A stretch of DNA of 64,000 nt from Prosthecobacter debontii. Lineage in GTDB: Bacteria; Verrucomicrobiota; Verrucomicrobiia; Chthoniobacterales; Chthoniobacteraceae. The position numbers and the translations under genes were made by a program. The stretch spans positions 17,842 through 81,841 of the forward strand of contig CAMAUI010000003.1 of the NCBI GenBank assembly GCA_945861385.1, read 5' to 3'. Below are positions 1-64,000 of the stretch, piece by piece. The notes under the pieces are model-generated. The model was not told the DNA's origin, did no database searches, and worked only from the letters and a program-made list of their open reading frames with translations. Within the stretch, counting starts at the first letter, position 1; each line of letters starts with the position of its first letter.

Positions 1-511
1 CACCTTTGCCAACAACTGCCTCATCGCCCGGCGGCTGCTCGAACGCGGCGTGCGCTTCGTCCAGCTCATGCACAGCGGTTGGGATCAGCACAACAACCTC
101 TTCACCCAGCTCGAGCAGCAGTGCCGCGACACCGACGCGCCCAGCGCCGCGCTCGTGCAGGATTTGAAAGAGCGCGGCCTCCTCGAAGACACGCTCGTCG
201 TGTGGGGCGGCGAATTCGGGCGCACGCCCTTCGGCCAGGGCAATCCGGCAAAGCCGAACGGCCGCGACCACTTCGGGCGCGCCTACAGCATGTGGTTCGC
301 CGGAGCCGGCGTGAAGGCCGGCACGACCTTTGGCGAAACCGACGACTTTGCCTGGAACATCGTGAAGGACCCCGTCCACATCCACGACATCCAGGCCACG
401 ATCCTGCACCTCTGCGGCATCAACCACGAAGCGCTCACCTTCCGCTACCAAGGCCGCCAGTTCCGCCTCACCGACGTGCATGGGCGCGTGGTGAAAGGCA
501 TCGTGGCGTGA
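1..511 (+). CDS. DUF1501 domain-containing (sulfatase-like) protein, C-terminal part, truncated by window start
   Basis: Open frame from base 2 ([32 protein letters not shown]...[15 protein letters not shown]...[21 protein letters not shown]) has DUF1501 motifs; stop at 511. Confidence 0.9.
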
Positions 512-635
512 GGGGCGTGGGGATCGCTTGCACGCGCAGCTTGAGCCGTGGGATGAACCGATGGGTGGAGCACCCGCAAGCGCCCAGCCAAGTTTGCATT
601 CGACAGACACCGTCCTGACGCGGTCATTTCCCCGC

Positions 636-986
636 ATGGAAGACGAACTCAGCGCAGGGCTTCGCAAGGCCGCAATCGCCGGCGCAGGGCGGCATATTTT
701 TCTCTGCATGGGGCCGGACTGCTGCATGCCCGCGGATGCCGAGGTCGTGTGGGAACACGTGAAAAAGCGCATCCGCGAAACAGGGCTGCGTGTCATGCGG
801 ACAAAGGCGCAGTGCTTCCGCATCTGCACTGGTGGCCCGTGGCTCGTCGTCTATCCCGAGGGCATCTGGTATGGCGCGCTGACCACCGCGCGTTTCGACC
901 GCATTCTCGCCGAGCACCTGCAAGGCGGCATCCCAGTCGCGGAATGGATCGTTGCGAAAAACGCGCTCACTTCGCCACTCGAATAG
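636..986 (+). CDS. (2Fe-2S) ferredoxin, thioredoxin-like fold
   Basis: MEDELSAG...HIFLCMGPDCCMPADAEVVWEHVKKRI...VMRTKAQCFRICTGGPWLVVYPEGIWYG; Cys pattern of thioredoxin-like ferredoxins. Confidence 0.8.
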   Translation: MEDELSAGLRKAAIAGAGRHIFLCMGPDCCMPADAEVVWEHVKKRIRETGLRVMRTKAQCFRICTGGPWLVVYPEGIWYGALTTARFDRILAEHLQGGIPVAEWIVAKNALTSPLE

Positions 987-1152
987 CGCGCCCAGTTTAG
1001 CACCGCATCGCGTGCAGAAAGTGCGGAAAGTTTCCCGCGAGCCACGCTGCCAATCGCCGCAAATGCCCGGATACCGCGTGTCCGGAAAAGATAAACCGGC
1101 GCAAGACGAAGACGGGCGCTTGCCAAACGGGGTGGGCAGCTTACGGTTCGCG

Positions 1153-1575
1153 GCGGACGGCCGGCGGTCGCCCGCGGTTCGCCCGCGGGAGGAAAGTCCG
1201 GACACCACCAGGCAGCAGGCTGCGGAGAATCCGCAGGCGTTCACGGCGAAAGCCGGGGACGACAGACAGTGTCACAGAAAACAGACCGCCCGGCGGTGCC
1301 TCGTGCATCTTCGGGCAAGGGTGAAAAGGCGGGGTAAGAGCCCACCGCCCCGCGAGCAATCGCGGGGGCACGATAAACCTTCTGTGGTGCAAGACATAAC
1401 AGGGGGCATGGCGCCTGGCCGCCCCGCTTCGGCGGGGCAGCCCCCGGGTAATAGTCGCACTGGCGGCGCAGGCCTCGGCTCGCGCCCCCGGCCCGGCGGC
1501 GAAAGCCGCCGTGAGAGAAATGACCGCCGCACGCGCGCAAGCGCGGGGCACAGAATCCGGCTTAGGGCCGTCCAC
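1153..1575 (+). ncRNA. rnpB: RNase P RNA, bacterial class A
   Basis: Conserved blocks GAGGAAAGTCCGGAC, CACAGAAAACAGACCGCC, GGGTGAAAAGGCGGGGTAAGAGCCCACCG and ACAGAATCCGGCTTA; P1 stem GGACGGCC (1155-1162) pairs with GGCCGTCC (1566-1573). Confidence 0.95.
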
Positions 1576-1581
1576 CAAACG

Positions 1582-1620
1582 GGGCGCCCGTGGGGAAACC
1601 CGCGGGCGCCCTCACTTTTT
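1582..1620 (+). terminator. Rho-independent terminator downstream of rnpB
   Basis: GGGCGCCCGTGGGGAAACCCGCGGGCGCCC hairpin followed by TCACTTTTT. Confidence 0.75.
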
Positions 1621-1662
1621 CCAGCACGGAAAAAATGCGGAAGCCCCCGCGGTGCGGATTCA

Positions 1663-2076
1663 TCACTTCGCCGGCGGGCGATAGACTTTGTGGACGATGA
1701 ATCCGAGCAGCAGCGTCTGGGCGATGTCGGCGGCGCACCATTTCGCGACGAGAGTGCCGGGATACGGCTGGACGACGTACATGATGATCTGCCCGGCGGC
1801 GACCATGATGCCGATGCAGGCGGAAAATTTCAGCGAGCAACTGATGCAGCGTTTCTCGGCGACACACGCGGCGAAAATCATGGTGAACGCCGCGGCGACG
1901 AGGAACTGGCCCAGGAGCATCCACGGCATCTTCGCCATCATCTCGGCCTCGGGTCGCCAGAGTTCCTTGGTCGCGGCGTAGGTGGAGGAAAGCCAGACGG
2001 CGTGGATGAGGAAATCCGTCACCCATACGGTGACAAAGGCGACGACGATGGTGATGAGCAGGCTTTTGGTATTCAT
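1663..2076 (-). CDS. small integral membrane protein, uncharacterised
   Basis: MNTKSLLITIVVAFVTVWVTDFLIHAVWLSSTYAATKELWRPEAEM...; four likely TM segments; ATG start. Confidence 0.65.
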   Translation of the reverse strand: MNTKSLLITIVVAFVTVWVTDFLIHAVWLSSTYAATKELWRPEAEMMAKMPWMLLGQFLVAAAFTMIFAACVAEKRCISCSLKFSACIGIMVAAGQIIMYVVQPYPGTLVAKWCAADIAQTLLLGFIVHKVYRPPAK

Positions 2077-2221
2077 GGTGGTGTGAACGGAGCAGAGGCG
2101 GCTCGCCGCTGCGCCAGCGAAGTTCGGGCAGTTCCGCGGCAATCTGCAATCAAAAAGCCGTGCCTTTGCAGAAGTCGCTTTCCAAGCGCACGATTCCCGG
2201 CGAAGTCGGGGGAGAAACTGA

Positions 2222-3364
2222 ATGGGAAGCAAACTCTACATCGTAGCCGGCGAAGCGAGCGGGGACTCCCGCGGCGCGGAACTCATGCGCGAACTTCAGA
2301 TCCGGATGCCCGGCGTCACTTTTCCCGGCGCGGGCGGACGCGAGATGAAGGCCATCAGCCCCGGGATCGAGGACTGGGCGGGCGAGGCGGTCGTGGGGCT
2401 GTGGGATGTGCTGAAAAAATACGGCTACTTCCGCGCGCAGATGCGCCGGATGCTCGATGACATCGCGCGCGAAAAACCGGATGCGCTCATCACGGTGGAT
2501 TATCCCGGCTTCAACATGCGCCTCGCAAAAGCCGCGAAGGCGCGCGTGCCGGGGCTGCGCACCATTCACTACGTGTCTCCGCAAGTGTGGGCCTGGCATC
2601 GCGGGCGGATCCCGAAGATGGCGCGCTTCATTGACCTCATGCTCTGCCTCTTCCCGTTCGAACTCCCGCTCTACAAGGACGCGGGCCTTCCCGCCGTGTG
2701 CGTGGGCCACCCGCTGCTCGATACGCTCGCGGAAAAGCGCGATCCGTCCCTCGTCCGCGACAGTGGCCTTATCGCGCTCCTCCCCGGCAGTCGCGCGAAG
2801 GAGATCCGCAGGATTTTTCCCGTGATGCTGGATGCCGCAGTCCACCTCCGCATGTCGGACCCGCGACTCCGCTTCGAAGCGGCCGCTGCGAGCGAAGAGC
2901 TCGCGGCAGAAATGAGCGGGCTCATGACGGCGGGCGGCATGGACAGCAGTTTCTGCCCAATCACCATCCACACAGCCGGCAGTCTGATGCAGCGGGCGGC
3001 AGCGGGCATGGTTTGCAGCGGCACCGCCACGCTCGAGGCCACCTACTTTGGCCAGCCGATGGTGATCCTCTACAAAGTCGCGTGGCTCACCAGCATCATC
3101 GGAAAGCAGCTCATGCGGATTCCCTGGCTGGGCCTCCCAAACGTCCTCGCAGGCCGGGAAATCGCACGGGAATTCATCCAGGAAAAGGCCGACCCCGGCG
3201 ACATCGCCACCGAACTGCTCCGGCTTCTCACCGAGCCCGGCGCACGCGAAGCCCAGCTTGCATCCCAGCGCGAAGTCATCGCAAGCCTCGGCGATCCCGG
3301 TGCCGCGCGACGCGCAGCCGGGGCCATTGCCGGAGTTCTCGGCGATGCGAAGCGGGTGCCGTGA
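2222..3364 (+). CDS. lpxB: lipid-A-disaccharide synthase
   Basis: MGSKLYIVAGEASGDSRGAELMRELQ...YVSPQVWAWHRGRIPKMARFIDLMLCLFPFE...LPGSRAKEI...CSGTATLEATYFGQPMVILYK. Confidence 0.95.
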   Translation: MGSKLYIVAGEASGDSRGAELMRELQIRMPGVTFPGAGGREMKAISPGIEDWAGEAVVGLWDVLKKYGYFRAQMRRMLDDIAREKPDALITVDYPGFNMRLAKAAKARVPGLRTIHYVSPQVWAWHRGRIPKMARFIDLMLCLFPFELPLYKDAGLPAVCVGHPLLDTLAEKRDPSLVRDSGLIALLPGSRAKEIRRIFPVMLDAAVHLRMSDPRLRFEAAAASEELAAEMSGLMTAGGMDSSFCPITIHTAGSLMQRAAAGMVCSGTATLEATYFGQPMVILYKVAWLTSIIGKQLMRIPWLGLPNVLAGREIAREFIQEKADPGDIATELLRLLTEPGAREAQLASQREVIASLGDPGAARRAAGAIAGVLGDAKRVP

Positions 3365-3418
3365 TTACATTGCCCGGGCCCGCGGTGGCCTGCGCGGGAG
3401 CGAATTTCGCCCGCGGAA

Positions 3419-5239
3419 TCAGGCCTGAAGCTTGAGCCCGCCAATCTGCGGCGCTGCAACAGCGGGCGTTGGTGCAACAGGTGCCGGCGGCGTTGCCGCG
3501 GCTTGTGGGCTGGGTTGAGAAGTGCCGCCTGCTGGCTGTGCCGCGGATTTTTTTGCCGCCTCGAGCTTCCGGCGCATGCGGCTTTTGTTCACGGCGAGAA
3601 GCATCGCCGTCTCCTCATTGATGACTCCTTCCTCGAATTTCCCAACAAGCATGTGCTCGAATGTGCACCACCCCGTCGGCCACGCCTGCTCGATGATGTC
3701 CGAAAAACTTGCAGCCCCGTCCTGTCCTGAGTCCTTCGAACCGGGGACGCTGTCCATGATCTCCGGGATGATCACGCGATCCCCGCCCTCCACCGGCGCA
3801 AGGCGCTGATTCACAATCCACCGGAGCGTCTCCGCGAGACCTCCCCTCACCTGCTTGTCCTTTGGCTCCGCGGTCTGCGGCGCGGCATGCCCTGCACCGT
3901 GATCCAGCTTGAATCCTTTGCTCGTTGCGTCGTCCTTCCCGGCGCTCTTCTTCGCCAGGTCGAGCTTCATGCGCATCCGGCTTTTGTTCACGGAGAGCAG
4001 CATGGCCGTCTCCTCGCTGATGATCCCCTCGCTGTATCTCTCCGTGAGAGATAACTCGAAAGTACACCATCCGTCCGGCTTTGACTGCTCGATGATGTCG
4101 GCAAAATTCCGGACATCGCTCTCGCCGAGCTGGATCGCTTCGCGCGAGCGCAGATTGCTGCCCATGATCTCCGGGATCATCACCCGCCCCCCGCCCTCCT
4201 TCGGCGCGAGGCGCTGGCTCACGATCCACCGGAGCGTCTCCGCCAGCCTCTCGCGCACCTGCTTCTCCTCGTCCTTTGAAAACATGCCGAGCACACGGTT
4301 GATGCTCTGCCCGGCGCTGATTGTGTGGAGCGTGGAAAAAACGACGTGCCCGGTCTCGGCCGCGGTCAGCGCGATCTCCATCGTCTCCCGGTCGCGAATT
4401 TCGCCGACGAGAATCACCTTCGGCGCCTGCCGGAGCGCGGCGCGAAGCCCCAGCCCGAACGAGGAAAAATCCTTGCCCATCTCGCGCTGGCAAAAGGTCG
4501 CCTTCTTGTGCGGATGGGAAAATTCGACGGGGTCTTCGAGCGTGACGATGTGCATCGGCGATGTCTCGTTCAGCTCGTTGAGCATCGCCGCAAGCGTCGT
4601 GGTCTTGCCGCTGCCGGTCGCGCCCGTGACGAAGATGAGGCCGGTCTTTTCCTGGATGATCCGCTCGAAGACCGGCGGGAGCTTCAGGTCGGCGAGCGAG
4701 GGGATTTTCGTGTTCAGCTTCCGGAGCACCATGGCGAAGGCACCCTTCTGCTTGAAAATGTTCACGCGAAACCTTGCCAGGCCCTCGACGGCGTAGCTGC
4801 TGTCGCACGAGCCGGTGTTGCGAAGATCTTCGATGAGACGCGGGTTTTCATGCACCAGGGCACGGGCGATTCCCTCGGTGTGACGCGCCTCGAGGCCGGC
4901 GGAGAACGGAGTCCCCTCGACGGGAATGAGCTTGCCGAAATTCTCCACCTGCGGCGGCCGTCCCACGACGAAGAAAAGGTCGCTCACGCCGTCGCCCACG
5001 GAGAGCATCTGGCGGAGCAGGTCGTCTATCGGCAGCGCCGGGACATTGAAAACGGGCCCGGGCGCGCCAATGCCGGCTGGGGTGACAACGCGGGCTCCCT
5101 CCGCCTGCACGGCGGGTTCCCGCACCTGCGCGGGAGGCACGACCGGAGTCCTGGCAACGGGCGCGGTTGCTGTGGCTGCGCCCTGGGTCGCTGCGGGACC
5201 ACCGGGCATCACTCGTCCTTTTTCGTCATAAACAGGCAT
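3419..5239 (-). CDS. PilT/GspE-family type IV pilus twitching ATPase with duplicated C-terminal domain
   Basis: GLIFVTGATGSGKTTTLAAMLNELNE, VTLEDPVEF, LRQAPKVILVGEIRDRETMEIALTAAETGHVVFSTLHT; two copies of LAETLRWIVxQRLAPxEGGxRVxIPEIM. Confidence 0.9.
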   Translation of the reverse strand: MPVYDEKGRVMPGGPAATQGAATATAPVARTPVVPPAQVREPAVQAEGARVVTPAGIGAPGPVFNVPALPIDDLLRQMLSVGDGVSDLFFVVGRPPQVENFGKLIPVEGTPFSAGLEARHTEGIARALVHENPRLIEDLRNTGSCDSSYAVEGLARFRVNIFKQKGAFAMVLRKLNTKIPSLADLKLPPVFERIIQEKTGLIFVTGATGSGKTTTLAAMLNELNETSPMHIVTLEDPVEFSHPHKKATFCQREMGKDFSSFGLGLRAALRQAPKVILVGEIRDRETMEIALTAAETGHVVFSTLHTISAGQSINRVLGMFSKDEEKQVRERLAETLRWIVSQRLAPKEGGGRVMIPEIMGSNLRSREAIQLGESDVRNFADIIEQSKPDGWCTFELSLTERYSEGIISEETAMLLSVNKSRMRMKLDLAKKSAGKDDATSKGFKLDHGAGHAAPQTAEPKDKQVRGGLAETLRWIVNQRLAPVEGGDRVIIPEIMDSVPGSKDSGQDGAASFSDIIEQAWPTGWCTFEHMLVGKFEEGVINEETAMLLAVNKSRMRRKLEAAKKSAAQPAGGTSQPSPQAAATPPAPVAPTPAVAAPQIGGLKLQA

Positions 5240-5284
5240 AGGCTGGTGCGCCTCCCACTGGCAGGAATTATGCCCGCAATCCGC

Positions 5285-6250
5285 TTACTTTTCCTCCGTG
5301 CCGCGATGCACACGGTAGGCCTTCACGATGCGCTGCACCAGCTCGTGCCGGATCACGTCGCGGTCGGTGAACCGCGTGAAGTTGATCCCCTCGATCCCGC
5401 GCAACGCCGTCAACGCCTCCACCAGACCGCTGCGCTTGTTGCCGGGAAGGTCAATCTGCGTCGGGTCGCCCGTGATGACCGCCCTGCTCTCGATGCCCAG
5501 CCGCGTAAGGAACATGAACATCTGCTCGGTGGTGGTGTTCTGCGCCTCGTCGAGCACCACGAACGCGCGGTTCAGCGTGCGCCCGCGCATGTACGCGAGC
5601 GGCGCGATCTCGATCACGCCGCGCTCGAAAAGCCGCTCCATCTCATCCGGCTCGATCATGTCGTGAAGCGCATCGTACAGCGGCCGCAGGTAAGGCATGA
5701 TTTTTTCCTTCAAGTCGCCCGGCAGAAACCCGAGCGCCTCGCCCGCCTCGACCGCGGGCCGCGTGAGGATGATCCGGTTGACGACCTCCTTTTTCAGGGC
5801 GGACACCGCCATCGCCATCGCGAGGTAGGTCTTTCCCGTGCCCGCGGGACCGAGGCCGAATGTCATGTCATGCTGCTCGATGGCCTGGATGTATGCGCGC
5901 TGGGCCGCGCTCTTCGGGATGATCGGCGGGCGGCGTGGCGAGCACTGGATCTTCGTCACCACGAGCGAATCGAGCCCCGGCGATTCCGGATCCTGCGCGG
6001 AGCGGAGCGCGTAGTTGAATTCAAATTTCCTGATGCTCATCCCCCCGCGCATCGCCTGCTCCAGCTGTCGGAAAATCCGCCCCGTTTTCTCCACCGCCTC
6101 CGGATCGCCCTCGGCGCGCAGCCAGCCTTCGCGCGTGGTCAGCTTCACCCCGAGCGCCTCCTCGACGACGCGAAGATTCTCCAGGTCGTTCAGGAAAAGC
6201 TGCCCGAGCAGACGCGCGCTCTCAAACTCGAATGTCTGTGTCGCCGACAT
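5285..6250 (-). CDS. PhoH-like ATPase
   Basis: GPAGTGKTYLAMAMAV, RIILTRPAVEAGEALGFLPGDLKEKIMPYLRPLYDAL, AFVVLDEAQNTTTEQMFMFLTRLG, TGDPTQIDLP. Confidence 0.95.
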   Translation of the reverse strand: MSATQTFEFESARLLGQLFLNDLENLRVVEEALGVKLTTREGWLRAEGDPEAVEKTGRIFRQLEQAMRGGMSIRKFEFNYALRSAQDPESPGLDSLVVTKIQCSPRRPPIIPKSAAQRAYIQAIEQHDMTFGLGPAGTGKTYLAMAMAVSALKKEVVNRIILTRPAVEAGEALGFLPGDLKEKIMPYLRPLYDALHDMIEPDEMERLFERGVIEIAPLAYMRGRTLNRAFVVLDEAQNTTTEQMFMFLTRLGIESRAVITGDPTQIDLPGNKRSGLVEALTALRGIEGINFTRFTDRDVIRHELVQRIVKAYRVHRGTEEK

Positions 6251-6265
6251 CGCCGGGAGCCTCTC

Positions 6266-6691
6266 TCAGCGGAACCCGTAGGCCATCCCCCAATGCGTGC
6301 GCTCGGCCTTCGACTTTTCGATTTCGACGATGAGATAGTACGTCCCCGTCCGCTTCGGGATCACGCGCACCATGGCCATCTGCGCCTTCTGCTTGGACTC
6401 CACCTCGCACAGATTGCCGTCGCTGTCGTAGATGTGGACAGAGACCTTCGCGCCCTTCTCGTCAGTCCCGATCCAGAACCAGTATTCGTTTCCCTTGAAA
6501 AGCTGGTGTGTGATCGCCTTTGGCTGCTTCACCGCCATGTCGCCGCCCCAATAGTCCTCACGAACGGTGAAGCCCTCCTTGATGTATGGCTGCGCGGCCT
6601 CGAGTGCGAATGACAGCGCCTCGTCCACGGATGCGTGGACTGGCCCAAGGGACACCGCGATTGCTGCGAGGATGGAAAATAGACGCTTCAC
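6266..6691 (-). CDS. hypothetical secreted protein
   Basis: GTG start; VKRLFSILAAIAVSLGPVHASVDEALSF... signal-peptide-like N-terminus. Confidence 0.6.
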   Translation of the reverse strand: MKRLFSILAAIAVSLGPVHASVDEALSFALEAAQPYIKEGFTVREDYWGGDMAVKQPKAITHQLFKGNEYWFWIGTDEKGAKVSVHIYDSDGNLCEVESKQKAQMAMVRVIPKRTGTYYLIVEIEKSKAERTHWGMAYGFR

Positions 6692-6705
6692 AGAACGGAG
6701 GAGGC

Positions 6706-7509
6706 TTACTTCGATTGGATTTCTTTCACGAGCGCGGCGACGATGCCGCCGATTTCCTTCACGGACTTCGCCGAAATTTCCGCGCCATCCGCAAGGCCGA
6801 TGAGCGGGCGGATTTCCTTGAGGGACTTTTGCGCCTTCGGCACCAGGGGGTGCTTTTTCGCGCGGGACTTCAGGTTCTTGAGCTTGCTGTCGAAATGCTC
6901 GACCAGCACCGGTTGGTGGAGCAGGTCCGCGCCGTCGCGCGAATAGTCGCGGGCCACCACTTCGCACAGCGCCTCAGTGCCGCGGATCCATCCGCCAAGG
7001 GCGATGAGGTGGGCGAGGTCGGCGCTCTTGAGCAGCATGAGCGCGTCCTTCACTTCGCTGAGCGCGCCGTCCAGTTCCCGCCGCACATCGGCCCATTTTC
7101 CCGCATCGGCGGCGTTGATGATCGCATTCGCCCGCGCGATCACCGCCTTCCGCACTCCCAGTTCGGTGCTGAGGCTCAGCACGCTGTTGCCGATGTTTTT
7201 CACCTCCTTCGCATCGCCGGCTTCCACCGCGATGAAGCCCTCTGCGATCACCGTCCCGAGATAGAGCGCCTGTTGCGCGGGCTCTCCAAACGGTTTCGCC
7301 ACCTTCTTGAGCGGACGCTGCACAGCCACCCAGTTGGGCTTCCCGAGTTTGTCGAGCACACCGAAGATTTCACTCGGCACCGGCACGATGACATCCTCCA
7401 CCACGCGCGTCTCCTTGGGCAGCTTGGTGACATCAATTTGCTTCGGTGGATCCTGCGCGAGCGCGGAAACACAGAGCGAGGCAAGTGCGAGGAAAGTGGT
7501 GGTTTTCAT
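6706..7509 (-). CDS. hypothetical secreted protein
   Basis: MKTTTFLALASLCVSALAQDPPKQIDVTKLPKETRVVEDVIVPVPSEIFGVLDKLG; signal peptide. Confidence 0.7.
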   Translation of the reverse strand: MKTTTFLALASLCVSALAQDPPKQIDVTKLPKETRVVEDVIVPVPSEIFGVLDKLGKPNWVAVQRPLKKVAKPFGEPAQQALYLGTVIAEGFIAVEAGDAKEVKNIGNSVLSLSTELGVRKAVIARANAIINAADAGKWADVRRELDGALSEVKDALMLLKSADLAHLIALGGWIRGTEALCEVVARDYSRDGADLLHQPVLVEHFDSKLKNLKSRAKKHPLVPKAQKSLKEIRPLIGLADGAEISAKSVKEIGGIVAALVKEIQSK

Positions 7510-7737
7510 ACGTGATACGACCCGCGGGAAGCGGGGTGTGAACTGAACGCAGAGCGCCCGATTGCGGCAAGCCATCTTTTGGCCGAAGCAGCGCGCGGGT
7601 TGAAATTACAGCCGCGGATTCGCGGGGCCGACCCTCCTTTGAGCACGACCTTCGTATGGAAAGCCAAAGCGGCGTCAAGCCACCGCAGTCCAAAGCCTCG
7701 CGGCACTCACCCAATGCGAAATCAAGCGGTCACCGGG

Positions 7738-10125
7738 CTACTTCGCAGCCATTCGGCGCGCGATAAACTCGCGCACTTTTGGAATCTTGCACGCACCGAG
7801 CGCTTCCGCCGCCCAGCCCGCGTCGGCACCGACGATCGGTTCCGCTGCATACCAGTACATCAGCGGCAAATTCTGGTCGTCCTTGTCCTCTTCGTGCGCG
7901 AGCAGCGCGAGGACGATGGGTTTTCGCTGCTCGACCGTAAGCCGCTGGCACGCGCTCGCGAGCGCGAGGCGGACGATGGGAGATTTGTGCTTTGTCGCCA
8001 GATCCCGAAAAATCAGAGGTGCATCTTCGAGCATTGTCGGCTGCTCGCAGATGATTCTGACAAGCCAATTAGTCTCTTCAGGACTGTTCGCCTCACTGCT
8101 CAGCATCACGGCTGCCTGATATTCATCGCCAAAGATTCTGATGGCTTTCATGAACCAGATCACGGCGAGGCGCTTTGCTACCGGAAATTTGGTCATAGCT
8201 GGCAGGTATTTCTGAAATGCCTCCTCAATGTCGGGCGATACCCCAAAATAGGTCAAACGACCTAGAGCCTGTCGGGCAGCCCAGTGATCGTCACCTGTAA
8301 TTAAGTCTGCAAAAGACGCCTTCAATGTATGGGCGATTTTCACCGGCTTCACAATCTGCCCCTTCCTCGCCAGCCGGAAAATCCGCCCCGTCGTGTAATC
8401 ATGCGCCTCGCGCCGGTTGTTGTGGCATTGGTTCACGTCGTACCAGTCAATCATCCACAACGTCCCGTCGGGGCCTTCGCGGATGTCCACGATCTGGCTG
8501 GCCTTGTCGTTGAAGGCGATGAAGTCCGCGCCGTGGTGCGCGACGTAGCCGCTGCCCTTGCGCTCGAGGATGTCCATGTTGATGCGCGAGCCGTGGATGT
8601 TTCCCATCAGCACGCCGCCGCGCAGTTCCTTCGGCCACGAGGGATGCTGCAAAATGCACAGCCCGGCGTGCGCGTGGCCGCCGCCCGCGGCGTCGCTACG
8701 TCCGTTGCCGCCATGCGGGTTCCCGCCGAGGTAGTGGCGGTGATCGGCGATGGTCTTGATGTCGTCGTACGTGTGTGGATTGAAGTGCGAGCCCGCCTGG
8801 CGCGTGTAGCGCCCGCCGGGGATGATGTGGAAAAGATGCGGGATCACGCAGGCTTCGACGAACAGTTCGCCGTCCTCATTCCAATCCATGCCCCAAGGAT
8901 TGCTGGTGCCTTCGCCGAAGACCTCGAACGTGAACTTCTGCGGATGGAAACGCCAGACACCCGCGTTGATTTTCACGCGCTCTTTGTCCGCGGCACCGGG
9001 CTTGCCGACTTTGCTGTTTGTGAAGACGCCGTGGCAGCCGTAGAGCCAGCCGTCGGGACCCCAGTGAAAGGTGTTCAGCGTCTCGTGCGTGTCCTGGTAG
9101 CCCCAGCCGTCGAGCAGCACCTGCGGCGGACCGTCCGCTTTCGGGGCGTCCCAATTTTTCACCGGCACGAAAAGCAGGTACGGCGCGGCACCGAGCCACA
9201 CTCCGCCGTGGCCGACCTCGATGCCACTGACGAGGTTCAGCCCTTCCATGAAAACGGTGCGCTTGTCGTGCCTGCCGTCGCCATCAGTGTCCTCAAAGAC
9301 GATGACGCGGTCCTTGCCTCCCATCCCCGGCACGGTGCCCGGGGCGTCCTTGGCGCGGTTCGGGTAGGTCATGCCCTCGACGGCCCAAACGCGCCCGCGG
9401 TCATCGAGCGTGAATGCGATGGGGTTGATGATGTTCGGTTCGGCGGCGAAGACACGAAGCTCGTAGCCGTCGGGCACCTTCGCGGCGGCGGCGGCCTTCT
9501 CGGCAGACAGGCCGGCGTGCGCGATAACATCGGGCGAAAGCCCGGTGCCGGGCTTTTTCGCGATCTTCGCGGCGGGGAACTTCGGCTCGTCGGCATGAAA
9601 CACGAAGTCGTCGAAATTCACATGCCCCCAGCCACCGGTGTGCTCGTCCACGATGCGGATGAAAATCTCGCGCCCTTGCAGCTTGCGAAGATCCACGACG
9701 CTGCGGCGGAGGTTCTCCTCCTGGCTGCCCCAGACTTTGTGAAAGACCCTGCCATCATCCTTCGTGACGAGTTCGACGCGCGTTTTCTCGGTCTCGCCGC
9801 CCGCAGCGAGGAAACTCGCCCACGGCTGCGAGACCTTGAACGCAACCGACGAAAGCGTGCCGGCCGCCTTGTCGGATTTGGAAATCTCAAAGCCACCGAT
9901 CCAGTACTCGCCCGCATGACCACTGCTCATTTCCGCGCGGCGCTTCGCCACCGTGTCGCCCTTGATGGGCTGCCGTTCAAACGCATCGCCCGTCGCCGTC
10001 CAGCCGTCGAGCGTGCCCGTTTCAAAGCCGAGGTTCAGGGGCTTGCCGTCCACGCCCGTGACAGCGATGGGCTGCTGTGCGAGAGCGACGCTTCCGGCGA
10101 AAATCAGCGGGAGAAATATTTTCAT
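7738..10125 (-). CDS. PVC-type membrane-bound dehydrogenase / glucose-sorbosone dehydrogenase-like protein, short form lacking a CxxCH cytochrome domain
   Basis: VPDGYELRVFAAEPNIINPIAFTLDDRGRVWAVEGMTYPNRAKDAPGT...VFEDTDGDGRHDKRTVFMEGLNLVSGIEVGHGGVWLGAAPYLLFVP; ends ...IPKVREFIARRMAAK. Confidence 0.85.
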   Translation of the reverse strand: MKIFLPLIFAGSVALAQQPIAVTGVDGKPLNLGFETGTLDGWTATGDAFERQPIKGDTVAKRRAEMSSGHAGEYWIGGFEISKSDKAAGTLSSVAFKVSQPWASFLAAGGETEKTRVELVTKDDGRVFHKVWGSQEENLRRSVVDLRKLQGREIFIRIVDEHTGGWGHVNFDDFVFHADEPKFPAAKIAKKPGTGLSPDVIAHAGLSAEKAAAAAKVPDGYELRVFAAEPNIINPIAFTLDDRGRVWAVEGMTYPNRAKDAPGTVPGMGGKDRVIVFEDTDGDGRHDKRTVFMEGLNLVSGIEVGHGGVWLGAAPYLLFVPVKNWDAPKADGPPQVLLDGWGYQDTHETLNTFHWGPDGWLYGCHGVFTNSKVGKPGAADKERVKINAGVWRFHPQKFTFEVFGEGTSNPWGMDWNEDGELFVEACVIPHLFHIIPGGRYTRQAGSHFNPHTYDDIKTIADHRHYLGGNPHGGNGRSDAAGGGHAHAGLCILQHPSWPKELRGGVLMGNIHGSRINMDILERKGSGYVAHHGADFIAFNDKASQIVDIREGPDGTLWMIDWYDVNQCHNNRREAHDYTTGRIFRLARKGQIVKPVKIAHTLKASFADLITGDDHWAARQALGRLTYFGVSPDIEEAFQKYLPAMTKFPVAKRLAVIWFMKAIRIFGDEYQAAVMLSSEANSPEETNWLVRIICEQPTMLEDAPLIFRDLATKHKSPIVRLALASACQRLTVEQRKPIVLALLAHEEDKDDQNLPLMYWYAAEPIVGADAGWAAEALGACKIPKVREFIARRMAAK

Positions 10126-10182
10126 GATGCCCGTTCAGAACTCACGCCCAGCCGGATGGCAAGCCCAGCGACAGCCGGCAGG

Positions 10183-10809
10183 CTACTTTACCGGGGAGAC
10201 CGTCCGGCTTGATCGGAGTTGATCGAAACTCGGGAAATACGCCTCGATCAAATAGCTCTGCCCCGCGGCCATGCTCCGCGTGGAGATGGTCGCGGTGTAT
10301 TCGAGCCGTTCATCGGGATTGATGACGATGAAGCCCTGCTCCTTGTCCACCTTCTGGTCGTCGGACCACTTCGAGATCACCTTGCCGCCATCGCCCTTCA
10401 CCACCACCTCGATCCGCTGCGTGGTCGGGAAGTCGAGCTGCGCCGCAAATTTTCCCGTGTTCACGACGGTGACGATGACTTTCACCGAGCGGCTCTCCGA
10501 CAATTTCACCTGCGCGGGCTCCACGGCCATGCTCATCGAAAGCGCGCCCCACGGCTTTGCCTCGGCGGGTTTCTTTTTGCCGCCAAATGGCGAAGTCACG
10601 ACCTCCGCCGCCTTCGCGCCGGCCTTCTTGCCACCATCCACCGCGCGCTTGGTGCCCTTGACTGTGCTCGCCCACGCCCTTTCCCAGAACCCCGGTGTCG
10701 GCGCATGCGGCTGCTCCGCGGCCTGCGCGGCAGGGGCGGGCTTCGCCGGCTTCGCAGCATCGGCGCAAATTGGGACGCACAGGAGCACGGCGGTGAACAG
10801 CAATTTCAT
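10183..10809 (-). CDS. secreted protein with BsuPI (intracellular proteinase inhibitor)-like domain
   Basis: MKLLFTAVLLCVPICADA...; VVNTGKFAAQLDFPTTQRIEVVVKGDGGKVISKWSDDQ resembles the BsuPI fold signature. Confidence 0.6.
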   Translation of the reverse strand: MKLLFTAVLLCVPICADAAKPAKPAPAAQAAEQPHAPTPGFWERAWASTVKGTKRAVDGGKKAGAKAAEVVTSPFGGKKKPAEAKPWGALSMSMAVEPAQVKLSESRSVKVIVTVVNTGKFAAQLDFPTTQRIEVVVKGDGGKVISKWSDDQKVDKEQGFIVINPDERLEYTATISTRSMAAGQSYLIEAYFPSFDQLRSSRTVSPVK

Positions 10810-10875
10810 GAACGGGAATGTGCGCGACACGCATGCCGTGTTGCAAATCCCTTTTGCCCCATCCATTCCTCGCCC

Positions 10876-11502
10876 ATGAAAATCCGCAACGCTCTCGCCA
10901 TCACCGCCGCGGCACTCGCGCTCTGCGCACCCGCGGGCGCGATGTCGAAGAAACCGAAAGTCACAGTCCGCTTTCACGCCGAGGCCAACACGCGCGACTC
11001 CGGCACTTTCGCGATGCCCGCCCGCCTCGTTTACGCGCAGCGCGACGCGGTGATCAATCGCGTCCCGGAATTCAGCGAGCGGCAGATCGCGGCGATCTTC
11101 CCGTTCAAAACCGCCGACGGCACGTGGGGCTGCGTGTTCAAGCTGGATGAGCAGGGCCGCATCCGCCTCGAGACAATGAGCAACCAGCAGCGCGGCGCTG
11201 CCATCGTGGTCTTCATCGGCACAAAAACGGGCCAGCATCAGGTGATGGACATGGTCATTGACCGCCCCGTGACCACCGGAATCATCACCGTCCAGCGCGG
11301 ACTCACCGACCTCGAGGTCGAATTCCTCCGGAAAGATTTCCACGTCCTCGGCACCGTGAAAAAGGAAAAGCCGGCAAAGGAAAAGAAACAGGAAATCCCT
11401 GGAGCCATTGATCGCGAGCGCGACGCGCGAGAGAATCTGGCACGACAGAAGTCCGGCAAGCCTCCCGCCGCCGAAGCCACCGTTCCCCGCCTGCCGGATT
11501 GA
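10876..11502 (+). CDS. hypothetical secreted protein
   Basis: MKIRNALAITAAALALCAPAGAMSKKPKVTVRFHAEANTRDSGTFAMP; signal peptide. Confidence 0.6.
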   Translation: MKIRNALAITAAALALCAPAGAMSKKPKVTVRFHAEANTRDSGTFAMPARLVYAQRDAVINRVPEFSERQIAAIFPFKTADGTWGCVFKLDEQGRIRLETMSNQQRGAAIVVFIGTKTGQHQVMDMVIDRPVTTGIITVQRGLTDLEVEFLRKDFHVLGTVKKEKPAKEKKQEIPGAIDRERDARENLARQKSGKPPAAEATVPRLPD

Positions 11503-11561
11503 TTCGCCGCTTCCCGGCTTTCTTCTTTCCCCCCAGCCGCGTGCGCGGATAAACGCGGGCG

Positions 11562-12533
11562 ATGCATATTTTCGTCACCGGCGGCGCCGGCTACATCGGC
11601 AGCATCTGCGTCGAGCAACTGCTTGATGCGGGGCACGCGGTCACCGTGTTCGACAATCTCACCGAAGGCCACCGCGCCGCCGTGGACCCGCGCGCAACCC
11701 TCATCGTCGGCGACCTCCAGCAGCGGAGCGACATCGGGGATGCGCTGGAAAAAGTTCGCCCCGACGCCGTCATGCACTTCGCCGCCAACGCCCTCGTCGG
11801 CGAGAGCATGACGGACCCCTCGAAATATTTTCGCAACAACGTCCATGGCGGCATCAACCTCCTCGACGCCATGCACGCCGCCGGCTGCAAGCGCCTCGTC
11901 TTCTCCAGCACCTGCGCCACCTTCGGCGTGCCCGAGCGCATGCCGATTGATGAAACGCTCCCCCAGCGCCCCATCAATCCCTACGGCGAGAGCAAGCTCA
12001 TCTTCGAGCAAATCCTCCGCTGGTATTCCGACATCCACGGCCTCACCTACGTCGCGCTCCGCTACTTCAACGCCGCCGGCGCCAGCGAAACCTTCGGCGA
12101 GGATCACCGCATCGAGACCCACCTCATCCCAAACGTCCTCAAAGTCGCCCTCGGCCAGAAGCCGCACGTCGAAATCTACGGCACCGACTACCCCACGCCC
12201 GACGGCACGTGCATCCGCGACTACATCCACATCCTCGACCTCGCGCAGGCGCACATGCTCGCCCTCACCGCCCCGCACAGCGCGAAATACAACCTCGGCA
12301 CCGGCGGCGGCACGAGCGTCCGCGAAATCATCGCCACCTGCGAAAATGTCACCGGCAAAAAAATCGCCGTCATCGAAAAGCCGCGCCGCCCCGGCGACCC
12401 ACCGCGCCTCATCGCCGGCTCGGAAAAAGTGCGCGCCGAACTTGGCTGGAAGCCGCAATTCCAAGACGTGGAAAAAATCATCGCCAGCGCCTGGGCGTGG
12501 CACGTGAGGCATCCGGTCGGCTACGGCGACTGA
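11562..12533 (+). CDS. galE: UDP-glucose 4-epimerase
   Basis: MHIFVTGGAGYIGSICVEQLLDAGHAVTVFDNLTEGHRAAV...NPYGESKLIFEQIL...YFNAAGA. Confidence 0.95.
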   Translation: MHIFVTGGAGYIGSICVEQLLDAGHAVTVFDNLTEGHRAAVDPRATLIVGDLQQRSDIGDALEKVRPDAVMHFAANALVGESMTDPSKYFRNNVHGGINLLDAMHAAGCKRLVFSSTCATFGVPERMPIDETLPQRPINPYGESKLIFEQILRWYSDIHGLTYVALRYFNAAGASETFGEDHRIETHLIPNVLKVALGQKPHVEIYGTDYPTPDGTCIRDYIHILDLAQAHMLALTAPHSAKYNLGTGGGTSVREIIATCENVTGKKIAVIEKPRRPGDPPRLIAGSEKVRAELGWKPQFQDVEKIIASAWAWHVRHPVGYGD

Positions 12534-12539
12534 ACACCG

Positions 12540-13940
12540 TTACGCCCGCTCCACAAGCGCGCGCACTTCGTTCTCGTAGGTGCAGAGCGGGTCGCCCATC
12601 GCCAGTGTCTGTTCATCGTTGGCCGTGACCGAGTCCCAGTCCACCACGTAGGGCATTCCCGTCTCGACGAACCACTGCACCGCAATGCCGCGCCCTTTTG
12701 CGCGCGTATCCTGCGGGGGCTCGCGCAGCGCGGTCTCGCGGCGGCTGCGGATGTTGAACCCGTCCACTTCCTCCGATGCCGGGAGCGCGAAAAACAGGCC
12801 GCGCGCCGGGTTGAGATTGTGGTACTCGAGGTCGAGGCTTTCGAGCCACGGATCATCCCATGCGAGCCCGTGCTCCGCGCGGAAAGTTTCGAGCAGCCAT
12901 TTTTTCGATGCCCAATCCACCGCCCCGATCATCGCCTCGGTGTCATCGCGCCGCAATGCATCGAGCACCCATGCCCACTGTTCGAGAATCCAGTCGGTCT
13001 CCTCGTCCCGCCCCGCCAGGACCTCGACCGCCGTCGCGTGGAATTTCTCCTGCACCCCCAGCGCAGTCTCCCCGCGCCCGCTTTCGAGCGCCACCGGCGC
13101 GTCCGCCCGGCCAGCGCGGGAGATCGTGCGCGTGGCCATCACGGCGTCCTCCAGCATCACGCTCTGCGGCAGGCGCCCCTCCTCGATCAACGCGAGCACC
13201 AGATGCGTCGTGCCCACTTTCAGCGCAGTGGCAAGGGGCGACATGTTCGAGTCGCCGATGAGCAGATGCAGCCTGCGAAACCGCCGGTAATCCGCCAGCG
13301 GCTCGTCGCGCGCGTTGATGATCGCACGGTTGAACTGCACCCACTGATACACATCGTTCATGATGTGATCCGCGCGCTGGCTGAGCTGGAAATCCACCTT
13401 TCCAAACGGCGGCAGCGGATCCACCTCGCACGCCTGCGGCGACGCCTGGCCCACCCTGCCCGCGCCCGCGAAAATCTGCCTCGTCGCGAGGAACGACAGC
13501 AGCGCGCCCATCCGCTCGCGCGTGAACTCCGTCTCGCGCCGCATCGAATAATTCTCGTGGCAGCCAAACGTCGCGCCCGTGTGATGGTCCACGTTGTTCT
13601 TCAAAAATGCCACATCCTCGCGCACCCCCATCGCATCCAGCGCCGACTGCACGAGCGCATCGCCCGCAAGGTCGTAAGTCACAAGATCCCGCACCGTCCG
13701 GCACTCCGGCGTCGCGTATTCGAGGTGGCCCATGTCGAGATACATGCGCCCGCCATTCAGCAGGAACCCGCCATTCCCCGGCGGCTCCTCATAGTCGCGG
13801 TGGTGGAGATCAATCGCACCGGCGCGCGCCTTTTTGAAAAGATGATTCCTCACCCGCGCCGGCCAGGACTCCGCGCCCCGATCCGCCTCGTTGGAAACGA
13901 GGCAGCCGTATTCCGTTTCAAGGCCGACGACGCGGTTCAT
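12540..13940 (-). CDS. pafA: Pup ligase PafA/Dop family (proteasome accessory factor)
   Basis: MNRVVGLETEYGCLV...NGGRMYLDMGHLEYATPEC...FLKNNVDHHTGATFGCHENYSMRR...QLSQRADHI...IINARDEPLADYRRFRRLHLLIGDSNMS. Confidence 0.85.
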   Translation of the reverse strand: MNRVVGLETEYGCLVSNEADRGAESWPARVRNHLFKKARAGAIDLHHRDYEEPPGNGGFLLNGGRMYLDMGHLEYATPECRTVRDLVTYDLAGDALVQSALDAMGVREDVAFLKNNVDHHTGATFGCHENYSMRRETEFTRERMGALLSFLATRQIFAGAGRVGQASPQACEVDPLPPFGKVDFQLSQRADHIMNDVYQWVQFNRAIINARDEPLADYRRFRRLHLLIGDSNMSPLATALKVGTTHLVLALIEEGRLPQSVMLEDAVMATRTISRAGRADAPVALESGRGETALGVQEKFHATAVEVLAGRDEETDWILEQWAWVLDALRRDDTEAMIGAVDWASKKWLLETFRAEHGLAWDDPWLESLDLEYHNLNPARGLFFALPASEEVDGFNIRSRRETALREPPQDTRAKGRGIAVQWFVETGMPYVVDWDSVTANDEQTLAMGDPLCTYENEVRALVERA

Positions 13941-13950
13941 CGTCCGCCTC

Positions 13951-14658
13951 CTACGTCTCGAGATAAAGAATCCGCCCGCAGTTGAGGCAGTGCGTCACGT
14001 CCTTTGCCGATTTCACCGCATGCACGATGTGCGTCTGCGCCTTCACGTGGCAGCCCTGGCAGATCTCATTCGCGAGCGCGGCGATCGCCAGCGCGTCCTT
14101 CTTGTCAAAGAGCCGCTGATACGTATCGAGCAAATCCTCATCCACCCCGGCGGCAAGTTTCGCGCGCTCCGCGGTGATCTCCTCGCGCTGCCCCCCGATC
14201 GCCTTGATCTTCGAATCAAGGTCGGCGATCTGCCGCTCCACCATCCCCCGGGTTTCGCTCGCCGCCTTGTCCGCCGCGGCGATCACCACCTTCTGCGCCT
14301 CCGCGGCCTCCATCAGCGCCAGTTCCTGATCCTCAAGCCCGGCGATTTCCTTCTTCAGCGTTTCGATCTGGTGGTCGAACGCCTGATACTCGTCATTCTT
14401 CTTCGTCCCGAGCTTCTGGTTCTCGTACTTCGAGATCCGCTCGTTCAGCGACCCCACGGAATTTTCGAGTTCCTTGCGCTTCACCTCGATCTCCTTCGCC
14501 CGCAGCTTCGCGGCATCCAGCGCCGCCGCAGTCCCGGCCAGCTTTGCCTCCAGCGCCTTCCTTTCATGCGGCGCGTTTTTCAATTCGGTGTTGAGTTGCC
14601 GCAATTTGCGGTCGCGGTCCTGGATGATGAGAAGCTCGGTGACGGCGGGCAGAATCAT
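13951..14658 (-). CDS. DUF164/C4-type zinc-ribbon coiled-coil protein
   Basis: long coiled coil then CQGCHVKAQTHIVHAVKSAKDVTHCLNCGRILY zinc ribbon. Confidence 0.85.
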   Translation of the reverse strand: MILPAVTELLIIQDRDRKLRQLNTELKNAPHERKALEAKLAGTAAALDAAKLRAKEIEVKRKELENSVGSLNERISKYENQKLGTKKNDEYQAFDHQIETLKKEIAGLEDQELALMEAAEAQKVVIAAADKAASETRGMVERQIADLDSKIKAIGGQREEITAERAKLAAGVDEDLLDTYQRLFDKKDALAIAALANEICQGCHVKAQTHIVHAVKSAKDVTHCLNCGRILYLET

Positions 14659-14758
14659 GTCCGGCGACGATGCGCGGACGAGGGCGGCACGTCAACTGCG
14701 CGGCAAAAGATTACCGCAAGCCCCGCCCGGCCAGTCCCACGACAGGCCCCTCTCCCGC

Positions 14759-15682
14759 TCAATAGAGCATGTTGTCCTCGGGCGGCTTGGACTTCTCGAT
14801 CTTCTCCGCCTTGAGCACCGAGATACGCCGGCCCTTCTCCACCGGGAAGGTCGCCGTGCCGGTGATCTTCACCCACGTCATTTCCGGAAAATCCGGCAGC
14901 TTGTCCGCCTCGATCATCGTCGCGATCGGCCGCGCATCCGCCGCACAGCACGTCATGAACATCCGCACGCCCTTGAACCGCTTCGCACCGCCCGTCCCCG
15001 AGCTCTCCGGCATGTACTGCACAACCAACTCCACTTTCTTCCCCTCGAAATCCTTCCGCAGCACCTGATCCTGCGCCGCGTAGAGCAGGTCGAGCACCTC
15101 GGCAATGATGTTCCCGTCCGACGACCGCTGGAGGTAATCCGCGAAAGTCTGCGTCCCTGCGTCCGCCGGATGCTTCTTCGCATTTGCATCCTCCGGCGGC
15201 TGGCTCCCGGGTGCGACCGGCAGCGGCAGCGGCGGCGGCTCAGAAATCTTCCCCTTCGCGATCACATCAGCCTCGCGCGCCGCATCCAGCTTTGCCTGCC
15301 GCGCCTTCGAAGCACCGCCGAGCGACGATGCATCCGTGCTCACCGTCGCATTCTTCACCGCGTTCACGCTGTATTCGCCAGGGTTGAATTTCGCCGCCAG
15401 CGTCAGCGGGAAAATGAGCACCGCAAACGTGAGCAGCTTCCCCGCGTTGAGCCGGGACAGCCCATGCCCGCAATCGTTCGCCGAGCAGCACGACGCATCC
15501 GCCTTGAACAGCGCAAACACCAGCGCCATCAGCGCCAGCACCACTCCCGCGATGAGCGCGAACACCCGGAACTGCGGCGCCAGCAGATCACGCATGCGAT
15601 CACTCTGGTGGTAGAAAAGCAGCACCCCGCTCCACGTCGCAAGCGTCACACACGGCAGCCATCGGGCAAAAAAGGAGTTCAT
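14759..15682 (-). CDS. TIGR03943/DUF1980 family membrane protein
   Basis: N-terminal TM segments, then MFMTCCAADARPIATMIEADKLPDFPEMTWVKITGTATF; ATG at 15682. Confidence 0.7.
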   Translation of the reverse strand: MNSFFARWLPCVTLATWSGVLLFYHQSDRMRDLLAPQFRVFALIAGVVLALMALVFALFKADASCCSANDCGHGLSRLNAGKLLTFAVLIFPLTLAAKFNPGEYSVNAVKNATVSTDASSLGGASKARQAKLDAAREADVIAKGKISEPPPLPLPVAPGSQPPEDANAKKHPADAGTQTFADYLQRSSDGNIIAEVLDLLYAAQDQVLRKDFEGKKVELVVQYMPESSGTGGAKRFKGVRMFMTCCAADARPIATMIEADKLPDFPEMTWVKITGTATFPVEKGRRISVLKAEKIEKSKPPEDNMLY

Positions 15683-15830
15683 GGCGGCAACCGTAGCCCG
15701 TGGAGAGGAAAAGGAAAGCCGCCTGTTCAATGCGATGGGGCGGCGGACGCATCTCAGTTTTTAGCACCGCTGCGGGCGGAAGTTTTCACCTCTGGAGCGT
15801 GTCATGCACTTTGAACGAGCGTGGGCGGAG

Positions 15831-15891
15831 AACGCCAAAGGCGTTCCATCCTTCAGCCCTGGGCTGGTGGACAAAACGCCGTTGGCGTTTT
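15831..15891. repeat. cluster of three short hairpins in an intergenic region
   Basis: AACGCC-AAA-GGCGTT (15831-15845), CAGCCC-T-GGGCTG (15854-15866), AAAACGCC-GTT-GGCGTTTT (15873-15891). Confidence 0.75.
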
Positions 15892-15931
15892 CACTCATCC
15901 TGCAAAATTCATGGCAGGCTCTAGTCACGCC

Positions 15932-17089
15932 CTACACCGTGCAAAGCTCGTCGAGCAGCCGGAACCGCTCGATGCCAAACTCCCGCATCACCGTCCGCGC
16001 GCGTTCCAGCCCGGCCATGTCTTCATCGCCGCGTTTCGTCGCCGCGATCATCAGGTTTTTTCCGGTGTGTTCGTTCGAGACAAACTCGAACACCTTCGCC
16101 TCGTAACCCCATGCCTCCAGCACGAGCGCCCGAAGCCCGTCCGTGAGCACCTCCGCCTGTCGCTCGGCGAGAATCCCGTGCCGCAGGATGGCGGCCAGCA
16201 CTTCCGGCGCCCGCATTTGCGAACGCACTTCCTTGTGGCAGCACGGCGCGACGACGATCAGTTTTGCACCCGCGCGCACACCCGCGGCGAGCGCATCGTC
16301 GGTCGCGGTGTCGCACGCGTGCAGCGCGATCAGCACGTCGGGCGCGGCGGGAAGCGGGAAGTCCGCGATCGTCCCGCGATCGAACCTCAGCCCCTCGCAT
16401 TCCAGTTCCCTCGCGATGGCGTTGGTCTTCCCCACGAGATCCTCCCGCTGCTCGACGCCGATGACCTCCGCTTTTCCCCGCCGCCGGAAATACTCGTGCG
16501 CGGCAAAAGTGAGGTAGCCCTTCCCCGCTCCCATGTCGCAGACGCGAACCGATTCCGCGGCGGCAAACGGCGAAGACTCGGTGAGATGCCCGAGGATTTC
16601 CACGAAGCGTTCCACCTGCCGCAACTTGTCCGCCATGCCGGGCCGCGCGACTCCATCGGCGGAGGTCACACCGAGCTTCGTGAGAAACGGGGCATTCGCG
16701 AGCGCACGCTCCTTGGGACGGTCATGCGCAGTCGGGAGCACAGCGGAGAAAGTGGGCCGCGACGCTTTCATCGTCCCCTCGCCTTTCGCGTCGGCTTTCA
16801 GCCGGAAATCGCCGGTTGTCGTGAAAAGGTTTGCCTCTTCGAAGACATCGGAGAGCAGCGAGCCCACCTGCGCCGGGGTCTCCGCGGGCGTCACATTGCG
16901 CGTCACATCCTTCGTCGCGTACCGCAGCGTGAGCGACACCGCGCGCCCCGCTTTCAAGTCCACAAACCGCGCATACACATTACGCAATTCCGCCTTACGC
17001 TCGCGCGGCCGGCTGAGCGTGAACTTTACAAAAGTCCCGCCGGCAAAGCTGGCGCGGAGTTTCTCCATCCATTGATCACGGGCAGTCAT
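15932..17089 (-). CDS. SAM-dependent methyltransferase
   Basis: VRVCDMGAGKGYLTFAAHEYF...EVIGVEQREDLVGKTNAIA...VLIALHACDTATDDALAAGV...VVAPCCHKEVR. Confidence 0.85.
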   Translation of the reverse strand: MTARDQWMEKLRASFAGGTFVKFTLSRPRERKAELRNVYARFVDLKAGRAVSLTLRYATKDVTRNVTPAETPAQVGSLLSDVFEEANLFTTTGDFRLKADAKGEGTMKASRPTFSAVLPTAHDRPKERALANAPFLTKLGVTSADGVARPGMADKLRQVERFVEILGHLTESSPFAAAESVRVCDMGAGKGYLTFAAHEYFRRRGKAEVIGVEQREDLVGKTNAIARELECEGLRFDRGTIADFPLPAAPDVLIALHACDTATDDALAAGVRAGAKLIVVAPCCHKEVRSQMRAPEVLAAILRHGILAERQAEVLTDGLRALVLEAWGYEAKVFEFVSNEHTGKNLMIAATKRGDEDMAGLERARTVMREFGIERFRLLDELCTV

Positions 17090-17143
17090 CCGGGCAACTG
17101 TGTGCGAGTTGACCGCAGCCACACAATTCCCTATTATGCGCCC

Positions 17144-17356
17144 ATGACCGCCGCCGAGATCATCCACGAGATTGACAGTCTGCCGCCCGCGGAACTGGCC
17201 GTGGTCGTGCGCCACACGAAGGAACTCGACAAACATCGCCAGCTCTCCGGCGAGGAAATTGGCGTGCTCGCCCAGCAAATGGTGGACGCCACCGACCCCG
17301 CCGAAGTCGAGCGCCTGAAAGCCGAGATCACCAGGGGCTTCTACGGCGACCGGTGA
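17144..17356 (+). CDS. small hypothetical protein (antitoxin-like)
   Basis: MTAAEIIHEIDSLPPAELAVVVRHTKELDKHRQLSGEEIGVLAQQMVDATDPAEVERLKAEITRGFYGDR. Confidence 0.5.
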   Translation: MTAAEIIHEIDSLPPAELAVVVRHTKELDKHRQLSGEEIGVLAQQMVDATDPAEVERLKAEITRGFYGDR

Positions 17357-17357
17357 C

Positions 17358-17603
17358 ATGCCGAAAATCCGCCGCCGGAACCTCCCCCGCGCGGTGATGG
17401 CGCACCTCCTCGACCGCGTCCACCTGCGCCACATTTCAGTGGATCAGCTTGTCCTATTTTCCAACTGGTGCGCGCTGGAACCCGAAGTCCCCGCGGGCGA
17501 ATGGTTCAAACGCTTCCCCGGCATGACCATCTGCGGGAAGGGCGAACTCGTGAAAACATTCCTCCTCCCCGGACAAGCACCACACGGGCAGGAAGTGCAA
17601 TGA
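17358..17603 (+). CDS. small hypothetical protein, 1 nt downstream of the previous ORF
   Basis: MPKIRRRNLPRAVMAHLLDRVHLRHISVDQLVLFSNWCALEPEVPAGEWFKRFPGMTICGKGELVKTFLLPGQ. Confidence 0.5.
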   Translation: MPKIRRRNLPRAVMAHLLDRVHLRHISVDQLVLFSNWCALEPEVPAGEWFKRFPGMTICGKGELVKTFLLPGQAPHGQEVQ

Positions 17604-17915
17604 CCGCACCCATTGCGAGCGGCTTTTCCTTCGCGGGAAAATGAACGGCTGCCGCGCGGGGCAGCGGCATAGGCCCGCGGACACCGCGCATCACCGGCGG
17701 CACCTTCCGCTCCTGGGCGAAGTCAGCGCGACATTCACACTCACGAACCACGCCGGCCTCATCGCAAAGCAGCTCAAGCGCAAGCCCCGAACCGTCGAAG
17801 TCTATACTACATACGATCTGCGCTGCGCGTTTTGTGAAGCATGGCGCGCGGAGCGGCGCCATCCACCGGGAGTGCGCGCTTGCGCTGGCACCCGGTTGCT
17901 CCGCAATGTTGCGCG

Positions 17916-20900
17916 ATGCCGGATTCGTTCGTTCATCTCCACTGCCACACGGAATACTCCACGCTCGATGGAGCTTGCCGTGTCGGCGCGGCTGTGGAGA
18001 AAGCGGCGAAGCTCGGCATGCCTGCGCTGGCGATCACGGACCACGGGGTGATGTATGGGGCGGTTGAGTTTTACCAGGCGTGCAACAAGGCGGGCATCAA
18101 GCCGATCATCGGCTGCGAGGTGTACATGTCGCCGGATTCTCATCTGAAAAAATCGGCAAGCACCAAGCAGGAGGGGAATTTTCACTTCACGCTGCTCGCG
18201 CAAAACGAACAGGGCTACAAGAACCTCATCAAGCTCGTCTCCATCGCGCATCTCGACGGGTTTTACTACAAGCCGCGCATGGACAAGGAGCTGCTCGCGC
18301 AATACTCGGCGGGGCTGATCGGGCTGAGCGGGTGTCTCAAGGGTGAGGTGCCGTATGCGATCCATGCGCAGCAGGATTTAAAAAAGGCGCACGCGCTCGC
18401 GGCGACGTATCGCGACATTCTCGGGGCGGAGAATTATTTCATCGAGCTGTGCGACCACGGCATCGAGCAGCAGATCACCGTGAACCGCGAGCTGCCACGC
18501 ATCGCGCGCGACCTCGGCGTGGGCCTCGTGGCGACGAACGACGTGCATTTTCTAAACAAGGAGGATCACGACGCGCACGACGTGCTCATCTGCATCGGCA
18601 CCGCCGCGAACATCACTGACGAGCGCCGGCTGCGCTACGTGAGCGAGGTGTACTTCAAGACGCCGGAGGAGATGCGCTCGATCTGGCGCGATTATCCCGG
18701 GGCGTGCGATAACACGCTGGCGATCGCCGAGCGCACGGGCTTCAAGCTGGATGACTCGCCGAAGTACCCGAACTACGAGACGCCGCCGGGCAAGACGCAG
18801 AACGGCTACCTGCGCGAGATCGCCGAGGCCGGCCTGCGGCGGCGCTACGGCCCGCGCGCCGACTCGGAGGAGATCCAGCGGCGCTACGAACTCGAGGTCG
18901 CCGTGCTCGAGAAGCAGGGTTTCGTGAACTACTTTCTCATCGTCTGGGACTTCATTGACTGGGCGCGCAAGCAGGGCATCCCCGTCGGGCCGGGACGCGG
19001 CTCGGCGGCTGGCTCCATCGTGGCGTATGCGATGGGGATCACGGACATTGACCCGATCAAGTTCAAGCTGCTGTTCGAGCGGTTCCTGAATCCCGAACGG
19101 GTGTCGCCACCGGATATTGACGTGGACTTCTGCGTGAACCGCCGCGGTGAGGTCATCGAGTACGTGCGCAAAAAATACGGCGACCGCGCGGTGGCGATGA
19201 TCATCACTTTCGGCACGCTCGGCGCAAAATCGGTCGTGCGCGACGTGGCGCGCGTGCAGGGCATGGGCTACAGCGACGCGGATCGCATCGCGAAGATGAT
19301 CCCGACGGAGCTGAACATCACGCTCACGGGCTACGAGAAAAAGAACGCGGAGACGGGCGAAGTGGAGAAGGTGCTGGGGGCAATTGACAAGAATCCCGAT
19401 CTCGCCGCCGCCGTGAAAAACGAACCCGCGACCGCCGCGGTGTGGGACGCCGCGGTGAAGCTCGAAGGCCTCACGCGCAACGTCGGCGTCCACGCGGCAG
19501 GCGTGGTCATCGGCGACCGCGACCTGTCCGACTACATCCCGCTCGCGCGCTCGAACGACGGCACCATCGTCTCCCAATACGCGATGGGGCCGCTCGGCGA
19601 TGTGGGAATGCTGAAGTGCGACTTCCTCGGGCTGAAAACGCTCACGGTGATCACGGACGCTGTCGCACTCATCCGCGCGCACACGCCCGCTTTCGACATA
19701 GACACGGTCACGCTCGATGACGCGGCGACGTTCGACATTTTCAACCGCGGCGAGACCATCGCGGTATTCCAGGTCGAGTCCGGCGGCATGACGGGCTGGG
19801 CGAAGCAATTCGACATCGCGAGCATCGAGGACATCAACGCGCTCATCGCGCTGTTCCGGCCCGGCCCGATGGAGCTGATCCCCGATTACGTGAAGCGCAA
19901 AAAGGGCAAGGCGAAGGTGAAGGCGCCTCACGAACTGCTGATGGGAATCACGTCGGAAACCTACGGTGTTCTCATTTACCAGGAGCAGGTGATGCAGGCC
20001 GCCCAAATCCTCGCCGGCTACACGCTCGGCGGCGCGGATCTGCTCCGCCGCGCGATGGGGAAAAAGGACAAGGACAAGATGGCCAAGGAGCGCGTCAAGT
20101 TCTGCGAGGGCGCCGCGAAGCTGCACAACATTTCCGCCGACAAGGCAAACGAGGTGTTCGACACGCTGGAGAAATTCGCGGGCTACGGATTCAACCGCTC
20201 GCATTCCGCCGCATACGCGTGGGTGAGCTACCAGACGGGTTTTCTAAAGGCGAACTACCCGGTGGAATTCATGGCCGCCGTGATGAGCAACGAAGTCGCG
20301 AACATGGACAAAATCGCCGTGTTCGTCGGCGAGTGCGAGCGCCTCGGCATCAAGCTCCTCGCGCCGGACATCAACGCGAGCGGCTTGAAATTTGAGCCGG
20401 CGGAGGTGAACGCGGAGGGCGTGGCGGCGCTGAAGGCGCTGCGGAAAGCCGCACGCGCCGTGGCAGCGGACGACGGCGAAGCCGCCGCCGCCGCCGTGGC
20501 TGCGACGCCCTCGTCGTCCCGATACATCGGGATATCCGCGGCGCCCCCGCCGCGAGATTCGTCTGGAGCCGAACACGACGCAGAGAACTACAATTTCGAC
20601 GACCTGCCTTCGGGCAACGGCAATCACGCCCCGCGCGGCGAAGGCGCCGCGGATAGTTGCGACGGGGGCGTCGCAGCCACGACAAGCGGCGGCACCGCGG
20701 AGAAACCCCGCCTCGGCTCGATCCGCTACGGGCTCGCCGCGATCAAGAACGTCGGAGAACTCGCAATGATCGCCGCCATCGAGGAGCGCAGGCACGGCGG
20801 GCCGTTCAAATCGCTCGATGATTTCTGCGCGCGCGTGGACTCCAAGAAGGTCAACCGCAAGGTCCTGGAAAGTCTCGTGAAATGCGGCGCGTTCGACTTC

Positions 20901-21677
20901 ACCGGCATCGAACGCGCCTGGCTTTTTGCGGAAGTCGAGGGCGCGATGGCCGCCGCCAGCAGCTCGCAGCGCGACAAGGCCGCCGGACAGTCGTCGCTTT
21001 TCGGCGACATCGAGGGCGCGGCGCAGCCCGCGGCGAAGCGCGCAAACGCGAAAGTCCCGCCGTGGCCGCAAGGCGAGAAGCTCGCCTATGAGAAGGAACT
21101 GCTCGGATTCTACGTCACCGGCCATCCGCTCGACGAATACCGGGCCGAGCTGGGGCGGGACAAATACACTCCCATCGCGCACCTCGGCGAAAAAGAAACC
21201 AAAAGCACCGTCACCATCGCCGGCCAGCTCGCGAGCGTGGATCGCAAGTTCACGAAAAAGGACGGAAAGCCCTTCGCCATCGTGATCCTCGAGGACATGA
21301 CAGCATCGCTCGAAGTGATGATCTGGAGCGAAGCCTTCACGAAAAACCAGCGCCACCTTGAGGCCGGCAAAGTCGTTGCGATCACCGGCCGCCTCGACCA
21401 GCGCGACGAAGGCCCGCGAATCACCGCCGACAAGGTGGAGCCGCTCACAAAGTCCGCGCCGAAGGAAAAGCCGCTCGTGCTTACCCTCGATCGCGCGAAG
21501 GCGTCCGAGCGCGACCTGCTCGCCATCCGCGACGTGCTCGCACGCCACCCCGGCACGCGCCGGGTCGAATTCCGCATCCTCGGTGACCACGCCCCGCTCC
21601 GCCTCGTGCCGGACGAAGCCTTCGCCATAAATTTCAACGATGACGCAAAAGCCGCACTGAAACCGTGGATTTCCTGA
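17916..21677 (+). CDS. dnaE: DNA polymerase III subunit alpha
   Basis: MPDSFVHLHCHTEYSTLDGA (PHP domain), VGPGRGSAAGSIVAYAMGITDIDPIKF, ERFLNPERVSPPDIDVDFC, EQVMQAAQILAGYTLGGADLLRRAMGKK. Confidence 0.97.
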   Translation: MPDSFVHLHCHTEYSTLDGACRVGAAVEKAAKLGMPALAITDHGVMYGAVEFYQACNKAGIKPIIGCEVYMSPDSHLKKSASTKQEGNFHFTLLAQNEQGYKNLIKLVSIAHLDGFYYKPRMDKELLAQYSAGLIGLSGCLKGEVPYAIHAQQDLKKAHALAATYRDILGAENYFIELCDHGIEQQITVNRELPRIARDLGVGLVATNDVHFLNKEDHDAHDVLICIGTAANITDERRLRYVSEVYFKTPEEMRSIWRDYPGACDNTLAIAERTGFKLDDSPKYPNYETPPGKTQNGYLREIAEAGLRRRYGPRADSEEIQRRYELEVAVLEKQGFVNYFLIVWDFIDWARKQGIPVGPGRGSAAGSIVAYAMGITDIDPIKFKLLFERFLNPERVSPPDIDVDFCVNRRGEVIEYVRKKYGDRAVAMIITFGTLGAKSVVRDVARVQGMGYSDADRIAKMIPTELNITLTGYEKKNAETGEVEKVLGAIDKNPDLAAAVKNEPATAAVWDAAVKLEGLTRNVGVHAAGVVIGDRDLSDYIPLARSNDGTIVSQYAMGPLGDVGMLKCDFLGLKTLTVITDAVALIRAHTPAFDIDTVTLDDAATFDIFNRGETIAVFQVESGGMTGWAKQFDIASIEDINALIALFRPGPMELIPDYVKRKKGKAKVKAPHELLMGITSETYGVLIYQEQVMQAAQILAGYTLGGADLLRRAMGKKDKDKMAKERVKFCEGAAKLHNISADKANEVFDTLEKFAGYGFNRSHSAAYAWVSYQTGFLKANYPVEFMAAVMSNEVANMDKIAVFVGECERLGIKLLAPDINASGLKFEPAEVNAEGVAALKALRKAARAVAADDGEAAAAAVAATPSSSRYIGISAAPPPRDSSGAEHDAENYNFDDLPSGNGNHAPRGEGAADSCDGGVAATTSGGTAEKPRLGSIRYGLAAIKNVGELAMIAAIEERRHGGPFKSLDDFCARVDSKKVNRKVLESLVKCGAFDFTGIERAWLFAEVEGAMAAASSSQRDKAAGQSSLFGDIEGAAQPAAKRANAKVPPWPQGEKLAYEKELLGFYVTGHPLDEYRAELGRDKYTPIAHLGEKETKSTVTIAGQLASVDRKFTKKDGKPFAIVILEDMTASLEVMIWSEAFTKNQRHLEAGKVVAITGRLDQRDEGPRITADKVEPLTKSAPKEKPLVLTLDRAKASERDLLAIRDVLARHPGTRRVEFRILGDHAPLRLVPDEAFAINFNDDAKAALKPWIS
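20496..20680. repeat. in-frame palindromic element inside dnaE
   Basis: GTGGCTGCGACGCCCTCGTCG (20496-20516) is inverted against CGACGGGGGCGTCGCAGCCAC (20660-20680), 20/21; second nested pair 20533-20554 / 20634-20655, 20/22; internal hairpins TCCCGAT-AC-ATCGGGA and TGCC-TTCG-GGCA. Confidence 0.85.
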
Positions 21678-21689
21678 TTCCCCCCGTAG

Positions 21690-21708
21690 CGCAAGCTGCC
21701 AGCTTGCG
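21690..21708. repeat. short palindrome downstream of dnaE
   Basis: CGCAAGCTG-C-CAGCTTGCG. Confidence 0.7.
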
Positions 21709-21780
21709 GAAAACGCGCCCCCCGCGCATCCACGCATATGAACCCACAGAACGCCCCAGTCCCACTCCGCAACAACACTC

Positions 21781-22797
21781 ATGACACCATCACGCCACCA
21801 AAAGCCCATAAGGCCTGCACGCTCACCCTTGGGGGGGATTTTTCCACACATCCTGTCGCTCGCGTTCATCGCAGCGCCGCTTTTCCAAGCTTCCGCTGAC
21901 CCCGTCATCGAAGCCGTGGCCAAGCAAAATGACCTCATCGTCCACTACGACAAGGCGACGGACTTCAGCGGCATCACATGGATTGGCAACGACAACTATT
22001 ACGCCGTCTCGAATCGCACCCTGGCGATTTTTACACTCAAGCTGAGCCTCGATCCCGCAAGCGGTGCAATCCATGCGGCGGCGTTTGGCTCAATGATTCC
22101 GGTGAAAGCGAACCTCTCCGACTTTGAGGGCATCGCGTGGCAGCCGGAGTTCAGGCGGCTGTACATCAGTTGCGAGAACGGCCACGGAATCACCGGATTC
22201 GACGAGGCCGGCGATGCGCGTTTTGCCGTGGAAGTTCCGAAGGTTTTCAGCCGCGCGCGTTTCAACAAGAGCCTTGAGTCACTCACATTTGGCGCGGGGC
22301 ATTTCTGGACCGCCAACGAAGACACCCTCGATGGCGACGGCGAACTGAGTTCACGCTCCCGGGGCGGTCTCGTCCGGATTCAAAAATTCACCTCGTCATT
22401 CAAGCCTCTCGCCCAATTCGCCCATCGCACGGACCCCTCAGCGTTGCGCCCGAACAACACCGGCACCGGACTCACCGATCTCTGCGCGCTTCCGGACGGA
22501 CGGCTTCTCGCGCTGGAACGCGTCGTCGCCACGGGCCTTGTCGCGAAGATTTACCTGCTCGATTTCACCGATGCCACTGATGTCGGGAAATTCGCGCGCC
22601 TCGACCACGCGGACTTCAAGCCCGCCCGCAAGAAACTCCTCTTCGAGCGCCACACCGGCGGTGCCAATTACGAGGGCATCGCGCTTGGCCCTCAACTCGC
22701 CGGAGGCTGGCGCAGCCTCATCCTCATCGCGGACAGCGGCGGGGAGACGAAACATCGCCTGATGCCACTCCGCATCAAGCTGGGAGAGGCGAAGTAA
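21781..22797 (+). CDS. esterase-like activity of phytase family protein, secreted
   Basis: FSGITWIGNDNYYAVSNRT...SDFEGIAWQPEFRRLYISCENGHGITGFDEAG; C-terminal NYEGIALGPQLAGGWRSLILIADSGG. Confidence 0.8.
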   Translation: MTPSRHQKPIRPARSPLGGIFPHILSLAFIAAPLFQASADPVIEAVAKQNDLIVHYDKATDFSGITWIGNDNYYAVSNRTLAIFTLKLSLDPASGAIHAAAFGSMIPVKANLSDFEGIAWQPEFRRLYISCENGHGITGFDEAGDARFAVEVPKVFSRARFNKSLESLTFGAGHFWTANEDTLDGDGELSSRSRGGLVRIQKFTSSFKPLAQFAHRTDPSALRPNNTGTGLTDLCALPDGRLLALERVVATGLVAKIYLLDFTDATDVGKFARLDHADFKPARKKLLFERHTGGANYEGIALGPQLAGGWRSLILIADSGGETKHRLMPLRIKLGEAK

Positions 22798-23045
22798 ACG
22801 GAGGAACGCCCGGAAAAAGGCTCACTGCACTTGCGCGTGGTTGAATGCCGCGCCGGGCGTCACGGCGTTCTCCGGAAGATCAGGGCGGTTCGTGAACGGC
22901 GCAGTTGCCGACACCAACCTGCGGCGTGGGATTTTACACTCTCCTTACATTAAACCCGGCCCGTGAACACAGGGGCTTAACATGAGTGTGCGAGTTTCCT
23001 CCACATGCTCGGGGCTCTGCCGCGGGCGTGAAATCAAACTACAAA

Positions 23046-24644
23046 ATGAAATCAATCCTGACCCGAAACATAACCACCATCGCTGCCATCGCACTCGTGA
23101 CTGGCAGTGCGTTCGCCCAAGTGGCGAATCAACTGCCACCACCCAACCAGCAGCGGCCACCGATCAACCAGCAACCACCGCCACCCGATCAGCAGCAGCC
23201 ACCACCCAACCAGCAACCGCCACCACCCAACCAGCAACCACCGCCACCAAACCAGCAGCCGCCGCCACCCAACCAGCAGCCACCACCACCCAACCAGCAA
23301 CCGCCACCACCCAACCAGCAACCGCCACCACCCAACCAGCAGCCGCCACCACCCAACCAGCAACCGCCACCGCCCAACCAGCAGCCGCCACCACCCAACC
23401 AGCAGCCGCCACCACCCGACCAGCAGCCGCCACCACCCAACCAGCAACCACCACCGCCCAACCAGCAGCCGCCACCACCCAACCAGCAGCCACCGCCGCC
23501 CAACCAGCAACCTCCACCCCCACCACCGGGAACTCCACCGCCAGCAGGACAACCGCCACTCGGCGGCCCGCTGCCGGGGCTCACGCAGGAGGAACTTGCC
23601 GCCTTTCGTGAAGGACGCGGGGAGTTTCTCGAGGTCGAGAACCGCGCCGGTGGTCTTGGGCCGGTTTTCAACAACGTCTCGTGTGTCTCCTGCCACCGGG
23701 CGCCTGCTCCCGGCGGCGCCAGTCGTATCGTTGTGACACGCTTCGGGCATACGGAGGGCGGCGTTTTCGATCCGCTGGCGGAACTCGGCGGTTCGCTGCT
23801 GCAATTCCGCGCCATCGCGCCGGGTGCCAGGGAGTTTGTTCCGCCGCAGGCCAACGTCGTCGCGCGCCGGCAGACCACGCCGCTTTTCGGCCTCGGTCTC
23901 ATCGAGGCGATCCCGGACGAAACGATCCTCGCCCTGGCAGCGCTTCCCGAAGTGGATGGTGTCAGCGGTCGTGCCTCGATGGTGCGTGATGTGGCCAGCG
24001 GCGAAATGCGCGTCGGGCGATTCGGATGGAAGGCGCAGCAAGCCACGTTGCTGTCGTTTTCCGCCGACGCGTATCTCAACGAGATGGGCATCACCAGCCG
24101 CCTCTTCCCCGATGAAAACGCGCCCAACGGAAATGCCGCGCTGCTCGCGCAATTCGACAGGGTCGCCGATCCCGAGGATGTCACGGGCCCGGATGGCCGC
24201 AGCGCGATTGATGCACTCGCGGACTTCCAGCGTCTGCTCGCGCCGCCGGCGCCGCGTCCGCTCACGGAAAATGGGACGGCTGGAAAGACACTGTTTGGCA
24301 GCGTCGGCTGCGCGCAGTGCCATGTGCCGGAATTGACAACGGGCGAAAATCCCGTCGCCGCGTTGAGCGGAAAAACAGTCGCGCTGTATTCCGACCTCCT
24401 GCTGCACGACATGGGCAGCCTCGGCGACGGCATCGTGCAGGGCGACGCGGGTGCGTCGGAATTCCGCACGCCGCCGCTGTGGGGACTGAGTGCGAGCAGC
24501 CCGTATCTGCACGACGGGCGCGCGGCGAACGTTGACCAGGCAATCCGCGCACACGACGGCGAAGGCCGCGCCGCGCGCGACCGCTACAATGCACTGACGC
24601 GCACGCAGCGAAATCAGCTCCTCGAATTCCTGCGCTCGCTCTGA
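23046..24644 (+). CDS. di-heme oxidoreductase (thiol oxidoreductase-like) with N-terminal PPPPNQQ repeat linker
   Basis: Signal peptide; CVSCH and CAQCHVPELTTG heme motifs; RTPPLWGLSASSPYLHDGRAANVDQAIRAHDGE. Confidence 0.9.
   Translation: MKSILTRNITTIAAIALVTGSAFAQVANQLPPPNQQRPPINQQPPPPDQQQPPPNQQPPPPNQQPPPPNQQPPPPNQQPPPPNQQPPPPNQQPPPPNQQPPPPNQQPPPPNQQPPPPNQQPPPPDQQPPPPNQQPPPPNQQPPPPNQQPPPPNQQPPPPPPGTPPPAGQPPLGGPLPGLTQEELAAFREGRGEFLEVENRAGGLGPVFNNVSCVSCHRAPAPGGASRIVVTRFGHTEGGVFDPLAELGGSLLQFRAIAPGAREFVPPQANVVARRQTTPLFGLGLIEAIPDETILALAALPEVDGVSGRASMVRDVASGEMRVGRFGWKAQQATLLSFSADAYLNEMGITSRLFPDENAPNGNAALLAQFDRVADPEDVTGPDGRSAIDALADFQRLLAPPAPRPLTENGTAGKTLFGSVGCAQCHVPELTTGENPVAALSGKTVALYSDLLLHDMGSLGDGIVQGDAGASEFRTPPLWGLSASSPYLHDGRAANVDQAIRAHDGEGRAARDRYNALTRTQRNQLLEFLRSL
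23135..23512 (+). repeat. ~18-unit 21-nt tandem repeat encoding PPPPNQQ
   Basis: CCGCCACCACCCAACCAGCAG-type units in the di-heme oxidoreductase N-terminal region. Confidence 0.95.
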
Positions 24645-24667
24645 GCCCGACAGTCCGCCGAAATCAC

Positions 24668-24706
24668 AGGCCCGCGCCGCGAAAGTGGCGCGGGCCTTGT
24701 CTTTTC
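24668..24706 (+). terminator. Rho-independent terminator
   Basis: AGGCCCGCGCC GCGAAAGT GGCGCGGGCCT followed by TGTCTTTTC. Confidence 0.75.
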
Positions 24707-24952
24707 AAATGAGCCGGAGCGCCCCCCGGATGTTCGCCCACGGATAGAGTGCCCGGATAGAGTGCCTGCCCGGCAACGGTGTCCAAAATTCGGTCAAAAA
24801 CATGGCTCTGATTAGCTGCGCGGCGGGGAGAAGTCGAGGCAATCTTCCGGAGGTCAGCGGGAAAATGTGCGGCCGCGGCGCGGGCTTACCGGCCCGCAAA
24901 CCCACCCCGCAGCAATGCGCGCCGGAATCGCGGCGGTAATTCCCGACGCATC

Positions 24953-25147
24953 ACCGGTATTGCGTCGTTGCACACCGGTGCGGCATGGGAAAATACCGGT
25001 GCTGCGCCATTTCATGCCGGTGCTGGCCGAGGCATCACCGGTATTGCGCCGCTCAAGACCGGTATTGGACGGGGGAATACCGGTATTGCGCCGCTGAAGA
25101 CCGGTATTGGACGGGAAAATACCGGTATTGCGCCGCTCAATACCTGG
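24953..25147. repeat. 21-bp exact-period array of [A/G]CCGGT motifs
   Basis: Motif starts at 24953, 24974, 24995, 25016, 25037, 25058, 25079, 25100 and 25121, with a degenerate ACCTGG at 25142. Confidence 0.9.
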
Positions 25148-25324
25148 GCCGTATTTTGTAATACCTTCTCCAATCGGCAGTAACACAAGTCGCGTTCCAC
25201 ATTTGTTCCACACGGGCAGGATTTCCTTTCACTGAGACCACAACCAAACCAACACCATGCCACCCTACTTCCCAAACAGAGAAGCCGACCTGGATTGGCG
25301 GCGCGCTTGCGTGAAGGCGGGTGG

Positions 25325-26899
25325 ATGTCCAATGTCCGCGCCATGCCTCGCCAAGCCGTCCGCCGTCCGAAAGCTGCCGTCCCTCCGCCCGTGCCGCCCG
25401 GAAGGCGCACGCTGAGCTTTGGCGGGGCGTGGGATTACGCGCCGGCGCCGGAGGCGGTGGTGGTGAAGCCGGATGAGCAATATGAGCTTTTCATCGGGGG
25501 AAAATTCGTGGAGCCGCGGGCGGGCGGGTATTTTCCGAGCATCAATCCCGCGAATGAGCAGCGGCTGGCGATGATTGCGGAGGGTTCGGCGGTGGATGTG
25601 GACGCGGCGGTGGCGGCGGCGAGGAGGGCTTTCGCGGGATGGAGCAGGCTGCCGGGGCTGGAACGGGGGAAGTATCTTTTCCGCATCGCGCGGATCATGC
25701 AGGAGCGGGCGCGGGAACTGGCGGTGCTGGAGTCGCTCGATGGCGGGAAGCCGATCCGGGAATCGCGCGATTTCGATCTGCCGCAGGCGGCGGCGCATTT
25801 CTTTTACCACGCGGGCTGGGCGGACAAGCTGGCGTATGCGTGCCCCGGCAGGACTCCGCGGCCGGTGGGGGTGTGCGGGCAGATCATCCCGTGGAATTTT
25901 CCGCTGCTCATGGCGGCATGGAAGATCGCGCCCGCGCTGGCGTGCGGCAACACGGTGGTGCTCAAGCCGGCGGAGACCACGAGTATCACGGCGATGCACC
26001 TTGCGCGGATTTTCCAGGAGGCCGGCCTGCCGGATGGCGTGGTGAACATCGTGACGGGCGCGGGGGGGACGGGACGGGCGCTGGTGGAGCATGCGGGGGT
26101 GGACAAGATCGCGTTCACGGGCAGCACGGAGGTGGGCAAGCTGATCGCCAAAAGCGTGGCGCAAGCCGCCGGCTTGCGATCCGAGCACGCACGCAAGCCG
26201 GCGGCTTGCGCCACGAAGAAGCTCACCCTCGAACTCGGCGGGAAGGCCGCGCACATCATTTTCGAGGATGCGCCGCTGGACCAGGCGGTGGAGGGCGTGA
26301 TCGCGGGGATCTTTTTCAACCAGGGCCACGTGTGCTGCGCGGGCTCGCGGCTTTTCGTGCAGGAGGGCATTTACCGCACCGTCATCCGCAAGCTGCGCGA
26401 CCGCATGGCCACGCTGCGGGTGGGCGATCCGCTGGATAAGAACACGGACATCGGCGCGATCAATTCGCGGGCGCAGCTCGGGAAGATCCGCGCGCTGGTG
26501 GAGGCCGGGGTGGCCGAGGGGGGCGCGCTGATCCAGCCGCGCTGCACGCTGCCGAAGCGCGGGTTCTGGTTCCCGCCGAGCGTCATCACGGGTGTCACCG
26601 CGAGCCATCGGGTGGCGCAGGAGGAAATCTTCGGGCCGGTGCTGAGCGTGCTCACTTTCCGCACGCCGGAGGAGGCGGTGGAGCGCGCAAACAACACGCC
26701 ATTCGGCCTGAGCGCGGGCGTGTGGACGGACAAGGGGAGCAAGATTTTCAAGATCGTGAGCAAGCTGCGCGCGGGCGTGGTGTGGGCGAACACCTACAAC
26801 AAATTCGACCCCGCCAGCCCGTTTGGCGGATACAAGGAAAGCGGCTTCGGCCGCGAGGGCGGGCTGCACGGGCTGTGGCCGTATCTGCGGCTGGAGTGA
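25325..26899 (+). CDS. aldehyde dehydrogenase family protein
   Basis: GVCGQIIPWNFPLLMAAWKIAPALACGNTVVLKPAETT, FTGSTEVGK, LTLELGGKAAHIIFEDAPLDQA, GHVCCAGSRLFVQE. Confidence 0.95.
   Translation: MSNVRAMPRQAVRRPKAAVPPPVPPGRRTLSFGGAWDYAPAPEAVVVKPDEQYELFIGGKFVEPRAGGYFPSINPANEQRLAMIAEGSAVDVDAAVAAARRAFAGWSRLPGLERGKYLFRIARIMQERARELAVLESLDGGKPIRESRDFDLPQAAAHFFYHAGWADKLAYACPGRTPRPVGVCGQIIPWNFPLLMAAWKIAPALACGNTVVLKPAETTSITAMHLARIFQEAGLPDGVVNIVTGAGGTGRALVEHAGVDKIAFTGSTEVGKLIAKSVAQAAGLRSEHARKPAACATKKLTLELGGKAAHIIFEDAPLDQAVEGVIAGIFFNQGHVCCAGSRLFVQEGIYRTVIRKLRDRMATLRVGDPLDKNTDIGAINSRAQLGKIRALVEAGVAEGGALIQPRCTLPKRGFWFPPSVITGVTASHRVAQEEIFGPVLSVLTFRTPEEAVERANNTPFGLSAGVWTDKGSKIFKIVSKLRAGVVWANTYNKFDPASPFGGYKESGFGREGGLHGLWPYLRLE
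26156..26214. repeat. in-frame palindromic element inside the aldehyde dehydrogenase gene
   Basis: Perfect 23-bp inverted repeat GTGGCGCAAGCCGCCGGCTTGCG (26156-26178) / CGCAAGCCGGCGGCTTGCGCCAC (26192-26214). Confidence 0.95.
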
Positions 26900-26905
26900 G
26901 GCCGC

Positions 26906-27328
26906 TCACTTCTCGCCGAGGACGCTGACGGTGATCTCGCGCAGGTGCGGCGCGCGGCGGTGTTCGAAAAGAAAGATGCCCTGCCATGTCCCGAGCGTGA
27001 GCCGGCCCTGCGCGATGGGGATGGATTCGGACGTGCGGGTGAGCACCATCCGGAGGTGGGAGGTGGTGTCGTCCGCGCCCTCGGTGGTGTGGATGTAGTA
27101 GTCCTCCTCCTCCGGCACGAGCCGCTCGAAGAATTCGTGCAGGTCGGCGCGCGCGCTGGGATCCGCGTTTTCATAAATGACGAGCGATGCGCTGGTGTGG
27201 CGGATGAACACGGTGCAAAGCCCGGTGCGGATGCCGCTCTCGCGGACGACGCGGGCGACTTCGTCGGTGATCTCCGAGGTGCCTTTGCCGCGGGTGCGGA
27301 TCGAGAAAGTGGCGGTGTATGCCGGCAT
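26906..27328 (-). CDS. YjbQ/UPF0047 family (secondary thiamine-phosphate synthase enzyme)
   Basis: TGLCTVFIRHTSASLVIYENADPSARADLHEFFERLVPEE...TLGTWQGIFLFEHR. Confidence 0.9.
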   Translation of the reverse strand: MPAYTATFSIRTRGKGTSEITDEVARVVRESGIRTGLCTVFIRHTSASLVIYENADPSARADLHEFFERLVPEEEDYYIHTTEGADDTTSHLRMVLTRTSESIPIAQGRLTLGTWQGIFLFEHRRAPHLREITVSVLGEK

Positions 27329-27651
27329 GGGGGTGAGTGTTGCGGGCCGGCGGACGGTTTTCCAGCACGGCGATGAGGCGGGCCGGCCCGGGCCGGTATT
27401 TCGCGGGCACCTGGCGAAAAAGCGGGTCTTTTTCTAACAACTTTGGGGCGCCCGGGTCTTACTCATTGTTCTGGGGGGAACAGCGGTGCAGCTGGGAGAG
27501 CGTTCTGGACCGGCTGCACCGCAAATTTTTTCCCCTGATTGAAAGCGGATCACCGTGGATGTGATTGAGTGTGAAAACCCCTTGCCTCCGCAAAAGGCCG
27601 CCCGCTACAAAGCGCGCCCTCGTTTTTTCCAACCAAACAACACCAACCACT

Positions 27652-28569
27652 ATGGCACAAAGAATCGGATTTGTCGGAGTCGGGCGCATGGGCGCGAACA
27701 TGGCGCGGCGCCTCAAGGATGTCGGATACGCAGTCACCGCCGTCTATGACATCAACCAGCAGGCTGCCGCCGACCTCGCGGCGGAACTCGGCGCGGAAGC
27801 CTGCACCAGGCTCGCCCGCGTGACAGAGTTGAGCGACGTGATTTTCACCGTCGTCACCGATGACAAGGCGCAGATCCACGTCTTCACGAACAAGAGGGAC
27901 AACCTGCTCATGGGCGCGGCGGGGCGCACGTTCGTGAACTGCGCGACCATTTCCCCTGCGACCCACGTCCAGGTGGAAAAGCTCGCGAAAAAGGCGAAGG
28001 CCGCGTCGCTCGAAGGCTGCATGGCGTCATCCATCAATCAGGCGCGCGCCGGCACGCTCTACCTCATGTGCGGGGGCGAAAAGGCGACCTTTGAAAAAGT
28101 GAAGCCGGTCCTCGTGAAACTGAGCGACGAGGGAAAACTCATGCGCTACATCGGCAAAGCCGGGCAGGCCGCGCAGGTCAAGGCGCTGGTGAACATGGTC
28201 ATGAACATCAACACCGCCGGGCTCGCCGAAGGCCTGGGCCTCGCGGATGCGCTGAAGCTCGACCTGAAAGTGGTTGCCGAAGTCTTCTCGCAGACCGGTG
28301 CGAACTCGCGCGTGCTCGTCACCGACGGCGAGGACATGATGAACCGCGACCACTCGTGCTTCTTCAGCGGCGCGCACGCCGCCAAGGACAGCGGCATCGC
28401 GCTCGCCCTTGGGAAACAGCAGAAGCTCAATCTCCCGCTCGCGGCGGCCACATTCGCCCAATACACCAAGCTCACGAAGCTCGGTCTCGGCGGTCTCGAC
28501 AAGAGCGGCATCGCGGAACTCACATTCAAAGGCCGCGGACCGAAGAAAGCCGCGAAGAAGAAGAAGTAA
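27652..28569 (+). CDS. NAD(P)-dependent oxidoreductase, 3-hydroxyisobutyrate dehydrogenase family
   Basis: MAQRIGFVGVGRMGANMARRLKDVGYAVTAVYD...KALVNMVMNINTAGLAEGLGLA. Confidence 0.9.
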   Translation: MAQRIGFVGVGRMGANMARRLKDVGYAVTAVYDINQQAAADLAAELGAEACTRLARVTELSDVIFTVVTDDKAQIHVFTNKRDNLLMGAAGRTFVNCATISPATHVQVEKLAKKAKAASLEGCMASSINQARAGTLYLMCGGEKATFEKVKPVLVKLSDEGKLMRYIGKAGQAAQVKALVNMVMNINTAGLAEGLGLADALKLDLKVVAEVFSQTGANSRVLVTDGEDMMNRDHSCFFSGAHAAKDSGIALALGKQQKLNLPLAAATFAQYTKLTKLGLGGLDKSGIAELTFKGRGPKKAAKKKK

Positions 28570-28657
28570 AAAACAGGCGGCAGGCACTGCCGCTGCCCAC
28601 CGATTTCCCCCGCATCACGCGGGGAAAAACCAAACCAATAAACACACAACACATACC

Positions 28658-29095
28658 ATGAGTTACGTTCCAATGATCAGTTCAGGAGTCGCCGGCCCGC
28701 TCGGCGCCCTTCACCTGCCGCGCCTCTGGCTGAAAGTCAGCCTCGAAGCCACCGGCAAGCTCGCCGCTGGCTACCCCGGCATCGGCGGAGGCTACGACAT
28801 GATGACCTGCACCGCGCTCGGTCTCGATCCCGAGGCCGTGAAGGCGTTCATCAAGAGCAGCAAGCCCACCTACGCCGCCTTCGAGGCATGGGTGAAAACC
28901 AACGGCAAGAACCTCACCAAGGCCACCATCCACAAGCACAACCTCGCCATTCTCGGCTACATCCACGCAGACGAAACCCGCAAGGGCATCCTCGCTGCGA
29001 ACGGGATCGCCGATGACGGCAGCGTGCTCCCCGACGCCGTGGACCTCAACAACCTCGACGACTGGTTCGAGTTCCACCAGGCCGTGCTGAAGTAA
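28658..29095 (+). CDS. DUF5069-like protein
   Basis: GPLGALHLPRLWLKVSLEATGKLAAGYPGIGGGYDMMTCTALGLDPEAVKAFI. Confidence 0.65.
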   Translation: MSYVPMISSGVAGPLGALHLPRLWLKVSLEATGKLAAGYPGIGGGYDMMTCTALGLDPEAVKAFIKSSKPTYAAFEAWVKTNGKNLTKATIHKHNLAILGYIHADETRKGILAANGIADDGSVLPDAVDLNNLDDWFEFHQAVLK

Positions 29096-29113
29096 CCAGC
29101 GCGGACTCTTCGA

Positions 29114-29150
29114 AGACCGGTGCGGCGAAAGCTGCGCCGGTCTTTTTTTT
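29114..29150 (+). terminator. Rho-independent terminator
   Basis: AGACCGGTGCGGC-GAAA-GCTGCGCCGGTCT then T8. Confidence 0.9.
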
Positions 29151-29168
29151 GCACCGACGCCACCTCCC

Positions 29169-29555
29169 CTACCCGCCCTTGATCGCCACCGCATTCGCGA
29201 CGGCGTAAAGCTCGCCATGCGAAAGCGAGACGAGAATCTCCGTGACGCCGAGCCGGCCAGCCGTCTCCGCGCCGGTACCGTGCAGGACGATGAACGGCTC
29301 CCCGCTCGCCTTGCGCCGCACCTCCACATCCAGCCACCCGAGCTGCGCGCCAAAGCCCGTCCCGAGCGCCTTGGCCACCGCCTCCTTCGCGGCAAATCTC
29401 GCCGCGTAACTGCGCGCCGGCTCGCGGTGGGAGTTGCAATACGCCTGCTCGGATTCGAGGAAGCACCGGTCGAGAAACGGCTGCCCCTGCCGTTGGATGG
29501 ACGCATCCAGCCGCGCGATCTCCACGATGTCCACGCCGATTCCGAGGATGCTCAT
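29169..29555 (-). CDS. acpS: holo-[acyl-carrier-protein] synthase
   Basis: MSILGIGVDIVEIARLDASI...RFAAKEAVAKALGTGFGAQLGWLDVEV. Confidence 0.95.
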   Translation of the reverse strand: MSILGIGVDIVEIARLDASIQRQGQPFLDRCFLESEQAYCNSHREPARSYAARFAAKEAVAKALGTGFGAQLGWLDVEVRRKASGEPFIVLHGTGAETAGRLGVTEILVSLSHGELYAVANAVAIKGG

Positions 29556-30283
29556 TGCTGCATCGCGGCGACCATTTCGCGCACCGCGCGCTCCAGCCCC
29601 ACCGAGATGGCCCGGCAGACGATGCTGTGGCCGATGTTCAATTCCACCACGTGCGGCAGCGTCCGGATGCGCGCGATGTTCGTGTAGTTGATGCCGTGCC
29701 CGGCGTTCACCTGCACGCCAAGGCCATGCGCCTGCTCCGCCGCCTCGCGCAGACGCACCAGCGCGGCGAGTTGTGCGCCGTCCTCCGAGTTTGCAAATGC
29801 GCCCGTGTGCAATTCCACCATCTCCGCGCCGAGCGCGTGCGACGCGGCGATCTGCCCGCGTTCCGGCTCGATGAACATGCTCACGCGAATGCCCGCATTA
29901 CGCAGCGCATCCACGGTCGGGCGCAGCGCCTCCTGCTGGCCGGCGACATTCAAACCGCCCTCGGTCGTCACCTCCGCGCGGTTCTCCGGGACGAGGCAGA
30001 CTTCGTCCGGCCTCACTTTGAGCGCGATTGCCAGAATCGCCGGCGAATTGCCCATCTCGAGATTCAGTTTCGTCTTCAAGCCCTCCCGCAGCCGGAAAAC
30101 ATCCGCGTCCTGAATGTGCCGGCGGTCCTCGCGGAGATGGACCGTGATCCCCGCCGCGCCCGCCCGCACACACGTCTCCGCCGCGGCGAGCAAATCCGGC
30201 TCCGCATTGTGCGCGTCAATATCCGACATGTACCGCACCTGCCGGAGCGTCGCGATGTGATCAATGTTCACCCCCAATTTCAT
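29552..30283 (-). CDS. pdxJ: pyridoxine 5'-phosphate synthase
   Basis: MKLGVNIDHIATLRQVRYMSDIDAHNAEPDLLAAAETCVRAGAAGITVHLREDRRHIQDADV; 4-nt overlap with acpS. Confidence 0.97.
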   Translation of the reverse strand: MKLGVNIDHIATLRQVRYMSDIDAHNAEPDLLAAAETCVRAGAAGITVHLREDRRHIQDADVFRLREGLKTKLNLEMGNSPAILAIALKVRPDEVCLVPENRAEVTTEGGLNVAGQQEALRPTVDALRNAGIRVSMFIEPERGQIAASHALGAEMVELHTGAFANSEDGAQLAALVRLREAAEQAHGLGVQVNAGHGINYTNIARIRTLPHVVELNIGHSIVCRAISVGLERAVREMVAAMQQ

Positions 30284-30441
30284 CACCCGCAGAGTGCTGA
30301 GCCGCCGCCTTCCGGGTCAAGCCCCGCGCCGTGCGCCTCACGCACGGCTGATTTGCAGCGGGAGTGGGAGGAAAAAATGATCCGGAAAGCCCGCGCAGGG
30401 ATCTCCCTCCCGAATTTGCCACACACGCAAGCATCACCTCA

Positions 30442-32394
30442 CTACACCCGCGTCTTCACGTCCGCCTGCGTCCACTCCCACAGGCCCTCGAGCGCGGAGT
30501 TCACTTCCTTTTTCACCTTCGCGAGTTCCGCGGCGGTGAAGCGCGCGCCTTTCGGGTCGCGGCGGGCAAAAAGGTAGAACTTGATCTTCGGCTCCGTGCC
30601 AGACGGGCGGATGGCGGCGCGGCGCCCATCGGCGAGATCGAGGATGGTCATGCTTTCCCCCGGCAGCACGTGGCCCTCGGCGTCCTTGAATTTTTGCCTC
30701 TTGAAATCCCGTGCGCCGGTGACTCGCGCACCGTGCATCTGCTTCGGTGGATTCGCGGCATAGCTCGCGGCGAGCTTCGCGATCTTCGCCGCGCCATCCG
30801 CGCCCTCGAAGGTGAGCGTGGCGTTCTTTTCCATGTAGAATCCGTATTCCGCATACACCTCGTCGAGCAGCGCATCCACGGTGATGCCGCGCGATTTCGC
30901 GAACGCGCAGACCTCGGCGAAGAGCACCACGGCGGCATTGGCGTCCTTGTCGCGCACGAAATCATGCGCGCTGTACCCGTAGCTCTCCTCGCCACCCGCG
31001 ACGTAATAGACGGAATGCTTCAGCCGCAGCTCGCGCGTCTCGCGTTCACTGAGCTGGCGGTAATTGGCGCGGGCCTTCGCGGGGAGTGCGGCCTCGTACT
31101 GGCCGAGCCGTTCGCCGATGTACTTGAAGCCCGTGAGCGTCTCCACGCAGCGCAGGCCGTGTTTTTCGGCGATCGCTTTTTGCAGGTCGGTGGTCACCAG
31201 CGTCTTGATGATCGCGCAGCGGGCCGCGTTTTCCCGCGTGATGACACCCTGCGCGATGAGCTTGCGCACGCGATACGCGGCGATGAGTGAACCGATCTGG
31301 TTCCCGGTGAGCAGTTCGATTTGTCCCGCCTTGTTCCGGATGGCGGCGCCCATGCGGTCGCTGTCGGGATCGGTGGCGAGCACCACGTCGGCATTCGTCA
31401 TTTCCGCCTGCCGGATCGCAAGCGCGAGCGCCTCGGCGTTTTCGGGATTTGGCGAATGCACGGTCGGAAACGCGCCGTCAAATCCGTCCTGTTCCTTCAC
31501 CGTGTCGAAATTGAACCCCAGCTTCTTGAGCATCGGCCTGCTGATCACGCCGCCCGTCCCGTGGATGCTGGTGAAAACCACCTTCATCCCGCGCGCGGCC
31601 TTCACCATCGCGGGATCGAGCACGAGCGTCTCCAGCCGCCCCATGTATGCCGCGTCAATCTCCTCACCGAGCCTGCGGAGCGTGCCACGCCTCGATTTCG
31701 CCACAGGCTGAAAAACGTCCGTCGTGAGCGCATTCACCCGTGCAACGATGCCGCTGGCATGCGGCTCCACGACTTGCGCGCCGTCGTCAAAGTAGCACTT
31801 GAATCCGTTGTCGTGCGCCGGGTTGTGCGAGGCGGTGATGACAACGCCCGCCGTCGCGTTCAAGTACCGCACGGCGAAGGACAGCTCCGGCGTCGAGCGC
31901 GGGCCGCCGAAAAGGCCCGCATCGCAGCCAAGCTCCACCGCCACGCGCGCCACAAGCTCCGCGAACTCACGCGAAAAATGCCGCGTGTCGTGCGCAATCA
32001 CGATCAGCGGACGCCCCTTCAGTTTCCGGTTTTTGAAGTGATCGAGGCAGTAACCCGCAAGCCCCTGCGCCGCGCGGCTGATGTTGAAAAAATTCATCGC
32101 GTTCGTGCCCGTGCATGGATGGTCGGGCCGTGCGCCGTCCTTCGCCATCCCGCGCTCCGCGGCAGTCACCACGCGGCCGATGGTGCGCCCGCGCAGACCA
32201 CCGGTTCCAAATGCCAGCGTCCTCCAGAACCGGTCCACGATCTCGCCCCAATGCCCGCCGCCGGCGAGCTGCGCGATGCTCTCCGCGGAAAGCTCGGAGC
32301 CCGACCCGGCGATGAGGCGGAGATTGCTGGCGACGGAAGCGACGACATCCGCCGCTTCGAAAGCGGCCTTGGTTGCGGGCGATGGTTTCATCAT
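30442..32394 (-). CDS. phospho-sugar mutase (phosphoglucomutase/phosphomannomutase)
   Basis: GTGGLRGRTIGRV...VIAHDTRHFSREFAELVARVAVELG...GVVITASHNPAHDNGFKCYFDDGAQV...ATDPDSDRMGAAI...IRPSGTEPKIKFYLFA. Confidence 0.93.
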   Translation of the reverse strand: MMKPSPATKAAFEAADVVASVASNLRLIAGSGSELSAESIAQLAGGGHWGEIVDRFWRTLAFGTGGLRGRTIGRVVTAAERGMAKDGARPDHPCTGTNAMNFFNISRAAQGLAGYCLDHFKNRKLKGRPLIVIAHDTRHFSREFAELVARVAVELGCDAGLFGGPRSTPELSFAVRYLNATAGVVITASHNPAHDNGFKCYFDDGAQVVEPHASGIVARVNALTTDVFQPVAKSRRGTLRRLGEEIDAAYMGRLETLVLDPAMVKAARGMKVVFTSIHGTGGVISRPMLKKLGFNFDTVKEQDGFDGAFPTVHSPNPENAEALALAIRQAEMTNADVVLATDPDSDRMGAAIRNKAGQIELLTGNQIGSLIAAYRVRKLIAQGVITRENAARCAIIKTLVTTDLQKAIAEKHGLRCVETLTGFKYIGERLGQYEAALPAKARANYRQLSERETRELRLKHSVYYVAGGEESYGYSAHDFVRDKDANAAVVLFAEVCAFAKSRGITVDALLDEVYAEYGFYMEKNATLTFEGADGAAKIAKLAASYAANPPKQMHGARVTGARDFKRQKFKDAEGHVLPGESMTILDLADGRRAAIRPSGTEPKIKFYLFARRDPKGARFTAAELAKVKKEVNSALEGLWEWTQADVKTRV

Positions 32395-32495
32395 GTGCCC
32401 TCATCCTTGCACGAATGCGGGCGAAGGGGGCAAGCGCGGTGCTCATACCATCTCTCGGAATTAACGAGACACGCCTTCAAGCGAGCGGAGTGTCG

Positions 32496-32605
32496 CGGGT
32501 AGGGTGGGCGTCCCGCCCGAATGAACTTTCATGGCGTCCAAGGCAACGCCGAGAGGCCGCGACGCAAGATGCGTCGCTCGGCGGGCAGGATGCCCACCCT
32601 ACCCG
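32496..32605. repeat. palindromic structured element
   Basis: CGGGTAGGGTGGGCGTCCCGCCCG (32496-32519) inverted against CGGGCAGGATGCCCACCCTACCCG (32582-32605), 22/24; internal GCGACGCA-AGA-TGCGTCGC. Confidence 0.9.
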
Positions 32606-32778
32606 AAACCCGACCCTCGCCCGAGCTGTTTCATGCAGCGCGCCTTCCGCCCGGCGCAGGCGCGGCATGCAAGAATGGAGCGCTCTGGCGTTTCGCGCAC
32701 AGACTCCGTATATGCCGCGCAGTGCAGCACCAGTCACCTCGCAGCATTCCGGGAAGCGCCGCCGCCGCCGTATTTTCG

Positions 32779-33936
32779 GTGATCACCACGCTCGTGCCGT
32801 GCATTCTCGTGCTCGCACTCGCGGGCACGAGCGCCCTCGCGCACAAGGCGGATACAAGCTACGCGCGGGTGCATCTGCATGCGCAGCGCATCGAATTGCG
32901 GCTGACCTTCGATGTGTTTGCGCTGCAAAAGATCGTGCCGGGCCTGGATGCAGATGGCGACCTCGCGCTGAGCAAGGCGGAGCTTCGCGCCGCAACACCA
33001 GTGATCGAGAAATTCCTCCGCACCCACGTCGGCATGGAGGTGAATGGCGCGGCGGCAGACCTCGGCGTCGCAGCGGCGCCGTTCTGGCCGCTCGACGCGC
33101 CGGATCCGATGCCTTCAAAGCTCTGGCATGCGAATGAGGCGCTCATCTCTTTCCCATTCGACAAGACGGTGAATGTGCCGACGACAAGCGTGGCGCTGCT
33201 CTTCGACATCTTCGGCGTGCTCCCGGCGCGCCACGTGGTGCTCGGCTACTTCGAGGCCGGGGGAAAGCCTCACGAGGTGATCTTCACCGCAAGCGAGCCG
33301 GACTATCTTTTCGAGCACGCCCAAGCCGCCACGCCTGTGCCAGCCGGGGCCGGGCCGCAGCGAGGCAACGCGGGCGCCTCGCCGATGCGCGAGTTTCTGT
33401 GGCAGGGCGCGCTGCATATCTGGATGGGCTGGGATCATCTGTGTTTCCTCCTCGCGCTCCTCGTGGTGAGCCGGCTGCGGCAGCTCGTGGCTGTGATCAC
33501 CTCGTTCACCATCGCCCACAGCATCACGCTGACGCTCGCGGCGATGAAAGTGATCTCGCTGTCGGCAATCATCGTGGAGAGCGCCATCGCGGCGACCATC
33601 GTTTATGTGGCGGTGGAAAACCTCGTCCGCCGCGAGGTGAGGCATCGGTGGCTGCTCACGTTCGCGTTCGGGCTCATCCACGGTTTTGGCTTCGCGAATG
33701 TGCTCGGCGGACTGGAACTGCCGCGCGAATCGTTCGTGCGCTGCCTGCTGATGTTCAACATCGGCGTGGAAGCCGGCCAGCTCGCCGTGGTGCTTGCATT
33801 GCTGCCATTCGGGCTGCTCATCGCGCGCTGGCGGCATGGCGCAATGGTGAAAGCCGCCGTGAGCGCGGGTGTCGCGCTGCTCGGCCTCGCATGGCTGGCG
33901 GACCGGGCCTTCCAGTTGGGCCTGATGCCGTTTTAG
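32779..33936 (+). CDS. HupE/UreJ family membrane protein
   Basis: GTG start, signal peptide VITTLVPCILVLALAGTSALAHKADTSYARV; FLWQGALHIWMGWDHLCFLLALLVV...FTIAHSITLTLAAMKV...FGLIHGFGFANVLGGLELP. Confidence 0.85.
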   Translation: MITTLVPCILVLALAGTSALAHKADTSYARVHLHAQRIELRLTFDVFALQKIVPGLDADGDLALSKAELRAATPVIEKFLRTHVGMEVNGAAADLGVAAAPFWPLDAPDPMPSKLWHANEALISFPFDKTVNVPTTSVALLFDIFGVLPARHVVLGYFEAGGKPHEVIFTASEPDYLFEHAQAATPVPAGAGPQRGNAGASPMREFLWQGALHIWMGWDHLCFLLALLVVSRLRQLVAVITSFTIAHSITLTLAAMKVISLSAIIVESAIAATIVYVAVENLVRREVRHRWLLTFAFGLIHGFGFANVLGGLELPRESFVRCLLMFNIGVEAGQLAVVLALLPFGLLIARWRHGAMVKAAVSAGVALLGLAWLADRAFQLGLMPF

Positions 33937-34739
33937 CTCCTCCGGAAAATGTCAGTGCTCCCGGGGCTGCGCTCGACCCAGAGCCATATCCCGCCCCGCA
34001 TTCCGAGTTCGTTCGACACCAGTTTCACATCGGCGGGCAGCTTGAACTTGATCGCCTTCGCATTGCCGCCGCCGATGTAAAGGCGGTTGAAATTGGTCAG
34101 TATGCGAAGCGACTCGATGGCCTTCTCCACCCGCCGGTTCCAACGGCGCTTGCCCACCTTCTCGAGCGCCGCCTTTCCGAGCTGCTCCTCGTAGGTCTGG
34201 CCCTTGCGGAAAGGGTGGTGCGCAAGCTCGAGGTGCGTCGAGAGCCGCCCATCCTCGGCGAGGCTTGATCCCATGCCGGTGCCCAGCGTGATGACCATCT
34301 CCACCCCTTTGCCCGAGATAGCGCCCAAGCCCTGGATGTCCGCATCGTTCAGCACGCGCACAGGTTTGCGGAGCTGCCGCGTCAACGCCAGATCGAGATC
34401 GAATCCCTCCCATGCCTTCTGCCCGAGATTGTGCGCCGTCATCACCTTCCCGCGCCGCACAACACCGGGAAAACCCACAGACACCCGGTCGTAGGCGGGC
34501 AGCGGCGCGACGAGTTTCGCGAGTGTCTCCACCATCATCCGCGGCCCGCACTTCGCCGGCGTGTCCACGCGGACGCGCTCGCTGATCATCCTCCCCTTCG
34601 TGTCCAGCACCGAGGCTTTCAGACCCGTGCCGCCGATATCAATCGCCAGCGTCCTCGGCCCCGGTGCGGCAGCCTTCCTTGATGGGGAAGTGGCACTTTC
34701 AGTTTTGTCTGCGGCGGTTTGTTCGGTAGGTGTTTTCAT
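33933..34739 (-). CDS. ROK family / polyphosphate glucokinase-like protein
   Basis: TLAIDIGGTGLKASVLDTKG...VSVGFPGVVRRGKVMTAHNLG...VLNDADIQGLGAISGKGVEMVITLGTGMGSSL...YIGGGNAKAI. Confidence 0.88.
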   Translation of the reverse strand: MKTPTEQTAADKTESATSPSRKAAAPGPRTLAIDIGGTGLKASVLDTKGRMISERVRVDTPAKCGPRMMVETLAKLVAPLPAYDRVSVGFPGVVRRGKVMTAHNLGQKAWEGFDLDLALTRQLRKPVRVLNDADIQGLGAISGKGVEMVITLGTGMGSSLAEDGRLSTHLELAHHPFRKGQTYEEQLGKAALEKVGKRRWNRRVEKAIESLRILTNFNRLYIGGGNAKAIKFKLPADVKLVSNELGMRGGIWLWVERSPGSTDIFRRS

Positions 34740-34798
34740 GATCGTCGTGCGATGGGATACCCGTCCGCCACTGGACGCGAGCATAATTCCTTGGAGCG

Positions 34799-35638
34799 CT
34801 ATCGGGCCGGCTTGTGCTCGGGAAAGTCGGCCTCATAGCGCCGTTGCAGTGCTGCGGCATCGGCGGGGACGATGTAGATTTTTCCGCGCACTTCCTTCCT
34901 CGCCCCTGGCGCGAGACCGCCGATGCGGAAGTCGCTGTGAAGGCAGCGAATGACGCCCTGGAACAGCTCCTGGTAAGGCTCCCATGCCGTGGCCCAGATC
35001 CACTTGTCGTCGGCGCTGAAGCAGCCGATCAGGCCGTTGCTCGGGACGAGCGCGCTGAGCGGGCGCGGGTTCACGTCGGTCCGCGGGACATGTGCGGGAC
35101 ACCAGACCTGGCCGGGCGTGTAGCGCGCCTTTTCCGCCCACTGCGGCGTCGGCATGCGTGTGAGTTTGCCATCCACGAAGATAAAACACTTCGGGAGGTA
35201 ATCCTCGGGTGCTCCCTTCGGCCCGCGCTCGGGCGAGGTGAAGCCGGTGAATGCGCCGAGCCGAACGCATGGCTGCGCCCAGTGCGCCTCGCTCGCCTTC
35301 GCGGTCGGGTTATGTGCGGTGAGGCGGAAGTCCACCTCGTCCGCCTTCGCCGTGATGGTGTGCTCCACGGTCACGCCATCGGCGAGCACGTCGCGCAATT
35401 TCAGGATCCTGCCATCGTCGCTCAGCGAGACCGTCTCGGACTTGTGCGGGATAACCGTGTGCTTGCCCCAGTCTGCATCGGTGGAACCCGCGCGGCAGTA
35501 GGCTTCGAGGTAATTGATCCGGATTTCCCCGCCGGGCACGTGCGGCGCGCGGATGACGAGCCAGTGGCCGTCGCGCGCAAGGGTGAGGTCGGCGGCGGCG
35601 GCACTCATGGCGAGGATGAGAAAGGCGAGGAGTTTCAT
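34799..35638 (-). CDS. hypothetical secreted protein
   Basis: MKLLAFLILAMSAAAADLTLARDGHWLVIRAPHVPGGEIRINYLEAYCRAGSTDADW; signal peptide. Confidence 0.65.
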   Translation of the reverse strand: MKLLAFLILAMSAAAADLTLARDGHWLVIRAPHVPGGEIRINYLEAYCRAGSTDADWGKHTVIPHKSETVSLSDDGRILKLRDVLADGVTVEHTITAKADEVDFRLTAHNPTAKASEAHWAQPCVRLGAFTGFTSPERGPKGAPEDYLPKCFIFVDGKLTRMPTPQWAEKARYTPGQVWCPAHVPRTDVNPRPLSALVPSNGLIGCFSADDKWIWATAWEPYQELFQGVIRCLHSDFRIGGLAPGARKEVRGKIYIVPADAAALQRRYEADFPEHKPAR

Positions 35639-35733
35639 GGCAGCCGGAAGCAAGGCACCTCGCGCCACACCGCGCAATCCCCCGCATCACACCGCGCTTT
35701 GCAAACCGCCCCAGGCGCTTCACGCTGCCGGCG

Positions 35734-37242
35734 ATGAGCCGCATCTTTCTCCTGATCCACTTTCTCGCCGCCGCCTCCGTCGCCGCGGAAAGGCCGAACA
35801 TCATTTTCATTTTCTCCGACGACCACGCGCAGCACGCCATCTCCGCGTACGGATCGAAGGTGAACAAGACGCCGCACATTGACCGCCTCGCCGCGGCGGG
35901 TGCGCGCTTCACGAATTCATTCGTCACCAATTCCATCTGCACACCGAGCCGCGCCACGCTGCTCACGGGGCAGTATTCGCACCTCAATGGCGTCCCCGTC
36001 TTCAACCGCTTCGACGGTGCGCGCGACAATGTCGCGAAGCGCATGCAGGCTGGTGGCTACCACACGGGCATCATCGGCAAATGGCACCTCGGCTCCGACC
36101 CCACGGGCTTCGACCGCTGGATCGTCCTGCCCGGCCAGGGCCAGTATTGGGATCCCGTCTTCCTCGTCCCGGGCCACAAGTTCACGATCAAGGGCCACTG
36201 CACGGACATCACCGGCGACCTCGGCGTCGAGTGGATCGAAACCCGCCCGAAGGACAAGCCGTTCTTCCTCATGCTCCATCAAAAAGCCCCGCACCGCGCA
36301 TGGGAGCCGGATGAGCGCAACAAGGCGCTTTTCAAAGACCGCATCGTCCCCGAACCCGACACGCTCTTTGACAGCTACGCCACCCGCCCCGCCGCGCTGC
36401 CGGCCAATAAGCAGACGGTGGCAAACGACCTCAACCGTCGCGACCTCAAGCTCGATCCGCCTGCCGGTCTCAAAGACCGCGAACTCATCAAATGGAAATA
36501 CCAGCGCTACATGCAGGACTACCTCGCCTGCGTGCAGGGCGTGGACGACAACGTCGGCAAAATCCTCGACCATCTCGACAAGGCGGGCCTAGCGGAAAAC
36601 ACCATCGTCATCTACTCCGCCGACAACGGCTGGTACCTCGGCGACCTCGGCCTTTACGACAAGCGATTCATGTACGAGCCAGGCCTCCGCGTCCCGCTCA
36701 TCGCCCGCGGTCCCGGCATCAAGCCAGCGGCAACACCCGCGCAGTTCGTCGCCAACATAGACCTCGCCCCCACCTTCCTCGACCTCGCCGGCCTGCCCGT
36801 CCCGGACACCATGCAGGGCCGCAGCCTGGCCCCGCTCCTCCGCGGCGAATCACCCGCCGACTGGCGCACGAGCATCTACTACCGCTATTATCACAGCCCC
36901 GGCCACCACAACACCGCCGCACACCTCGGCGTCCGCACCGCCACGCACAAGCTGATCCATTATTGGAAAAAGAACGCCTACGAGCTCTTCGACCTCAGCA
37001 GCGATCCCACCGAACAGAACAACCTTCTCTCCACGGAAGACGCCGCAAAAAAACCCGGAGTCGCCAAAGCCTTCGCCGAGTTGAAGGCGGAGATCGCCCG
37101 CCTGCAAAAGGAATTCAAGGACGACGGCCAGTTCGCCGATTCCTCCACATGGCCAAAGGACGGCGCCGATGGCCCGTTCAACGACAAAAAGCCCGCCGGG
37201 ACAAAGACCGTGAACGAGGCGATCATCGCGTCGAAGCGATGA
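35734..37242 (+). CDS. arylsulfatase-type sulfatase
   Basis: RPNIIFIFSDDHAQHAISAYG, TNSICTPSRATLLTGQYSHLNGV (C-x-P-S-R formylglycine motif), GIIGKWHLGSDPTGFD. Confidence 0.95.
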   Translation: MSRIFLLIHFLAAASVAAERPNIIFIFSDDHAQHAISAYGSKVNKTPHIDRLAAAGARFTNSFVTNSICTPSRATLLTGQYSHLNGVPVFNRFDGARDNVAKRMQAGGYHTGIIGKWHLGSDPTGFDRWIVLPGQGQYWDPVFLVPGHKFTIKGHCTDITGDLGVEWIETRPKDKPFFLMLHQKAPHRAWEPDERNKALFKDRIVPEPDTLFDSYATRPAALPANKQTVANDLNRRDLKLDPPAGLKDRELIKWKYQRYMQDYLACVQGVDDNVGKILDHLDKAGLAENTIVIYSADNGWYLGDLGLYDKRFMYEPGLRVPLIARGPGIKPAATPAQFVANIDLAPTFLDLAGLPVPDTMQGRSLAPLLRGESPADWRTSIYYRYYHSPGHHNTAAHLGVRTATHKLIHYWKKNAYELFDLSSDPTEQNNLLSTEDAAKKPGVAKAFAELKAEIARLQKEFKDDGQFADSSTWPKDGADGPFNDKKPAGTKTVNEAIIASKR

Positions 37243-37312
37243 ACGGCTCACTGGTCTTATTCCATCTCTAAAAAATGCCCGGACTGAATGACGCGTAGCG
37301 TCAGCGATGTGC

Positions 37313-37469
37313 GTAGCCGTGGGTGACGCAGGAACCCACGGTTCCGGTGCCCACAGGCTGCGCCTCGTACGTGGCGCGACCATGGCCGTCGCGCTAGGGT
37401 TGTCGCGCCGACTACGCGGCGCTTGCGTTTCGCGCGGGTTCAGGGGGTTCCTGCGTCACCCCCGGCTAC
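37313..37469. repeat. palindromic structured element
   Basis: GTAGCCGTGGGTGACGCAGGAACCC (37313-37337) inverted against GGGTTCCTGCGTCACCCCCGGCTAC (37445-37469), 24/25. Confidence 0.9.
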
Positions 37470-37515
37470 TCATACCAATTGCACGAGAACTTCGGTGGAA
37501 TCGGCCGGAGCGAGT

Positions 37516-37623
37516 GTGGCTGCGGCGCCCTCGCCGCCGTCCGTTTCGGCGACGCCTCGTCGCCGGGAGAAGCTCGCGGCGAGGGCGCCGCGGCAACGGA
37601 CCGCGACGGGGCGTCGCAGCCAC
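37516..37623. repeat. palindromic structured element related to the dnaE insert
   Basis: GTGGCTGCGGCGCCCTCGCCG ... GGCGTCGCAGCCAC; perfect internal pair GCGGCGCCCTCGCCG (37522-37536) / CGGCGAGGGCGCCGC (37577-37591); hairpin CGGCGACG-CCT-CGTCGCCG. Confidence 0.85.
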
Positions 37624-37751
37624 GGTCAGTGCCGCTCCACTCGGTGGATGCAGTTCTACCGAATGGACGGGGCAAGTGGTATCACATCCAGGCGCTACGC
37701 GCCTGCCGCGGCCAACGGTTCGGTTAATTCCAAGAGATGGTATTATTCGCG

Positions 37752-40700
37752 CTAAACCCCCGTCCTTTTCAACTGCCGCCCCAGCACGAAGCGGAGAACC
37801 ACGAGCAGCACGAAGGACGAAGAGAGCAGCACGAAGCCATTGCGCAGATAGACCGACATCGTCCAACCGCCGCGATTTCCGCCGGGGGTGCCAGCGCCGC
37901 CTGAGAAAGAGTAAAAGTGGTGCTTCAGCGGGCTGAAAAAGACGTTGAGCTTGTAATTGCGGCGGTAGTCCTCCTGCTCCGCCTCGGCTTTCGCCACCAT
38001 GTCGGCGATCTTCTGGTTTTCGTAGAGCTGGCTCGCCGTCACCGTGGTGGTGCGGGATTTGAAGTCGCCCTTCGTCGGCGCCGCCCCGGCGATGATTTCG
38101 TCAATGCGCGCAAGTCGCCGGTCAATCTCGCTCGAACTTCCCACCGCCAGCCCCCCGAGCTGCGCCATCGTGTCCTTAAGGTCAGCGAGCCGCTCATCCT
38201 CCGCCTCCGTCAGCGCCGCCTTTGCGGCGAGGGCTTCGATCATCTCCTGGAGCACAGACTGCCGCGACGCGAGCGGGTTCAGCTTCGCCTGTGCGACGAC
38301 CAGCGCCTCGTAGCTGTAGTGCGTCGCAACGAAGCGGCTGATGATCGGCACACGCAGTTTCTTGTCCGTCTCCATGTCGCTCCGCTCGCGCTTGTTCTCA
38401 AACCATCGCTGGAATGAATAGAGCAGGTCGGGATCGCGGTTCATTTCCTCGTACTTGATCAGCGCACCGCCAAAGATGAGCTGCGGGATGAGGATGAGCG
38501 GGACAAGCATCGCGCCGGTCTTCGAGTTCGGCACCAGCGCGGAAACCAGCAGCCCCAGCGCGATTCCGCTGACCGCCGTGAGGAACGTCCACAGGAAGTA
38601 ACTGAAGAACATCCCGCGCACCTCCAGGATGTAGTTCCCGACAAGCACGAAGAGCGCACACTGGAGCGCGGAGAACACACAGAGCGTGAGGAATTTTGCC
38701 GTCACGTAGTAGCCGATGCGGACGTTGAGATTCCGTTCCCGCTGGAGGACGACACGGTCGCGGATCACATCCTCCACACTGTTCATCAGCGCGAGGAAAA
38801 GCGCCACGAGCAGCGCGATGAAGATGTATGTGGGGACGTGGAAGGCGGACGCGAAAACATACGGGCGGTCGGCGTCGTCCGTGAAATACAGCGCCCAGCC
38901 CACCACGAGGGCGAGCACGGGTGGCGCAAGCACCGTGACGAAGAGGCTCGCGAGATTGCGCAGCTTCGAGAGGAATGCACGGCGGAGCAGAGTGGTGAAT
39001 TGCAGCCACTCCTCCCGCGGCCGCGGCTTGCCGGCGCTCTTTGTCCGGTCGCGCAGGCTGCTGGCTGTCGTCAGATTCGGTCTCGGGACATCCACCGCAC
39101 TCGGCGGCCCCGCAAAGCTCACGCTGCTCAACTGCGTTCCCTGCGACGTGCGCAGGATGGAGCTGTAGGATTCCCCCTTCCCTCGCCGCCCCGCCAGCGA
39201 ATGCATCTCCTGTGTGAGCCGGTGCGTCTCGAAACGATCCCTCCAGAAATCCGGTGAAAACCTCCGCGCGGGAACGAGCTGGCCGTTGCCGGATTCCTCG
39301 ACGATCACATCCCCGCTGAGGTCGTGCAGCGGCGTCTCCAGGATATCGAAGCAAAACTCCGGGCTCCCGCCGACGGATGCGACCGCATCCAGCGTGAGCG
39401 CCTTTTCCTCAGCCGCCGCTTCCGCAAAATAGCGGAGCATCTCGCTCGGCTTGCCGTGGAAGACGAGTTTTCCCCCGCGGTCGAGCAGCACCGCCTTCGT
39501 GAACATCTGGAACAGGCGCGCGCTCGGCTGATGGATGACGACGAACACGATCTTGTTGTGCGCGAGGCCGCGGATGATCTCGATGACATGCTCGCTGTCC
39601 TTCGAGCTGAGCCCGCTCGTCGGTTCGTCAAAAAGGAACACATCCGCGCTGGAGATCATGTCCAGGCCGATGTTCAGGCGCTTTCGCTCACCGCCGGAGA
39701 GTGTCTTCTGTTCCGCGGAACCGACGATCACGTCGCGCCGATCCGCGAGGCCCAGCTCGATGAGCCGGCTGTCCACGCGGCGCTCGCGGTCATTCCTGCC
39801 GAGGTGCGGCGAGCGGATCGCGGCCGCATACCGGAGGTTCTCCTCCACGGTGAGATGATCGTCGAATGCGTCATCCTGCGGGACGAACGCAATGAACCGC
39901 TTCAGCTCGTCGAGGTTCTCGTAGAGCGGCTGGCCATTCATCAGCACCTCGCCGCGCGAGGGCGGAAGCCGGCCCGCGATCGCACGGAGCAGCGTGCTCT
40001 TTCCCGAGCCGCTCCCGCCCATCACGCACACGATGTCCCCGCGTGTGAGGGTGAAGCTGATCCCGTCGAGCGCCGTCACGCCTCCGCCGAAGTGGCACGT
40101 GAGGTCGCGCAGTTCGAGGCGGGAGATGATGTTGCGCTCCTCCTCGATGATCCGCTCGGCGAAACAGCAGCGCAGCCCCTGCCCCGCGTCTATCCGAATA
40201 AAGTCATCGTCCTTGAGATCCAGCGATCCGCCGGACGGCACGACGGCCTCGCCCACGGAGACCGGACGATCCGCGGCAAGCACTTCGAGTTTTCCGGAGC
40301 GGTTGTTGTAGTCGCAGAGAATTCGCAGGAGGACTTCGCCCGAGGTTCCCGGCGAGAGCAGGATGTCCTCCGTCTCGAGCAGGCCCGGGTTGTTGGAAAC
40401 AAGGTAGCTGCTTTTGTGGCTCTTGAGCTGGAACCGGACGCCGAGCACACGCGCACGGCGGCGCAGGTCGGCCAGCGACAGCTCCGCATCACCGTGGAAA
40501 ATGATCTGATCGTCGAGCGTCGCATTGAGCAGCGTGCCCGCGCGGAGCAACACCCCGTTGAGCCTCGCATTCACATTCTTGAGCACCCGCACCTGCACCT
40601 TCAGCCCGAAGCGCACCTCGATGATGCTGTCGCGCCCGCGCACCCGCGAAATCTCCACTTCGTCGTCCTTGTTGATCTCCACGTAAACCTGCGTGGCGAA

Positions 40701-41498
40701 GACGCCCTTCTTCGCGTTGAAGTAGTACGCGATGTCCTGGAACGTCAGCACCTGCTCATCCAGCACCACCCGCTGGCCGGCGAAGATGCGGCAGAAGGAA
40801 CCCGGCGCGAGCGGCCGGCCGCGCACATACACAGGATCCTCGGAGTTGTTCTTCAGCAGGATCAGCTCATGGTAACGGAACGCGAGCAGCCTTTCGTTGC
40901 CGTGCAGACTCTTGATCCACACATCGCAGGTCTGGTCCTGGCCGAATGTGAGCACCTCCAGCGGCGTCCCGCCTTCTCGAAAAAGATCATGATCCGATTT
41001 CTCCCCGGCGCTGAGCAAATGGACGATCTCGATCGCCTGCGCGGCAATCCCAAGCCGCTCGGTGAACGCATAGAACGCCTTCATCTGCTCCGAATTTTTC
41101 CCGGCGCGCGAGATCAGGTCGTAGAGCTGCACGCCAAGCATGACCTTTTTTTCCGGCGGCAGCTCGCGCGCAAGCTGCGCCGCCATTGCATCCAGATCCT
41201 GCTGCTGCCCGAGCGCCTCGCGAAACCGGCCCCGGATTTCCGAATACACCGTCTCCGGAAACTCGTGCCGGAGCAGCCCCAGCGCGGAATCCAGCTCATC
41301 CTCCACAAGTTCGCCGTCGAATTTCGAGAAGCCCGCAAGCACGCGGATCAGCGAGGGCAGGAGGTTCGCCTCCTCGACAGGGCGCGACTTTCCCAAAAGC
41401 CGGCGCCACCCACGGAAGACCGAGCGATGGACGCGCCGGAAAGCGGGGCCGACCTTGTCGCGGAAGAATGAAACTTTGTTAGCAGCGGTGCTGGACAT
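37752..41498 (-). CDS. multidomain ABC transporter: TerB-like + FHA-like N-terminus, ABCG-type ATPase, ABC-2 membrane domain
   Basis: LIRVLAGFSKFDGELVEDELDSALGLLRHEFPE (TerB-like); CVMGGSGSGKSTLLRAIAGRLPPS, KTLSGGERKRLNIGLDMISSADVFLFDEPTSGLSSKDSEHVI, C-terminal TM domain. Confidence 0.9.
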   Translation of the reverse strand: MSSTAANKVSFFRDKVGPAFRRVHRSVFRGWRRLLGKSRPVEEANLLPSLIRVLAGFSKFDGELVEDELDSALGLLRHEFPETVYSEIRGRFREALGQQQDLDAMAAQLARELPPEKKVMLGVQLYDLISRAGKNSEQMKAFYAFTERLGIAAQAIEIVHLLSAGEKSDHDLFREGGTPLEVLTFGQDQTCDVWIKSLHGNERLLAFRYHELILLKNNSEDPVYVRGRPLAPGSFCRIFAGQRVVLDEQVLTFQDIAYYFNAKKGVFATQVYVEINKDDEVEISRVRGRDSIIEVRFGLKVQVRVLKNVNARLNGVLLRAGTLLNATLDDQIIFHGDAELSLADLRRRARVLGVRFQLKSHKSSYLVSNNPGLLETEDILLSPGTSGEVLLRILCDYNNRSGKLEVLAADRPVSVGEAVVPSGGSLDLKDDDFIRIDAGQGLRCCFAERIIEEERNIISRLELRDLTCHFGGGVTALDGISFTLTRGDIVCVMGGSGSGKSTLLRAIAGRLPPSRGEVLMNGQPLYENLDELKRFIAFVPQDDAFDDHLTVEENLRYAAAIRSPHLGRNDRERRVDSRLIELGLADRRDVIVGSAEQKTLSGGERKRLNIGLDMISSADVFLFDEPTSGLSSKDSEHVIEIIRGLAHNKIVFVVIHQPSARLFQMFTKAVLLDRGGKLVFHGKPSEMLRYFAEAAAEEKALTLDAVASVGGSPEFCFDILETPLHDLSGDVIVEESGNGQLVPARRFSPDFWRDRFETHRLTQEMHSLAGRRGKGESYSSILRTSQGTQLSSVSFAGPPSAVDVPRPNLTTASSLRDRTKSAGKPRPREEWLQFTTLLRRAFLSKLRNLASLFVTVLAPPVLALVVGWALYFTDDADRPYVFASAFHVPTYIFIALLVALFLALMNSVEDVIRDRVVLQRERNLNVRIGYYVTAKFLTLCVFSALQCALFVLVGNYILEVRGMFFSYFLWTFLTAVSGIALGLLVSALVPNSKTGAMLVPLILIPQLIFGGALIKYEEMNRDPDLLYSFQRWFENKRERSDMETDKKLRVPIISRFVATHYSYEALVVAQAKLNPLASRQSVLQEMIEALAAKAALTEAEDERLADLKDTMAQLGGLAVGSSSEIDRRLARIDEIIAGAAPTKGDFKSRTTTVTASQLYENQKIADMVAKAEAEQEDYRRNYKLNVFFSPLKHHFYSFSGGAGTPGGNRGGWTMSVYLRNGFVLLSSSFVLLVVLRFVLGRQLKRTGV

Positions 41499-41581
41499 CA
41501 AAACCGGACCGCTCGGCGCGGTCGCACTTGAGCCTTAGCACCCGGCGATGCCGCCTGTCCACGCCGGAGCCGGGCCTTGGC

Positions 41582-41769
41582 CGGAACGATGCAATTGTGG
41601 GAGCGCTGCGAAGCGGAACACAGGCTTCCAGCCTGTGCGGCCAGTGGGCTTCCAGCCCGCTGACCCATCCACCGAAGGGTGCGGACGCCGCAGGCATGAT
41701 GCCTGCCCACCGCACAGGCTGGAAGCCTGTGTTCCGGACGGATCGCGCCGCACCAACTGCATCGTGCCG
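41582..41769. repeat. palindromic structured element
   Basis: GCGGAACACAGGCTTCCAGCCTGTGCGG vs CCGCACAGGCTGGAAGCCTGTGTTCCGG inverted; outer arms AACGATGCAATTG / CAACTGCATCGT; internal hairpins GGGCTTCCAGCCC and GCAGGCATGATGCCTGC. Confidence 0.92.
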
Positions 41770-41771
41770 GC

Positions 41772-41966
41772 TCAATCCTGCCGCACGGCATTGCGCGCAT
41801 CCCTGGCGTCCTTGAAAACATACGGCGGCTTCGCCCAGCCACGCGGCGCAGGAGTGGGAGCAGCCGCCTGCGGAAGCGGATCGCTCTCGCGAAAAAACTT
41901 CACCGCCGTGCCGGCGAGCAGCGCGACGAGAATGAAAACGACAAGCTTGACCTCGTCCCGTGTCAT
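41772..41966 (-). CDS. small single-TM hypothetical protein
   Basis: [37 protein letters not shown]. Confidence 0.55.
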   Translation of the reverse strand: MTRDEVKLVVFILVALLAGTAVKFFRESDPLPQAAAPTPAPRGWAKPPYVFKDARDARNAVRQD

Positions 41967-42325
41967 TCCCGCCGGCCCCCCGGTTCACCAGTCACTTTTT
42001 CAAAGCGGAACCGCGACCGGATGTTCGCGCCAAAATAACGCCCCTTGCTCTCCGCCGCCATCAGCGCCGCGAAGATCTCGCGCGGCACATCGAAATAGCG
42101 ATACACCCCGCCGTGGAGAAACTCCACCTCCAGCACGCGCCCCCTCGCATCGTAGCCGATGCTCGCGAGGTTCGATGACTTGACCGGCACCCGCCTGGCC
42201 TCCGGCTCCGCCGCGACACCAGCAGCGGCCGCCATGACCACGAACAGGAACGCGCGTCGCGAGACACGCAGGGAGTATTCCGCACCAGCGAACATGCGCG
42301 GAATGATGCCCCGCATGGATTGCAT
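41963..42325 (-). CDS. KTSC domain-containing protein
   Basis: [66 protein letters not shown]. Confidence 0.8.
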
Positions 42326-42420
42326 GGCGAGACGTTTTTCCGCCCCTCTCCGGCTGTGGAGATTCCCCTTCCCCGGCACGCGATCCGCCCATAGGCTTCA
42401 TTCCTGTTTTTCAAACACCC

Positions 42421-43380
42421 ATGACCACACAACTCGACCAACTCAAACAACTCACCAAGGTCGTCGCCGACACCGGCGACTTCGAGACGATGCGCGCCTA
42501 CAAGCCGCAGGACGCCACGACCAATCCCTCGCTCATCCTCGCCGCCGCCTCGAAGCCCGAGTACGCGCACCTCGTCGAAAAGGCCGTCGCCGACCGCAAG
42601 GGCAGCGGCTTCAGCGGCGCGAAGCGCGTGGACGACGTGATGGATCACATCCTCGTCAATTTCGGACTCGAAATCCTCAAGATCGTCCCCGGCCGCGTAA
42701 GCACCGAGACAGATGCGCGGCTGTCATTTGATCGCGACGGCACCATCGCGAAAGCACGCCAGCTCATCGCCATCTACGAAGCGAACGGCATCAGCCGCGA
42801 CCGCGTGCTCATCAAAATCGCCAGCACATGGGAGGGCATCAAAGCCGCCGAGGTCGTCGCGAAGGAAGGCATCCACTGCAACCTCACGCTCCTCTTTTCA
42901 CTCGCACAGGCCATCGCGTGCGCAGAGGGCGGCATCCAGCTCATCTCGCCGTTCGTCGGGCGCATCCTGGATTGGTTCAAGGCCAGCACGAAGAAAGACT
43001 ACGCGCCCGCTGAGGATCCCGGCGTCGTCTCCGTCACGCAGATCTACAACTACTACAAAAAGTTCGGCTACGCGACGGAGGTCATGGGCGCGAGCTTCCG
43101 CAACAAGGGCGAGATCACCGAACTGGCCGGCTGCGACCTGCTCACCATCAGCCCCGCGCTGCTCGGCGAACTCGCCGCCAGCACCGAGCCGCTCACCCGC
43201 AAGCTCGACGCCTCGAAAGCCGCCGGCATGGCCATGGAAAAAATCGCGCTCGACGAAAAAACCTTCCGCTACCTCGTGAACGACGACGCAATGGCGACCG
43301 AGAAGACCGCCGAGGGCATCCGCAAGTTCGCCGCGGACATCGTGAAACTCGAGACGCTCGTCGCATCGAAGCTCGGCTGA
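42421..43380 (+). CDS. tal: transaldolase
   Basis: [40 protein letters not shown]...[44 protein letters not shown]. Confidence 0.97.
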
Positions 43381-43449
43381 TTCACAACGCGCCCGCCGGC
43401 ATCGGAAAGCCTGCTCGACCGCGAACCGCTGCGGAATAAGTTCACCGCC

Positions 43450-44976
43450 ATGCCGGAAGGCGACAAAGAACTCATCGCGCAGTGCAAGGCCGCCGCCGGA
43501 TTCCTCGAGGCGATCGCGGCAGACCGGAAGCTGCTCCTCGACCTTCCCATCGGGGATCGTGGACGCCTCATCAAGGCCGCCGGCGAAGTTTATTGCCCGG
43601 ATGTGAGCGAGCGCAGCGGCCTGCTCCGGGAGCGCAACCGCGAGCACAAGGACAGGAAGATCAAGCGTGACAATGCCGTGCTCAACGAGACGGGGATTCG
43701 CAAACTGCGGAGCAAACCGGTGTTCATCACGCCAAACTGCCTGCCGCCAGCGGATATCGAGCAACCGGAGGCATGCGCGGATCCCAAGGAAGTGCTCGAA
43801 CCGCAGAATTGCTACGTCTGCAAGCGCGACTATTCGCAGCTCCACCATTTTTACGACCAGCTCTGCCCCGCGTGCGCGGAACTGAATTTCCGGAAGCGGA
43901 CCGAGACCGCAGACCTGCGCGGGCGCGTCGCGCTGCTGACCGGCGGGCGTGTGAAGATCGGCTACCAGGCGGGCATCAAGCTGCTTCGCTGCGGCGCGAG
44001 ATTGATCGTCACGACGCGCTTCCCGCGCGACTCCGCGGCACGATACGCGCGCGAGCCGGATTTCGCGGACTGGAGCACCCGGCTGGAAATCTTCGGTCTC
44101 GATCTCCGCCACACGCCGAGCGTCGAAGCCTTCTGCCAGCACCTCATCGCCACCCACGAGCGGCTGGATTTCATCATCAACAACGCATGCCAGACCGTCC
44201 GCCGTCCGCCGGACTATTACCGCCACATGATGGAGCTGGAGAAATCATCGTTCAGCAACCTCGCGCCCGAAGTGCAGGGGCTCCTCGGCGCTTACGAGGG
44301 GCTGCGGGGCTGCCATTTGCTGCCGGAGGGAGCGGCACCGCTTGCCGTGCCGGCGGACACGACCGCCGGGCTGACGCACGCCGCGGAACTTTCGCAGGCC
44401 GCGCTCCTGCCGGAAGACATCAGCGCGCAAAATCATCTCTTCCCGCAGGGGCGACTCGACCAGGATCTGCAACAGGTGGATTTGCGCGGGCGCAATTCAT
44501 GGCGGCTGCTGCTTTCGGAGGTTTCCTCCGTCGAGCTTCTCGAGACGCAGCTCGTGAACGCCGTCGCGCCATTCATCCTCAACGCACGGCTCAAAGCCCT
44601 CATGCTGCGCACGCCGGAACGCGACAAGCATATCGTGAATGTCTCGGCGGTGGAGGGTCAGTTTTACCGGAAGTTCAAGACGACACGGCATCCCCACACG
44701 AACATGGCGAAGGCCGCGCTCAACATGATGACGCGCACCTCCGCCGCGGAATTCCACGCCGACGGCATCCACATGAACAGCGTGGATACCGGCTGGGTCA
44801 CGGACGAGGATCCCGTGCAGATCGCCGAACGAAAAAAGGCGGACCATCGCTTTCATCCGCCGCTGGACATCGTGGACGGCGCGGCGCGGATCGTTGACCC
44901 CATCATTGCGGGCTTCAACTCGGGCGTCCACGTGTGGGGGAAATTCCTGAAAGACTACGCGCCGACGGACTGGTAG
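43450..44976 (+). CDS. SDR-family oxidoreductase with N-terminal Cys-rich (zinc-ribbon-like) extension
   Basis: [30 protein letters not shown] then [37 protein letters not shown]...[23 protein letters not shown]. Confidence 0.8.
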
Positions 44977-44983
44977 CCACGCG

Positions 44984-45566
44984 CATGGTTCATGACTGAT
45001 CATTGACCGAGTCATGGAGGGGGTTGTCATGAGATTGTCAGCACGAAGTGAATCGTTCATTCGAAACGGGGCGCCGGTCTTCCCACGATCACTCCGCCTC
45101 CACCCAGATGCTCTCCGAGTGCCCGCCGAACTCCGGCGCGTACATGCACTGGAGGTTCGCGAAGCCCGTCTGGTAACGCCCGCGATGCACGATGCGCGTG
45201 GTGTATTCGAAGACGTAATTTCCCTTCGGCAGATACTCGAAAAAGAAGTGGCTCGCCGTGTCCCGTGTCGTCTCGTAGTAGCCGAGGCCGTCCTGGAATT
45301 TGAATTGCGAGAGCACGTTCACCGGCTCGGTGCCGCTCCCCCGATGGTCTTTCAAATGCACGTATTCCATGTCGCGATCCACCCGCACGATGATGCGGAC
45401 GACCAGCTCGTCGCCCACTTTCACCGGGCCTTTCACGGCTTCGAGCACGGGGCCTTTCTTCGTGAGCTGGCGGGTGAAAAGCGTCTTGGTGATCTTCAGT
45501 CCCGACGCGTCGGGATACGCGGTCACCTTGCTCATGTCCTCGAGTTACTGCCAGTGGACGCTGCCC
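44984..45566. repeat. direct repeat copy 1 (alpha-2-macroglobulin 3' end plus flank)
   Basis: CATGGTTCATGACTGATCATTGACCGAGTCATGGAG... near-identical to 47416-47988. Confidence 0.9.
45089..45535 (-). pseudogene. alpha-2-macroglobulin C-terminal fragment
   Basis: KTLFTRQLTKKGPVLEAVKGPVKVGDELVVRIIVRVDRDMEYVHLKDHRGSGTEPVNVLSQFKFQDGLGYYETTRDTASHFFFEYLPKGNYVFEYTTRIVHRGRYQTGFANLQCMYAPEFGGHSESIWVEAE, near-identical to the C-terminus of the 47514-53540 protein. Confidence 0.92.
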
Positions 45567-46242
45567 GTGCGCCGTTTGCCTCCGCTGCTGTGTTCCCTCG
45601 AACATAATCCCGTATAGCTCGATACCTGCCTCCGGTTGTTGAACAGCGACCAGTCTCCGACCAAAGGTCAGCGGCCCGACTCCGCGCGGAATCTTCTTAT
45701 GCCGCCCGGCCTCCTGGATGGCTCCAGTCAATTTCACTTCGCGCGCTTCCACGGACACGATCACGGCCGTGTTCACTTCCAGTCACTCCACCACCCATCC
45801 GGGCGCTTGCGCCTTAATGCGAACCCACGCCTTTCCCTTCCACCACCGCCCGGTGACGTGAATGTTGTGCATCGCCAGCAGGCTTCGGCCCATCGCCGCC
45901 AGTCGCTGCCGCTCACGCACCAGTTGCTGGCGCTGCCGGCTCATGGCCCGTTCGCGCTCCTCCTCCTCGCTGGGCACGCGCACGATGCTGAACGCCTTCT
46001 TGTTACCCCGCACGTAGCGGTCCAGTCGCTGGCACAACGCCAGCGCATCGAGTCGGTCGTTTTTTAACCCCCTTGCCTCGATCATCCCAATCCTGGGGCT
46101 GCACGACGAAGTTGGTCACGCCCATCGCTGCAAGCCGGCGATGCAAATGATACCCAAACGGCCCTGCCTCGTAACAAGTATAGACCTGCCCGGCCAGCTT
46201 CTGCTGCCGGGCGACAAAGAGCAGCAGCTCCTCAAAGGTCAT
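45555..46242 (-). pseudogene. decayed IS110-family transposase remnant
   Basis: VYTCYEAGPFGYHLHRRLAAMGVTNFVVQPQDWDDRGKGVK | NDRLDALALCQRLDRYVRGNKKAFSIVRVPSEEEERERAMSRQRQQLVRERQRLAAMGRSLLAMHN | ...RGVGPLTF | VGDWSLFNNRRQVSSYTGLCSREHSSGGKRRTGSVH spread over frames and an in-frame TGA. Confidence 0.88.
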
Positions 46243-46607
46243 CTTCTCGCAGTCGCCGAAATCGTGCGGGCCACCGATGGCTGGAGCAGGCTGGCATCCA
46301 CCTTGGCCCGCATGCCCTTTTGCAACCGCTCAAGGCTGCCTGCGTTCCCGTTGATATAGACCTTCGTATTGGCGTCGGTTTTGTAGGTCTTCGAACCGAG
46401 CGTGATGGAACTGCCGGAGACACTCGATATGGCGGGTTTCGCGCTGGCGTTGATCTTCTTGCCCTTCATGTAGGTCACGGTTGAACCGCCAAAGCCAAAG
46501 CCGGAGGACGTTCCGCACCGCCCGTTTGGGCAGGCGGCCGAGGCTGTATGGGCTGCGAGCAGGGAGAGAGTGAAGATTGAGATGGGGAGGATTGATTGGA
46601 TTGTCAT
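46239..46607 (-). CDS. small secreted hypothetical protein
   Basis: [99 protein letters not shown]. Confidence 0.6.
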
Positions 46608-46760
46608 GCCGTCACCCTTATGGCCGCTCGACTGGCGGTCAACGCCTTATTTCAATTGCTCGCCTCTGCCGGCATTGGCCTTCGCGAGGCCGTCGCCCGC
46701 GCTGACCGCGGCGCACTTTCCACTTCCACTTTCCACGCTCCGCCAGTCCATGTGCACCCT

Positions 46761-47000
46761 ATGAAATCACTCGCACCCCTCGTGGCTGTCGTCATGGGCA
46801 GCAAGTCGGACTGGGAGACGATGCGTTGCGCCGTGGAGATTCTGGAGAAATTCCACATCCCGCACGAGAAACGGATCGTCTCCGCACATCGCACGCCGGC
46901 GCTGCTCACGGAGTTTGCCACCGGCGCGGCGGCGCGCGGGTTGCAGGTCATCATCGCCGGGGCGGGCGGGGCGGCGCATCTGCCGGGGATGATCGCGTCG
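46761..47000 (+). pseudogene. purE: 5' fragment of 5-(carboxyamino)imidazole ribonucleotide mutase, truncated after MIAS
   Basis: [80 protein letters not shown], then non-homologous sequence. Confidence 0.88.
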
Positions 47001-47425
47001 CGAATGGCGACTGCCTCGTCCAGTTTGGTGGCGCGGGTGTATCCGTCCTGCAGCTCCTTGAGGGCTGCGGCCACCTGCACGCGCAATTCACGGATTTTGC
47101 CGTGCGCCTCCTTCCACACAGTTGCCTTCCCGGAGTTGAAGTGAATGAGGATTTTCTGCGTCTCAGCCACCAAACGTTCTTTCTCACCCGCATCGCCGCC
47201 GTGACCGTTCGGGATATCGGCGGTATTTTTTTCCGATAGATCGAGTCGCTGGCGGAGCGATTCCACCTCCCTGCGCAGTTGCAGGACCTCAGCGGTGAGG
47301 GCGGCATGGGATGGTGATTCCTGCGGCTTTGCCTGCTCTTCCGCAGCCGGGGAGGACGGATGCAATACGAGGCCGATGCAGATCATTGATGCAATAAGCA
47401 CGGAGCGGAGATGGACATGGTTCAT
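46991..47425 (-). pseudogene. 5' part of a secreted coiled-coil protein gene, fused tail-to-tail with truncated purE
   Basis: MNHVHLRSVLIASMICIGLVLHPSSPAAEEQAKPQ...LQLRREVESLRQRLDLSEKN...[25 protein letters not shown] then reads antisense to purE. Confidence 0.65.
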
Positions 47426-47988
47426 GACTGATCATTGACCGAGTCATGGAGAGGTTTGTCATGAGATTGTCAGCACGATGTGAATCGGTCACTCGAAACT
47501 GGGGTCGCCGTCCTCACTCCGCCTCCACCCAAATGCTCTCCGAGTGCCCGCCGAACTCCGGCGCGTACATGCACTGGAGGTTCGCGAAGCCCGTCTGGTA
47601 ACGCCCGCGATGGACGATGCGCGTGGTGTATTCGAAGACGTAATTCCCCTTCGGCAGATACTCGAAAAAGAAGTGGCTCGCCGTGTCGCGCGTCGTCTCG
47701 TAGTAGCCGAGGCCGTCCTGGAATTTGAATTGCGAGAGCACGTTCACCGGCTCGGTGCCGCTCCCGCGATGGTCTTTCAAATGCACGTATTCCATGTCGC
47801 GATCCACCCGCACCACGATGCGCACGACCAGCTCGTCGCCGACTTTCACCGGGGCTTTCACGGCTTCGAGCACGGGGCCTTTCTTCGTGAGCTGGCGGGT
47901 GAAAAGCGTCTTCGTGACCTTCAGCGGCGTGCCTTCGTAGGCGGTCACTTTCGCCATGTCCTCGAGGTACTGCCAGTGGACGCTGCCC
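47416..47988. repeat. direct repeat copy 2 (alpha-2-macroglobulin 3' end plus flank)
   Basis: CATGGTTCATGACTGATCATTGACCGAGTCATGGAG... near-identical to 44984-45566. Confidence 0.9.
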
Positions 47989-50900
47989 CACGCCACGCCT
48001 TTGTCCGTCTTCTTCAGCGTGATCTTGCCGAGTTCCGGCTTCACCTCGCCACGCGCAAACTTCTGCTCGTAGAAACCGGTGCCCGCCTCGACTTTCTCCG
48101 GCTTGATGACCTCGCCGCCGAGCGTCAGCTCCACGAGCGCGTCGGACGCGAGCACGTTGTCCCCGCGCAGCAGCAGCGCGTAGATCGCGTCGGCGGTCGC
48201 CTTCGTCGTCTTCCAGTCCTGCGTCTGTTTTTGTTTCAAGAGCCACACCTTGCAGTCCTCGACGGCCTTCTCGTCGTTCATCACTTCGTCGAACGCCTCG
48301 ATCATCATCGCCTGCGATTCGATGGGCGCGCGGAACCACGACCACGAATGCTCCACGTCTCGCCAGAACATCCCCATCTCCTCATTGCTCACCGATCGCT
48401 CGTGCAGCGACTTCATGATGCCCTGCGCGGCGGCCTTGTCGCCAAACCGCTTGAGCGCCACGGCGAGATGCGCCTGCGGCTGGCGGTCGCCGAGCGCCAG
48501 CCAGTGCTTGCGCGCCTGCGCGAGAAAATAATCCACCGCCTCGCGATGCGCCGGGCCGATGGGTTTGTCGGCGAGGAAAAAGCTGCGTCCGTAGAGATAG
48601 AACGCAATCGTCGGGCTGAGGTTGTTTCCGTCCTTATGGCCGTGCTTCAAAATTTCGCGGTAGATGCGGTCAATCCATCCGTCCAGCCGCGCGAGCGAAC
48701 GCACTGCGGGCGCCGCGTCAATCTTCACGCCGAGATGCTGCAGCCGCCCGAAGCCCGTGGTGATGTAGAGCGTGATGTAATCGCACGCCGGCCCGCCGGG
48801 AAACCACGGCCACGCGCCGTCGCCGAGCTGCTGCTCCGCCAGCTTGCGCAGCAGCCGCGCCGTCTCGTCGTTGAGCCGGTTGTTGTCGAAAAGGATGCCA
48901 ACATTCCGCCGCGCCTGGCTCTCCGCCTGCGCCTGCCGCACCCACGGCGTCTCGTCGAGCATCACCGCCTTGATGTCCTGGTTCTTCTCCAGCGGACTGT
49001 CCAGCGCGGGCGTGCCCTTCCACTGGTCGAACACCGCGCGGATCTTCGGATCCGACGCCGCGATGTGCCGCGCGAGCGCATTCGCGTAGAGCCGGTTGAA
49101 CGTCTGCTCCGTGCATTCGTGCGGGAACTCCATCAAATACGGCAGCGCCATCACCGCGTACCACGACGGGTTCGACACCATCTGCACGGTGAGGCTCTGC
49201 GACTTGAGCGTGTCCGATTTTCCCGACTCGATCAGCCGCGTGAAATCAAACTTCTTCGTCTGGATCCCGCGCACCGGCAGCGGCAGCGACTCCGTCACCA
49301 GCGTGCGCCGTGAGAGCACCGGCAGCAGCCCCTCTTCACCGTCCGAGAGCTTCGCCGTCGAGCCCACCGCCTTGTAGCTGAGCGGCTCCGCGCCGTCCGG
49401 CACCTTGAGCTTCCATGAAAAACTGCGTGACTCATGCGACGGCAGATCGAAAGCCTGGTCGCCCGCCGCGTCCGCCAGCGCCGGCTTGCCCGTGCGCGCA
49501 TCCGCGAATGCGAGCCGCACTTTGCCGGCCTGCCGCGTGGCGGATTGGTTCGAGACCTTCACCGTGAACTCCAGCACGTCGCCCTCTCGCAAAAAGCGCG
49601 GCGGATTCGGCTGCACCATGATGTCCTTCGCCGTGACCACCTTGTCCTGGATAAAGCCCGAGCGCAGATCGCGATCGTGCGCGAAGCCCATGAAACGCCA
49701 CGTCGTCAGCGCCTCCGGCATCGTGAACTCCATCGCCACCGAGCCATCCTCGCGCGCGATGAGCTGCGGGAAAAAGAACGCCGTCTCCTCAAGATTTTTC
49801 CGCGCACTGACAGTGCCAAGGTCAATCGCGGGCGGTGGGGGCGGAGCGCCGACATCGCCACCATTCTTGTCCCTGCCTGCGTTACTGGCCCTCTTTCTCT
49901 CCCCCTCGGCAGGCTCGGCGTCAGCGACAAACGCCGCCTGTTCCCGCAATCCGTTTTGCATGGCAGCCATCTGCGGCGCGCCCGGTGCCGCGGATGCCAT
50001 CGGCATCGCCGCGCCTTTGGCCATCATGCGACCCTCCCCCCTGCCGCCGCCAAGGCCATCCATCATCATTTCCGGCCCGCCCATAAAGTGATGTCCCGCG
50101 ATCGCATTCGGAAACCTGCGGTAGGAGAACGAGCCGTCCTTCTGATCGAACGGCCACTGTCCGTGCAAATGCTGGAGCGGTTTCAGCACGTTATGGAAGT
50201 GCATGCTCAACCGCGAAAAGTCCTGCCGGAACACGGTGAACGCATGCTGCCAGTTGTGCGGTTTGAATGCATCGAGCGACTGGTCGTAGAGCGCGCAGAC
50301 AAGCTCCGCGACGGCCTTCTTCGCATCCGGCCCCGTGACGACGGCGGTCCATGTCTCCTTTTGCGCGGGTTCGAGTTTCGAGGTGAAATGCTCCCACTTC
50401 ACCTTCAATTCCTTGTTGCTCCACGGCACCTCGATTTTTCGCGAGGTGAGATACGCGCGGTTCTCGCGCACCATCGTGACGTGCAGCGTGAAGCCGCCGC
50501 GCATCGCCTCGGTCACCGCCTGTTTCGCCTGCTGCTGCGGCAGGCCGTTTTCCGTCCAGAAACTTTGCAGCATCTTCCCGCGATGCTCGACCTGGATGAA
50601 AGCGCGCGCCTGCGCGTAGCCCGTGCCCCACACCGCCATGAACTCGGCGCCCGGCTCCAGCGACCACTTCGGCGCGGCGACGAGGTTCGGCAGGCGCACG
50701 GCCAGCGGCTTGTTGTCGAGCTTGAGCACGTTGAACTGGAACTGCGCGGTGACTTTTTTTCCGAAGCGATCCTTCGTCTCGAGCATCGCGCGGTACGGCC
50801 CGGCCTCGAGTTTGAAAGACAGCGCCGCCTTGCCCGCGCCGTCGGTCTTGAATGCGCTTTCCGCCGCGACCTCGCCGAGATCCCACGAGGTGGGGTTCGA

Positions 50901-53540
50901 CGGATCGGGCTCCGGCTCCTTCGCCAGCAGAGGCACCGGCCCGCGCCGCGGCCTGGTGCGGCGCTCGGTGAGGTCCGGGCGCACGACCTGCGCGGGCTGC
51001 TTGAGACGGTGGATGTTCAGCACGCCAGTCGCCGCCTGCCCCTCGCCGTCATTGGTGAGCGTCGAGAGTGAAATTTCCACGGCCTTCGTCACCGTCTGCC
51101 ACTCATCCGCCGAGAGCGACGCCTTCAGCGCGGTGTAGCCGATGTTCACGCCGCGCTGCGCCGTGCGCGTCTCGCCGGTCGTGTCCGTGACATCCGCGTG
51201 GACGGTGAATGAAAATGTCGGCTCGTCCTTTTCCAAAACCGAGCGGTCGGGCTTCGCCACAAACTCCACGACAAAGCTCCCGTCGTCCTTCGTCACCGTC
51301 GTGCCATGCGCGATCTCCTGCGCGGCTTGCGCCGGCATGGGGCGCCACCAAAAGCAGCGGCCCCACCAATCCGGAAACCGCACCTGGCGCACGACGCGGT
51401 AGCGCACCTTCGCGCCACCGATCGCCGCACCCGTGTATGCCGTGGCCTTTCCACCGACAGCCACCTTTTCGCCGAGCTTGCCCGGGACCTTTGGCGGCTC
51501 GACGGCCACTTGGAATTTCGGCCGCTTGTATTCCTCCACGCTCACGCCCGCCGCCCCATGCGGCGCGCCCATCGTGCGAATCATCATCTGCCCCGCGAGC
51601 CGGTCGCGCGGCGCGGTGAAGCTGCCGTTGAACGAGCCGTAGTCGTTCGCCTTGTGCTCCGCCTTCGCGATCTCCTTCCCGTTCACGTCCGTGAAAATCA
51701 CGCCCACCGCCTGTCCGCCGAGCACCTTGTAACTGTCATTGTCGCGGTCGGCGGAGATGCAGATGCCCTTGTAGCGGATCGTCTGCCCTGGCCGGTAGAG
51801 CGAGCGGTCGGTGAAGAAGATCGTCTGCGCATGCGCGTCGCGTCCCCTGTTTTGGTGCCAGAGCTGAAACGGGTCACTCGTCGCGAGCCGCTGATTCTTG
51901 AACGACACCAGCGCCAGCACCATCCGGTTGGGTGCGGCCTCCGTCGAGAACAGCCCGTTCGCATCGGTCTTCACCTTCTGGCCGGCGCTGAACACACCGT
52001 TGTTCCCCGCGATCCAGAGCTGCACATCCGCGCCCTCGACGGGCTGGCCGGAATTCGCCTCGAGCACGAAGCCCTCCGCCTTCCCCGCGCCCTGCTCCGA
52101 GCGCATCACGATGGCGAGGTCGCTCACCCAGAAATCGGTGAAAGTGACCACGTTATTCTGGTCGCCGAAGTTCTTGTCGTGGCTCGCGATCAGAAGATAA
52201 AAGCCCGGCTTCAAATCCTTCGGCGCATCGAACTCCTCCACGCGCTCGCGGAAATCCGGCGTCGGCGGCAACTGCGCCGACCACACCTTCTCCGGCTTCG
52301 CCGCGAGCAGCGCACGGCGCTCGTGGTCTTCGAGCCATTGGAACTGCCCGTTCCGCTTCACCCGCTCCGTCCACTCCACGCTCACCACGCGGAAATGGAT
52401 CTCCGTGAGATTGCGGTAGCGCACCGAGATCTGCCCGAGCGGCGCATTCCACACGCGCTCGACGCCCACCTGCGACGACTTCGCCTCGATCTGCTGGATG
52501 AGATTGTGGCAGAGCCTGCCGCCGATGCTGTTGGCGAATGCCCCCGCGCCCTGCTTCGCGATCTTGTGCGCCTCCGCCGGCTCGTCCTCCCCCGCGAGCA
52601 CGCTGGCCCAATCATGCCGCGCCCATGCCGACAGCTCATGGTCGGCCCACTGCTCCACAAACCGTTTCAGCGCCGCCTTGTGCCGCGCGTTCTTCTCCTC
52701 GCCCACCGCGAAATTTTTCCCGAACCGAATCCGCTCGAGGTCGCAGTGCAGCAGCGCCGACTTGTCCGCAGCGCCCGCGTGAAAGCGCAGCAGCGCCTGG
52801 TAGAGATGCACCGCCTTCACAGTGTTCGACTCCCCCGCCGCGTCCCACTTTACAAAATCCTCCGTCGTCCCAAACACCGGCCCCTCGGCCGCCAGCTCGA
52901 ATTCATCCTGCGCCTTCGCCGCCGCCTGCTCGCCCGATGCGTAAAATGCCAGCGCCTCGTGCGCGAGGAAGTCGTAGAGCGTCGGACGCCACGCATCCGG
53001 CACCGTGCCTTTCTCCAGCAGGTCATTGTAGCTCGCGACGGGGATTTTCTTCAGCTCCGCGTCCGCCGCGAGCGCCTTGGTAAAATGCGCGTCAATCTCC
53101 GCAAACAGCCTCGGCAGATCCCACGTCGTGATGTCCTTGCCCGGCGCCGCCGCCGTCTGTGTCCGCTGCATGAAACGCCAGCGGTTCTGCTGGAAATACT
53201 GCCAGTACCACTCCGCAAGGATCGCCTCCATCACCGGCAGCATTTCCTTCGGCGCCTTCGCCATCTCCGCCTCCATGCGCGTGATCTTTTCCTCCGGCTT
53301 CCCGCCCTGCACCATCCCCTCGTAGCCGATGCGCGAAGCCACCGCCTTGATCGCCTCGGGCCAAGCCTTCTCCTTCACCGCCGCGTCAATGATCGGCGTG
53401 AGCTTCTCGATGGCCGTTTTTGGCAGGCCCTTGTTTGCCGCATCCTCGACCTCCTTCCACATCGCCTCACGCCCGCCCGCGGCGAGGAGAGTGAGCGGAA
53501 AAAGGAGGATGGCTGCCACGATGCTGGTTTTGATTTTCAT
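47514..53540 (-). CDS. alpha-2-macroglobulin family protein
   Basis: 2008 aa; signal peptide; TIFFTDRSLYRPGQTIRYKGI; HECTEQTFNRLYANALARH (CxEQ thioester motif); MG and bait-region-like domains. Confidence 0.93.
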   Translation of the reverse strand: MKIKTSIVAAILLFPLTLLAAGGREAMWKEVEDAANKGLPKTAIEKLTPIIDAAVKEKAWPEAIKAVASRIGYEGMVQGGKPEEKITRMEAEMAKAPKEMLPVMEAILAEWYWQYFQQNRWRFMQRTQTAAAPGKDITTWDLPRLFAEIDAHFTKALAADAELKKIPVASYNDLLEKGTVPDAWRPTLYDFLAHEALAFYASGEQAAAKAQDEFELAAEGPVFGTTEDFVKWDAAGESNTVKAVHLYQALLRFHAGAADKSALLHCDLERIRFGKNFAVGEEKNARHKAALKRFVEQWADHELSAWARHDWASVLAGEDEPAEAHKIAKQGAGAFANSIGGRLCHNLIQQIEAKSSQVGVERVWNAPLGQISVRYRNLTEIHFRVVSVEWTERVKRNGQFQWLEDHERRALLAAKPEKVWSAQLPPTPDFRERVEEFDAPKDLKPGFYLLIASHDKNFGDQNNVVTFTDFWVSDLAIVMRSEQGAGKAEGFVLEANSGQPVEGADVQLWIAGNNGVFSAGQKVKTDANGLFSTEAAPNRMVLALVSFKNQRLATSDPFQLWHQNRGRDAHAQTIFFTDRSLYRPGQTIRYKGICISADRDNDSYKVLGGQAVGVIFTDVNGKEIAKAEHKANDYGSFNGSFTAPRDRLAGQMMIRTMGAPHGAAGVSVEEYKRPKFQVAVEPPKVPGKLGEKVAVGGKATAYTGAAIGGAKVRYRVVRQVRFPDWWGRCFWWRPMPAQAAQEIAHGTTVTKDDGSFVVEFVAKPDRSVLEKDEPTFSFTVHADVTDTTGETRTAQRGVNIGYTALKASLSADEWQTVTKAVEISLSTLTNDGEGQAATGVLNIHRLKQPAQVVRPDLTERRTRPRRGPVPLLAKEPEPDPSNPTSWDLGEVAAESAFKTDGAGKAALSFKLEAGPYRAMLETKDRFGKKVTAQFQFNVLKLDNKPLAVRLPNLVAAPKWSLEPGAEFMAVWGTGYAQARAFIQVEHRGKMLQSFWTENGLPQQQAKQAVTEAMRGGFTLHVTMVRENRAYLTSRKIEVPWSNKELKVKWEHFTSKLEPAQKETWTAVVTGPDAKKAVAELVCALYDQSLDAFKPHNWQHAFTVFRQDFSRLSMHFHNVLKPLQHLHGQWPFDQKDGSFSYRRFPNAIAGHHFMGGPEMMMDGLGGGRGEGRMMAKGAAMPMASAAPGAPQMAAMQNGLREQAAFVADAEPAEGERKRASNAGRDKNGGDVGAPPPPPAIDLGTVSARKNLEETAFFFPQLIAREDGSVAMEFTMPEALTTWRFMGFAHDRDLRSGFIQDKVVTAKDIMVQPNPPRFLREGDVLEFTVKVSNQSATRQAGKVRLAFADARTGKPALADAAGDQAFDLPSHESRSFSWKLKVPDGAEPLSYKAVGSTAKLSDGEEGLLPVLSRRTLVTESLPLPVRGIQTKKFDFTRLIESGKSDTLKSQSLTVQMVSNPSWYAVMALPYLMEFPHECTEQTFNRLYANALARHIAASDPKIRAVFDQWKGTPALDSPLEKNQDIKAVMLDETPWVRQAQAESQARRNVGILFDNNRLNDETARLLRKLAEQQLGDGAWPWFPGGPACDYITLYITTGFGRLQHLGVKIDAAPAVRSLARLDGWIDRIYREILKHGHKDGNNLSPTIAFYLYGRSFFLADKPIGPAHREAVDYFLAQARKHWLALGDRQPQAHLAVALKRFGDKAAAQGIMKSLHERSVSNEEMGMFWRDVEHSWSWFRAPIESQAMMIEAFDEVMNDEKAVEDCKVWLLKQKQTQDWKTTKATADAIYALLLRGDNVLASDALVELTLGGEVIKPEKVEAGTGFYEQKFARGEVKPELGKITLKKTDKGVAWGSVHWQYLEDMAKVTAYEGTPLKVTKTLFTRQLTKKGPVLEAVKAPVKVGDELVVRIVVRVDRDMEYVHLKDHRGSGTEPVNVLSQFKFQDGLGYYETTRDTASHFFFEYLPKGNYVFEYTTRIVHRGRYQTGFANLQCMYAPEFGGHSESIWVEAE

Positions 53541-53889
53541 TGGGAGTCGGAGTTGATGTTGGTGCTGCTCGGTGCGGATCGCGCCCGGATGAAATCACGC
53601 TACCTCGCAAATTGAACTGCAATTCTTCGCGATCACATGCTTCGGCTGATCCGCGCGCATCCTCACGGAAACCATCACCCGGCGTGTCACAGCCCAGTGC
53701 GAGGTTTGTAAAATATATGTCAGCCCTTTGCCTTCCTTCCCGACCCACGGGCGGCACCGTCACCTTCCCCGTGGCGCCCCAGAGCGTGGCCGCCAGGCGC
53801 AGCACCGTGTGTGCTGCGTTCATCCGTTCACCAGACACCGGGCGTGATCAGAATCAGATCCAGCGACGGGAGCGGACGCGGCGTTTTTT

Positions 53890-54009
53890 GTGGCACAGTG
53901 CGTCCCGCCTGTGGGGCCAGCGGGCATCCTGCCCGCAGGGTCGGATGGGCCCATCAAAGACGCCGGGCGAGACGCCCGCTGGCCCCACAGGCGGGACGCA
54001 CTGTGCCAC
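53890..54009. repeat. palindromic structured element with perfect 36-bp arms
   Basis: GTGGCACAGTGCGTCCCGCCTGTGGGGCCAGCGGGC (53890-53925) is the exact reverse complement of 53974-54009; internal CGGGCA-TCC-TGCCCG and CGGGCG-AGA-CGCCCG. Confidence 0.97.
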
Positions 54010-54264
54010 GTTCCCATCACGGCTCCGCTGTGGACTCGATTTTAATCACGCCCCCCAGACACCAGACGCCGCCGCGCAGAATGAGGCATTGACAGGCCCG
54101 CGCTTTTCCCGGCAACTCCACCCCATGCAACCCCTCCTCTATCCGCCAGCGACTCCGCTCCCTCCCGAGCATTGCGCGCAGTCTTGGGCACCCGCTTGCC
54201 CGCAGGGAATGTCGCTTTTCCGAAGCCTCTCTTCTCAAGGCAAACCAACAACACAACAACACCA

Positions 54265-54354
54265 ATGAAAACACATGACCAATCCCAATCCATCGCCTGG
54301 CACGGCATAAGACCGTTGCGCCATACGCTTGCGCTTATCTTCGCAGTAGTCGTC
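54265..54354 (+). pseudogene. 5' fragment (signal peptide) of CHRD/thrombospondin-3 protein gene, separated by IS insertion
   Basis: MKTHDQSQSIAWHGIRPLRHTLALIFAVVV, in frame across the IS with 55604 onward after conceptual excision. Confidence 0.85.
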
Positions 54355-54387
54355 TGAGATGCAACGGATTTCTGGACCAGCATTTGT

Positions 54388-55242
54388 TTAGTGGTTGGAG
54401 TTGAAGTTGGCCTCGAAAGCAGCGGGGGTCTTGTAGCCGAGGGAGGAGTGTTTGCGGTGGGTGTTGTAGTAGGATTCGATGTAGGCGAAGATTTCGATGT
54501 TGGCATCGGCGTGGGCGATGAAGGTGCCGTCCGCGAGCATCTCGGTCTTGAGGGTGCCCATGAAGGACTCGGTCCAGGCGTTATGATAGGGATTGGCGCG
54601 GGCGGACATGCTTTGGCGCATCCCGGCCGCGCGCAGGAGTTCCCGGAAGGTGCCGCTGCCGTACTGGCTGCCACGGTCACTGTGGAAGATGAGGCCGGGA
54701 AGCGTGCGGCGGGATCCCAAGGCTTGCTTGAGGGCGTTGATGACCAGGTCGGCGCGCAGATGGCCAGCCAGGGACCAACCGACGATTTTGCGCGAGCAGA
54801 GGTCGATGACCACGGCCAGATAGAGCCATCCGGCGGAGGTGGGGATGAAGGTGATGTCTCCGGCCCAGACCTGGTCGGGCCTGGCCGGCAGGGGTTGGTC
54901 GAGGAGCAGGTTCGGGGAGGGTTTGTCGGCGCGACCGTCGCTGGTTTTTGGCACGTAGGTTTTGGGCTGGATGGCTCGCAGGCCGCGCTGGCGCATGATC
55001 CTGCGGATGCGATCGGGCGCGCAGACCTCGCCCGCGTCGGAGAGTTCCTCGCCGATTCGCCGGTAGCCATAGCGGCGGCGATGGCGTTTGAAGATGGCTT
55101 CGATCAGGCCGCCGATCCTGTGGTTCTCGGACTGGGTGGGCGTGGGCGAGGCGGCGTGGTAGAAGCTGCTGCGAGGCACTTGAAGGCTGGCGCAGATTGG
55201 ACGGATGCCATGGCCGGTGGCCTGGTGGATGTCTTCGATCAT
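54388..55242 (-). CDS. IS3-family transposase OrfB (rve integrase core)
   Basis: MIEDIHQATGHGIRPICASLQVPRSSFYHA...RRYGYRRIGEEL...DQVWAGDITFIPTSAGWLYLAVVIDLCSRKIVGWSL...HSDRGSQYGSGTFRELL...NAWTESFMGTLKTEM. Confidence 0.95.
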   Translation of the reverse strand: MIEDIHQATGHGIRPICASLQVPRSSFYHAASPTPTQSENHRIGGLIEAIFKRHRRRYGYRRIGEELSDAGEVCAPDRIRRIMRQRGLRAIQPKTYVPKTSDGRADKPSPNLLLDQPLPARPDQVWAGDITFIPTSAGWLYLAVVIDLCSRKIVGWSLAGHLRADLVINALKQALGSRRTLPGLIFHSDRGSQYGSGTFRELLRAAGMRQSMSARANPYHNAWTESFMGTLKTEMLADGTFIAHADANIEIFAYIESYYNTHRKHSSLGYKTPAAFEANFNSNH

Positions 55243-55552
55243 TTGGCGGAGTTGGCGGGGAGTCTGGTGCCCAGGATAACGGCGGCCTTTTTAAAATGTC
55301 ATTCTCCTGGCGCAGGAGGGTGTTTTCGCGGCGCAGGGCGCGCAGCTCGTCCGCTTCGGAGCGCCCGCCTGCGGCTGGCGCTCCTGCGCTGCCGAGCTGC
55401 GCGCCCTGCGAGCTGCGCCTCCAGCTGTAGAGCAGGTCGCTGCTGATGCAGAGTTCTTCGGCGACTTGGGAGACGGGTTTGCCGGTGCCCAGCAGTTCGA
55501 CGGCCTGTGCTTTGAACTCGGGGGTGTATCGCTTGCGTTGGACTAGGTTCAT
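55239..55552 (-). CDS. IS3-family transposase OrfA (HTH), needs a frame change at an A-run
   Basis: MNLVQRKRYTPEFKAQAVELLGTGKPVSQVAEELCISSDLLYSWRRSSQ...LRALRRENTLLRQENDILK then frame shift to KAAVILGTRLPANSAK*. Confidence 0.8.
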
Positions 55553-55600
55553 GGATTTTCGATTCTGGAGGTTCTTGGTCCAGAAATCTAGAGCACCTCA

Positions 55601-57217
55601 GTCAGCCTCCTTTCAACTCCTTTCGCACGGGCTGGAGTAGCGCCAGTATCTCAATATGAGGCTGTACTGAACGGTGCCAGCGAGGTGCCGCCAAATGCCT
55701 CGCCAGCCACGGGAACATTGACTCTGACCGTGGACTTTGGCACGGGAACCGTCGCCTACTCCGGCAGCTTTGCGGGGCTCGTCGGACCATCCACAGTAGC
55801 GCACATCCACGGCCCTGCGCCACTTGGGATGAATGCAGGTGTCATCCTGCCGCTAAATGTGGTTCCCGGTAGTCCCCCCACAGGCGGCACCTTCAATGGC
55901 GGCGGTACGCTGACCGCCCCGCAGGTTAATGACCTTGTGAACGGCTTGCTCTACGTCAACGTGCATTCCGCGGCGTTGCCTGGCGGGGAAATCCGGGGCC
56001 AACTGACGCCAGTCGCTCCTCCTCCATTGGATAGCGATATGGACGGCATCCCTGACGCAAGCGACAATGCCCCGTTCATCCCCAACCCCGACCAGACGGA
56101 CACCGATGGCGACGGCATCGGCGATGTGGCCGACCCGACCCCTTTTGGCCCTGACTCTGACAACGACGGCACCCCCGACATGTTCGACCCGTTTCCATTT
56201 GATCCGTTTAATGGTGATGCCGACCTCGACGGCGTCCCGGACGTGGTGGACAATGCGCCGTTCGTCTTCAACCCCGGCCAGGAAGACTTCGATGGCGACG
56301 GCATCGGCGATGTGGCCGACCCGACTCCTTTTGGCCCTGACTCCGACGGCGATGGCACCCCCGACATGTTCGACCTGTTTCCTCTTGATCCGACTAATGG
56401 TGATGCCGACCTCGACGGCATCCCGGACGCCAGCGACAACGCCCCGTTCATCGCCAACCCCGACCAGGCGGACACCGATGGCGACGGCATCGGCGATGTG
56501 GCCGACCCGACTCCTTTTGGAGATGCCACCGTACTCTTCATCAAGGGTGGTGCGGTGCCCGGCGTACTCCCTGCGGCGACATTCACCGGCTTCGGCGTGC
56601 CGGCCATCAATTCGGCGGGCAAGGTCGCTTTCCTCGGCAAATGGAGCGGCGGCTCGGGCATCTTCGCAGACGGAGTGCTTGTGGCAAAGGCGGGCCAGGT
56701 GCTCTCGGGCACGACGGCGATCAAGTCCGTGAAAGACCCGGTCATTGACGACGACGGCCATGTGTCCTTCCCCGCAACGCTCATGGGCGCGGGCATCACC
56801 TCGGCCAATGACTCGGCACTCATCAGCAACGCCCCCGGTGGCACGCTGGCGATCGTGGCTCAGGAGGGCACAACAGCCCCGGATTCCGGCGGCGCAGTGT
56901 GGAAGAGCTTCCAATCGCTTGCCGCCCCCGGCGGCGGCGGCGGAGTGCTCATCCTCGGCACCTTGGTGCAAGCCGGCACCATCACCGCGCTGAATGACAC
57001 CGGCGTATGGTCCGCCGACGCATCGGGAACCCTGCACCTCGTGCTCCAGGAAGGCACGACGGTGATCGGGGGGAAGACGGTGAAGAGCTTCAAGGCGCTC
57101 AAGAGCGTGAGCGGCACGCCCGGCCAGACGCATGCCTTCAACGGCAGCGGAGAACTGGTGGCACACGTGACCTTCGACACCGGCGAGCAGGCCGTGGCAC
57201 ACATACCCCTCCCGTAA
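55601..57217 (+). pseudogene. CHRD-domain / thrombospondin type-3 repeat secreted protein, body of IS-interrupted gene
   Basis: VSQYEAVLNGASEVPPNASPATGTLTLTVDFGTGTVAYSGSFAGL (CHRD); repeated DADLDGIPDASDNAPFI.NPDQ.DTDGDGIGDVADPTPFGPDSD.DGTPDMFD. Confidence 0.85.
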
Positions 57218-57238
57218 ACAGAGCCCGCAAAATCAGCA

Positions 57239-57273
57239 ACGCCCCGCCTGGCGCAAGCCCGGCGGGGCGTTTT
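57239..57273 (+). terminator. Rho-independent terminator
   Basis: CGCCCCGCC TGGCGCAAGCCC GGCGGGGCG TTTT. Confidence 0.8.
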
Positions 57274-57312
57274 GCTATCGGGCTGTCAGGCATGTGGCTT
57301 TCCGACCGGCGT

Positions 57313-57798
57313 TCAGATTTCATCCCCGCGCCGCGCCTGCTCCGCCACCCCGCCCGGCGGCGCCTTGGCCACGGGGAAGGCCCAGTAGTGATAGACGAGA
57401 AATTTCAACGGGCCGAAGCAGAGCTGGAGCACCACGACATCGAGATCGAGGGGAGAGGATTGCAGTTTGAGCACGTTGAAATGTTTGAACGCCGTCAGCA
57501 GGCCCGCGGCGATCAGCCCGAGCACGATGACCGCCGTGAGGTAGCGCGCAAAGGCGTCGCGTTTGCGGGAGTCGGTGCGGAAATTGACGAAATAATTCCA
57601 GCAAAAGAAGAACGTCGTGCTCACACCAATGCTGCACGCGGATTTCGCCCACACGGGCATTTCCGTGTGCGCGCTGAGGTATTTGAATGGCGTGGCGATG
57701 AGGAGGTAATTCACCCCGGCGCCGACCATGAACCAAAGCAGCCGCATCCGCGCCGTCTGGCGCGGCCTGCTGGTTTCACGGGTGATTTTTCCATCCAT
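57313..57798 (-). CDS. GtrA family membrane protein
   Basis: LLWFMVGAGVNYLLIATPFKYLSAHTEMPVWAKSACSIGVSTTFFFCWNYFVNFRT...KFLVYHYWAFP. Confidence 0.8.
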   Translation of the reverse strand: MDGKITRETSRPRQTARMRLLWFMVGAGVNYLLIATPFKYLSAHTEMPVWAKSACSIGVSTTFFFCWNYFVNFRTDSRKRDAFARYLTAVIVLGLIAAGLLTAFKHFNVLKLQSSPLDLDVVVLQLCFGPLKFLVYHYWAFPVAKAPPGGVAEQARRGDEI

Positions 57799-57890
57799 CG
57801 CGGCGGGCATAGGGCATCGCGCGGCGCTTGCCAACTGCGCGGCGTTGCACTGCACACGCCCGCCCGCGTAACGTCGCCTCCCAATTTCAA

Positions 57891-59099
57891 GTGCCTCGAT
57901 TGCCAGCCAGATCCAACCACCGCCGCGTCGCCATCACCGCAATCGGGATCGTCAGCCCACTCGGGCGCGGCGCGGCCGCGAATGCCGCCGCGCTGCGCGA
58001 GGGGCGCGACTGCGTGACGCCGGTGACGGCGTTTGACACCGCCAAGTGCCGCTCGAAAACCGCCGGGCAGGTCGCCCCGATGCCTCTGCCGGACGTTGCG
58101 CGCGCAGGCCGGTTGCATCGCGCGAGCCACATGATGATCCACGCCGTGCGCGAGGCGCTCGCGGGCGACACGGCATTCAAGCCCGAATGCATGGTGGTCG
58201 GCACGACGAGCGGCGGGATGTCTTTCGGTGAAAGCTACTATCGCTCGCAGGTCGAGCATCGCCGCGACCGCGACCGCGCGCGCTTGGTGGCGAATTATCC
58301 GCCGCAGAAACCGCTGCTCGATGCGATGAGCGCGGCGGGTTTCCGCGCTCCACTGCAAATCATCGCGAATGCCTGCGCATCCGGCACGAACGCAATCGGG
58401 CACGCATTCCGGCTCGTGCGGGCCGGCCAGTGCAGCCGCGCGCTATGCGGTGGCTACGACGCGATCTGCGAGATGGTGTACGCGGGGTTCGATTCATTGC
58501 AGGCCTCGACGACGGAAAAGGTGCGGCCTTTCGACAGGGCGCGCACCGGGCTGGTCCTGGGCGAGGGGGCGGCGGTGCTCGCGCTGGAGGAATGGGAATC
58601 AGCCCGCGCGCGCGGCGCCACGATCCTCGCGGAGATCAGCGGCTACGGGATTTCGACGGACAACCATCACCTCACCCAGCCAAACCCGAACGGCATTGGC
58701 CCCGAGCTGGCAATGCAGCGCGCGCTCGATGACGCGGCGCTCGAGCCCGGCCGCGTGGACTACATCAACGCGCATGGAACCGCGACGCCGTTCAACGACG
58801 CGAGCGAGGGGCTGGCCATTGCAAAGCTGTTCGGCCCCGGCGTGCCGGTGAGTTCCACGAAATCCATGATGGGGCATTCGCTCGGCGCCGCGGGGGCTGT
58901 GGAGGCGGTGTTCTGCGTGCTCGCAATCCGCGGCGGGTTCCTGCCGCCGAACATCAATTTCCGCGAGCGTGATCCCGCGTGGGATTTGAACATCGTCGCC
59001 AACACGAGCCGGGATGCGCGCGTGGGGTGCGCGGTGTCGAACTCGTTCGGGTTCGGCGGCACGAATGCCAGCGTGGTGATCGAGGAGGCTCGGGCGTGA
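57891..59099 (+). CDS. beta-ketoacyl-ACP synthase (KS-alpha-like)
   Basis: RRVAITAIGIVSPLGRG; active-site IANACASGTNAIGHAF; DYINAHGTATPFNDASE; STKSMMGHSLGAAGAVEAV; NSFGFGGTNASVV. Confidence 0.93.
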   Translation: MPRLPARSNHRRVAITAIGIVSPLGRGAAANAAALREGRDCVTPVTAFDTAKCRSKTAGQVAPMPLPDVARAGRLHRASHMMIHAVREALAGDTAFKPECMVVGTTSGGMSFGESYYRSQVEHRRDRDRARLVANYPPQKPLLDAMSAAGFRAPLQIIANACASGTNAIGHAFRLVRAGQCSRALCGGYDAICEMVYAGFDSLQASTTEKVRPFDRARTGLVLGEGAAVLALEEWESARARGATILAEISGYGISTDNHHLTQPNPNGIGPELAMQRALDDAALEPGRVDYINAHGTATPFNDASEGLAIAKLFGPGVPVSSTKSMMGHSLGAAGAVEAVFCVLAIRGGFLPPNINFRERDPAWDLNIVANTSRDARVGCAVSNSFGFGGTNASVVIEEARA

Positions 59100-60175
59100 G
59101 GGCGGCGGTCGCAGGCATCGGCTGCGTGACGCCGCTGGGGTGCGGGATGGACGAAGTGTGGAGGCGCGTGGATGCGGGGGAATCGCCGGAACTCACCAGG
59201 GTGGTGAATCCGGAAACGGCCCGCGAACACGTGGTCGCACCGGTTCCAAAGGCAGTGCTTGCCGGGCTTGCGCATCTCGGCCGCGAGCCGCGCATGCGCC
59301 GCGCGAGCCCGATCAGCCTCTTCGCCGCGGCGGCGGGCAAAGCCGCGCTGGCGGACAGCGGGCTGGAGCTGGCCGGGCCTGTGAAATCGCGGCTCGCGGT
59401 CGTCTTCGGCGTCTCGAGCGGCGGTGTGCAATACACGCGGCGTTTTTACGAGCAGGTGGTCAAACAGGGCGCGAACGCGGCGAGTCCGCTGCTTTTTCCC
59501 GAGACCGTTTACAACGCACCCGCGAGCCATCTCGCGGCAATGCTCGGCGTGGACGGCGCCACTTACACGCTCGTCGGCGACGGCACGGTCGGGATGCAGG
59601 CGCTGCATTTTGCCGCGCAACTGCTCGCGATAAACGACGCGGATCACGTGCTCGTCGTCGCAGCGGAGGAACTCGACTGGATTCTCGCCGAGGCGCACCA
59701 CGACTGGCGGCTCCTCGCGACGGCGCGCACCGTTCCGCGCAGCCCGGCGGGCAGGCGGGGCGCGATCATCGCCGAGGGCGCCGCGGCTGTGCTGCTCCAG
59801 CGCGAGGGCGGGCGGGCAACCATCGAGATCGCCCCGGGCGAATCGTTTTTCTCGCGCAAGGACGCGGCGGGCGCGCTGTCGGCCGCGCTTTCAGTGCATT
59901 CCCACCGCGGCCCGGTGGATCTGATCGCGGACGGTGCGAACGGAACGTGGGTGGACGATCCGATTCGAGAGGCCGTGGCTCGCAATTTCCCGCAGCCGCC
60001 GAAGCGCACGCTTCCGGTGAAGGAGTGGTTTGGCGAGGCGATCGGCTGCGGCGCCTTGCTGCAAGTGGTCGCAGGCGTGGATGGTCTCGCGCGATTCGGC
60101 TGTGCGTCCGCGCTTGTCCCGTGCATCGGCTGGAATCAACAGGCGGCGGCTGCGTGGATCGGGCGGTGTGGTTGA
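59096..60175 (+). CDS. beta-ketoacyl synthase-like protein lacking the active-site Cys (chain-length-factor-like)
   Basis: VRAAVAGIGCVTPLGCGMDEVW; active-site region YTLVGDGTVGMQALHFAAQLL has no Cys; GTGA overlap with upstream KS. Confidence 0.85.
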   Translation: MRAAVAGIGCVTPLGCGMDEVWRRVDAGESPELTRVVNPETAREHVVAPVPKAVLAGLAHLGREPRMRRASPISLFAAAAGKAALADSGLELAGPVKSRLAVVFGVSSGGVQYTRRFYEQVVKQGANAASPLLFPETVYNAPASHLAAMLGVDGATYTLVGDGTVGMQALHFAAQLLAINDADHVLVVAAEELDWILAEAHHDWRLLATARTVPRSPAGRRGAIIAEGAAAVLLQREGGRATIEIAPGESFFSRKDAAGALSAALSVHSHRGPVDLIADGANGTWVDDPIREAVARNFPQPPKRTLPVKEWFGEAIGCGALLQVVAGVDGLARFGCASALVPCIGWNQQAAAAWIGRCG

Positions 60176-60209
60176 CAAACCCGCTCTGCCACACACTCTC
60201 CGCGCCCGG

Positions 60210-62900
60210 ATGACCACAATCACTCGCTTCGCCGCCTGCATTTTCGCGCTCGCGCTTCCCGTCGGCGCGGAGAAAAAACCCGCTCCAGAAGTCGTCGGAC
60301 AACAACCGGGCGGCCAGTGGATGACCCCCACAAACCAACTGCTGACACCCGCCGGCACGCAGGTGGAACTGCCGAAGATGCGCCCGCAGGCGATCGCGCT
60401 TTCACCGGATGGAAAACTCCTCGCAACATCCGGGAAGACGGCGGAACTCGTCATCATTGATCCCGCGACGGGGAAAATTCTCCAGCAAGTCACGCTGCCC
60501 GCGGAAAAGTCGCCGGAAGTGAAAAGCGCTGTCCCGCCAGTCGGTGCAGCCGCACCGCCGCCGAAACCCGCGCCCGGCACGGACAGGGACGGCCAGCTTT
60601 CATTCACAGGCATCGTTTTTTCACCGGACGGCTCGCGGATTTTCATGAGCAACGTGAATGGCAGCGTGAAGGAATTCGCCGTCGCCGCGACTGGCAACGT
60701 CACGCCGGTTCGCACCATCCCTCTTCCCCCGGCCCGCGCGCCCAAGCGCAACAACGACATCCCGAGCGGGCTTGCGGTCAGCACGGACGGGAAGCTGCTC
60801 TATGTCTGCCTGAATCTCGGCAACAAGGTCGCCGAGATCGAAATCGAAAGCAGGAAGCTGCTGCGCACATTCGATGTCGGCGTCGCGCCCTACGACGTGG
60901 TCATCCACCATGGGCGCGCATACGTGAGCAACTGGGGAGGCCGCCGCCCCGGACCCGCCGACCTCACCGGCCCGGCGGGGCGCGGCACAATGGTGCGCGT
61001 GGATCCCGTGCGCCACATCGCCAGCGAGGGCTCGGTGAGCATCATTGATCTCACGACCGGAACCGTCGTGGATGAACTCCTCACGGGCAGGCACGCGAGC
61101 GCGATGGCGCTGTCCCCGGACGGCGCGCACGTCGTCGTGTGCAACACTGGCGAGGACACGCTCAGCGTCATCGGGACGGCGACGGGCAAGATCATCGAAA
61201 AAATCTGGGCGCGTCCGACGCCCGCGGATTTGTTCGGGGCGCAGCCGACGGCGCTCGCCTTTGAAAAGGGCGGCGACCGGCTATTCGTCGCGAACGGAAC
61301 CCACAACGCGGTCGCGGTGATCGAATTCGAGCCCGGCGGGTCGAAGTTCGAGGGGCTGATCCCCGCCGGCTGGTTCCCCGGGGCAATCGCGTACGACCAA
61401 GCCCGCAAACAGATCGCGGTCGCAAACATCAAGGGCCGCGGCGCGCACAAGGTGTTCAAGCCCGGCGAGACGGTGAAAAGGAACAGCAAGGATTATTTTG
61501 GCACCCTCTCGCTCGTGCCTGTGCCCACCAGGGAGGAACTCGCGAAACTCACGACCGTCGCACACGTGAACATGCGCTACGGCATCATGAAGGATGCCGC
61601 CCTCCCCCCGCGCCCCGGTGTCGCGCCGCGCCCTGTGCCGGAGCGGGTCGGCGAGCCGAGCGTGTTCAAGCACGTGCTCTACATCATCAAGGAAAACCGC
61701 ACTTACGACCAGGTCCTCGGTGACATGAAGGAGGGCAACGGCGACCCGCGCCTCGTCATCTTCGGGGAAAAGTTCACGCCCAACCAGCACAAGCTCTCGC
61801 GCGAATTCGCGCTGCTCGACAACACCTATTGCTCCGGCATCCAGAGCGCGGACGGGCACCAGTGGACGAACTCCTCGATGGCCACCGACTACGTCGAGCG
61901 CAACCACAACAACTGGCCTCGAAGTTACATGAACATGAAATCCGAGGAGGCGTTCGACGCCCTTGCCTACTCGCCCGCCGGCTTCATCTGGGACAATGCC
62001 GTGAAGCACGGTGTGTCCTTCCGCAACTACGGCGAAGCGTGCATCTCCGACTGCATCTGGTCCGACACGAAGCGCAAGGACCGTCCCACGTGGAAGGACT
62101 TCTACCTTGATTGGAAAAACAAGACCGCCTTCACCAAGATCGCCTGCAAGCCGGGCGTCGAATCGCTCCGCGGCATTTCAAATCTGGACACAGTTGGCTG
62201 GGACTTGAACGTTCCGGACGTCCTCCGCGCGCAGGCGTTCATTGATGATCTCCGGCAGTACGAGGCCACCGGGCGTCTTCCGCAGCTCATGATGATGGCG
62301 CTGCCAAATGACCACACCGGCGGCACGCGCGGCAAGGCGCCATCGCCCGGCGCGCAAGTCGCCGACAACGACCTCGCCCTCGGCTTGATCGTCGAGGCTC
62401 TGAGCCACAGCCGGTTTTGGCCGGAGACGTGCATCATCGCCATCGAGGACGATCCGCAGAACGGCTTCGATCACGTGAGCGGCTACCGCACCACCTGCTA
62501 CGTCATCTCCCCGTACACGAAGCGCAAAGCAACAGTCAGCACCCAGTACAACCAGACCAGTGTGATGCGGACGATCGAGCTGATCACGGGCCTTCCGCCG
62601 ATGAACCTCCTCGATGCCACAGCCACCCCGATGCACGACGTGTTCACGGACCGCCCCGATTTCACGCCCTACGTCGCCGTGCCAAATCTCATTCCGCTCG
62701 ACGGGAGCAATCCCGACCCGAAACAGCTCCTCGATCCGCAGTTGAAGAACGACGAGGAAAAAAGCCGCGCCCTCAACCTGAACGAGCCGGACAAGGCCCC
62801 CGAGGATCTTCTCAACCGCATCCTCTGGCGTGCCATGCGCGGAACCGCTGAGCCTTACCCGGAATGGGCCGTCCATCTCGCGGAGGACGACGACGATTAG
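60210..62900 (+). CDS. bifunctional YncE-like beta-propeller / alkaline phosphatase (phosphoesterase) family protein
   Basis: Repeated SPDGKLL/SVIGTATGK propeller units; HVLYIIKENRTYDQVLGDMKEGNGDPRLVIFGE; DDPQNGFDHVSGYRTTCYVISPYTKR. Confidence 0.9.
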   Translation: MTTITRFAACIFALALPVGAEKKPAPEVVGQQPGGQWMTPTNQLLTPAGTQVELPKMRPQAIALSPDGKLLATSGKTAELVIIDPATGKILQQVTLPAEKSPEVKSAVPPVGAAAPPPKPAPGTDRDGQLSFTGIVFSPDGSRIFMSNVNGSVKEFAVAATGNVTPVRTIPLPPARAPKRNNDIPSGLAVSTDGKLLYVCLNLGNKVAEIEIESRKLLRTFDVGVAPYDVVIHHGRAYVSNWGGRRPGPADLTGPAGRGTMVRVDPVRHIASEGSVSIIDLTTGTVVDELLTGRHASAMALSPDGAHVVVCNTGEDTLSVIGTATGKIIEKIWARPTPADLFGAQPTALAFEKGGDRLFVANGTHNAVAVIEFEPGGSKFEGLIPAGWFPGAIAYDQARKQIAVANIKGRGAHKVFKPGETVKRNSKDYFGTLSLVPVPTREELAKLTTVAHVNMRYGIMKDAALPPRPGVAPRPVPERVGEPSVFKHVLYIIKENRTYDQVLGDMKEGNGDPRLVIFGEKFTPNQHKLSREFALLDNTYCSGIQSADGHQWTNSSMATDYVERNHNNWPRSYMNMKSEEAFDALAYSPAGFIWDNAVKHGVSFRNYGEACISDCIWSDTKRKDRPTWKDFYLDWKNKTAFTKIACKPGVESLRGISNLDTVGWDLNVPDVLRAQAFIDDLRQYEATGRLPQLMMMALPNDHTGGTRGKAPSPGAQVADNDLALGLIVEALSHSRFWPETCIIAIEDDPQNGFDHVSGYRTTCYVISPYTKRKATVSTQYNQTSVMRTIELITGLPPMNLLDATATPMHDVFTDRPDFTPYVAVPNLIPLDGSNPDPKQLLDPQLKNDEEKSRALNLNEPDKAPEDLLNRILWRAMRGTAEPYPEWAVHLAEDDDD

Positions 62901-62918
62901 CCGGTGCCGCGAGACACT

Positions 62919-64000
62919 TCAGCGGCTCAGGATGCCGTTGACCGTGCGCATCATCCCGCGCGGGTTTTCATCGCGCAGCTCAGGCGGCAGCGATTCGTGG
63001 GGAAAACCCTGGAACGTCACCGGGCGCGCCCAGCGCAGGATCGCAGCGGTGCCGACGCTTGTGAAACGCGCGTCCGTGCTGGCCGGGTACGGCCCGCCGT
63101 GCTGCATCGAGGGGCAGACTTCGACGCCCGTGGGAAATCCATTCACGACGATCCGCCCCACGCGGCGCTCCACGATGGCGAGCAGGTCGCGAAACGCCGC
63201 GAGGTCCTCCGGCGTGGCGTGGAAGGTCGCGGTGAGCTGGCCGGCGAGGCTGCGCGCAGCGGCTTCGAGTTCCGTCACGCTCCGGGCCATGACGAGGAGC
63301 GTGTAGGGCCCGAAGATTTCGTCGCGCAAATCGTGGTGGAGCAAAAATGTCTCGGCGTCGCAAAGGAACGCAACCGGCTCGCCCTGCGTCTTCGCAGGGT
63401 CGGCATCGGCGCCGGTTTCCCCGACCACGTTCACCCCGGGGATGGAGCGGATTTTTTCGATGCCCTCGTGGAATGAATCGCAGATCGCCGGCGTCAGCAT
63501 CGTGGCTGGCACAGTAGTCTGGACTTGGGAGCGAAACTCCGCCGTGAACCTCTCGAAGTCAGCGCCACCAAGCGCGAACACCAGTCCGGGCTTCGTGCAA
63601 AACTGCCCGGTGCCAAGCGTGAATGAGCCTTTCAGCCCGGCCGCAATCTGCGGCGCGCGCTCGTGCAGCGCGCCGGGCAGCAGGAAGACGGGATTCAAAG
63701 ACCCCATCTCCGCGAAAACGGGGATCGGCTCCTGCCTGGCCGCCGCGGCATCGAACAACGCTCGCCCCGCGCGCACCGAGCCGGTGAAACCAAGGCCGCG
63801 CGCAAGCGGATGCGTCACCAGCGCCTGCGCGACGACCCGGCCCGCACCGTGCAGCATCGAGAACACGCCGTGCGGAACGCCGCACTTTTCAATCGCCTTG
63901 TAGATGGCGCCCGCCACGAGTTCCGCCGTCCCCGGATGCGCCCCGTGCGCCTTCATCACGACGGGGCATCCCGCGGCGAGGGCGGAGGCCGTGTCGCCAC
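62919..64000 (-). CDS. aldehyde dehydrogenase (NADP+), ketoglutarate-semialdehyde dehydrogenase-like, truncated by window end
   Basis: GVFSMLHGAGRVVAQALVTHPLARGLGFTGSVRAGRALFDAAAARQEPIPVFAEMGSLNPVFLLPGAL...LGTGQFCTKPGLVFAL. Confidence 0.92.
   Translation of the reverse strand, partial: GDTASALAAGCPVVMKAHGAHPGTAELVAGAIYKAIEKCGVPHGVFSMLHGAGRVVAQALVTHPLARGLGFTGSVRAGRALFDAAAARQEPIPVFAEMGSLNPVFLLPGALHERAPQIAAGLKGSFTLGTGQFCTKPGLVFALGGADFERFTAEFRSQVQTTVPATMLTPAICDSFHEGIEKIRSIPGVNVVGETGADADPAKTQGEPVAFLCDAETFLLHHDLRDEIFGPYTLLVMARSVTELEAAARSLAGQLTATFHATPEDLAAFRDLLAIVERRVGRIVVNGFPTGVEVCPSMQHGGPYPASTDARFTSVGTAAILRWARPVTFQGFPHESLPPELRDENPRGMMRTVNGILSR

Follow-up and report, generated by a model that had tools for sequence, protein, structure and literature searches.

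Insertion sequences of the IS3 family are recognised by terminal inverted repeats starting with TGA together with a target duplication of 3-5 bp, transpose through a circular intermediate, and carry the sequence A_AAA_AAG in the OrfA frame as their classical -1 frameshift signal. In well-characterised members, -1 frameshifting takes place within this A6 motif (PMC6211511, PMC3219604).

Two groups of proteins are the closest counterparts of the gene described here: bacterial secreted CHRD proteins (PF07452), in which a signal peptide precedes a CHRD domain that carries EVPP close to its beginning, and proteins with the NxxGxxAF tandem-repeat (TIGR05002) or DUF7453 (PF24251) domain. In the 64,000-nucleotide stretch analysed in this study (referred to as the window), an IS3-family element lies, with high confidence, in the hydrophobic core of the putative signal peptide of a gene for a secreted CHRD-TSP3-DUF7453 protein. 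This confidence applies to the best explanation as a whole: insertion, loss of export and function, and later loss of one A from the element. The structure of the locus, the domains, the reading frame, the N-termini of homologues, and the missing A were all read directly from sequence. Overall, the locus shows an ordinary mutation, an IS3 element inserted into a signal peptide; as a minor extra, the frameshift site of the element appears to be broken.

Ends, genes and family of the insertion sequence

The element occupied 1,246 bp (54355..55600), with the transposase genes on the - strand. It started with TGAGATGCAACGGATTTCTGGACCA at 54355 and ended with TGGTCCAGAAATCTAGAGCACCTCA at 55600 (termini TGAG...CTCA), and comparison of TGAGATGCAACGGATTTCTGGACCA with the reverse-complemented other end, TGAGGTGCTCTAGATTTCTGGACCA, gave imperfect 25-bp inverted repeats with 20/25 identical positions: IRR (54355..54379), downstream of the transposase genes, and IRL (55576..55600), upstream of them. 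The left flank ended in ...GCAGTAGTCGTC and the right flank began with GTCAGCCTCC. GTC was found on both sides (54352..54354 and 55601..55603) as a target-site duplication, the length of which (3 bp) is real and compatible with the IS3 family, with an ambiguity in exact register (the left flank ends in GTCGTC). A paralogue in the same genome (L002; G000:C95:1-1246, at the start of contig 95) aligned over its full length of 1,246 bases with 71% identity and had TGAG...CTCA termini; the same length and termini independently fixed the ends of the window copy. The coordinates, the imperfect repeats, and the flanking GTC proposed in an initial annotation of this DNA were thus all confirmed. Since no near-identical copy was found in the assembly, the next best match within the genome being 71%, this copy is unique and a repeat-driven chimeric assembly is unlikely. 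The target duplications of sister IS copies were also checked, and none was informative (contig ends or a degraded copy). The contigs G000:C95:1-1246 (L002), G000:C39:5-149 (L003), and G000:C100:4-115 (L005) began inside a second IS3 lineage, 71% identical to the window copy; this second lineage is likely present in multiple copies and causes breaks in the assembly.

Two transposase genes were found on the - strand. OrfA (55241..55552; its end was set by the frame of related copies) contained HTH_Tnp_1, and OrfB (54388..55242; 284 aa) contained HTH_21 and the rve integrase core, with the D..D..E motifs AGDITF, FHSDRGSQ, and TESFMGTLKTE. The score of OrfB against the IS3-family transposase model NF033516 was 304 bits (cut-off of 160; E value of 1.5e-90). 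Together with HTH_Tnp_1 in OrfA and the DDE motifs in OrfB, this bore out the previous assignment to the IS3 family, to which the element is also similar in the TGA...TCA imperfect inverted repeats, the 3-bp duplication and, in relatives of the window copy, the -1 position of the OrfB frame relative to that of OrfA. OrfA also contained a palindromic stretch that raised the suspicion of an inserted repeat; this was rejected, a comparable segment being present in L002.

The OrfA/OrfB frameshift site

The OrfA/OrfB junction of five relatives, one from the same genome (L002) and four from other genomes (L167, L169, L178, and L182), read TTTTAAAAAAGG, corresponding to A_AAA_AAG in the OrfA frame, whereas that of the window copy read TTTTAAAAAGG on the - strand, with a run of only five A's (55288..55292). 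The source genome of L182 also held a fragment 91% identical to the window IS. The OrfA frame of the window copy broke at the A run and was thereafter open, without meaning, to 54677. In the frame analysis, a -1 shift led to a 104-residue dead-end product, and only a shift of +1 or -2 reached OrfB; this differs from the IS3 family in general. A one-base deletion at the slippery site probably blocks the formation of OrfAB by the normal -1 frameshift. Transcriptional slippage requires approximately seven or more A's (PMC6211511), and a run of five is therefore unlikely to allow rescue by this route.

The five-A run could instead be a homopolymer sequencing or assembly error. We read A5 as an inactivating mutation in an IS3-family member, or as a sequence error, in a lineage that overall has the A6G feature. 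Unless such an error accounts for the missing A, the window copy has probably lost its autonomy, since the -1 shift no longer gives OrfAB. When OrfB was compared with a 91% identical fragment from another genome, 40 of the 55 differences were at third codon positions, which indicates that selection kept the transposase of this IS lineage functional and, therefore, that the deletion at the slippery site is likely young. The initial annotation recognised the IS3 insertion but missed this probable deletion, which provides a small example of an IS copy disabled at its recoding signal though both ORFs look open.

The interrupted gene and its parental protein

The 5' part of the interrupted gene (54265..54354, + strand) consisted of 30 codons, MKTHDQSQSIAWHGIRPLRHTLALIFAVVV, encoding the n-region of a putative Sec signal peptide and the initial half of its hydrophobic core, and its translation ended after codon 30, at the TGA (54355-54357) with which the IS begins. 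The 3' part (55604..57217, + strand) was open over 537 codons and encoded the rest of the putative signal peptide, SLLSTPFARA/G, followed by the CHRD, TSP3, and DUF7453/NxxGxxAF domains. When 54354 was joined to 55604, a frame of 567 codons without a stop was obtained (start MKTHDQSQSIAWHGIRPLRHTLALIFAVVVSLLSTPFARAGVAPVSQYEAVLNGASEVPPNAS), whereas joins offset by 1 or 2 bases met a stop after 40-49 codons. The earlier proposal that removal of the IS plus one GTC joins the codon 54352-54354 to 55604 in frame was therefore correct, with a product of 567 aa. The accompanying statement that excision restores the frame is true, but follows from any 3-bp duplication and provides no separate evidence. 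Frame continuity alone is expected by chance in 1 in 3 cases for two unrelated same-strand ORFs, and a 3-bp duplication in 1 in 64. The joined frame is more than chance because the two halves form one signal peptide, the N-terminal portion is required for the CHRD domain, and homologues share this arrangement. The positive n-region, hydrophobic core, and ARA/G site of the joined N-terminus, as judged by eye, were present in the joined frame only.

The CHRD domain (PF07452) corresponded to residues 19-134 of the 3' part (+ strand), with a score of 95.2 bits against a cut-off of 24.1, and the TSP3 repeats (PF02412) to residues of about 139-305 (74.9 bits against 25), among which seven D-x-D units, calcium-binding-type repeats of TSP3, were located. 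Both domains, already named in the initial annotation, were above their cut-offs; the C-terminal DUF7453/NxxGxxAF domain (residues 308-528; PF24251, 90 bits; TIGR05002, 76 bits against 50) had been missed. Although the protein resembles bacterial secreted CHRD proteins in its signal peptide and the subsequent CHRD with EVPP near the start, it differs from them in the addition of the TSP3 repeats and the C-terminal domain, and in the interruption by the IS. Similarly, the C-terminal 230 residues match TIGR05002/DUF7453 proteins well above the cut-off, but are fused here to CHRD and TSP3. No protein with the same full CHRD-TSP3-DUF7453 layout was found in the genomes searched. Ten further matches to DUF7453/NxxGxxAF were present in the same genome (contigs C55, C8, C51, C87, C99, and C14), several of them in very long open frames, and the domain was abundant across the family and present in many relatives.

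The first possible start codon of the 3' part was GTG (55685..55687, + strand); upstream of it was a stop codon, TAG at 55589, with no start codon between them. Given this possible start and the long ORF behind it, the two flanks could be unrelated: a small ORF on the left, an independent gene starting from GTG 55685 on the right, and the IS between them. We consider this very improbable: the CHRD domain defined by Pfam begins at residue 19 of the 3' part, 9 residues before GTG 55685, and both flanks combine into one signal peptide. Furthermore, GTG 55685 is the codon for the conserved valine of EVPP, within CHRD, and is therefore not the native start. In a protein search, CHRD proteins from the same order had a signal peptide approximately 20-30 residues ahead of the matching region. 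L210, L215, L217, and L230, with open frames of 181-204 aa, had signal peptides before CHRD and EVPP conserved at the position of the GTG; the N-termini were MKTLRIASIALALLVSTICFAGAQTFTGTFSGLNEVPPNAS for L210, MKNKNIGFCAIAALAVSVLLAPAAYSQTERFSASLAGANEVPPINT for L215, and MKTRSIGFWAIATLAASLFGAPVAHSATELFSANLSGEHEVPPINT for L230. We also examined whether homologues start at the GTG position with no N-terminal similarity to the 5' part. This was not the case: CHRD homologues with short N-termini began with signal peptides of their own, at a similar distance, and read through this position. The ancestral secreted protein with a signal peptide, as originally proposed, is supported by these homologues, and the analysis assigns this parental protein a likely start and a likely signal peptide. 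The insertion explains a pseudogene, with little reach beyond the source genome, and warns annotators against calling the gene at GTG 55685.

Consequence, age and surroundings of the insertion

Judging from the sequence, the IS3-family element would have inserted with duplication of GTC through an active transposase, either its own or one acting in trans, and the window copy would afterwards probably have lost one A at the slippery site. The gene may now yield a peptide of 30 residues at most. A product initiated internally from GTG 55685 would stay in the cytoplasm and have a truncated CHRD, so that export and function would be lost. Since the 5' part stops on the TGA of the IS and the 3' part has neither a signal peptide nor a start before EVPP, the secreted protein has very probably been lost. 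We infer the loss of export, the order of events, and the recency of the insertion from these features.

Two other fates of the gene were considered. IS elements in general are known to have outward promoter or start effects, by which the 3' part might still be expressed. This appears extremely unlikely here: a scan limited to the sigma-70 consensus detected nothing promoter-like on the + strand close to the end of the IS (the sole match was on the - strand inside the IS), no start codon lies between the stop at 55589 and 55685, and a product without the signal peptide would remain intracellular. The IS might alternatively act as a reversible switch, its precise excision at some rate turning secretion on and off. 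The downstream frame is intact, and exact excision at a 3-bp duplication is scarless; on the other hand, IS3 elements seldom excise precisely unless an excision-enhancing factor is present, formation of the transposase fusion is probably blocked by A5, and no sign of regulation was observed at the locus. A precedent is provided by an IS-excision enhancer in E. coli, which is reported to restore lacZ by IS excision (PMC9397093). A variant, in which the IS serves as a slow, reversible off-switch, kept in place because A5 stops its own transposase but still removable in trans by an excision factor or by an active relative, deserves as little credence as the switch itself, for which the probability is minimal. 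An insertion mutation with loss of the secreted protein remains the preferred reading.

The downstream 537 codons contained no stop or frameshift, and their codon-position G+C pattern was of the coding type; both features fit a young insertion. The recent date given in the initial annotation is accordingly plausible, but the event is undated: neither an orthologue nor an empty site was found, none of the 57 genomes searched (genus and family) giving a match close to the protein as a whole, and near-identical IS copies were likewise absent from the assembly. Across the order, 213 genomes yielded homologues at the CHRD level only, and a wider contig scan (genome_contigs) gave only TSP3-repeat look-alikes from many phyla. 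We infer an uninterrupted ancestral state from the sequence.

Similarity to the sister species stopped at about 53723 and 57320, and the CHRD gene was located in a species-specific block (53724-57320). The orthologues of the flanking genes, a 2,008-aa gene (47514-53540; alpha-2-macroglobulin-like by eye) and GtrA-like/KAS genes, were on separate contigs of the sister species with other neighbours. A near-perfect palindrome of approximately 120 bases, with arms of approximately 45 bases, was observed at 53880-54020; it belonged to a MITE- or REP-like dispersed repeat family with 57 matches in the genome, many of which were palindromes counted in both orientations. At 45089-45568, approximately 2 kb beyond the 2,008-aa gene, there was a partial duplication, in which the last 475 bases of that gene recurred with 94% identity, and the 148-aa ORF located there may be a pseudogene fragment.
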